31,644 nt of DNA, from IMG/VR virus record IMGVR_UViG_3300028197_000088, positions 1 to 31,644 of that record. One strand, written 5' to 3'. Shown here in pieces: positions 1 through 31,644 of this stretch. The first letter of the stretch is position 1. Every line of letters begins with the position of its first letter. This DNA comes from a virus. The translations under genes and the position numbers were made by a program. The notes beneath the pieces were generated by a model, which searched no databases, was not told the DNA's origin, and was given only the letters and a program-made list of their open reading frames with translations.

Positions 1-1529
1 CTACTGGTCGTGGCGACAACTTTGTAATTATGGGTCAGATTGCATACCCTATTGATGAAAGTTCAATAGGCGATCATTATGACGATAAAGATAAGGTTGC
101 TAATTTTCTTTGGCACACAAGCGGATTACGACTACACTTAAACATTGGTGATGTAGATATTACACCAAGTCGTGAAGCACTATCTTATACAACAGATACT
201 AAAAATAATATCCGTAATGTTATTCAGTCTGTTATTAAAGATATCAAGGAAAGCGTAGAGGATGCTATTAAAGCACAACCTACACTGTACCTTGCACGTA
301 AAAAGTATGTTGAGATTGAGCAACAGTGCCACTCTGTAAAAGAAGCGATGGAAAGTCTAAACAAGGCTATCCAATGGAATGGTAAGGATATCTTTGATGA
401 GATGGTCGGAAACAAGATCAAAGTATCGAGCATCAGCCTAACCCATATACATAAGTCTGGGTATCGTAGCAAGTCAGAAACAAATAAAGATCCAGACTTT
501 GTACCATTCCGCAAAGACACTCGTTTTGTTATAGATGATTTGCCAAGAGGTGGCATGACTCGTATTCGTAACACGATCAAACAAGACAATGCCAACAGAG
601 GTTATAGTAGTCAAGGATACGATGTGTACGTATACAAGTTACGACAAGACCTGATTGGTGGTACAGATCAACCGTATCGCTACGACGAGACTAAGGACAA
701 CAACAAGCTACTAGATAAGCTTGGTGGTGCAAAACCTGAGAATGTCAGGTTCACATCTGACATGCCAAAACCAGATCGTTCATCTAACAGAAGTAACTCT
801 GTATACTCAGCAGAGGTTAAGTGCTTCACTTGGGATGGCAACACTGGCAAGTTTGAATACAAGAAAGTGTCTGTCAAAGATCAAAACATGATTTACATTC
901 CTGCTATTAAAAAGAAAAACAGGTGGGGCGATGCCGATTCTGGATGTAAACTATCTAATTTTCTGCACATAACCGACAAAGCTCTTGGTATATATCTTAG
1001 CTTACTATGCAAGCACTATGGTGTTAATGTGTATGGTAAGACTATCTGCCTCATGACTCCATCACAGGTCAAGCAGCGTAAGCTAGAAGATCGCAGCAAT
1101 TGGGAAGGCCCAGAGTTTATTGTGGACTACCTTAAGGCTTTAGTCAAAGACTCAGCAGAAGAGATCAGTGGTATTAGACATGCACACAGATGCTCAGATC
1201 GTAATCTGCACGATGTTATCCTTGGCACTACTACTGAGAACAAGGCAAAAGAAATTGTACTTGAATTTCAAGAATACAATGATAGAATTACTAAGAATCA
1301 GGATGATCTAGATATGGTCTGGAAGCTTGGTAAAGAGATGGGTATGGACAATCTGTGGGCAGAACCAGAAGGTTTTGACAAAGATGCTAAGTATTTCAAA
1401 CCACTTAAGAAAGAAATGGAGAAGTATCCTCTTCTCGATGGTATCAATACTAACAGGGTTTGTGAGTCTGATCTCTCAGCTTACATCGACATGGTAGAAA
1501 ATTCAAATAAAGTATTGACAAATGCTTGA
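1..1529 (+). CDS. rIIA: rIIA-like protein, 5'-truncated by the window edge
   Basis: The reading frame is open from base 3, before the first ATG at 30, so this is the C-terminal ~509 residues of a longer gene. The segment with GDVDITPSREAL, about 45 residues after that ATG, resembles the stretch that follows the GHKL-type ATPase domain in phage rIIA proteins. An rIIB-like gene lies directly downstream, the arrangement seen in T4 and many other phages, and this supports the call. rIIA is membrane-associated and influences lysis timing and exclusion in T4; its biochemical role is unsettled. The ATPase motifs would lie upstream and cannot be checked. G+C is high for this window: lines 721 and 1141 have 27 and 26 G+C per 60 bases. 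The stop at 1527-1529 lies inside the promoter of the next gene. Confidence 0.75.
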   Translation, partial: TGRGDNFVIMGQIAYPIDESSIGDHYDDKDKVANFLWHTSGLRLHLNIGDVDITPSREALSYTTDTKNNIRNVIQSVIKDIKESVEDAIKAQPTLYLARKKYVEIEQQCHSVKEAMESLNKAIQWNGKDIFDEMVGNKIKVSSISLTHIHKSGYRSKSETNKDPDFVPFRKDTRFVIDDLPRGGMTRIRNTIKQDNANRGYSSQGYDVYVYKLRQDLIGGTDQPYRYDETKDNNKLLDKLGGAKPENVRFTSDMPKPDRSSNRSNSVYSAEVKCFTWDGNTGKFEYKKVSVKDQNMIYIPAIKKKNRWGDADSGCKLSNFLHITDKALGIYLSLLCKHYGVNVYGKTICLMTPSQVKQRKLEDRSNWEGPEFIVDYLKALVKDSAEEISGIRHAHRCSDRNLHDVILGTTTENKAKEIVLEFQEYNDRITKNQDDLDMVWKLGKEMGMDNLWAEPEGFDKDAKYFKPLKKEMEKYPLLDGINTNRVCESDLSAYIDMVENSNKVLTNA

Positions 1530-1543
1530 CGATAAGGTATAAC
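1515..1543 (+). promoter_or_regulatory. Sigma70-type promoter for rIIB
   Basis: TTGACA (1515-1520) is a perfect -35 box. It is followed after 17 bases by TATAAC (1538-1543), one mismatch from the -10 consensus. The promoter overlaps the rIIA stop codon, so rIIB can be transcribed separately. The core GACGATAA..AGGT.ATAA recurs in the promoter at 8535-8562. This is a sequence-based prediction; the host sigma factor is unknown. Confidence 0.75.
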
Positions 1544-1566
1544 ATATACGTGGGATTCACATCATA

Positions 1567-1607
1567 ATCTAGTTTGTTCTAGATCCACATTGTCATCTCA
1601 CACAATA
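1567..1607 (+). repeat. Structured 5' leader, copy 1 of a two-copy element
   Basis: ATCTAG (1567-1572) and CTAGAT (1579-1584) form a 6-bp inverted repeat around TTTGTT. CCACATTGT (1585-1593) follows, then CACACAATA (1599-1607). ATTGT and ACAAT can pair as a second small hairpin. The same blocks in the same order lie at 8588-8633, with one change in the first loop. The element sits between the promoter and the ribosome binding site of rIIB, so it could act as a DNA operator or as an RNA leader structure. Confidence 0.55.
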
Positions 1608-1625
1608 TTCACACAGGAGTTTGAA

Positions 1626-2492
1626 ATGAATTACATTATTGCAAATGACGGCAACGTAACAGCGACAGTAGCGGGTGAAGTTTACACCTTCGGCAAGTCG
1701 CACCCAAGATATGACAGACTTATTACTCATCTTAAGAATAATAATGTCGAACACTTTGAGGCATCCTACGACATTGTATCGCATGTAAATGCATACTGCG
1801 ATGGATATGCCAGCGTTGAAAATGGCAAGATGAAGTGGGATGGGATTGAAATGCCAGAGATGTTTGGTGGCACGATCCTTGATATGATTCAACAGGGGTA
1901 TCCCTTTGAGCCTATGTTAAACTTCCTTGATAACATGTCACAGAATCCATCTGACCATGCTATCACAGAACTATTTGAGTTTATGGAAAACAAGAATATG
2001 CCTATCACACCTGATGGACATTTCTTAGCATACAAAGCAGTTAGTGAAAGTTACAAGGATCTCTGGTCTGGTAAATTTGACAATAGCGTTGGAAGCACTT
2101 GTGAGATTCAACGTAGCAAAGTAAACGGTGATCGTGAAAGTCACTGTGCTGCTGGACTACACGTTGGAGCGTTTGATTATGCCAAGTCATATGGTGGAAT
2201 TGATTTAGACGACAACGAAGGTGACGGAGGCAACAAGCTTATGATTTGCAAGGTAAACCCATGTGATGTTGTAAGTGTGCCAAACGACTGCAAGTGTCAG
2301 AAGTTACGCTGCTGTAAGTACGAAGTGGTTAGTGAGTTTGAAGACTTAATGAAGTCAGTAGTCCACATGACTAAAGACGATATTGATTATTCAAACATTA
2401 AAAGACGTAATAAAGAATGGATTGTCGAGGTCACTGCTAAGTTAGAACGTGTCAATAACGTTCTCAGAAAGCGTGAAGCTGTTCTTAGCTAG
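1626..2492 (+). CDS. rIIB: rIIB-like protein
   Basis: A 288-residue protein similar in layout to phage rIIB proteins, which are usually about 300 residues. The recognisable core is GHFLAYKAV at about residues 135-143, then a segment with FDNSVGS, then RESHCAAGLHVGAFDYA and VNPCDVVSVPNDC. The order matches the conserved rIIB C-terminal region. The ATG at 1626 is preferred over an in-frame TTG at 1590 because CAGGAG lies just before it and the TTG falls inside the conserved leader. The gene follows rIIA and has its own promoter (1515-1543). A stable hairpin lies just after the stop. rIIB acts with rIIA at the membrane in T4; the molecular role here is inferred from family membership only. The C-terminal part is cysteine-rich. 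Confidence 0.85.
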   Translation: MNYIIANDGNVTATVAGEVYTFGKSHPRYDRLITHLKNNNVEHFEASYDIVSHVNAYCDGYASVENGKMKWDGIEMPEMFGGTILDMIQQGYPFEPMLNFLDNMSQNPSDHAITELFEFMENKNMPITPDGHFLAYKAVSESYKDLWSGKFDNSVGSTCEIQRSKVNGDRESHCAAGLHVGAFDYAKSYGGIDLDDNEGDGGNKLMICKVNPCDVVSVPNDCKCQKLRCCKYEVVSEFEDLMKSVVHMTKDDIDYSNIKRRNKEWIVEVTAKLERVNNVLRKREAVLS

Positions 2493-2504
2493 TGACTCTA
2501 GGGA

Positions 2505-2540
2505 GGGGTGGGGCAAGCAGTGTGTGGCTTGCCTCATCCC
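2505..2540 (+). terminator. Strong hairpin after rIIB, probable terminator or mRNA 3' end
   Basis: Arms GGGGTGGGGCAAGC (2505-2518) and GCTTGCCTCATCCC (2527-2540) pair over 14 bp with two G-U pairs around an 8-base loop. Only a short T run (TCTTT) follows, so it may be a weak intrinsic terminator or an RNA-stabilising end. Confidence 0.6.
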
Positions 2541-2551
2541 GGTCTTTGATT

Positions 2552-2650
2552 ATGAATAAAAATAACATAAAAATTTTTCTGTTTGTTGTCATAGGACTTT
2601 TAAGTATTATGATTGTACAAAGTTATATATGGATAAATGTAGGACCATAA
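2552..2650 (+). CDS. Small single-pass membrane protein
   Basis: A 32-residue open frame from an ATG 11 bases after the hairpin that follows rIIB. After a short charged start (MNKNN), residues 6-24 are almost entirely hydrophobic and would form one transmembrane helix. No clear ribosome binding site is seen; CCCGGTC is the only G-bearing stretch nearby. The next small gene starts two bases after its stop, which suggests a real string of small genes. I do not recognise the family. It could also be a chance open frame. Confidence 0.4.
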   Translation: MNKNNIKIFLFVVIGLLSIMIVQSYIWINVGP

Positions 2651-2651
2651 A

Positions 2652-2783
2652 ATGAATGAATTAACTTCTTGCAGCGTCACAGAAACGCTTGACATAGATG
2701 GCAAAGTTTGGTATACTGATTATAGTAATGTGGATGTAGAAAATCTTACACTGAAAGAACTAGATGAAGTGGTCAGAGATTAA
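2652..2783 (+). CDS. Small acidic hypothetical protein
   Basis: A 43-residue frame beginning MNELTSC and rich in Asp and Glu. It starts two bases after the stop of the preceding 32-residue frame and overlaps the next gene (from 2764) by 20 bases in another frame, as expected for translational coupling. No Shine-Dalgarno sequence is obvious. No family is recognised. The acidic composition and tight spacing favour a real gene, but its shortness limits confidence. Confidence 0.45.
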   Translation: MNELTSCSVTETLDIDGKVWYTDYSNVDVENLTLKELDEVVRD

Positions 2784-3012
2784 AAAGTGGGCCAAGACAA
2801 AAGGTTATAATGTCTCAAGAGAGAAGGCAGAAAATACCGATGAATATACATATGAGTATACTTGGACTAAAGACGATGAATCTGCTGGAGGTTTAGCCAC
2901 AAGCGTTAAAGGTCTAGCGACTGACATATTTAATAACATAACAAACAATAGACATTTAGCACACCAGTTGCAATATCAGCAAGAATTTAAATGGTTTAAG
3001 AATGAAAATTAA
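2764..3012 (+). CDS. Small hypothetical protein
   Basis: An 82-residue protein. The N-terminal half (MKWSEIKKWAKTKGY then a YTYEYTW stretch) looks like a compact helix followed by strands and is rich in Lys, Trp and Tyr. The C-terminal half is helical with an ATDIFNNITNNRH segment. Its last 11 bases overlap the start of the GMP reductase gene at 3002, so translation of the two may be coupled. I do not recognise a family or a catalytic motif. Confidence 0.6.
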   Translation: MKWSEIKKWAKTKGYNVSREKAENTDEYTYEYTWTKDDESAGGLATSVKGLATDIFNNITNNRHLAHQLQYQQEFKWFKNEN

Positions 3013-4066
3013 TTACGAACCCAAACTAGACTTTGACGATGTATTATTAGCTCCACATAGAAGCAGAACTGCTTCACGCTCTGATATTAAACTGGTACGA
3101 AACTTCTCATTCTACCACTCTGATAACTTGTGGGAAGGTGTACCTATCTTTGCAGCGAATATGGACACAACTGGTAGCTTCGGTATGTCTGACGCATTAG
3201 CTAAATATGCTATGCCAACGTGTCTTCACAAACACTATGATGTAGATGATCTAGTACGTGAATTATATTATCCTAATACTCAATGGTATAGTATAGGTAT
3301 TAAAGACGAAGATATTTTGAAACTAAATAAGTTTATAGATTGTTCAGGCATTACTCCAAACATATGTATAGATGTAGCCAATGGTTATACAGATCACTTT
3401 GTGAATTTTTGCCACCGAGTAAGAGAGCGTGTGAATAAACATACTGTTATAATGGCTGGGAATGTTTGTACGCCAGAGATGGTACAGGAATTGATCTTGC
3501 ATGGTGGAGTAGACATTGTTAAGATTGGGATTGGCCCCGGATCTGCTTGCACAACAAGATTAAAAACTGGTGTGGGTTTCCCCCAGCTATCTGCTATAAT
3601 AGAGTGTGGTCATGCAGCACACGGTTTACGTAATGGCGATGGACGATTAGGATTAGTTTGTGCTGACGGTGGTTGCAGAACTCCTGCTGATGTTTGTAAG
3701 GCATTTGCTGCTGGTGCAGACTTTGTTATGTTAGGCGGCATGTTAGCTGGCACACATGAATGCGAAGGAGATTGGCAATACGAATGGCTACCAGATCATA
3801 GTGGGATGATTAGAAAGTCTTTAAAGTTTTATGGCATGTCTTCAAGCGAAGCGCAGTCAAAGTATGGTGGTATAAAAGATTATAGGGCAAGCGAGGGGCG
3901 CGTAAAAGAAGTTCCATACAAAGGCCCAGTAAAAGATATTATATTGGATGTATTAGGCGGTCTGCGTAGCGCCTGTGCGTATATCGGAGCGACGAAGCTC
4001 AAAGACATGAACAAATGCGCAGAATTCAACTTGGTCAACAGAACTCATTTCGATCAGAGTACATAA
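3002..4066 (+). CDS. guaC: GMP reductase
   Basis: GMP reductase converts GMP to IMP and ammonia using NADPH. The 354-residue protein has the usual single TIM-barrel length (E. coli GuaC is about 347) and follows the GuaC pattern throughout. It has KLDFDDVLLAPHRS at 8-21, IFAANMDTTG at 49-58, and the catalytic loop GPGSACTTR with Cys183 and Thr185. The GMP-reductase C-terminal signature FYGMSS then YRASEGR, with Glu298 as the expected acid residue, is also present. It lacks the CBS domain insert of IMP dehydrogenase, and the FYGMSS/YRASEGR end is GMP-reductase-like. A phage copy would recycle guanine nucleotides toward IMP and adenine nucleotides. Its stop overlaps the next start (TAATG at 4064-4068). 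Sampled line 3481 has 29 G+C per 60, far above the downstream glycan genes. Confidence 0.9.
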   Translation: MKINYEPKLDFDDVLLAPHRSRTASRSDIKLVRNFSFYHSDNLWEGVPIFAANMDTTGSFGMSDALAKYAMPTCLHKHYDVDDLVRELYYPNTQWYSIGIKDEDILKLNKFIDCSGITPNICIDVANGYTDHFVNFCHRVRERVNKHTVIMAGNVCTPEMVQELILHGGVDIVKIGIGPGSACTTRLKTGVGFPQLSAIIECGHAAHGLRNGDGRLGLVCADGGCRTPADVCKAFAAGADFVMLGGMLAGTHECEGDWQYEWLPDHSGMIRKSLKFYGMSSSEAQSKYGGIKDYRASEGRVKEVPYKGPVKDIILDVLGGLRSACAYIGATKLKDMNKCAEFNLVNRTHFDQST

Positions 4067-6015
4067 TGGACACAGAATTAAGTATATTAGAATTTTATAA
4101 AACAAATTCAGTAGAAGAAAGTTTTGATGAAAAATTTTATCAAAACGCACACCCAGACTCAAAAAATTTTTATCAACCTTTTTGTTCTGATTCAGGCATA
4201 GATGATAGACATAGACTATATTACCACTATTATTTATATGGAAAGAATTTCGGATTTGTACATAATCTTCAAGATGTTTTAGAACACGAATTAGTGCCTT
4301 TGCAAGTTGATAAAGATTGCAAAAAGTATTTGTTTACAACATATTATAAAGATAACAGACGACAACATGAAATAGATTATTGTCTAGAGAAAAATATAAC
4401 TAATGAACATATAGATCACATTTATGCTTTAGTTACTACTGGAACTGAAAGGCCGGGTTTTCTCTCACGTAATCCTAAGCTTACTTTTATAAATATAGAA
4501 ACAAGAACCCCCACGTATAAAGATTGGATTCTGTCTTCTAAGAGTTTAATTAAAGACGATAATTATGTCTCAATTTTTTGCAATGCAGATATACATTTTG
4601 ATTACACTGTTGATCAAATCTCATCTTTTACAAGTAGAGAAAACAGTATGGTATGTTTGTCGAGATACGATAGAAATGCTGCTGGTGAGTATAAGATTAT
4701 AACTAATCCTAAGTGGTCTCAAGATACTTGGGCGTTAAGTGGTGACAGTATTAATAATATAGATTTTGTTCATTCTTTGGGAATACCTACTGGTAAACCA
4801 AGATGTGACAACAAAATTGCATATAAATTTGCCTACAACGGGTTTGATATATTTAATCCTTGCTATCATATTAAATCTTATCATAAACACAAAGAAGGAC
4901 ACAGAGATTATAATGTGCAAACAGACGCTGCTTTAGGAGCAGTATGTTTTATAGAACCTTGTACTAATCCAAACTATCCTTCTAAAAAGAATTACGTATT
5001 AGCTCCAAGAAAAGTTACAGATACAATAGATCATGTTGTAATGTCAGATTTTTTAAGCACATGCAAGTTTAAAAACTTTAAAGCTATTTTATCAGACAAC
5101 CAAAAAAGACATCTTCATGGAGGATGGGGATCTGTAAACGAACAAATTGACAGAGTGTGGACTAAAGATAGAAGTAATAATTTAATTACATTTCTATGGG
5201 AATCTTACCAATCTTACCCAGACAAGTTGTGGTCGTCAAAATGGTACGCTGTTGAACACTTAGTAAATTATTGCCCAGAGTACTACGGAGACGTTTTACC
5301 TTTAGCCCCTACAATTGAATCCTTTTATGAAAAGCTTTACGAGTCTGGAGTTTTGGAGGAACAGTGTGAAGGTATATTATTTACTTCTGAACACACCTTT
5401 AAGACAAATAATAATTTACTTTATTTACAAAATAAAAAACTTGGCTATGTGCATCACCCAATTATGCCTGACATTTCATGCAAAAAGTTTTCTGTAGAAA
5501 ATTATTTGAATAATAAAGATAAAAAACTTATAAATCTTGGTTGGTTTAATAGAAATTTTTCGTTTTTTGAAAAACTAACAGTAGATGATTTTGAAAAATT
5601 ATTCGTATTTGGTGGAGTAGAAAACTTTAAATACAAAATTTTTGAAAACGACATGATCTATAACGGTATATCAAATCCAACAACAGTAATTTCTCCAAGT
5701 CTTACTGATAATGAGTTAAACGAATTACTATCTAACAACATCATTTTTGTAAATCTATACGACAGCTCTGCCAATAATGCGATTATTAACGCCATACAAA
5801 GGCACTGTCCTATTATTTTAAATAGACTTCCTGCCTGCGAAGAGTATTTAGGATCAGAATATCCATTGTTCTATGACGAAAGCGATGAAATAAAATATCT
5901 ATTAATGGAAGAAAAAATTATTGAAGCTCATTATTACTTAAGAGACTTAGATATTAGCAAATTTTCTATAGATAACTTTATATCAACTGTTAATGAATTT
6001 ATTGGAGGATATTAA
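4066..6015 (+). CDS. Large two-domain glycosyltransferase-like protein
   Basis: A 649-residue protein. The ATG at 4066 overlaps the guaC stop and is preferred to one at 4015 that lies inside guaC. Residues ~20-66 (FDEKFYQNAHPD, then HYYLYGKNFGF) resemble the short module with a final HY..G..eG pattern often found before glycosyltransferase domains. Residues ~85-290 look like a GT-A type domain, with a DxD-like NAD (173-175) in a hydrophobic strand, DTWALSGD at 220-227, and a paired PCYHIKSYHKH. The C-terminal part contains INAIQRHCPIILNRLPACEE and then EYLGSEYPLFYD, a pattern seen at the donor-binding end of GT-B enzymes. It may therefore transfer two sugars. The gene is very AT-rich compared with guaC, suggesting separate acquisition. 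Donor and acceptor are unknown. Confidence 0.7.
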   Translation: MDTELSILEFYKTNSVEESFDEKFYQNAHPDSKNFYQPFCSDSGIDDRHRLYYHYYLYGKNFGFVHNLQDVLEHELVPLQVDKDCKKYLFTTYYKDNRRQHEIDYCLEKNITNEHIDHIYALVTTGTERPGFLSRNPKLTFINIETRTPTYKDWILSSKSLIKDDNYVSIFCNADIHFDYTVDQISSFTSRENSMVCLSRYDRNAAGEYKIITNPKWSQDTWALSGDSINNIDFVHSLGIPTGKPRCDNKIAYKFAYNGFDIFNPCYHIKSYHKHKEGHRDYNVQTDAALGAVCFIEPCTNPNYPSKKNYVLAPRKVTDTIDHVVMSDFLSTCKFKNFKAILSDNQKRHLHGGWGSVNEQIDRVWTKDRSNNLITFLWESYQSYPDKLWSSKWYAVEHLVNYCPEYYGDVLPLAPTIESFYEKLYESGVLEEQCEGILFTSEHTFKTNNNLLYLQNKKLGYVHHPIMPDISCKKFSVENYLNNKDKKLINLGWFNRNFSFFEKLTVDDFEKLFVFGGVENFKYKIFENDMIYNGISNPTTVISPSLTDNELNELLSNNIIFVNLYDSSANNAIINAIQRHCPIILNRLPACEEYLGSEYPLFYDESDEIKYLLMEEKIIEAHYYLRDLDISKFSIDNFISTVNEFIGGY

Positions 6016-6820
6016 TATTAATAAAGAAAATATATTACTATTATCAGAAGCTCGTCATGGTACAACTTTTTTTATCAACAATACCAGACAAACATATACC
6101 GAGTGTGATAAGATCATAGCTTGTTATGAAATAATGAGTTTATCAAAAGAAGTTATAGATCAATGTACTTCTTGTTTATATGCTTGTAGTAATGGCAAAT
6201 ATGCATTAAAAGATACAAAATTTGAAGAAGACGAACCTGTCATATGCCAAACAACTATGAAAGATCTGCAAAAAATTAGGTTATATTCAGAAAGATTATA
6301 CTTAGATTTACTGATGAGTCAAATAAATAAAAGAAAGACTAAGAGCAAGTTTTTATGTAAAATTTTTGCCAGCCATATTTTAGATAGAGAAACAAAACAA
6401 CCTAATTCTTTAGAAGATATTTTAAATTATTTTGACAAAGTAATAATTTTAGATAGAGATAATTTAGAATATATATTTTCTCATGCTAATGCATTATATT
6501 TTCCGTGTTGTGATAATCCTTGGAGCATTGAATCGGTTGAACACAAAAAATGTGACATAACCTTAAAAGATAAACACATTATTAACTATAGAGATAATAT
6601 TAAAAACAAAAATATTGTGTTTGAAGAAGCTAGAGAATATTGTGCTAGAAAAAATAAACCTGTACTAGACATTCACTACAATAATTTAACTACTTGTTGG
6701 GAAAAAGACATTTCTAATTTTATAGGTATACCTTTTGTTAAAACCGCAAAGTTTGTTAAAGGAAATTACGACTATAAATCTTTTCTAAAGAATAACCCTA
6801 AAATAAAAAGTATAATTTAA
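5993..6820 (+). CDS. Sulfotransferase-like protein
   Basis: A 275-residue protein with the layout of PAPS-dependent sulfotransferases. SEARHGTTFF (18-27), after a hydrophobic strand, fits the 5'-phosphosulfate loop. KVIILDRDNLEYIFSHA (149-165) fits the 3'-phosphate site, with Arg155 and Ser163 at the usual eight-residue spacing. DIHYNNL followed by FIGIP near the C terminus fits the family's end region. It overlaps the glycosyltransferase by 23 bases, so sulfation of a phage-made glycan is a reasonable inference. The ATG at 5993 lacks a ribosome binding site. A GGAGG at 6004-6008 instead points to an in-frame ATT at 6017, just after the upstream stop, as an unusual alternative start. Sequence is extremely AT-rich (15 G+C per 60 at 6001 and 6601). 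Remote similarity only; another P-loop transferase is possible. Confidence 0.6.
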   Translation: MNLLEDININKENILLLSEARHGTTFFINNTRQTYTECDKIIACYEIMSLSKEVIDQCTSCLYACSNGKYALKDTKFEEDEPVICQTTMKDLQKIRLYSERLYLDLLMSQINKRKTKSKFLCKIFASHILDRETKQPNSLEDILNYFDKVIILDRDNLEYIFSHANALYFPCCDNPWSIESVEHKKCDITLKDKHIINYRDNIKNKNIVFEEAREYCARKNKPVLDIHYNNLTTCWEKDISNFIGIPFVKTAKFVKGNYDYKSFLKNNPKIKSII

Positions 6821-6822
6821 TT

Positions 6823-6978
6823 ATGGCGTTACCAGCAATTATAATTTCAACACTGTGCTATGTATGGACATGTACGTGTTGCATTGTGGGACGCGATTAT
6901 CCACACGCTGTAATGTGGTTCGCATACGCACTCGCTAATTTAGGATTATTGTGGTATGAATTCAACAAAATGGGATGA
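6823..6978 (+). CDS. Small two-helix membrane protein
   Basis: A 51-residue frame starting two bases after the sulfotransferase stop. Residues 2-22 (hydrophobic, ending in a Cys-rich WTCTCC stretch) and 29-45 (AVMWFAYALANLGLLW) could be two transmembrane helices with a short charged turn between them (GRDYPH). It overlaps the dCMP deaminase start by 23 bases in another frame. No family is recognised. Confidence 0.5.
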   Translation: MALPAIIISTLCYVWTCTCCIVGRDYPHAVMWFAYALANLGLLWYEFNKMG

Positions 6979-7390
6979 ACGATTTATTGAACTAGCCAAA
7001 CTAGTCGGATCTTGGTCGAAAGACCCGTCAACTCAAGTGGGAGCGGTAATAGTAGATCAAAAAAATAGAATTGTATCAGTTGGTTATAATGGATTTCCTA
7101 GAGGTATAAAAGATAATTCAAAAAAACTAATTGACAGAAGTACAAAGTATGATATAATCGTACATGCAGAAGCTAACGCTTTAGCTTTTGCTAATAAATC
7201 AGTAGAAGGTTGTACATTGTACACATTCCCATTTCAGCCGTGTTCACGCTGCGCTGGGTTAATAATACAATCTGGCATGAAAAGAGTGGTTTCAGTAGTA
7301 CACCTTGATGAGAGGTGGAAAAAAAACTTCTCGCTTGCGCAAAAACTTTTTGCAGAAGCTAATGTTGAAATGGAGTTCTTAGATGGATGA
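6956..7390 (+). CDS. dCMP deaminase
   Basis: Converts dCMP to dUMP, the precursor of dTMP. This 144-residue protein has the zinc cytidine-deaminase fold signature: HAEANA with zinc ligand His70 and proton-shuttling Glu72, and PCSRC with Cys96 and Cys99. DPSTQVGAVIVD and YNGFPRG in the N-terminal part are typical of the dCMP deaminase group (T4 Cd and ComEB type). The TMP-type length is normal. The gene overlaps the small membrane gene upstream and the next gene downstream (7383). With dUTPase at the end of the window it supplies dUMP. Confidence 0.9.
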   Translation: MNSTKWDERFIELAKLVGSWSKDPSTQVGAVIVDQKNRIVSVGYNGFPRGIKDNSKKLIDRSTKYDIIVHAEANALAFANKSVEGCTLYTFPFQPCSRCAGLIIQSGMKRVVSVVHLDERWKKNFSLAQKLFAEANVEMEFLDG

Positions 7391-7586
7391 TGATTATGAA
7401 AGAGAAGAAATGCTTGCCGCATTAGTTACGGATTGTATTATTTCTCACAATGAGGCTATAATAGTAAAACTGTTAGCCGAGCTTGAAAAACAATATCAGG
7501 AACTTGCAAGGCTATCAACTATGGGCGAATACAAAAGTGATTGGACCCACAAACAAGTATTGGATTATGTAACTTATGAAACTTAG
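7383..7586 (+). CDS. Small acidic helical hypothetical protein
   Basis: A 67-residue protein overlapping the dCMP deaminase stop by 8 bases. The sequence is strongly helical: an acidic start (MDDDYEREEM), then EAIIVKLLAELEKQYQELARL, then a short tail ending in YVTYET. Residues 25-46 could be an amphipathic helix or short coiled coil. No known motif is seen. The position in a run of overlapping genes supports coding. Confidence 0.65.
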   Translation: MDDDYEREEMLAALVTDCIISHNEAIIVKLLAELEKQYQELARLSTMGEYKSDWTHKQVLDYVTYET

Positions 7587-7600
7587 CATGGGAGGTAAAA

Positions 7601-7768
7601 ATGCCATCAGTTAATGAAATGGCACAAGCTCATTTGGGCAATGTGCAAAAAGCAATTCTAGATTTAGAACAACAAAAAGTTCAGATTGACGAGGAAATTG
7701 CAAAACTTAAATCATACCTACAAGAAGGTTATGTAGAATTAAATCCAGAACAAGAAGGGGAGAAGTAA
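7601..7768 (+). CDS. Small coiled-coil hypothetical protein
   Basis: A 55-residue protein with a strong ribosome binding site (GGAGGT, 7591-7596) five bases before its ATG. Residues 8-45 form a continuous Gln/Glu/Lys-rich heptad pattern (LGNVQKAILDLEQQKVQIDE and onward) expected to be a coiled coil. The tail is acidic. The next gene starts two bases after its stop, behind GGGGAGAAG. No family is recognised; similar short coiled coils in phages are often accessory or scaffold-like, but this is not shown. Confidence 0.65.
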   Translation: MPSVNEMAQAHLGNVQKAILDLEQQKVQIDEEIAKLKSYLQEGYVELNPEQEGEK

Positions 7769-7770
7769 AA

Positions 7771-8088
7771 ATGAATAGTGTCGATTTTTTTGAAAGACTT
7801 GATAATGTTTCTAGTGCGTATCACTGGAATATTAATAATAAGAAAGTAGTAGCAACTTTTCAGAGTGGTCCTCACAGGGGAGAAACTTTGAATCCAATTA
7901 CAGCACTGGCTCATAAGTCAGGTCTTGGAGTTTTTGACAACACAAGAGAAGGTACTCAAACAGCAGCAAGCGCACTCGGGTTATCCAGAGATTTTGCTAG
8001 AAATGTTTATAGTGCAACTCTTGGTAGTAACAATCGTGGTAATACTCAAGTTATTCGTGGAAGAATTAGATCAGCATTGGAGTTATAG
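7771..8088 (+). CDS. Hypothetical protein, unknown family
   Basis: A 105-residue basic, soluble protein. It has an N-terminal helix (VDFFERLDNV), then strands (HWNINNKKVVATF), then SGPHRGETLNPITALAHKSG and a helical C-terminal half with GLSRDFARNVYSAT and IRGRIRSALEL. The Arg-rich C-terminal half could bind nucleic acid. It abuts the SSB gene (stop TAG followed directly by ATG), so a replication-linked role is possible but unproven. Confidence 0.75.
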   Translation: MNSVDFFERLDNVSSAYHWNINNKKVVATFQSGPHRGETLNPITALAHKSGLGVFDNTREGTQTAASALGLSRDFARNVYSATLGSNNRGNTQVIRGRIRSALEL

Positions 8089-8430
8089 ATGAATATCAAT
8101 ACGTGGTTGGGGTGTGGAAGATTAACAAAGGATGCAGATTTTAATGTCACCCAAAAAGGAACTTCTATGGCGAAGTTTAGGATGGCAGTAAATGATAGGA
8201 GAAATGACGACACGTTATATCTCAATGTTCTTTGTTTCGGAAAGATGGCAGAAGCATTGAAAGATCATCTTCTGCGAGGCAGATTGGTTGGAGTTCAAGG
8301 TAAGATCAAGATCGACGATTACCAAGATAAAGAGGGTAATCAAAGAAATTCTGTATGCGTTATGGCAGATGAAATTTCTCTTGGTCCTAATCCTAATGGG
8401 ACAACCAATACTGATAAAGATAATACTTAA
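8089..8430 (+). CDS. ssb: Single-stranded DNA-binding protein
   Basis: A 113-residue protein with the bacterial SSB OB-fold pattern: GRLTKDADF at 10-18, KFRMAVNDR at 29-37, YLNVLCFGKMAE at 44-55, and LLRGRLVGVQGKIKIDDYQ at 61-79. The final strand carries CVMADEI. It would coat single-stranded DNA during replication and recombination. It is shorter than E. coli SSB, and its short tail (TDKDNT) lacks the DDDIPF-type protein-interaction tip, as in many phage copies. It is the last gene before a strong terminator at 8488. Confidence 0.85.
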   Translation: MNINTWLGCGRLTKDADFNVTQKGTSMAKFRMAVNDRRNDDTLYLNVLCFGKMAEALKDHLLRGRLVGVQGKIKIDDYQDKEGNQRNSVCVMADEISLGPNPNGTTNTDKDNT

Positions 8431-8487
8431 GATACAGCACATATACTATTATTTATAATAGAATCAAGATGTTATCTTAAGATATAG

Positions 8488-8523
8488 CCTCGGATGTCAC
8501 AAGCATCCGGGGTTATTTTTTTT
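8488..8523 (+). terminator. Rho-independent terminator after ssb
   Basis: CCTCGGATG (8488-8496) pairs with CATCCGGGG (8504-8512), nine base pairs with one G-U, around a seven-base loop. A T-rich run follows (8513-8523). It ends the guaC-to-ssb transcription unit. Immediately downstream is a promoter at 8535. Bases 8431-8487 before it hold no gene; ATAATAGAATC and repeated AAGAT blocks there show no clear function. Confidence 0.85.
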
Positions 8524-8534
8524 AAAGTTCGCCC

Positions 8535-8562
8535 TTGACTAAGACGATAAAAAGGTTATAAT
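8535..8562 (+). promoter_or_regulatory. Sigma70-type promoter, second copy
   Basis: TTGACT (8535-8540), then 16 bases, then a perfect TATAAT (8557-8562). It lies 12 bases after the T run of the ssb terminator and starts a new transcription unit at 8652. Its core GACGATAAAAAGGTTATAA closely matches the promoter before rIIB. Confidence 0.8.
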
Positions 8563-8587
8563 GAAGTAAATGCAGAATCATACCATC

Positions 8588-8633
8588 ATCTAGTTTATTC
8601 TAGATCCACATTGTATTCTGCTATCACACAATA
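8588..8633 (+). repeat. Structured 5' leader, copy 2 of a two-copy element
   Basis: ATCTAG (8588-8593), TTTATT, CTAGAT (8600-8605), CCACATTGT (8606-8614) and CACACAATA (8625-8633) repeat the blocks found at 1567-1607. The spacer between ATTGT and ACAAT differs in length and sequence, but the ability to pair is kept. This suggests selection on the structure or on the two conserved blocks. It sits between the promoter and the ribosome binding site (AAAGGAAA) of the gene at 8652. Confidence 0.55.
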
Positions 8634-8651
8634 ATAACAAAGGAAATTATC

Positions 8652-9008
8652 ATGGGACACGAAGGGTCAGTATTGTCGGATTTGATTGGATTTGCTATGA
8701 TACTTGTTGGAGGGTATTATTTTATCGCTGCTTTTGTTGCTGCTACAAAAATTGATCTAGATAATGTCGAGTTATTTACAATGCAAGACAAAGTTGCGCC
8801 CGTTGCTACTGTAAAAGCTACTGTTAAAAGTAAAACCAAAGTCAAAGCAGAGCCAGAACATGATCAGTTCCAACAAGACTGCATAGATGCTTTGAAATCT
8901 TTAGGAATTAAATCTAAAAAAGAAAGACAATACTTATTTAATACTATTATGAATAAACATAATACTCAAACGATACAAGAGTTTTTGCGCTACGCTCTCA
9001 AAGGATAA
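8652..9008 (+). CDS. Membrane-anchored protein with RuvA-C-like helical end
   Basis: A 118-residue protein. Residues 9-31 (LIGFAMILVG, then GYYFIAAFVA) form one transmembrane helix. Residues 48-70 are a Lys/Val/Ala-rich linker. Residues 73-117 (FQQDCIDALKSLGIKSKK, then the C-terminal helices) look like a small three-helix domain, faintly similar to RuvA domain III or UBA-type folds. It is the first gene behind a near-consensus promoter and the conserved leader, so it is probably well expressed early. Function unknown; membrane tethering of a partner protein is only a guess. Confidence 0.75.
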   Translation: MGHEGSVLSDLIGFAMILVGGYYFIAAFVAATKIDLDNVELFTMQDKVAPVATVKATVKSKTKVKAEPEHDQFQQDCIDALKSLGIKSKKERQYLFNTIMNKHNTQTIQEFLRYALKG

Positions 9009-9011
9009 GAT

Positions 9012-9662
9012 ATGAAAAAATACACATACGATATTACCAAATTTGACTTTGCGAAAGTAATTAAAAGCATATTTAAAACAGATGATCTAGATAATATACA
9101 TAATATTTTAAAACATAATAACGAAATACCAGATGACCCTTCTAAAGATCAAAAGACAGCGTTTCATAAAATATTTTATGCTTCTTTTGAAGATGAAGAT
9201 GATAAGGTATTGCCACTGTATAGATCTTTTGTTAAACATATTAAAGATACTCATTATAAGGACAAGAGTTTAATTTATCAGGCAAGACCTACATTTAGAG
9301 TTCATTGTCCAGATAATATTGCTGTGGCGAAATGGCACAAAGACAAACTATACAATCACTCAGATAAAGAGATTAATATATTTTTGCCAATCACTAATGC
9401 GTTTGGATCTAATACAATATGGGCTGAAAGTAAAGAAGATTTAGGTGACTACTCTCCAATAAATGCAGACTATGGAGAATATTTTGTGTGGAATGGAGCT
9501 AACCTAAATCATGGGAACAAAAAAAATGATACTGGAATTAGTAGAGTTTCTTTTGATTTCAGAGTTATAGAGGAAAAAGATTTTAGCTATGTAGGAACCA
9601 GCGTTACTCAAAAAGTAGAAATGTCTTTAGGAAAATACTGGAGTAAGGTAGATGAAGAATAA
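9012..9662 (+). CDS. 2OG-Fe(II) oxygenase-like protein
   Basis: A 216-residue protein whose second half fits the double-stranded beta-helix of 2-oxoglutarate and Fe(II) dioxygenases. Candidate iron ligands are His109 and Asp111 in WHKD and His167 in NLNHGN, with Arg178 (ISRVSFDFRV) for 2OG binding. The strand EINIFLPITNAFGSNTIWAE lies between, as expected. The pattern resembles StrG and phytanoyl-type enzymes. Such enzymes hydroxylate small molecules, sugars, proteins or nucleic acids; the substrate here is unknown. It sits next to a deoxyribosyltransferase-like gene and glycosyltransferases, so base or sugar modification is possible. It overlaps the next gene by 11 bases. Confidence 0.75.
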   Translation: MKKYTYDITKFDFAKVIKSIFKTDDLDNIHNILKHNNEIPDDPSKDQKTAFHKIFYASFEDEDDKVLPLYRSFVKHIKDTHYKDKSLIYQARPTFRVHCPDNIAVAKWHKDKLYNHSDKEINIFLPITNAFGSNTIWAESKEDLGDYSPINADYGEYFVWNGANLNHGNKKNDTGISRVSFDFRVIEEKDFSYVGTSVTQKVEMSLGKYWSKVDEE

Positions 9663-10182
9663 TCTCAAGAACATGAGAACTTACTTAGTTGGTGCTATGG
9701 ATAGAGTTGTAGATGGCGGCATTGGCTGGAGGAAGGCTATAACCCCAATGCTATCAGAACTTGACGTACAAGTACTTAATCCTTGTGAAAAACCTATAGA
9801 GTCAGCAAAAGAGACCCCAGATACTAGACAGATTATAAATTATTATAAAGAAACTGGACAGTTTAATAAGATCAGAGAAGAATATGGTCATATTAGGAAT
9901 GCAGACTTAAGATGTGTCGATGTGTCTGATTTTATTATCGCTAACATAGATATGAATGTTCACATGTGTGGATCATACGAAGAAATATCTACAGCAAACA
10001 GGCAGAAGAAGCCGATACTAGTATGGTGTGAACAAGGTAAGATGCTAGCACCTAATTGGTTATTTTTTATGCTGCCACACGAGCATATATTTAGTTCGAT
10101 GGATCAATTGTTGGCATACTTATATGACGTATCAAGAGCAAAAGAAACTTCAAAACTTAAAAGGTGGTTTTTCTTTGAGTAA
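9652..10182 (+). CDS. Nucleoside 2-deoxyribosyltransferase-like protein
   Basis: A 176-residue protein with the pattern of the nucleoside 2-deoxyribosyltransferase superfamily. It has a first strand with YLVGAMD at 11-17, the mid-domain DVSDFIIANIDM at 90-101, then CGSYEEISTANRQKKPILVW, where Glu110 or Glu111 is the likely nucleophile. The final KMLAPNWLFFM is also typical. These enzymes swap bases on deoxyribosides or hydrolyse deoxynucleotides. GGAGTAAGG precedes the ATG at 9652; an in-frame ATG at 9673 is a weaker alternative. The substrate is not determined, and relatives include nucleotide hydrolases and ADP-ribose-type enzymes. Confidence 0.65.
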   Translation: MKNNLKNMRTYLVGAMDRVVDGGIGWRKAITPMLSELDVQVLNPCEKPIESAKETPDTRQIINYYKETGQFNKIREEYGHIRNADLRCVDVSDFIIANIDMNVHMCGSYEEISTANRQKKPILVWCEQGKMLAPNWLFFMLPHEHIFSSMDQLLAYLYDVSRAKETSKLKRWFFFE

Positions 10183-10909
10183 AAAATTAAATTTAGATAA
10201 TACAACTTTACTTTCTATTGTTGGAAATCCAAAACATTTAAAATTCACCAAGATGGCAATGAATCATTGTTTATCTCAAGTTGATTTTAAAAAAACTTCA
10301 CTTCTTTACTGTGAAGACGACGATGAATTTGAAACTCACAAGATACCATATTTAGATCTTGCTATGTATAATAAGTTTTGCGTAGAAGAATTATATAAAT
10401 ATGTAGATACTGACTTCTGCCTAATTGTACAGTGGGACGGATTTATAATTGATACCAGCTATTGGACAGATGATTTTATGGAGTATGATTATATTGGCAG
10501 TCCTTGGGCAGATTGGGGCTTTACTGTCGGCAATGGTGGATTTTCTTTAAGGAGTAAAAAGTATTTAGATATTTCATCTAAGAAAAAATATATTAGTAAC
10601 AAACATCTACAAGATAAATATAAAGGTCACTACTTCGCCTCTGGTCATGTGTGTCCTGAAGATTTTTATCTATGCCACATGCTTAAAGACGATATGGTAA
10701 ATGATGGAATAAAATTTGCCACGCCAGAATTAGCATATCAATTTTCCGTAGAACATCAAGGTATTGGCGTACTACCGGGACATGAGGATAAGGGGAGTTG
10801 GGTGTGCAAAACATTTAATCCTATGAAATTAGAAACGTATAAGTCATTTGGATTTCATGGTAAATTCAACGTAGCAGGAATGAAGGAATTATTGAAATAT
10901 GAACATTAA
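10175..10909 (+). CDS. DUF5672-type glycosyltransferase
   Basis: The protein matches the DUF5672 (putative GT) pattern: LIVQWDGFII, WTDDFMEYDYIGSPWADWG, VGNGGFSLRSKKYLD, CPEDFYLCHML, and IKFATPELAYQFSVEH near the end. The order and spacing are typical, and the PED motif is the likely acid residue. I prefer a TTG start at 10175 (244 residues) because AAGGTGG lies seven bases before it and it overlaps the upstream gene by only 8 bases. An ATG at 10124 would give 261 residues but has no visible ribosome binding site. It overlaps the following glycosyltransferase gene by 11 bases, which suggests joint action on one glycan. Confidence 0.8.
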   Translation: MSKKLNLDNTTLLSIVGNPKHLKFTKMAMNHCLSQVDFKKTSLLYCEDDDEFETHKIPYLDLAMYNKFCVEELYKYVDTDFCLIVQWDGFIIDTSYWTDDFMEYDYIGSPWADWGFTVGNGGFSLRSKKYLDISSKKKYISNKHLQDKYKGHYFASGHVCPEDFYLCHMLKDDMVNDGIKFATPELAYQFSVEHQGIGVLPGHEDKGSWVCKTFNPMKLETYKSFGFHGKFNVAGMKELLKYEH

Positions 10910-11975
10910 TTTAGTAGCACCGATTAATCAATTAGGATATGGAGTGGCTGGACTAAACATAGCTAAGTGTCTAGACGAACATTCAGATGTAAGCTTGTTT
11001 CCTATGGGTCCAATAGAGGTAACTAATCAAGAAGACGCTGAGTATATTAGAAAATGCTTACATAAATCACAGATGTTAGATTTTAAAGCTCCGTGCATTA
11101 AAATTTGGCATCAACATGACATGGCTCAATTTGCTGGAAAAGGCAAGAGAGTTGCATTTCCTTTTTTTGAGTTGAATGTATTTAATGATATCGAAAAACA
11201 TCATTTAAATAATGTAGATATGATTTTTGTTACGTGTGATTGGGCAAAGGATATATGTGTTAATAATCTTGACATACATGAAGACAAAATTAAAACGATT
11301 CCTTTGGGTGTAGATAATAATATATTTCATCCTAACCACAATATTAGTGCTGGGAAAACTATTTTTTACAACTGTGGCAAATGGGAAATCAGAAAAGGTC
11401 ATGACGTTTTGGTAGATATGTTTTGCAAGGCGTTTAATGAGGATGATAATGTAGAACTATGGATGATGTGCAGCAACCCCTTTCTACAACCACAAGAGCA
11501 AAAAGAGTGGGAAAATTTATATATTAACTCTAAATTAGGATCTAAAATAAAGATACTTCCAAGGGCAAAGACGCAAACAGAAGTGTATAATATAATGAGT
11601 GAAATAGATTGTGGCGTGTTTCCATCAAGAGCAGAGGGATGGAATCTAGAACTATTAGAATTAATGTCTTGCGGTAAAAATGTAATTGCTACAAACTATT
11701 CAGCGCACACTGCTTTTTGTGACAAAAGTAACTGTAATCTAGTTGATATCAAGGAAACAGAATCAGCTTATGATGGCAAGTGGTTTTTTGGTAGCGGAGA
11801 TTGGGCCAAAATAGAAGATTCTCAAATAGATGCGTTTGTAGACATTATGAGATCTATTCACAATAAAAAACAAAATGAAAATCTACCAATAAATCAAGGT
11901 GGTATCAAAACTTCTGAAAATTTTTCATGGTCTAACTCTGCAAGAAAGATTATACAACATGTTCAACTTTTTTAA
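10899..11975 (+). CDS. GT4-family glycosyltransferase
   Basis: A 358-residue GT-B fold enzyme. The N-terminal domain begins with a strand and loop (INLVAPINQLGYGVAG) typical of acceptor-side domains. TIPLGVDNNIFHP at 133-145 is the family's domain linker. YNCGKWEIRKGHDVLVDMF at 157-175 opens the donor-binding domain with a Lys at the KG position, and the EX7E motif is Glu246 to Glu254 (EGWNLELLE). This is a retaining, nucleotide-sugar-dependent glycosyltransferase. Its sugar and acceptor are unknown. It overlaps neighbours on both sides, forming a glycan gene block with the DUF5672 gene. Confidence 0.85.
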   Translation: MNINLVAPINQLGYGVAGLNIAKCLDEHSDVSLFPMGPIEVTNQEDAEYIRKCLHKSQMLDFKAPCIKIWHQHDMAQFAGKGKRVAFPFFELNVFNDIEKHHLNNVDMIFVTCDWAKDICVNNLDIHEDKIKTIPLGVDNNIFHPNHNISAGKTIFYNCGKWEIRKGHDVLVDMFCKAFNEDDNVELWMMCSNPFLQPQEQKEWENLYINSKLGSKIKILPRAKTQTEVYNIMSEIDCGVFPSRAEGWNLELLELMSCGKNVIATNYSAHTAFCDKSNCNLVDIKETESAYDGKWFFGSGDWAKIEDSQIDAFVDIMRSIHNKKQNENLPINQGGIKTSENFSWSNSARKIIQHVQLF

Positions 11976-12315
11976 AAAGAAACAGGCAGAACAACCTGAA
12001 CCAATAGAATTAGCCAGCATAAAACTTTATATTGGAGAAGATTCTATGGAAGAACCAAGAATAGCTATAAATTTAGAAGAGTATGACGAGGTATCTTTAA
12101 ATGCTTTAGCCAAGTTAGTTAACTTATTAACGGAAGATAGTTTAGTTGTAGAAACAATAAATATAATTAAAAATTTCTGTATGGAATCTAAACAAGAAGA
12201 AGTTTTATTATTTTTATTGTCGCAAATTCATAACACACAATATCTTAAGAAAATGGAAGAAGAACAAAAGAATAGCAAGCCCTGCATCAAACCTTCTGAG
12301 TTATATCAAGCATGA
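11959..12315 (+). CDS. Acidic helical hypothetical protein
   Basis: The ATG at 11959 is chosen over one at 11899 because it gives an MFNFFKKKQAEQ start, a short aromatic-basic head, and avoids a 77-base overlap with the glycosyltransferase. The 118-residue protein then has IKLYIGEDSMEEPRIAINLE (strands) and a helical, Leu/Glu-rich remainder. No catalytic motif is visible. The last bases form an ATGA overlap with the next gene, which suggests the two products are made together. Confidence 0.7.
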   Translation: MFNFFKKKQAEQPEPIELASIKLYIGEDSMEEPRIAINLEEYDEVSLNALAKLVNLLTEDSLVVETINIIKNFCMESKQEEVLLFLLSQIHNTQYLKKMEEEQKNSKPCIKPSELYQA

Positions 12316-12737
12316 GTACAATGAAAAGAGAAATAGGATGGCAAAAATATGAGATGTTATTAGAAGAACAAGTAACGTCTCCATTTTTATCTGAACTATT
12401 GAAACACACTATGAATTCTTTATCTACAGTAGAAGACAAGGAAGATGTAGAAATTACGTATGAGGACATATCTGAAGATGGAGTTGAGGAAGTAGATCCT
12501 ATAGTTCTTCCCATCAATTCAAAGCTCATAGAAGATGCCTTACTTGTTACAAATTTTGATTGTTGGATAGCTCATACTAATTTTGATATCACTGAAAAGA
12601 TTAAAAAAACTTTAGACAATATTGAAGGTGTAGAAATACTCAAAGTAATGAGTAGATATAGATTTTTTATAGGAGTTGGAAAAATGTTTAAATTCCAACA
12701 TGTTCGTGGCACGATAGAGGAAAAATTACTAGAATAA
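12312..12737 (+). CDS. Hypothetical protein with a conserved-looking C-terminal alpha/beta domain
   Basis: A 141-residue protein. Residues 1-65 are acidic and probably flexible (TVEDKEDVEITYEDISEDGV). Residues 75-141 look folded: LLVTNFDCWIAHTNFDITEK, then GVEILKVMSRYRFFIGVGKM. The pairing of HTNF with SRYRF is the most distinctive feature and looks like a phage-conserved family, but I cannot name it. It lies between an ATGA-coupled unknown and the sigma-like gene. Confidence 0.7.
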   Translation: MSTMKREIGWQKYEMLLEEQVTSPFLSELLKHTMNSLSTVEDKEDVEITYEDISEDGVEEVDPIVLPINSKLIEDALLVTNFDCWIAHTNFDITEKIKKTLDNIEGVEILKVMSRYRFFIGVGKMFKFQHVRGTIEEKLLE

Positions 12738-12749
12738 AGGTTTACTAAA

Positions 12750-13226
12750 ATGGAAAATTGCATAAATACAAAGATTGAACAAGCTCTAAAAAACAAGGAC
12801 ATTAAAAACATAATGCATAAAGCGTCTTCTAGATTTATGAAAGGTCTAGATCAAGATACTATTTATACATGCCAAATTAATGCACTTTGGAAGGCTTTTG
12901 TTAATTTTAAGCCAGAGAAAAATACTAAATTCACCACATATCTGTATAAAGGTGTGTTTATAGAATGTTTAAAAGCCATAAAATTTGAACGTAGACAAGA
13001 TTTTTGCAGTAGGAGTATTCACGCTAATATACCAGCAAAAAACCAAACTAATACAATGTTTGATATTTTAGACGCAATTGATAGCCATGAAGACATGGAA
13101 TTGATTCTAGACAAGTATCAGAATATGACAATTCAAGAAATGGCAGACAAGCGTGAATATAGCAGGGAAACAGTGAGGAAAAAGCTGAAAAAAATATATA
13201 GTCAGCTGAAAATTGCTTTTGATTAG
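12750..13226 (+). CDS. Phage RNA polymerase sigma factor-like protein
   Basis: A 158-residue protein with the two essential sigma70-family regions. Residues ~20-82 fit region 2: Asp-rich LDQDTIYTCQ, then ALWKAFVNFKPEKNTKFTTY and YKGVFIECLKAI, as in the core-binding and -10-recognition helices. Residues ~115-155 (MTIQEMADKREYSRETVRKK) fit a region 4 helix-turn-helix, which would read the -35 element or contact a partner. There is no region 1.1 or 3, as in small phage factors such as T4 gp55. It is the last gene before 13304 and the virion genes, so it may direct late transcription. Its target promoters are not identified here. Confidence 0.78.
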   Translation: MENCINTKIEQALKNKDIKNIMHKASSRFMKGLDQDTIYTCQINALWKAFVNFKPEKNTKFTTYLYKGVFIECLKAIKFERRQDFCSRSIHANIPAKNQTNTMFDILDAIDSHEDMELILDKYQNMTIQEMADKREYSRETVRKKLKKIYSQLKIAFD

Positions 13227-13303
13227 TGTATACATTAATAGGAAAAAGGACTTATTTTTTAGGAATTTGACGTAATATCATGTCTTAAATATTTGGAGAT
13301 ATT

Positions 13304-14017
13304 ATGGCTACTAAACAAGTGCAAACGACTAATGATAACGATGTAACTTCAGCCACAACTGTCAATGATGGTGGTGCTGTTGTAAATGGTGGAGCAATTG
13401 TTGCTGGCAATCCTATGACTGTCAACAAGGCTCTGATAGACATTGCTGACGGTAATGATTCAGATTATGGTGCGAAAGTCGTCCATAAGAATCATGCTTC
13501 CAGCAAAGATTTTTCTGGGGTTATCGAAGCTCTAGGAAATGGTAATGGTACATTTGCTTTCACGCCAAATCCACAAGAAGGGGAAAGAAATTTTCTTATT
13601 CGTGGAGCTGGCACAGCTGATGGCAATAATGAGATTAATAACTCTTCTAGCAATGTTCTGGCGATGCCAGATTCAGAAGTTGGATTAAGAGGTGTTAGTG
13701 ACATTCATGGTATCATTGCTACTAATCAATTGGGAGAACGTGCAAACGCTGATGGAAGCACATCCACAGTTAAAGCATTTAACTATCTTGTTAAACCCTC
13801 AACAGCAATGGTTCCGGGTAGAACAAAGGGTGATGACGCTGGAGATGCTTCAACGTTTGTCAACCCAGTTGATGGTACTGATGCTGTAAGTTCAGAAATT
13901 TTCCCAACTAGAGCTGTTCCGGGTGAACTAACATTCATGTTTGGCGGTCCAAATCCAACAAACGTTAATGATAGTAATTCTCAGAGCTATAAAGCAAAAG
14001 ATAGTCACGAAGCATAA
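13304..14017 (+). CDS. Probable virion or abundant phage protein, unknown family
   Basis: A 237-residue protein rich in Gly, Asn, Ala, Ser, Thr and Asp, with no cysteine and very few aromatic residues. The N-terminal 45 residues are low-complexity (VNDGGAVVNGGAIVAGNP). A later region has NGTFAFTPNPQEGERNF, GVSDIHGIIATNQLGER and TFMFGGPNPTN. This composition suits an extracellular or particle protein. It stands alone between a 77-base gap and a strong hairpin with a UUCG tetraloop, suggesting high, separate expression. GGAG lies five bases before the ATG. No named family is recognised; decoration or other structural role is an inference. Confidence 0.75.
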   Translation: MATKQVQTTNDNDVTSATTVNDGGAVVNGGAIVAGNPMTVNKALIDIADGNDSDYGAKVVHKNHASSKDFSGVIEALGNGNGTFAFTPNPQEGERNFLIRGAGTADGNNEINNSSSNVLAMPDSEVGLRGVSDIHGIIATNQLGERANADGSTSTVKAFNYLVKPSTAMVPGRTKGDDAGDASTFVNPVDGTDAVSSEIFPTRAVPGELTFMFGGPNPTNVNDSNSQSYKAKDSHEA

Positions 14018-14035
14018 TAATTTATTATTAGTACA

Positions 14036-14066
14036 AGGGTAGCACCTCTTCGGGGGTGCTTACCCT
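14036..14066 (+). terminator. Hairpin with UUCG tetraloop, probable terminator
   Basis: AGGGTA (14036-14041) pairs with TACCCT (14061-14066). Inside it, GCACCTC (14042-14048) pairs with GGGGTGC (14053-14059; one G-U). One unpaired T (14060) bulges. The loop is C(UUCG)G, an exceptionally stable tetraloop. The following T-rich stretch is short (ATTTCT), so termination may be partial. Confidence 0.75.
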
Positions 14067-14097
14067 ATTTCTACCTAAAACATCGTGGAGAAAATTT

Positions 14098-14688
14098 GTG
14101 ATAGAAATTAACCCAGAGATTATAGCACTTATATTTGGTGGAATTAGCGGTATAACTGGGCTTATTACGCTGATATGGAAGAAATTTCTAAAGCCAATAG
14201 TGAAATTATGTAAAAATCAAGATTTTTTTATGGAATCTGTTAATGAAATAAAAAAAGAATTATCTACTAATGGTGGAAGTAGCCTAAAAGATGCTATTAT
14301 AGGCATGAGAGAAACCGTTGATAGAATAGAAGAAAGACAAAATGTAATCATACAAAGAACTAAAGCAGCACTGCATTATAGCAGTATGGCGCTGTTTGAA
14401 ACAGACAAATCAGGAAGATTAATTTGGAGTAATGCAAACCTGTGTGAACTTACTAAAGATATAGTAACAAGCATAGAAGGGTTTGATTGGATTAATCTGT
14501 TCACGGAAGATGAAAGAGAAGAAGTACTTTCTGAATTTAAATCTTGTTTACATATGAACAGGAGATTTAGCAAAGTAACAGTCATGCAGAACAATAAAAC
14601 GGTAAGACTATTGGGGTATCCTTATAGGATTACAGACTTAGAGCATGGCGGCTTTCTAGTTAGTATAACACAAGAAAATGAGGCATAA
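14098..14688 (+). CDS. Membrane-anchored PAS-domain-like protein
   Basis: GTG at 14098 with GGAG (14087-14090) is the likely start (196 residues). Residues 7-28 form a transmembrane helix (IIALIFGGISGITGLITLIW), followed by a basic KKFLKP stop. Residues 42-90 are a helical, coiled-coil-like stretch. Residues 93-191 follow the PAS pattern: SMALFETDKSGRLIWSNANL, then LTKDI and GFDWINLFTEDEREEV, and a C-terminal sheet with VRLLGYPYR and GFLVSIT. PAS domains sense ligands, redox state or partners. There is no kinase or output domain, so it may act by protein contact at the membrane. It lies directly before a holin-like gene and a papain-like protease, a placement that suggests lysis or entry control. 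The PAS call is by pattern only. Confidence 0.7.
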   Translation: MIEINPEIIALIFGGISGITGLITLIWKKFLKPIVKLCKNQDFFMESVNEIKKELSTNGGSSLKDAIIGMRETVDRIEERQNVIIQRTKAALHYSSMALFETDKSGRLIWSNANLCELTKDIVTSIEGFDWINLFTEDEREEVLSEFKSCLHMNRRFSKVTVMQNNKTVRLLGYPYRITDLEHGGFLVSITQENEA

Positions 14689-14689
14689 A

Positions 14690-14911
14690 ATGGCAGACGA
14701 TAATAAATCACCATCATTCAGTTTGAATGTTACAGATGTTATTGAAATTAGTAAAAACACAGCTCTTGTAGCTCTAGCTGCTGGGCTAACATATTTTGGA
14801 GAAAATTTAGCAGACCTTGATCTTGGAAATCTTGGTGTCATGTTTGTACCAATCGCTGCTGTTGTAATCAGCACTGTAGTAAGATGGGCTAAGAACAACG
14901 TACCGGAGTAG
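14690..14911 (+). CDS. Small two-TM protein, holin-like
   Basis: The ATG at 14690 overlaps nothing and follows the PAS gene stop by one base; an in-frame ATG at 14678 lies inside that gene. The 73-residue protein has a hydrophilic head (MADDNKSPSFSLN), a first hydrophobic helix around residues 24-37 (NTALVALAAGLTYF), a short acidic turn, and a second helix around 45-64 (LGVMFVPIAAVVISTVVRW) with a basic tail. The size and topology fit class II holins, which make pores that start lysis. Topology alone does not prove it; no holin family motif was recognised. Confidence 0.6.
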   Translation: MADDNKSPSFSLNVTDVIEISKNTALVALAAGLTYFGENLADLDLGNLGVMFVPIAAVVISTVVRWAKNNVPE

Positions 14912-14915
14912 TAAT

Positions 14916-15836
14916 ATGTTTGAACATCCAAGAGACTTACTAAAAGCTTACAAGGACGGTTTTGTAGGCTCATGGTGTGATCCCGAAGATACCGATAAGC
15001 TACTAGGAGAACTGCCGCACCCCCTTTTTGGGGCGGCAGCTTCTAATTTATATAGCAGCGGTGAAGGTAAAGTAGCTTTATTATATAAATCTGTGCAAAA
15101 ATATGATCCCACATTTGGAGCGCACGAAAGGCAAACTACAGGAGACTGCGTGTCTCATGCTACTAGGAATGCAGTCGATGCTACTAGGTGTCATGAAATT
15201 ATTGGTGGAGACGCAGAAGATTTTGTAGCAAGAGGAGCTACAGAAGCTATATATGGCTCTAGAGGTCATGGTGGTCAAGGTATGTCTTGTTCTGTAGCTG
15301 CACGATTTGTACATCAAAATGGTGGCATTTTAGTTAGAAAAGATTATGGTTTTATTGATTTATCTAAGTACAACAGTAGAACAGGCACTAACTGGGGAAG
15401 ATCAGGAGTACCTAAGCAAGTCAAAGACGAAGGGAAGAAACATCAAGTTAAAACTATTAGTATGATCAAATCTGTAGAGGAAGCAAGAGACGCTATAGCT
15501 AATGGGTACGCTTTAAGTGTCTGTAGTAATTATGGATTTTCCTCACGCCGTAATGAACATGGAATAGCTCGCAGAAGCGGGTCATGGAATCACGCAATGT
15601 CTTGGACGGCGATGGATGATAGCAGAAAAGTTCATAACGAAACTTTATTTTTGATACAAAATAGTTGGGGTGCATTTAACGGTGGACCAAAACAACACGA
15701 TCAACCAGATGGTAGCTTTTGGGTTAGAGAAAAAGATGCTAGAGGTATGCTTAATCAAAATGGAGCTTGGGCGTATAGTGATGTGGACGGTTTTCCCCCT
15801 AGAAAAGTCGATTGGACTTTAGATGAGGTATTTTAA
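14916..15836 (+). CDS. Papain-like (C1-type) cysteine protease
   Basis: A 306-residue protein with a complete papain-like catalytic set. Gln73 and Cys78 lie in RQTTGDCVSHATRNAVD, His226 in SWNHAMSWTA, and Asn249 in LFLIQNSWG. The NSWG motif and the order Gln-Cys-His-Asn are diagnostic of clan CA. The ~70-residue N-terminal part could be a propeptide or targeting segment; no classical signal peptide is seen. It could cleave a phage structural protein, act on the host envelope, or serve as a lysis enzyme. Its place after a holin-like gene and before the fibre genes does not settle which. Its stop overlaps the next start (TAATG). Confidence 0.85.
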   Translation: MFEHPRDLLKAYKDGFVGSWCDPEDTDKLLGELPHPLFGAAASNLYSSGEGKVALLYKSVQKYDPTFGAHERQTTGDCVSHATRNAVDATRCHEIIGGDAEDFVARGATEAIYGSRGHGGQGMSCSVAARFVHQNGGILVRKDYGFIDLSKYNSRTGTNWGRSGVPKQVKDEGKKHQVKTISMIKSVEEARDAIANGYALSVCSNYGFSSRRNEHGIARRSGSWNHAMSWTAMDDSRKVHNETLFLIQNSWGAFNGGPKQHDQPDGSFWVREKDARGMLNQNGAWAYSDVDGFPPRKVDWTLDEVF

Positions 15837-18800
15837 TGTCGTCACAATTTCAACATATTCAATTACGAAGAGACACTAAAGCTAATCTTGATTTTCACAA
15901 CCCCATATTAAAACATGGAGAACCCGCTTTTGCAGTTGATTTTAATGAACTAAAAATCGGCAACGGAATTAGTGCTTGGAGAGACTTGCCAGTAGTTGGA
16001 GCTTCTAGAGTTAAAACCGTCTCAGTAAACTTACCAGCTATACAGTCTAATACATCTCATACGGAAACAGTATCCGTTACTGGAATTGATAGTGATAATG
16101 AATATTCCATATTAGTAGCTCCAGAAATATCTATACCCGACTACGTTGACATAAGATATGCACATGTGTCGGCAGACAATTCTGTAGATATTGTTTTTAC
16201 AAATATAGACAACTCAACAGTAGACGGCAATGCAAGTTCAAACTTTTCTACACCTACGTCTAACGTAAAATTACATTTGTTAATTAATATAACAAAAGTT
16301 TATGTAGAGCCTACAACGACGACTACAACTCCCCCGCCAATTATAGAAGATGTGTTTTCATTTGGACAAAATGAATTTGGACAGCTAGCTCAGGGGAATA
16401 AGGAAGAACTAAATGTACCAACGCTAGTGTATGATGGTGGTAAAAAATGGACCAGTTTTGCGCTAGGTCATTATCACGGACTAGGCGTAAGCAATACAGG
16501 AAAACTTTACAGTGTAGGTTATAATTACTATGGTCAATTAGGTCTAGGTGATAAAGGGGTTAGAACTAACAGAGCAACATTTACACCTATAGAAAAAATA
16601 TTATTTAATGATGGAGAAGTTTTCGCTTCTGGTTTAAATCTAGTATCTGATACTTTTGGGTGGAACAGTGTGAGTTGTGGTTCTCAATTTTCTTTAGCTG
16701 TTAGCTCTGATGGTCAACTTTTTTCCTGCGGAGACAATACGTATGGAGAACTAGGAGTTGGAGATAAAACTTTAAGAAAACATTTTACTCTTTCGGGTAA
16801 TCAATTTTATTATGAAGATATAACAAGTGATAACACTAGACAGTTTATGCCTACTCGTGGAGGAGTAAGGTTCTTCTCCTTGAATAACGATCAGACCCAA
16901 GCTGGTGTAAATAAACATGTGTTAAGCAAAGAGGAAGAGGCTGGAACAGATAAGTTTGCATTCATTACTCCTACAGGTGTTACTAATTTAGGAATTATAC
17001 CATCTAGCAGTGGAGTATCTTTACATATTAATGGTACTACTACTTTATCAGACGGTGTTACGCCAACTATTTCTATAACTGGCACTCTTAATACAACGAT
17101 AAATGGATACGCCTATTATTATGGAGATGTTTCTATTGATGTTTCTGGAGATTATGGAACGGCAAATCTGTTAGGTATTGGTAATGGAATAAATACCCTA
17201 GCTGACGATATACTAATATTTCAGCCCGACGTTTGGAAGAAAGTTTCAGCAGGAAACAACCACTCTGTGGGTATCATAAGGTCTAGTGGAACTCTTGATA
17301 GAGGTCAGTTATACTCTTGGGGTAACAACTCTTTTGGTCAACTTGGTCAAGATCTAACTCATAACCAAACATTAGAAACCCCACAAAAAATTATGGGATA
17401 TTACAGAGATGATAATGCTATAGCAAATTATACAAATTTAAGTTCTTTTAATGACAAAAATTTATACACTAGCAGTGAGTATTTTTATGACGTATCCTGC
17501 GGTGCGCATCATTCAGTAGCTATTGCTCATCCAGATTTTACTCCATCTTCAGGAGTTAGTGGAGTATTTGGGTTTGGAGATAATCAGTACGGACAAATAG
17601 CTTTAGGAAATGAAAATCATGTTGATGTTCCGACTAGACTGTTCTTTGATTTCTCTAAAATAGATGACACAAACTTTACAAATTTGACAAATGATACCAA
17701 TCTAGCAGTTCAAAAAATTAATGGTAAAAACCATTACGTTTTAAACTCTACAGGCAATAAAACATACAACTCATTAGAAAGATTTGTATTAGGCAAGGGG
17801 AATTATATTATCAGAGGAGTTCCTAATACTCATCCAATCGCAATATTAAACGCAGGAAAAGAATCAGCTATAACTTATAATGGCGACAATAGAATTGGAT
17901 GTACCACTGTCTATAACACAACAAATGACGCAGAGTATGAATTTTACTATGGCGATGTTTATATTAATGTTTCAAATGACTTTGATAAAGTAAGTATATA
18001 CTGCCTATATCATGGTTATATGGGTGGAGAAAATCTATTTTTCTATGAGACTCCAAAATATAATATAGAAGATGTTAAATGTGGATTAAATCATACTATT
18101 TTACAAACAGATACTGATCAAGCTGTTACTTTTGGTAGAAATCATAAGGGACAACTTGGATCTGGTGATAATCTAGATAGGAAGTCTCCTTTTAGGTTAA
18201 CTAAGGGTAACATCAAGAAGATAGAAGCTGGTGGAGATCATTCCTTCTTACTTGATAACGACAAAACGTTATGGTCTTTTGGAGATAACGATCATGGACA
18301 ATTAGGCTTAGGAGATAAATTAAATAGAGAAGTACCAACAAGATTAGATACTGATGTATTATGGCAAGACATATATGCTGATGGAAATTTTTCATACCTT
18401 AGTGTATTTTGTTTTTACCCAAATCCAGTTTCTTCTTTGTCTCTTAAAAATGCAGATACTTCCACAGTAGTTGGAAGCAGACAGTTGTTACTTGAATTCA
18501 CACATACAACAGCATATGAAGAAGGATTAATAAATTACATTATAGAAATTTCTGAAGATAGTGGTTCAACTTGGACTTCGTATGACAACTTAGCTTTTGG
18601 ATCACACTTTGGCGATAATAATAGTGAAGCTATGGAAAACGGAATATTTCAATACGTCCTTGATCGGTTAGATAATAGTAAAACTTATAAAGTTAGAGTT
18701 TCTGGAGAAAATAAAGCTGGGATTGGCTTGGCGGTAGAATCATCTAATCAAGTCAGCCCTAAAAAATCAAACTGGAGAGGTATCAGCTCGGATAAACAAT

Positions 18801-19495
18801 TGTTCTATAGTCATATGGACGAAAATGATTTAGGTGATAAAGAACTTACTTACACTACAACTACTGGCTTTTTCACAAACGCTCCTAGATACTTAAGTGG
18901 AAAGTGTGGCGAAGCATTAAGATTATATCGTCATGACAGTATAGAGTTTAATACTATAAGCTCCGTACCACAGATGGAACAGTTTACTTTAGAATTTTTC
19001 TTTAATCCAAGAAATTATGCAGAACCTAATTCTCCAGTAATAATACTAAGAGATGCAACGTATGATTATTTAAAAATGCAATATGAAGGAACAGACGCTA
19101 CAGGATATGAAATTAAAATATATGACTCTGGGAATTCTTTAATTATGAGTACAGATACTGTGCCATTTGGAGGATTAGCACCACAGCAAGAATTTAATTC
19201 GGATTCAAGACACGAAGATTATTCGCATATAGCAGTAGTAAGAAATAGCGGATTAGCATCGGACCCAACTGCTATAAATCTAGTTAAACTATATCATAAC
19301 GGATCATTAGTAGCAAGCGGAATAGATGATACTCTGTATAATGTAACTAACATATTAGTTGCTTCTGGTGATACTCCGTTTTATGATTTTGACATTGACG
19401 AGCTTTCTCTTGCCAGTGGAGACTATTATGATACATACAATACGCATAGCTTTAGCAATACTATTTTACCACAAGTGAAACCTTTTGGAGAATGA
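15836..19495 (+). CDS. Giant fibre or adhesin protein with RCC1 propeller, cupredoxin-like inserts, FN3 and LamG
   Basis: A 1219-residue protein. Residues 6-55 are the phage fibre N-terminal domain (Mtd_N-like): QLRRDTKANLDF, then ELKIGNGISAWRDLPVVG. A Thr/Pro linker follows at 160-168. Seven RCC1-type units follow, with motifs near 174, 224, 295, 492, 577, 763 and 812 (e.g. LWSFGDNDHGQLGLGD), enough for a full seven-bladed propeller. Two inserts lie between units: ~339-463 and ~600-740. The second has THPIAI (His666) and YCLYHGYM (Cys723, His726, Met729). Residues ~862-957 look like fibronectin type III, and ~977-1205 like a concanavalin/LamG fold. It is probably a host-binding structural protein. 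Confidence 0.9.
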   Translation: MSSQFQHIQLRRDTKANLDFHNPILKHGEPAFAVDFNELKIGNGISAWRDLPVVGASRVKTVSVNLPAIQSNTSHTETVSVTGIDSDNEYSILVAPEISIPDYVDIRYAHVSADNSVDIVFTNIDNSTVDGNASSNFSTPTSNVKLHLLINITKVYVEPTTTTTTPPPIIEDVFSFGQNEFGQLAQGNKEELNVPTLVYDGGKKWTSFALGHYHGLGVSNTGKLYSVGYNYYGQLGLGDKGVRTNRATFTPIEKILFNDGEVFASGLNLVSDTFGWNSVSCGSQFSLAVSSDGQLFSCGDNTYGELGVGDKTLRKHFTLSGNQFYYEDITSDNTRQFMPTRGGVRFFSLNNDQTQAGVNKHVLSKEEEAGTDKFAFITPTGVTNLGIIPSSSGVSLHINGTTTLSDGVTPTISITGTLNTTINGYAYYYGDVSIDVSGDYGTANLLGIGNGINTLADDILIFQPDVWKKVSAGNNHSVGIIRSSGTLDRGQLYSWGNNSFGQLGQDLTHNQTLETPQKIMGYYRDDNAIANYTNLSSFNDKNLYTSSEYFYDVSCGAHHSVAIAHPDFTPSSGVSGVFGFGDNQYGQIALGNENHVDVPTRLFFDFSKIDDTNFTNLTNDTNLAVQKINGKNHYVLNSTGNKTYNSLERFVLGKGNYIIRGVPNTHPIAILNAGKESAITYNGDNRIGCTTVYNTTNDAEYEFYYGDVYINVSNDFDKVSIYCLYHGYMGGENLFFYETPKYNIEDVKCGLNHTILQTDTDQAVTFGRNHKGQLGSGDNLDRKSPFRLTKGNIKKIEAGGDHSFLLDNDKTLWSFGDNDHGQLGLGDKLNREVPTRLDTDVLWQDIYADGNFSYLSVFCFYPNPVSSLSLKNADTSTVVGSRQLLLEFTHTTAYEEGLINYIIEISEDSGSTWTSYDNLAFGSHFGDNNSEAMENGIFQYVLDRLDNSKTYKVRVSGENKAGIGLAVESSNQVSPKKSNWRGISSDKQLFYSHMDENDLGDKELTYTTTTGFFTNAPRYLSGKCGEALRLYRHDSIEFNTISSVPQMEQFTLEFFFNPRNYAEPNSPVIILRDATYDYLKMQYEGTDATGYEIKIYDSGNSLIMSTDTVPFGGLAPQQEFNSDSRHEDYSHIAVVRNSGLASDPTAINLVKLYHNGSLVASGIDDTLYNVTNILVASGDTPFYDFDIDELSLASGDYYDTYNTHSFSNTILPQVKPFGE

Positions 19496-19496
19496 C

Positions 19497-19862
19497 ATGG
19501 CAGAAAATAGAAACATACAAAGCATTAAACTACGACGAGATACTGAAGCTAACCTTAATACCATCACATTAGCAGAAGGTGAACTAGCTTACGCTACAGA
19601 TACTACAGAGATTAAAGTTGGTGATGGCACGAATACCTTTCAAAATATAGTAGCTTTAAACGGTATCCCAGCAGATGCTGACTTTAACACAGTTACTAAG
19701 GGGGGCTTGCAGCTTGTACATACTGACCCAGCAACTATTATTAGTCAGTATGCGGGTCATAATAATCAGGTTAGTGGTGTTTTTAATGCTGTAATTGTTA
19801 GCCAAGATGTATACAATAATATAACAAAGAACGACAATACAATATACTTCGTGCCGGAGTAG
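19497..19862 (+). CDS. Short fibre protein with Mtd_N-like domain
   Basis: The ATG at 19497 is preferred over 19485 because GGAG (19487-19490) sits six bases before it. The 121-residue protein opens with IQSIKLRRDTEANLNTITLA and then ELAYATDTTEIKVGDGT, the same N-terminal fibre domain as in the 1219-residue protein and the gene at 21401. The end (VSQDVYNN, then NDNTIYFVPE) is a common C-terminal element of tail-fibre proteins and recurs at the end of the 21401 product. It could be a short fibre, an adapter, or a donor of the domain for fibre switching. Confidence 0.75.
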   Translation: MAENRNIQSIKLRRDTEANLNTITLAEGELAYATDTTEIKVGDGTNTFQNIVALNGIPADADFNTVTKGGLQLVHTDPATIISQYAGHNNQVSGVFNAVIVSQDVYNNITKNDNTIYFVPE

Positions 19863-19872
19863 GAGATTAGTA

Positions 19873-19977
19873 ATGCCACCAGTATACGCAGGAAATGATC
19901 CGGTAACAGTAAATGTTGGCAATGTACGATTAGACACAATTTCAATAGGTCAAGCAATAATAAATAACTATACTTAA
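19873..19977 (+). CDS. Small hypothetical protein between fibre genes
   Basis: A 34-residue frame (MPPVYAGNDPVTVNVGNVRL, ending NNYT) preceded by AGGAG. The spacing of ten bases after the previous stop and eleven before the next gene fits the packed cluster. The Val/Asn/Thr-rich sequence suits a beta-strand fibre fragment. It is too short for a firm call. Confidence 0.4.
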   Translation: MPPVYAGNDPVTVNVGNVRLDTISIGQAIINNYT

Positions 19978-19988
19978 AGGAGAATGAC

Positions 19989-20231
19989 ATGGCAGTAGTA
20001 TCAACAACAGACGTTGTGACAAACCCTAACACATCGTTAGAGGTCGCAACTAACGCAAGCGTAGTGTGTAGCTGTTTGCCAACTGGCGAATCTTTTACTA
20101 TTGACACTACAACAGATAGTAATTTTGTAAACTTTGATGTCAGCATGACATACACAGCTTTACAAACTAAATTAACAGATAGATTTGATAAAATTGGATA
20201 CTATAATGCAGTAGACGGAGGCTCACCATGA
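19989..20231 (+). CDS. Small hypothetical fibre-associated protein
   Basis: An 80-residue Thr/Val/Ser-rich protein behind AAAGGAGAA. It shows a beta-strand character (VVSTTDVVTNPNTSLEVATN) with a CSC pair at residues 27-29, then helix-like YTALQTKLTDRF. It ends in an ATGA overlap with the next gene. The composition resembles its fibre neighbours rather than an enzyme. Function is unknown. Confidence 0.65.
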   Translation: MAVVSTTDVVTNPNTSLEVATNASVVCSCLPTGESFTIDTTTDSNFVNFDVSMTYTALQTKLTDRFDKIGYYNAVDGGSP

Positions 20232-20650
20232 AAAAGGGCTTGGAACTTGTGTTTGTCAGTTTAATTTCTATTGCTATAACTTTAAGTTATATTAATAAAA
20301 ATGCACAAACAAATCCTTGGTCCAATGGATTTAACAATAACTTTGGATGTAGTACTGAAGAAATATCAGGAATTTATAATAGCTATGTCAATCAATGGAA
20401 ACAAGATATATCCAGTGCTTTCGACAGGGCTGAAAAAGAAGTTTATAAAACTTCTCCTACTCCAGATGATGTTGTAGGTCCACATCCAGATCCAGATAAA
20501 TGCATTTGCAAAGGATCGGGAGTAATAAAACAAGGAGATGGTCACACTACACCATGTCCCTATCATGGCAGTAAGTATAATAAAATTCGTTCTAATTTAA
20601 AAGAACTTAACAGGACTATAACTAATCCGCTAATTATCGAGGAGAAATAA
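20228..20650 (+). CDS. Membrane-anchored protein with CxCxGxG...CPxH motif
   Basis: A 140-residue protein with an N-terminal hydrophobic helix (residues 6-20) after two lysines, so it is probably anchored or exported. A helical, hydrophilic middle follows. Residues 86-113 contain His-rich PHPDPDKCICKGSGVIKQGD and then CPYH: Cys92, Cys94, Cys110 and His113, with a CxCxGxG core as in DnaJ-type zinc modules, but closed by His rather than a fourth Cys. This could be a small zinc knuckle. It starts in an ATGA overlap and ends in TAATG, so it is made with its neighbours. No known family is identified. Confidence 0.7.
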   Translation: MKKGLELVFVSLISIAITLSYINKNAQTNPWSNGFNNNFGCSTEEISGIYNSYVNQWKQDISSAFDRAEKEVYKTSPTPDDVVGPHPDPDKCICKGSGVIKQGDGHTTPCPYHGSKYNKIRSNLKELNRTITNPLIIEEK

Positions 20651-20925
20651 TGGACATAGAAATGTATTTAAGAATCGGCGCTATTGCAATTGCTAGTATC
20701 ATTTTACTCTCAACAGTAAATGTAAACGTATCGCCCTTATTAGAGAAAATAAAATCTTTATTTAAAAGAAAAATTGTAACACCAATTCCTGAAGGAAAAG
20801 ATGTCTCTTTTTTAGAAATTGTTGAGACTTGGCACAAACTTAGAATACAGTGTGAAGTATATGGGTTGAGTGATGCAGTAGAAAAAATTGATGAAGTATT
20901 TCCATTGTTAAACACGGAGGACTAA
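20650..20925 (+). CDS. Small membrane-anchored protein
   Basis: A 91-residue protein with a single N-terminal hydrophobic stretch (residues 7-24, LRIGAIAIASIILLSTV), then a basic stretch (KIKSLFKRK) and an acidic, helical C-terminal half (VSFLEIVETWHKLRIQCEVY). The positive charges after the helix predict that most of the protein faces the cytoplasm. It starts on the stop of the preceding gene (TAATG). No family is recognised. Confidence 0.65.
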   Translation: MDIEMYLRIGAIAIASIILLSTVNVNVSPLLEKIKSLFKRKIVTPIPEGKDVSFLEIVETWHKLRIQCEVYGLSDAVEKIDEVFPLLNTED

Positions 20926-20928
20926 TAA

Positions 20929-21384
20929 ATGATCAAGAAAATCTTTGCTATTACTCTAACTTTGTTTGCAATATTTGGAGCGTCTTGGATAGACATTGAT
21001 TTATCTTCTATTATACCACGACCACAGCAAGAAGTCGTTATAGTAGATAAGCCTAGTCAAGAAATTATAAATCATGTGCAAGTAATTTCAGAAATTATTA
21101 CTGATCCTTCTGATAGAGCAAAATTAGCTATATTTAACTACGAGTTTGCAAATAGGGTTCAAAATTATAATACTAACTCTCAACAAATAAATGATGTGTA
21201 TACTTTAGCAGGTAAGAATTTTTTTGGAGGCAAGTTAGTAGACAAGTATGACAACCTATCGAGCGAACTAGTGGGGATATTTAACCAAATTTTATCACCA
21301 GATAATCATACACTTTCTAATGATGAAAAAAAACTATTGCATGATTACTTCATGGGCATAGCTTGGGTTATCGTTAATAAATAA
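20929..21384 (+). CDS. Exported or anchored hypothetical protein
   Basis: A 151-residue protein with a signal-like start: Lys-Lys, then hydrophobic residues 5-19 (IFAITLTLFAIFGAS), without a clear cleavage motif. A Pro-containing linker (IIPRPQQEVVIVDKPSQE) follows, and then a helical domain with YEFANRVQNYNT, ending in a hydrophobic FMGIAWVIV. It probably faces the periplasm or outside. It could be a spanin-like or entry-related component, but no motif shows this. GGAGG lies before the next gene. Confidence 0.7.
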   Translation: MIKKIFAITLTLFAIFGASWIDIDLSSIIPRPQQEVVIVDKPSQEIINHVQVISEIITDPSDRAKLAIFNYEFANRVQNYNTNSQQINDVYTLAGKNFFGGKLVDKYDNLSSELVGIFNQILSPDNHTLSNDEKKLLHDYFMGIAWVIVNK

Positions 21385-21400
21385 AATTAAGGAGGTAATC

Positions 21401-22192
21401 GTGCCAGATTACAGTAAAACAAGAGTACAAATACGTAGAGGTACAACATCAGAATGGTCAAACGCTAACCCCGTATACTTAGGCGAGGGCGAATTAGCTT
21501 ATGTTTCAGACGCTTCATTGTTAAAAGTCGGAGACGGAGTAACAGAATTTAGTTCTCTTGACAGCATTGGGAGCTTTGCGATATCTGTATCTTCAGATCA
21601 TGATCCCATGCTCAATGGAAACTTAAAACTAAATAATAACAATATAGTTGGCAATGGCAGTATTAATATTTCCCTTGGAGATGTAGATTTAGACGATGGT
21701 AACTTGGCAGTTTCTGGTGATATTACTTGTAATGGTACAATAACTAATAACGGATCAACTATAGCTACCATAGAAGACTCTAGAGTTAAAGCTGATCATT
21801 GCACTCTAGGTTCTAGTGATATATCTAATTGGGTTCCTCCAGTTCAAGCAGATGTATTACGTGTAATAACTACAAATGACATAAATATTCACGGACTATC
21901 TACATTTTATTATAATAAAAATCAATTAACAGTTTCAAACAGTGGCCCTCACACTTTAACTTTTGCCAATGATAGTGCGACCGCAGCTAGTGATAATAGG
22001 TTTTATAATATACCTTCTGAAGATATGATTTTAGCGTCTGGAGAAACTATAGTAATGACTTACGATGATGGCTATAATAGATGGCTTAATTATACAGTGT
22101 CTAGAGCTACTAGAATTGTACAGCTTACGCAAGCTGAATACGACGATGCTTCCTTTGTTGTAGATCCTAATACAGTATATATTATAGTTTAA
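21401..22192 (+). CDS. Fibre protein with Mtd_N-like domain
   Basis: A 263-residue protein starting at GTG behind a strong AAGGAGGTAA. Residues ~6-50 are the third copy of the fibre N-terminal domain (VQIRRGTTSEWSNANPVYLG, then LLKVGDGVTEFSSL). The middle is a beta-strand region with repeated NGN/DDGN units (LKLNNNNIVGNGSINISLGD), as in intertwined fibre shafts. The C-terminal part is sheet-rich and ends LTQAEYDD then DPNTVYIIV, like the end of the 19497 product. It is probably a trimeric fibre or receptor-binding subunit. Confidence 0.8.
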   Translation: MPDYSKTRVQIRRGTTSEWSNANPVYLGEGELAYVSDASLLKVGDGVTEFSSLDSIGSFAISVSSDHDPMLNGNLKLNNNNIVGNGSINISLGDVDLDDGNLAVSGDITCNGTITNNGSTIATIEDSRVKADHCTLGSSDISNWVPPVQADVLRVITTNDINIHGLSTFYYNKNQLTVSNSGPHTLTFANDSATAASDNRFYNIPSEDMILASGETIVMTYDDGYNRWLNYTVSRATRIVQLTQAEYDDASFVVDPNTVYIIV

Positions 22193-22202
22193 GGAGCATA
22201 AT

Positions 22203-24242
22203 ATGCCTAAAGCACGTAGGGGTAGTAGTGTAATTACAAAAATAATTTCTGGTGAAACTTTAAAAAAAATAAAAAAATTTGGTTTTGGTTCTAACTTAGT
22301 AGATTTTACCACGCCTACTACAGTCCCGTCTAATACTGTTGCGGAAGCTATAGCACCACCCAACAATGGGGAAGCGTATCGTAATATGTTTGATCCCGCA
22401 TATAACGTGTGGAATAAAGGAGAATGGGAGAGTGATGATAGAAAATTTGTAATAAATATCTCCAGTAAAGAAGGTGAAAGGATAACAAAAGGAAATGCAA
22501 GCAAAGTATCAGATGCATTTGTGCCAGTTCCAGACGCAAGAAATCTACATGACCAATTTTACGATCACGTTGGCTTGCTTCTTGATAGTCAGCTTTTGGA
22601 CAAGTCTAGTTTCGGAAATAGAGTAACCAATGGATATAGCTTCTTTCGAGCTGTGGTGCTTGAAGAAGAAAATCATAGATCAGCAAAATTTAGAAACTAT
22701 TATTCTCTTGACGGTAAAGGTAAGAGACTTGAGATTAATGACTTCTCACGAAACAATGATTGGGGTTCAGAATTTTTTACATTTGAAATGTGGATAAGAC
22801 CTGAACGTAAAAATCAAGCTGGGGACTCTGGCAATCCAACGCATACTCTGCTAGACATGAGACTTGAGGGAAACAGAAGACCTGTTGCGACGAGACCGGG
22901 ATATCCAGTAATCCAATTGTACGATAATGGAAATGTAGTTCTTAATTTCTACACTACCTCGAATGTTAATGTTGTAGCACCGGGGGTAGTATTTGACGAA
23001 TGGAATCACATAGCTGTACAGCGTCATGACGGAGATATATCTATCTATGTAAACGGCGTAAAAAAGATAACAACTACATATACTGGTACATTTAGTGCTA
23101 ATGGTAACTTCTTTATTGGTCATATTGTTGGAAGCGGGTCAAACATTACTAATATGTCTGTTGGTTTTAAAGGAGACATAGCATTAGTAAGAAACACACC
23201 CGGAGTAGCTAGGTATGCTAATTTAGATAGCTTTAATGCAGACGCAACTATAACTACGTTTAATGTACCACCATTAAATCCAAATAGTATTAGTGGACTT
23301 AAGATGTGGCTTGATGCAAACGATAGAACTAGTATTAAAGACACTGCATTTGGTGTAGAATTCTGGGGTGACAAATCTGGAAACGAAAATCACTTGGTGC
23401 AAACAAATATTGGCCTTAGACCACACCTTCAGTACAACGAGTCTGTTGAAAAACCAACAATGAGATTTTCAGGAACTAGAGATAGATCAAGAGATGATCC
23501 CAGAGAACCTTACATACAAAACGGTGACTATCTAGAGTGTGAAACAGATATTTTCTCAATACCAACAGGCTCTGGAGATGATGGTAAAGCAGCTAGAACA
23601 AGTATATTCATAGTTTTTAAAACTTTGTCAGGTCTTGAAGAAGCGAGATCTGACAGTAAAGGGCGAGAACTTGCACCACGAGTAATAGGATATGAACATG
23701 CAGTATTAAGTTTATTAAATACTGGAACAATTCCTATCACTGACGGGGCCGGTAATTCATCTATAAAATTTGATAATAGTTATTGGAGCTTGATAGATAC
23801 AGTACAGGCGTATGGTTCTTCTGGAATTAATTCTTATATGATTAATAGAAAAGATGATTTTAGACAAAGCCCAAGAAGAATTACAAGATCTACCACAGAT
23901 CGTTCCTCTTCGGATAAATATAAGGTAATAGAAATAGAGTGGGGTGGCGACCAATATGATAGTTCTCAAGGAAGTTTTGATTACTTTAGAAGTGAAGAAA
24001 AAATAAAATGGGGACCGTTATATGTACGAACAGGACACCTCAATAGAAACCCGCACTCTTATGATAAGTTTGTGGTAGGGTCGCAACTGAGAGCAATAGA
24101 AGAAGGTTATTCAGCTGACAAGAAGATTCAAAATGGCATGGTTGGAAATGTAGCAGAAATACTTGTGTATAAAGGTGGAGTAAGCGAAATTGATAAAAAG
24201 AATATAAGAAATTATTTGAATGACAAATGGGAGGCGGTATGA
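22203..24242 (+). CDS. Adhesin-type virion protein with two concanavalin-like domains
   Basis: A 679-residue protein. After a ~110-residue lead with a basic helix (GETLKKIKKFGFGS), residues ~125-350 fit a LamG-like jelly roll: FTFEMWIRPE at 192-201, DEWNHIAVQRHDGDISIYVN at 265-284 and FKGDIALVRNT at 322-332. Residues ~362-679 fit a second one, starting GLKMWLDANDRT and EFWGDKSGNENH and ending AEILVYKGG then YLNDKW, the common close of such domains. These folds bind glycans or proteins. It ends in an ATGA overlap with the next giant gene. Receptor binding is inferred. Confidence 0.85.
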   Translation: MPKARRGSSVITKIISGETLKKIKKFGFGSNLVDFTTPTTVPSNTVAEAIAPPNNGEAYRNMFDPAYNVWNKGEWESDDRKFVINISSKEGERITKGNASKVSDAFVPVPDARNLHDQFYDHVGLLLDSQLLDKSSFGNRVTNGYSFFRAVVLEEENHRSAKFRNYYSLDGKGKRLEINDFSRNNDWGSEFFTFEMWIRPERKNQAGDSGNPTHTLLDMRLEGNRRPVATRPGYPVIQLYDNGNVVLNFYTTSNVNVVAPGVVFDEWNHIAVQRHDGDISIYVNGVKKITTTYTGTFSANGNFFIGHIVGSGSNITNMSVGFKGDIALVRNTPGVARYANLDSFNADATITTFNVPPLNPNSISGLKMWLDANDRTSIKDTAFGVEFWGDKSGNENHLVQTNIGLRPHLQYNESVEKPTMRFSGTRDRSRDDPREPYIQNGDYLECETDIFSIPTGSGDDGKAARTSIFIVFKTLSGLEEARSDSKGRELAPRVIGYEHAVLSLLNTGTIPITDGAGNSSIKFDNSYWSLIDTVQAYGSSGINSYMINRKDDFRQSPRRITRSTTDRSSSDKYKVIEIEWGGDQYDSSQGSFDYFRSEEKIKWGPLYVRTGHLNRNPHSYDKFVVGSQLRAIEEGYSADKKIQNGMVGNVAEILVYKGGVSEIDKKNIRNYLNDKWEAV

Positions 24243-27200
24243 AAAATTATATAGGCACAAATATAAGACATGTCAATAAAACAAATAATCTTTTTGGATT
24301 ATCAATAGCAGAAGGTCATATTGGTAAATTTTACTGTGGTGATACATCACTTGATCCCGGCAATGACAGGATACGAGAGAGATATAGTACAAGCAATTCA
24401 TACACATCCTTTGGTAAAAATATAGTAACTGGCTCTAGGGCTAGTCTGAGCCGTACAGCGGAGAGAGGTGTAGATGGAAAATTCTTAACTTCTGGTAAAG
24501 TTCTTAGGTTTGAGCCTATAATTATATTCTACAATATGCCAAAAATAGGTTGGGGTCCAACGACTACCGATACAGATGTTCTTAGCAACAGTACATACCA
24601 AGATAGTGGAGGAAACATTAGAGCGAATTATAGTGCTGTTATAACTAGGCATAAAGCTAGACAAGCGCTTCAAAAAATTGATATTAGTCAGTCTGTAATA
24701 CAAAATCTTTTAGATACAGAAATGGATGTAGAAATTTATGCATACTCTAATAAAAATATATCCTTAAGATCAAATACCAACAATACAGATTATTTGCATT
24801 CCTCTCATTGGACAAAAACACTTTTAGCTAGAATAACAATTCCTGCTAATGATTTGTCTTCATTAAATTTAAATGATAAAGTTTTTGTAGATTTAGATAC
24901 AGACGCTTTCGTGTTAGAGCTAAGACCTGTTGATAAAAAAATGAGCAAGACATATAACCATGAACTACTGTCAAAAAACGAACCTGTGATTTATATTAAC
25001 ACTAGTTACGTTGAGAAAAAAATAAAAATTACTGAAACGAGAACACGCACGGTTTATGACAATAGAATTATTACCCCAGCACCTTCAGAACCACAAGTAT
25101 TAGCCTCTTCCACTAATGATACTGGAGGCAATGTAACAGTAGCTTTACCATCAGATGATGGATCACCAACTCAATCAACTAACGACGACGTAGCAGTGAC
25201 AACTGGTAGCAATGGGCAGATGGAAGTAGAAATTCCCACAGAGCTGATAACCTCTGACGATCCAGAAAAGACAACGTGGAAAGTAGATCGCTACAAAATG
25301 GCAGCACTTCCTCTAAATACTGTAAACGATCCAATAGATTTTGCGATCTCTATGTCTTCACAGTCAGTAGGTAAAGTTCCCTTAATAATTCATAAGTTTA
25401 GAAAGATTAAAGAGACGACAAATATAGTACAGGACATGACCGGATTTAGTTTTAAAACAGATCCAGACTCTGTTTATAGACCAGCTCCCGGCACAATACC
25501 TGTCGCAGATACCGAGCTAGCCTCATTTAAACAACAGCCAACAAACTACGCAGAGGTAATATCTTTTAGACCTGATGGGCGCAATAATAGTACTCACAGT
25601 ACTAGGGGTAATTTGTATGTCTTTAATGACCTACGTACTCCCAATCTACCTTCGGTAACTGGTGAATTAGCATTACAAAAAAGATTTAAACCAAAAAATC
25701 CAGATCACATCGGTTCCGTTTACTATCCCGGTGATTTAGTAGAAGTAAATCCAATACTTTTCATTCGCTTGCCTTGGTATGGAATACTATCTGAGCAAGC
25801 AAAATCCGTCCTTAGTAATTTCACCTCTACTCCCGTAGATCTCTTTGAACTTGGTGTTATACCAGCTGGAACTGATGACGGACACTTTACACATGAGTTA
25901 GTATTAGAATTTATAGGTAATGATGGTAGCACAATGACGAAAAAAGTAACTGTAAATTCCAGAGATCATCGCACTGTTGGCGAATTATCCCCTCTTTCCA
26001 GAGGTGGTATAGATCAACCGAATCCAGAATATTGGCAGATGGGTTTTGCTTCCACCAACCACGTTGAAAGAATTGAATTACCTGATAATTATTACAATGT
26101 AAGACTAATAAGTGCAAAAGTAAAAAGAAATTCTTCTAGCGAAACCACGAGCTATAAAGCTCCACTGACCACTAAATACTTTGTTAAACAGAAGCCCCTA
26201 AGTTTCCAGAGAAACCAGTGGAAAGAACAAGGTTCTCATTTTCCAGAAATTCAAGCAGCCCTTCAGGCTAGCCCATTATCTAACCTCACTGCAACTATGG
26301 TCGATAAGGGCAGTATGAAAAACTTCAAGATAGAATTTACAGATTCTGAAGCTGGAACGGGAAAATATTATTATAGAATACAAGTAGTACGTAAAACTAA
26401 ATTCTTTACTACTAGAAAATTACTAGAAAGAAGTGAACAATATAGTCTTGAAAATAAACCTACTATAATTGATGGTAAAGTAACCTTTACATTACCAAGC
26501 GAAACTAATTTTAGTGAATCTGATTTTCAAAATTCAGAATTAAAGTTTAATGTTACTAAATATCAAAATGAAAAAATGATATTTGTTAAATCTATTAATT
26601 CAGTTACTTTTACTGGAGCTAATTTTAATAATACATTTAGTGGCTTTGGTGCAATAACTAGTTCATCTACTCTTATATATCCCACAGGAGATATACAGAT
26701 CGGAACGAAAACGCTACCTAACTTTAATGAAATAACAGGTATTACTAGTGGATACAACGATTTTTACACACATAATATAACATGCTCCGACGTTGCTGTA
26801 GTACCAATAATCATTCATGGAGAACCAGAATCAGATACTTATATTGCAAAATTTGGTCCGGGTGGGTACAGTGCAGTTACCACTAAGTTTGGAACAGTTG
26901 AAGTGCCGGGAGCTGGATATTCAACAACTGGAAGACTAGGAACCGCCCAAGCAAACGATGGATACTCAGTAGAAAAATATTTCATATCTTATGTTGTGTT
27001 ACAACCCGGAGTCGAGAACCAGATAACCGTTCATTCAACCATCGGAGGATACAATCTTACTACGGGTGAATTAAACTTTACGTCTGCTGAATCTACAGTT
27101 AATGGAACCCCTATAACTACGATGAGTCACAACAAACATTTAAGGTGGGGTGGGAGTCGTGGGCGTGGAGGGCTTGGGTACGTTAATTTAGAAACTGTAG

Positions 27201-27970
27201 ATTATGAAACTACTAGTGATGGTAAATTCTTAGAACCACTAAAGGAGAAAATAGCCTTCACAAAAAGCGTCCGCGCTAGCGACATTTACACCTTGGATTT
27301 TTCTGGAAATAGTTTTCCATATACTAATTTCTCCATAAAAAGAAAAAGATTTGATCTAGATGATAGAGATAACGGTCGTCTAGGAAATGGTTGTTATACT
27401 GTTAAAGGGACGGTAAACTTCATTGCTAATTCAAATGATAGCGTTAGACCCACTGTAGTTATTGGAACGCATAAAGAAACAATTATAGGTCCATTTAGCT
27501 TAGACTCTAGCACTGGATTATTTTATAAAAAAGTAGAACTAAATTTATCAGACTGCGTTGCCAACTATGCGGACACTAAGGCTTTTTTAGAGAGTGAGTT
27601 GAATATTACTATTGATTCATTAAATGAATATAGTCTTGCAGAAGCTCAAGAAGAAGTGAAGGATGCCACAGCAACTCTAGAATTCTTTCTACCTAGGAGC
27701 TACGACTCAGCAGCAAACTATCCGACATCCGGCCCTTATGTTAAGCTTACCCTAGATAAAATTCAACCATTTTACAGCGGATCTTATTCGCATGTGTGGT
27801 CGCATACGTTCATAAACTTTCGAGCAGATCATAGATCGGGTCTCGGACACAGCGCTGTACCTATAGATGCTAATAAAGCATACGGCAGTGGTAATACAAA
27901 ATTTTCTAGCTCTATAAAAGACTACCTTTTAGCTTTTCATATAGCTGGAGATACATATCAATACTCATGA
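24239..27970 (+). CDS. Giant virion-associated protein of unknown fold
   Basis: A 1243-residue protein; the ATG at 24239 overlaps the upstream TGA (ATGA) and follows GGGAGGCGG, so it is preferred to the ATG at 24227. It has no transmembrane helix and a composition rich in Thr, Ser, Asn and beta-strand patterns. A low-complexity linker at ~285-340 (PAPSEPQVLASSTNDTGGNV) separates an N-terminal ~280-residue part from the rest. No enzyme motif was seen. Position between adhesin genes suggests a fibre, baseplate or tail-tip protein. I do not recognise the family. Confidence 0.85.
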   Translation: MKNYIGTNIRHVNKTNNLFGLSIAEGHIGKFYCGDTSLDPGNDRIRERYSTSNSYTSFGKNIVTGSRASLSRTAERGVDGKFLTSGKVLRFEPIIIFYNMPKIGWGPTTTDTDVLSNSTYQDSGGNIRANYSAVITRHKARQALQKIDISQSVIQNLLDTEMDVEIYAYSNKNISLRSNTNNTDYLHSSHWTKTLLARITIPANDLSSLNLNDKVFVDLDTDAFVLELRPVDKKMSKTYNHELLSKNEPVIYINTSYVEKKIKITETRTRTVYDNRIITPAPSEPQVLASSTNDTGGNVTVALPSDDGSPTQSTNDDVAVTTGSNGQMEVEIPTELITSDDPEKTTWKVDRYKMAALPLNTVNDPIDFAISMSSQSVGKVPLIIHKFRKIKETTNIVQDMTGFSFKTDPDSVYRPAPGTIPVADTELASFKQQPTNYAEVISFRPDGRNNSTHSTRGNLYVFNDLRTPNLPSVTGELALQKRFKPKNPDHIGSVYYPGDLVEVNPILFIRLPWYGILSEQAKSVLSNFTSTPVDLFELGVIPAGTDDGHFTHELVLEFIGNDGSTMTKKVTVNSRDHRTVGELSPLSRGGIDQPNPEYWQMGFASTNHVERIELPDNYYNVRLISAKVKRNSSSETTSYKAPLTTKYFVKQKPLSFQRNQWKEQGSHFPEIQAALQASPLSNLTATMVDKGSMKNFKIEFTDSEAGTGKYYYRIQVVRKTKFFTTRKLLERSEQYSLENKPTIIDGKVTFTLPSETNFSESDFQNSELKFNVTKYQNEKMIFVKSINSVTFTGANFNNTFSGFGAITSSSTLIYPTGDIQIGTKTLPNFNEITGITSGYNDFYTHNITCSDVAVVPIIIHGEPESDTYIAKFGPGGYSAVTTKFGTVEVPGAGYSTTGRLGTAQANDGYSVEKYFISYVVLQPGVENQITVHSTIGGYNLTTGELNFTSAESTVNGTPITTMSHNKHLRWGGSRGRGGLGYVNLETVDYETTSDGKFLEPLKEKIAFTKSVRASDIYTLDFSGNSFPYTNFSIKRKRFDLDDRDNGRLGNGCYTVKGTVNFIANSNDSVRPTVVIGTHKETIIGPFSLDSSTGLFYKKVELNLSDCVANYADTKAFLESELNITIDSLNEYSLAEAQEEVKDATATLEFFLPRSYDSAANYPTSGPYVKLTLDKIQPFYSGSYSHVWSHTFINFRADHRSGLGHSAVPIDANKAYGSGNTKFSSSIKDYLLAFHIAGDTYQYS

Positions 27971-27986
27971 CACTAAAGGAGAAAAC

Positions 27987-28325
27987 ATGGCAAACCCAAA
28001 TTTATTAAGTCTTTCTACAATACACGCAAACGTAAATGTCTCAGCTGTGCCGGACACAAATACAGTTATGATTACTTGTCCGGCTAACAATGTTTATAAA
28101 GTAAATAGCATACAAATATCATCTAATAGTGATGCTTCAGGTATATATACCGTATCTTTAGATTCAAGTATTTATGCTCAAGTTCAATTAAATGTTAATA
28201 CTCTGACAGATGTGGTTATAAATAGGCCATTGTATGTCACTGAGGGCGTTGCTCTTAAAATCAAATCAGATATTAGTGGTGGAGCTGCGACTTGTACGGT
28301 TAATTACGAAACACTGTCAGAATAA
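27987..28325 (+). CDS. Small beta-rich virion protein
   Basis: A 112-residue protein with GGAG ahead of its ATG. It is nearly all predicted beta strand (VNVSAVPDTNTVMITCPANN, VNSIQISSNSDAS, VSLDSSIYAQVQLNVNT), with a C-terminal TCTVNYETL. This looks like a single jelly-roll or beta-sandwich domain as found in small fibre, collar or decoration proteins. It is free of helices and signal sequence. Function by context only. Confidence 0.75.
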   Translation: MANPNLLSLSTIHANVNVSAVPDTNTVMITCPANNVYKVNSIQISSNSDASGIYTVSLDSSIYAQVQLNVNTLTDVVINRPLYVTEGVALKIKSDISGGAATCTVNYETLSE

Positions 28326-28340
28326 TAAGGAGATATATAT

Positions 28341-28955
28341 ATGTCACCAAAAGAAGTGCATGAAATTTTATTAGATGTTTTTAAACATGGAGCAACTATT
28401 AATGGGGTAAAAATTAAATCCGACAACCCCGTTAGTATGACTATAGAACAAATAGATAGTGACAGAATTAAAATTACTTTTCCTAACAATCAACCTGTAG
28501 CATCCTTTAAAAGATTTATAACTTTTTCTGCAACAATTAAAAGTATTGTTTTGAAAGAGGAAAGCGGTTTTGTAGAAGTTAAGAATTTTCCATCTATACC
28601 TTTTGGGTATGAAAGTTTTTTCTTTGACCATAAAGCCACACCAGTAGATACTACAGATATTGAATCTCAAATTGAAACAAAATATTGTGGAGAGAAAAAA
28701 GAAATAGCTAGTTTATGCTTGCAGTATGCAAAGGAATGGGCTACAATATCTAGTAAGGCGGTTTGTTTTAAAAGTGCTAGCAGCTCTGATAAAAGAAAAT
28801 TAAAAAAACAATGTTATAACTTTGTTGTAGATAACGTTAAAAATCGTGTGGAAAAACGTCACGGATCAGTAATACTAACATATATATTATTGGTTTTAAT
28901 CATACCAGCTGTAGCTAAATTCATTATAAATAAACTCCTTGAGAAATACTTCTAA
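28341..28955 (+). CDS. Tail-anchored membrane protein
   Basis: A 204-residue protein behind AAGGAGA. The soluble N-terminal ~170 residues contain a basic, strand-rich part (INGVKIKSDNPVSMTIEQID) and then a helical Cys-containing stretch (YCGEKKEIASLCLQYAKEW, VCFKSASSSDKRKLKKQCYN). Residues ~176-198 form one C-terminal transmembrane helix (SVILTYILLVLIIPAVAKFI) with a short basic tail. It would have its bulk in the cytoplasm if inserted as a tail anchor. It closes the fibre cluster. Family unknown. Confidence 0.75.
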   Translation: MSPKEVHEILLDVFKHGATINGVKIKSDNPVSMTIEQIDSDRIKITFPNNQPVASFKRFITFSATIKSIVLKEESGFVEVKNFPSIPFGYESFFFDHKATPVDTTDIESQIETKYCGEKKEIASLCLQYAKEWATISSKAVCFKSASSSDKRKLKKQCYNFVVDNVKNRVEKRHGSVILTYILLVLIIPAVAKFIINKLLEKYF

Positions 28956-28997
28956 TATTATACAACTTACTTTTTTAAAAGAACGCGGGGATCGTAC

Positions 28998-31214
28998 ATG
29001 TCAATTAAATCCTTGATGAATTATACATTCGTTTCTAAATACGCAAGGTGGGATGAGAACAAAGAAAGAAGAGAGACATGGGGTGAATCAGTTGATAGAG
29101 TAAGACAGATGATGTTTGATAAGTACGTGTCTGGTAGTATACACCAACAGACTACACCTCCTCCAGTGGCAGAGATTGCGAGGTATATTGATCAAGCATA
29201 TGGCGACATGAAGAAGAAAAAGATCCTTGGATCACAAAGAGCTTTGCAGTTTGGTGGCTCTCCTGTGTTCAAACATAATGCTAGAATATATAATTGTATT
29301 GCTTCATATATTGATAGAACAAGATTTTTCCAAGAATGCATGTATCTTCTGCTGTGCGGGTGTGGCACTGGATTCTCTGTGCAAAAACATCACATCGCCA
29401 AGCTGCCTAACTTAATTAAAGGAAAGAACGGTCAAAAGAAATTTGTCATTCAAGATTCTATTGAGGGGTGGTCAGACGCAGTAGGCGTTCTTGTTTCTAG
29501 TTATTTTAAGGGGGATGATCTTTTCCCTGAATACAATGGCAAAACAGTTATTTTTGATTACTCAGAAATACGTCCAGCAGGCTCTCATTTAAAGTCTAGC
29601 GGAGGAAAGGCTCCCGGCCCAGATCCTTTAAGAAATGCTCTTACAAGCATCAAGAAGACCCTTGACGGAGCCATTAAAAATGGACAGAAGAAACTTAGAC
29701 CTATTGAAGCATATGATATAGTAATGTATGCGGCTGATGCTGTAATTAGTGGTGGTGTTCGTCGTAGCGCTACAATCTGTTTGTTTTCTGCTGATGACGA
29801 AGAAATGGCGAAAGCCAAAACTGGATCATGGTTTATGGAAAATCCACAGCGTGGACGATCAAATAATTCTGCCCTTTTACTAAGAAATGAAACTAGCAAA
29901 CAACAGTTTTCTGAACTAATGCAATCCGTAAAAGAGTTTGGAGAGCCGGGATTTGTTTGGTCTGATTCTACAGAGCTGATTGTAAATCCATGCGTGGAAA
30001 TTGGTATGTGGCCTGTAGACGAACAGACAGGTAAAACTGGGTGGCAGGCTTGTAATCTATCGACTATTAACTGCTCCAAAGTAACAACCAAAAAAGAATT
30101 TTACGAAGCATGTGCTTCTGCTGCAATTATTGGAACACTACAAGCTGGATTTGCTAGCTTCCCATATCTCGGAGAGGTTTCAGAAAGAATTATAAGCCGC
30201 GAAGCTTTGTTGGGGGTGTCAATGACGGGCGTTATGGAGCAACATGAAATCTGTCTTGATTCAGAAGTGCAAAAAAAAGGCGCAGAAATAGTTAAAGAAA
30301 CAAATAAAAAAATAGCAGAATTGATTGGTGTCAATCAAGCTGCAAGAACTACATGTGTCAAGCCTGAAGGAACGTCTAGTTGCATTCTTGGAACATCTTC
30401 TGGTATACATCCCCATCACGCCAAGAGATATATCCGTAGAGTACAAGCAAATAAAATGGAACCTATCTATCAACACTTTAGAAGTATTAATCCTAGAGCT
30501 TGTGAAGAGTCCGTATGGTCTAATAATGACTCGGATGACGTTGTAGCTTTCTGTGTAGAAGTTCCAGATGGTGCGAAGATTAAAAATCAGGTTGGAGCAA
30601 TTGATCTTCTTGAATATGTAAGAGACACACAAAGAAACTGGGTTATGAATGGAAAAAATCCTAAACAGTGTACTCAACCTTGGCTAACACACAATGTGTC
30701 TAATACTATTAATGTTAAACCAGATGAATGGGATGCTGTTACGGATTATATTTACAAGAATCGTAAGTATTTCTGTGGGGTTTCTTTACTTCCTATCGCT
30801 GGAGATAAAGATTATGCACAAGCTCCGTTCACAACCGTGTATTTACCTAGTGAGCAGATACAACATTACGGAGACGCTGCGATGTTTGTTAGCGGGTTAA
30901 TAGAAGTTGGACTTTCTCTTTATGAAGATAATCTCTGGTCTGCCTGCGATAGCCTGCTAGGTGTTGGTCAAAAAATTAAAGGTAAAGATAGAAAGTCTTA
31001 TCAAGATAAATGCCAAAAATTTGCTGACAGATATATGAATGGAGATCTAAAACAACTTACTTATTGCATGAAAGATGTATACAATTGGAAAGAATGGTTA
31101 GACATTAAACGTGAGTATAAAGATATTGATTATACAGAAGTGATAGAAAAAGAAAATAATGTTAATCCAGTTCAAGAAGTAGCTTGTGCTGGCGGTAAGT
31201 GTGATATAATTTAG
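28998..31214 (+). CDS. nrdJ: Cobalamin-dependent (class II) ribonucleoside-triphosphate reductase
   Basis: Reduces ribonucleotides to deoxyribonucleotides using adenosylcobalamin, without a small subunit or oxygen. At 738 residues it matches the monomeric class II enzyme (about 739 in Lactobacillus leichmannii). The thiyl-radical motif is NPCVEI with Asn330, Cys332 and Glu334. Cys100 (NCIASYID) and Cys352 (ACNLS) are the expected redox pair. CAGGKC near the C terminus is the re-reducing cysteine pair. SGGVRRSA and PEGTSSCILGTSSGIHPHHA are also typical of the family. There is an insert (WPVDEQTGKTGWQ) between the NPCVEI motif and ACNLS. GCGGGG lies before the ATG. dUTPase follows, forming a nucleotide unit. 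It implies a host with cobalamin. Confidence 0.93.
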   Translation: MSIKSLMNYTFVSKYARWDENKERRETWGESVDRVRQMMFDKYVSGSIHQQTTPPPVAEIARYIDQAYGDMKKKKILGSQRALQFGGSPVFKHNARIYNCIASYIDRTRFFQECMYLLLCGCGTGFSVQKHHIAKLPNLIKGKNGQKKFVIQDSIEGWSDAVGVLVSSYFKGDDLFPEYNGKTVIFDYSEIRPAGSHLKSSGGKAPGPDPLRNALTSIKKTLDGAIKNGQKKLRPIEAYDIVMYAADAVISGGVRRSATICLFSADDEEMAKAKTGSWFMENPQRGRSNNSALLLRNETSKQQFSELMQSVKEFGEPGFVWSDSTELIVNPCVEIGMWPVDEQTGKTGWQACNLSTINCSKVTTKKEFYEACASAAIIGTLQAGFASFPYLGEVSERIISREALLGVSMTGVMEQHEICLDSEVQKKGAEIVKETNKKIAELIGVNQAARTTCVKPEGTSSCILGTSSGIHPHHAKRYIRRVQANKMEPIYQHFRSINPRACEESVWSNNDSDDVVAFCVEVPDGAKIKNQVGAIDLLEYVRDTQRNWVMNGKNPKQCTQPWLTHNVSNTINVKPDEWDAVTDYIYKNRKYFCGVSLLPIAGDKDYAQAPFTTVYLPSEQIQHYGDAAMFVSGLIEVGLSLYEDNLWSACDSLLGVGQKIKGKDRKSYQDKCQKFADRYMNGDLKQLTYCMKDVYNWKEWLDIKREYKDIDYTEVIEKENNVNPVQEVACAGGKCDII

Positions 31215-31225
31215 GAGGAATATTA

Positions 31226-31644
31226 ATGATGGGATTTGTATCATATAAATTGTTAACCGAAACGGCACAGATGCCATTTAAGTCACATAGATCAGATGCT
31301 GGATTTGATTTAACTGCTGACGAAAACACATGGGTATTCGGAAGAGAACGACAAACAATTAAAACTGGTGTATCTTTTGATATGCCTGACAATATGGCTG
31401 GATTAATTTGGCCCAGATCTGGCCTAGCGGTGAAGAAGGGCATAGATGTATTAGCTGGCGTTATAGACTCTGGCTACAGGGGAGAGATCATGGTTTGTCT
31501 TTACAATACTTCTGACGAAGATGTAGAAATAAAACGTGGGGATAGAATCGCGCAGATTATATTCCAAGAGGTTCCCGTCATCTCTTTAATGTTAAGAGAG
31601 GAATTGGAGACCTCCCAACGAGGGAGTAATGGTTTTGGCAGCAC
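31226..31644 (+). CDS. dut: dUTPase, 3'-truncated by the window edge
   Basis: Hydrolyses dUTP to dUMP, keeping uracil out of DNA and feeding dTMP synthesis. All five trimeric dUTPase motifs are present in the ~139 residues visible: SDAGFDL (motif 1), RSGLAVKKGI (2), GVIDSGYRGEI (3), RIAQIIF (4) and RGSNGFGS (5), which the window cuts. GGAGGAA precedes two adjacent in-frame ATGs (31226 and 31229); 31229 has the more usual spacing of eight bases. Little is missing, probably under ten residues. It follows nrdJ by eleven bases. Confidence 0.9.
   Translation, partial: MMGFVSYKLLTETAQMPFKSHRSDAGFDLTADENTWVFGRERQTIKTGVSFDMPDNMAGLIWPRSGLAVKKGIDVLAGVIDSGYRGEIMVCLYNTSDEDVEIKRGDRIAQIIFQEVPVISLMLREELETSQRGSNGFGS

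Follow-up and report, generated by a model that had tools for sequence, protein, structure and literature searches.

A PAS protein, a holin-like protein and a papain-like protease encoded together in uncultured phages: a candidate lysis cassette

The holin is generally regarded as the clock that times phage lysis; few sensory inputs to this timing are known, of which lysis inhibition in phage T4 is the classic case. There, the t holin is under the control of the rI antiholin, which is tethered to the membrane, has a soluble domain and acts upon a signal. In the xhlA-xhlB-xlyA module of the Bacillus subtilis element PBSX all three genes are needed, and both in PBSX and in the bhlA/bhlB/blyA module of SPbeta a membrane protein is predicted to work with the holin (PMC5589764).

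The locus described here lies in a stretch of 31,644 nucleotides (positions 1 to 31,644 of IMG/VR virus record IMGVR_UViG_3300028197_000088), referred to below as the window, whose relatives are a family of uncultured water-borne phages. Like the PBSX and SPbeta modules, it encodes together a putative holin partner, a small holin-like protein and a candidate lytic enzyme. Unlike in them, the partner carries a PAS domain and shows no sequence match to XhlA or BhlA above the cut-off, and the candidate lytic enzyme is papain-like where theirs is an amidase. With T4 rI/t the locus would share signal-responsive control of the holin, which we propose here; RI, however, lacks a PAS fold and does its sensing in the periplasm, whereas the PAS domain of the window is predicted to be cytoplasmic.

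The original prediction, made from the DNA alone, knew of no described phage system of this make-up. Searches with the window DNA, and with proteins of the window and of its most divergent relatives, returned no relative among 50,697 phage records, and no relevant papers were found on PAS domains with holins or on papain-like lysis enzymes. The statement thus holds for the records and papers searched, but it has to be qualified by two deposited proteins of the same shape from uncultured Caudovirales, A0A6J5NY05 and A0A6J5QVN9, which are named merely 'PAS domain'. Both match the PAS protein of the window over its full length in a viral structure library (193 and 177 columns), at similar length (195–205 aa) and 20–24% identity.

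The three genes and their products

The three genes are adjacent exactly as originally described, separated by 1 base (PAS gene and gene of the two-transmembrane, or 2TM, protein) and 4 bases (2TM gene and protease gene) according to the coordinates of their open reading frames (Table 1). The PAS gene starts with GTG; another GTG lies upstream at 14056, and the start given is preferred because relatives begin at the equivalent codon. For the same reason the start of the 2TM gene is placed at 14690 and not at 14678, where the mechanical open reading frame begins. Compared with six relatives, dN/dS is 0.07–0.22 for the PAS protein, 0.03–0.11 for the 2TM protein and 0.03–0.12 for the protease, which rules out inactive or decaying genes; broken frames occur in one contig only (L024/L077). 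Given these values, and an identical gene order in dozens of divergent contigs, the trio is more than a chance arrangement.

Table 1 Coordinates of the trio, its domains and catalytic residues, and further members of the proposed cassette in the window
Feature	Position	Strand	Remark
Protein with TM helix, coiled coil and PAS domain, 196 aa; putative holin regulator at the membrane	14098..14688	+	
TM helix, residues 8–26, then Lys-rich stretch; predicted N-out, C-in	14119..14175	+	
PAS domain, about residues 94–192	14377..14673	+	AlphaFold model, PDB fold matches
Holin-like protein, 73 aa, two predicted TM helices	14690..14911	+	Swapped for PHROG-holin-type protein in L070
Cysteine protease of papain-like (C1) fold, 306 aa, without signal peptide, endolysin position	14916..15836	+	
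Oxyanion Gln73 to nucleophile Cys78	15132..15149	+	Invariant in 40 relatives
Catalytic His226	15591..15593	+	Invariant in 40 relatives
Catalytic Asn249 (QNSWG motif)	15660..15662	+	Invariant in 40 relatives
Secreted/membrane-anchored Cys-motif protein or lipoprotein (CxCxGxG..GDGH..CPxH), further cassette member	20228..20650	+	
91-aa single-TM protein, further cassette member	20650..20925	+	
151-aa protein, N-terminal TM anchor, probable periplasmic domain, further cassette member	20929..21384	+	

Following the transmembrane helix of the PAS protein is a Lys-rich stretch, WKKFLKPIVKLCK, which makes an N-out/C-in topology with a cytoplasmic C-terminal domain probable; helices span residues 42–57 and 61–93. 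The suspected PAS-like domain is present in the AlphaFold model, with pLDDT of about 85–94 across the domain and its elements in PAS order, and a fold search of the PDB agrees (193 chain matches at E ≤ 1e-3, headed by LOV domains, NifL and MmoS and including heme-PAS proteins). Such matches come from fold comparison only, a sequence-profile search of the PDB having returned none for the PAS protein or the protease. In Pfam the window protein scores 13.9 bits for PAS_9 (cut-off 27); its relative at locus L072 reaches 28.8 bits for PF00989, above the cut-off of 22.6, and also passes PF08447.

Invariant in the PAS domain are F100, E101, T102, D103, G106, W110, G128, D130, W131, C150, R170, G173, P175 and G185–L187. 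A LOV photosensor was considered and rejected: the GxNCRFLQ cysteine motif of FMN binding is missing in all 16 aligned sequences. No ligand motif was identified in the domain. As the protein carries no kinase, cyclase or other output domain, any signal would have to pass through the helix and the membrane anchor to a partner. Alternatively, the PAS fold may be only a cytoplasmic dimerisation or scaffold module of a BhlA/XhlA-like lysis protein that senses nothing, a real possibility if less than a likely one. It would fit two loci (L094 and L099) at which a TM-coil protein lacking the domain occupies the place of the PAS gene, making the domain dispensable for the cassette, and the lack in the core of both the LOV NCRFLQ motif and an invariant His among the aligned relatives; purifying selection on the PAS half and its invariant core speak for more than a scaffold. 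The window PAS protein has no match to the BhlA (PF10960) or XhlA profiles, and the L094 TM-coil relative scores 13.0 bits in this comparison, under the cut-off of 22.6.

The 2TM protein has one clear transmembrane helix (residues 46–64) and a weaker, A/G-rich one (about 22–40), joined by an acidic loop free of Lys and Arg that suggests an N-in/C-in orientation. Its family has no convincing holin match in PHROG: the best is phrog_9801, of unknown function, and a single member matches the holin family phrog_920 with an E value of 0.09.

The protease is modelled with a papain fold, the nearest PDB entry being xylellain of the bacterium Xylella fastidiosa (3ois, E 1e-8), with which it shares both fold and Gln-Cys-His-Asn set; unlike xylellain (16% identity), it is phage-borne and encoded beside a holin-type gene. 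The full catalytic set that had been read from the sequence is confirmed by the fold and by the invariance of all four residues. The window protein itself does not match Pfam PF00112, for which a relative at L020 scores 14.8 bits and one at L180 27 bits, above the cut-off of 20.7. Neither a transmembrane helix nor a signal peptide is predicted for it; the distant L180 relative, from a planctomycete metagenome-assembled genome (MAG; Thermoguttaceae), starts with a Tat-type signal, MRRREWLKTAAAAGFGL, which fits action of the protease outside the cytoplasm.

Insertions and fusions occur among the relatives. Inserted directly before the catalytic Cys in one protease gene is an intein (L154, 3–890), and an intein/LAGLIDADG insert brings another protease to 680 aa (L060, 6807–8849). 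In a distant clade (L020–L025), the protease is accompanied nearby by a fusion of a 2TM protein with a ComEA-like helix-hairpin-helix domain (L020, 3172–3657).

Synteny and exchange of holin-like genes

Conservation of the locus was assessed in a sample for which the protease search took the best 80 of 269 relatives, and the proportions of locus types describe that sample. Profile searches place the ordered PAS–2TM–protease trio at 51 of 90 distinct protease sequences, mostly with 1–10 bases between genes; the 2TM and protease genes occur together in 6 further loci, and the protease alone in 31. In many relatives the protease is distant from the PAS gene or the PAS gene is missing. Neither outcome that would have spoken against the original prediction was seen: the PAS fold is present, and the genes are not always scattered in related phages but stay side by side. 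That the three genes belong together is well supported.

Directly 3' of the PAS gene is a holin-like gene at all 53 distinct PAS loci, belonging to the 2TM family at 52 of them. At the remaining one (L070), a small protein of an unrelated family, here called KSRRFW, stands in place of the 2TM protein. At two of the 53 loci, L070 and L072, the PAS gene and its holin-like neighbour have no protease gene beside them. This family matches PHROG holins: phrog_297 in 11 of 14 members, phrog_9987 in 8 (best E 1.6e-5), phrog_4712 in 4 and phrog_34682 in 1. In 30 of the 31 loci that have neither PAS nor 2TM gene, a KSRRFW gene also follows the protease at a distance of 0.3–1.3 kb. Two unrelated holin-like families thus appear to fill the same role, and it is this replacement, at L070 and in the 30 loci, that argues for a holin function of the 2TM protein. 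When mapped on a tree built from 86 proteases, the presence of the PAS gene changes about 5 times, with at least 3 changes forced by well-supported branches. Taken with the neighbour found at every PAS locus, this indicates that the PAS gene comes and goes, never without a holin-type gene beside it.

T4 uses small 2TM proteins for superinfection exclusion. The PAS and 2TM proteins might likewise form an exclusion or membrane-takeover device (compare T4 Imm/Sp), the protease being a separate host-takeover enzyme and the lysis genes lying elsewhere; besides the T4 precedent, the pair without an adjoining protease at L070 and L072 and the rII-type genes of the window would suit such a device. We regard it as unlikely, since a family with matches to PHROG holins both displaces the 2TM gene and alternates with it, protease and holin-type genes are linked in nearly all loci amid tail-fibre genes, and the search described below found no other endolysin family.

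Beyond the trio, the window encodes rIIA- and rIIB-type lysis-inhibition genes (30–2492), which would matter should lysis prove to be regulated here, and a small sigma-factor-like protein (12750–13226; phrog_351, E 1e-7), which many relatives also encode ahead of the trio. Downstream, at 15836–19495, is a tail-fibre-type protein that combines an Mtd_N domain with RCC1 propeller repeats and matches fibronectin III weakly; at other trio loci the downstream neighbour is likewise a large fibre-type gene, differing in make-up. The three small genes between 20228 and 21384 recur downstream in relatives and are split from the trio in the window by the tail-fibre genes. A trypsin-like serine protease gene is found in 12 of 17 related records, in one of them (G005, 15843–16403) preceding the trio by about 14 kb, and a phage-encoded tmRNA candidate with the tag GVENYAMAA in another (G009; L171, 19084–19400).

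Tail-fibre genes (Mtd_N, RCC1) follow the protease gene immediately, a position that would also suit a virion- or ejection-associated enzyme within a set of structural or entry genes, as would the 168-aa protein of unknown role interposed in L094 and L099. We consider this quite unlikely: the linked genes encode membrane proteins and holin families, virion-protein profiles match none of the three proteins, and neither a target peptide nor a link to a scaffold was seen.

Proposed lytic function and the search for a known endolysin

One related record, G005 (locus L047; 166,604 bases), carries an exact 123-base terminal repeat and is therefore probably complete. When 138 of its proteins were compared with Pfam (those of 110 aa or more save a few very large ones, in a search blind to an unknown endolysin fold), no lysozyme, amidase, CHAP, NLPC, M15 or transglycosylase was found; the families that did appear belong to nucleotide metabolism, replication, glycosyltransferase, Clp and trypsin. 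In 16 related records of 90–167 kb, the six endolysin or amidase families PF00959, PF01464, PF01510, PF08291, PF05257 and PF00877 are all absent, and CHAP and NLPC_P60 were not found in the record of the window. The window protease itself matches no Pfam endolysin domain (lysozyme, SLT, amidase, CHAP, NLPC/P60, M15), and we know of no papain-family C1 enzyme that serves as a phage endolysin.

The trio probably constitutes the core of a late lysis cassette, made up of a PAS-fused BhlA/XhlA-like regulator, a 2TM holin and the papain-like protease in the place of an endolysin. Of the 'lysis or entry step' first suggested, lysis is favoured by the holin swap, by the link of holin-type gene and protease in loci without the PAS gene and by the G005 scan, in which no endolysin was recognised among the proteins covered; entry found no support. 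Invariant adjacency, a common membrane location and the lack of any other output domain suggest that the PAS protein regulates the holin. The protease may be the lytic enzyme, as suggested by its position, by the absence of any rival candidate and by the relative with a Tat signal.

According to this model, the 2TM protein would be the holin of a large uncultured phage, and the PAS protein an inner-membrane partner of BhlA/XhlA type, acting as co-holin or antiholin, whose cytoplasmic domain would let cell state or dimerisation influence the time at which the holin fires. The protease, which has no export signal, would be set free by the holin and may then cut an envelope component, either peptide cross-links or an envelope protein. 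The lipoprotein-like and transmembrane proteins encoded downstream would probably assist at the envelope.

Possible hosts and implications

Of 39 related virus records, 13 contain genes of the DUF1501 family, some of them in several copies (up to four per record). The phage copies are of planctomycete type (L183, 84–2703; records G001, G009, G010, G034, G036 and others). In G001, a close relative with a protease 88% identical to that of the window, DUF1501 adjoins a PSCyt2/PSD1 protein. In 149 genomes of Planctomycetota, the phylum of the L180 MAG, the best match has 54% identity, and there are many copies per genome. As PSCyt and PSD domains occur in Verrucomicrobia too (PMC5615132), these genes hint at hosts among the Planctomycetota or Verrucomicrobiota, indirectly for the window phage. 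Some relatives sit in archaeal or SAR202 MAGs; such hosts were considered and rejected, since the contigs are small, the taxa are mixed, and a bacterial sigma factor and DNA polymerase III are encoded by the phages, all of which suggests misbinning. The walls of Planctomycetota and Verrucomicrobiota were long thought to be proteinaceous and were later found to contain peptidoglycan (PMC4432640).

In its fullest form, the proposal is a sensor-gated lysis clock in phages of these phyla, with the membrane-anchored PAS domain reading redox or metabolite state and gating the holin, and a papain-type protease opening the hosts' unusual envelope instead of an endolysin that cuts peptidoglycan; we put this forward tentatively, as a doubtful extension of the lysis-cassette reading. 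If the hosts are indeed Planctomycetota or Verrucomicrobiota, the locus would offer a rare view of the route by which their phages exit the cell. A PAS-fused membrane protein that always stands beside a holin would, if the reading is true, make signal-dependent lysis timing directly testable, and phage lysis would gain a new catalytic class if its principal enzyme here proved to be of the C1 papain type.
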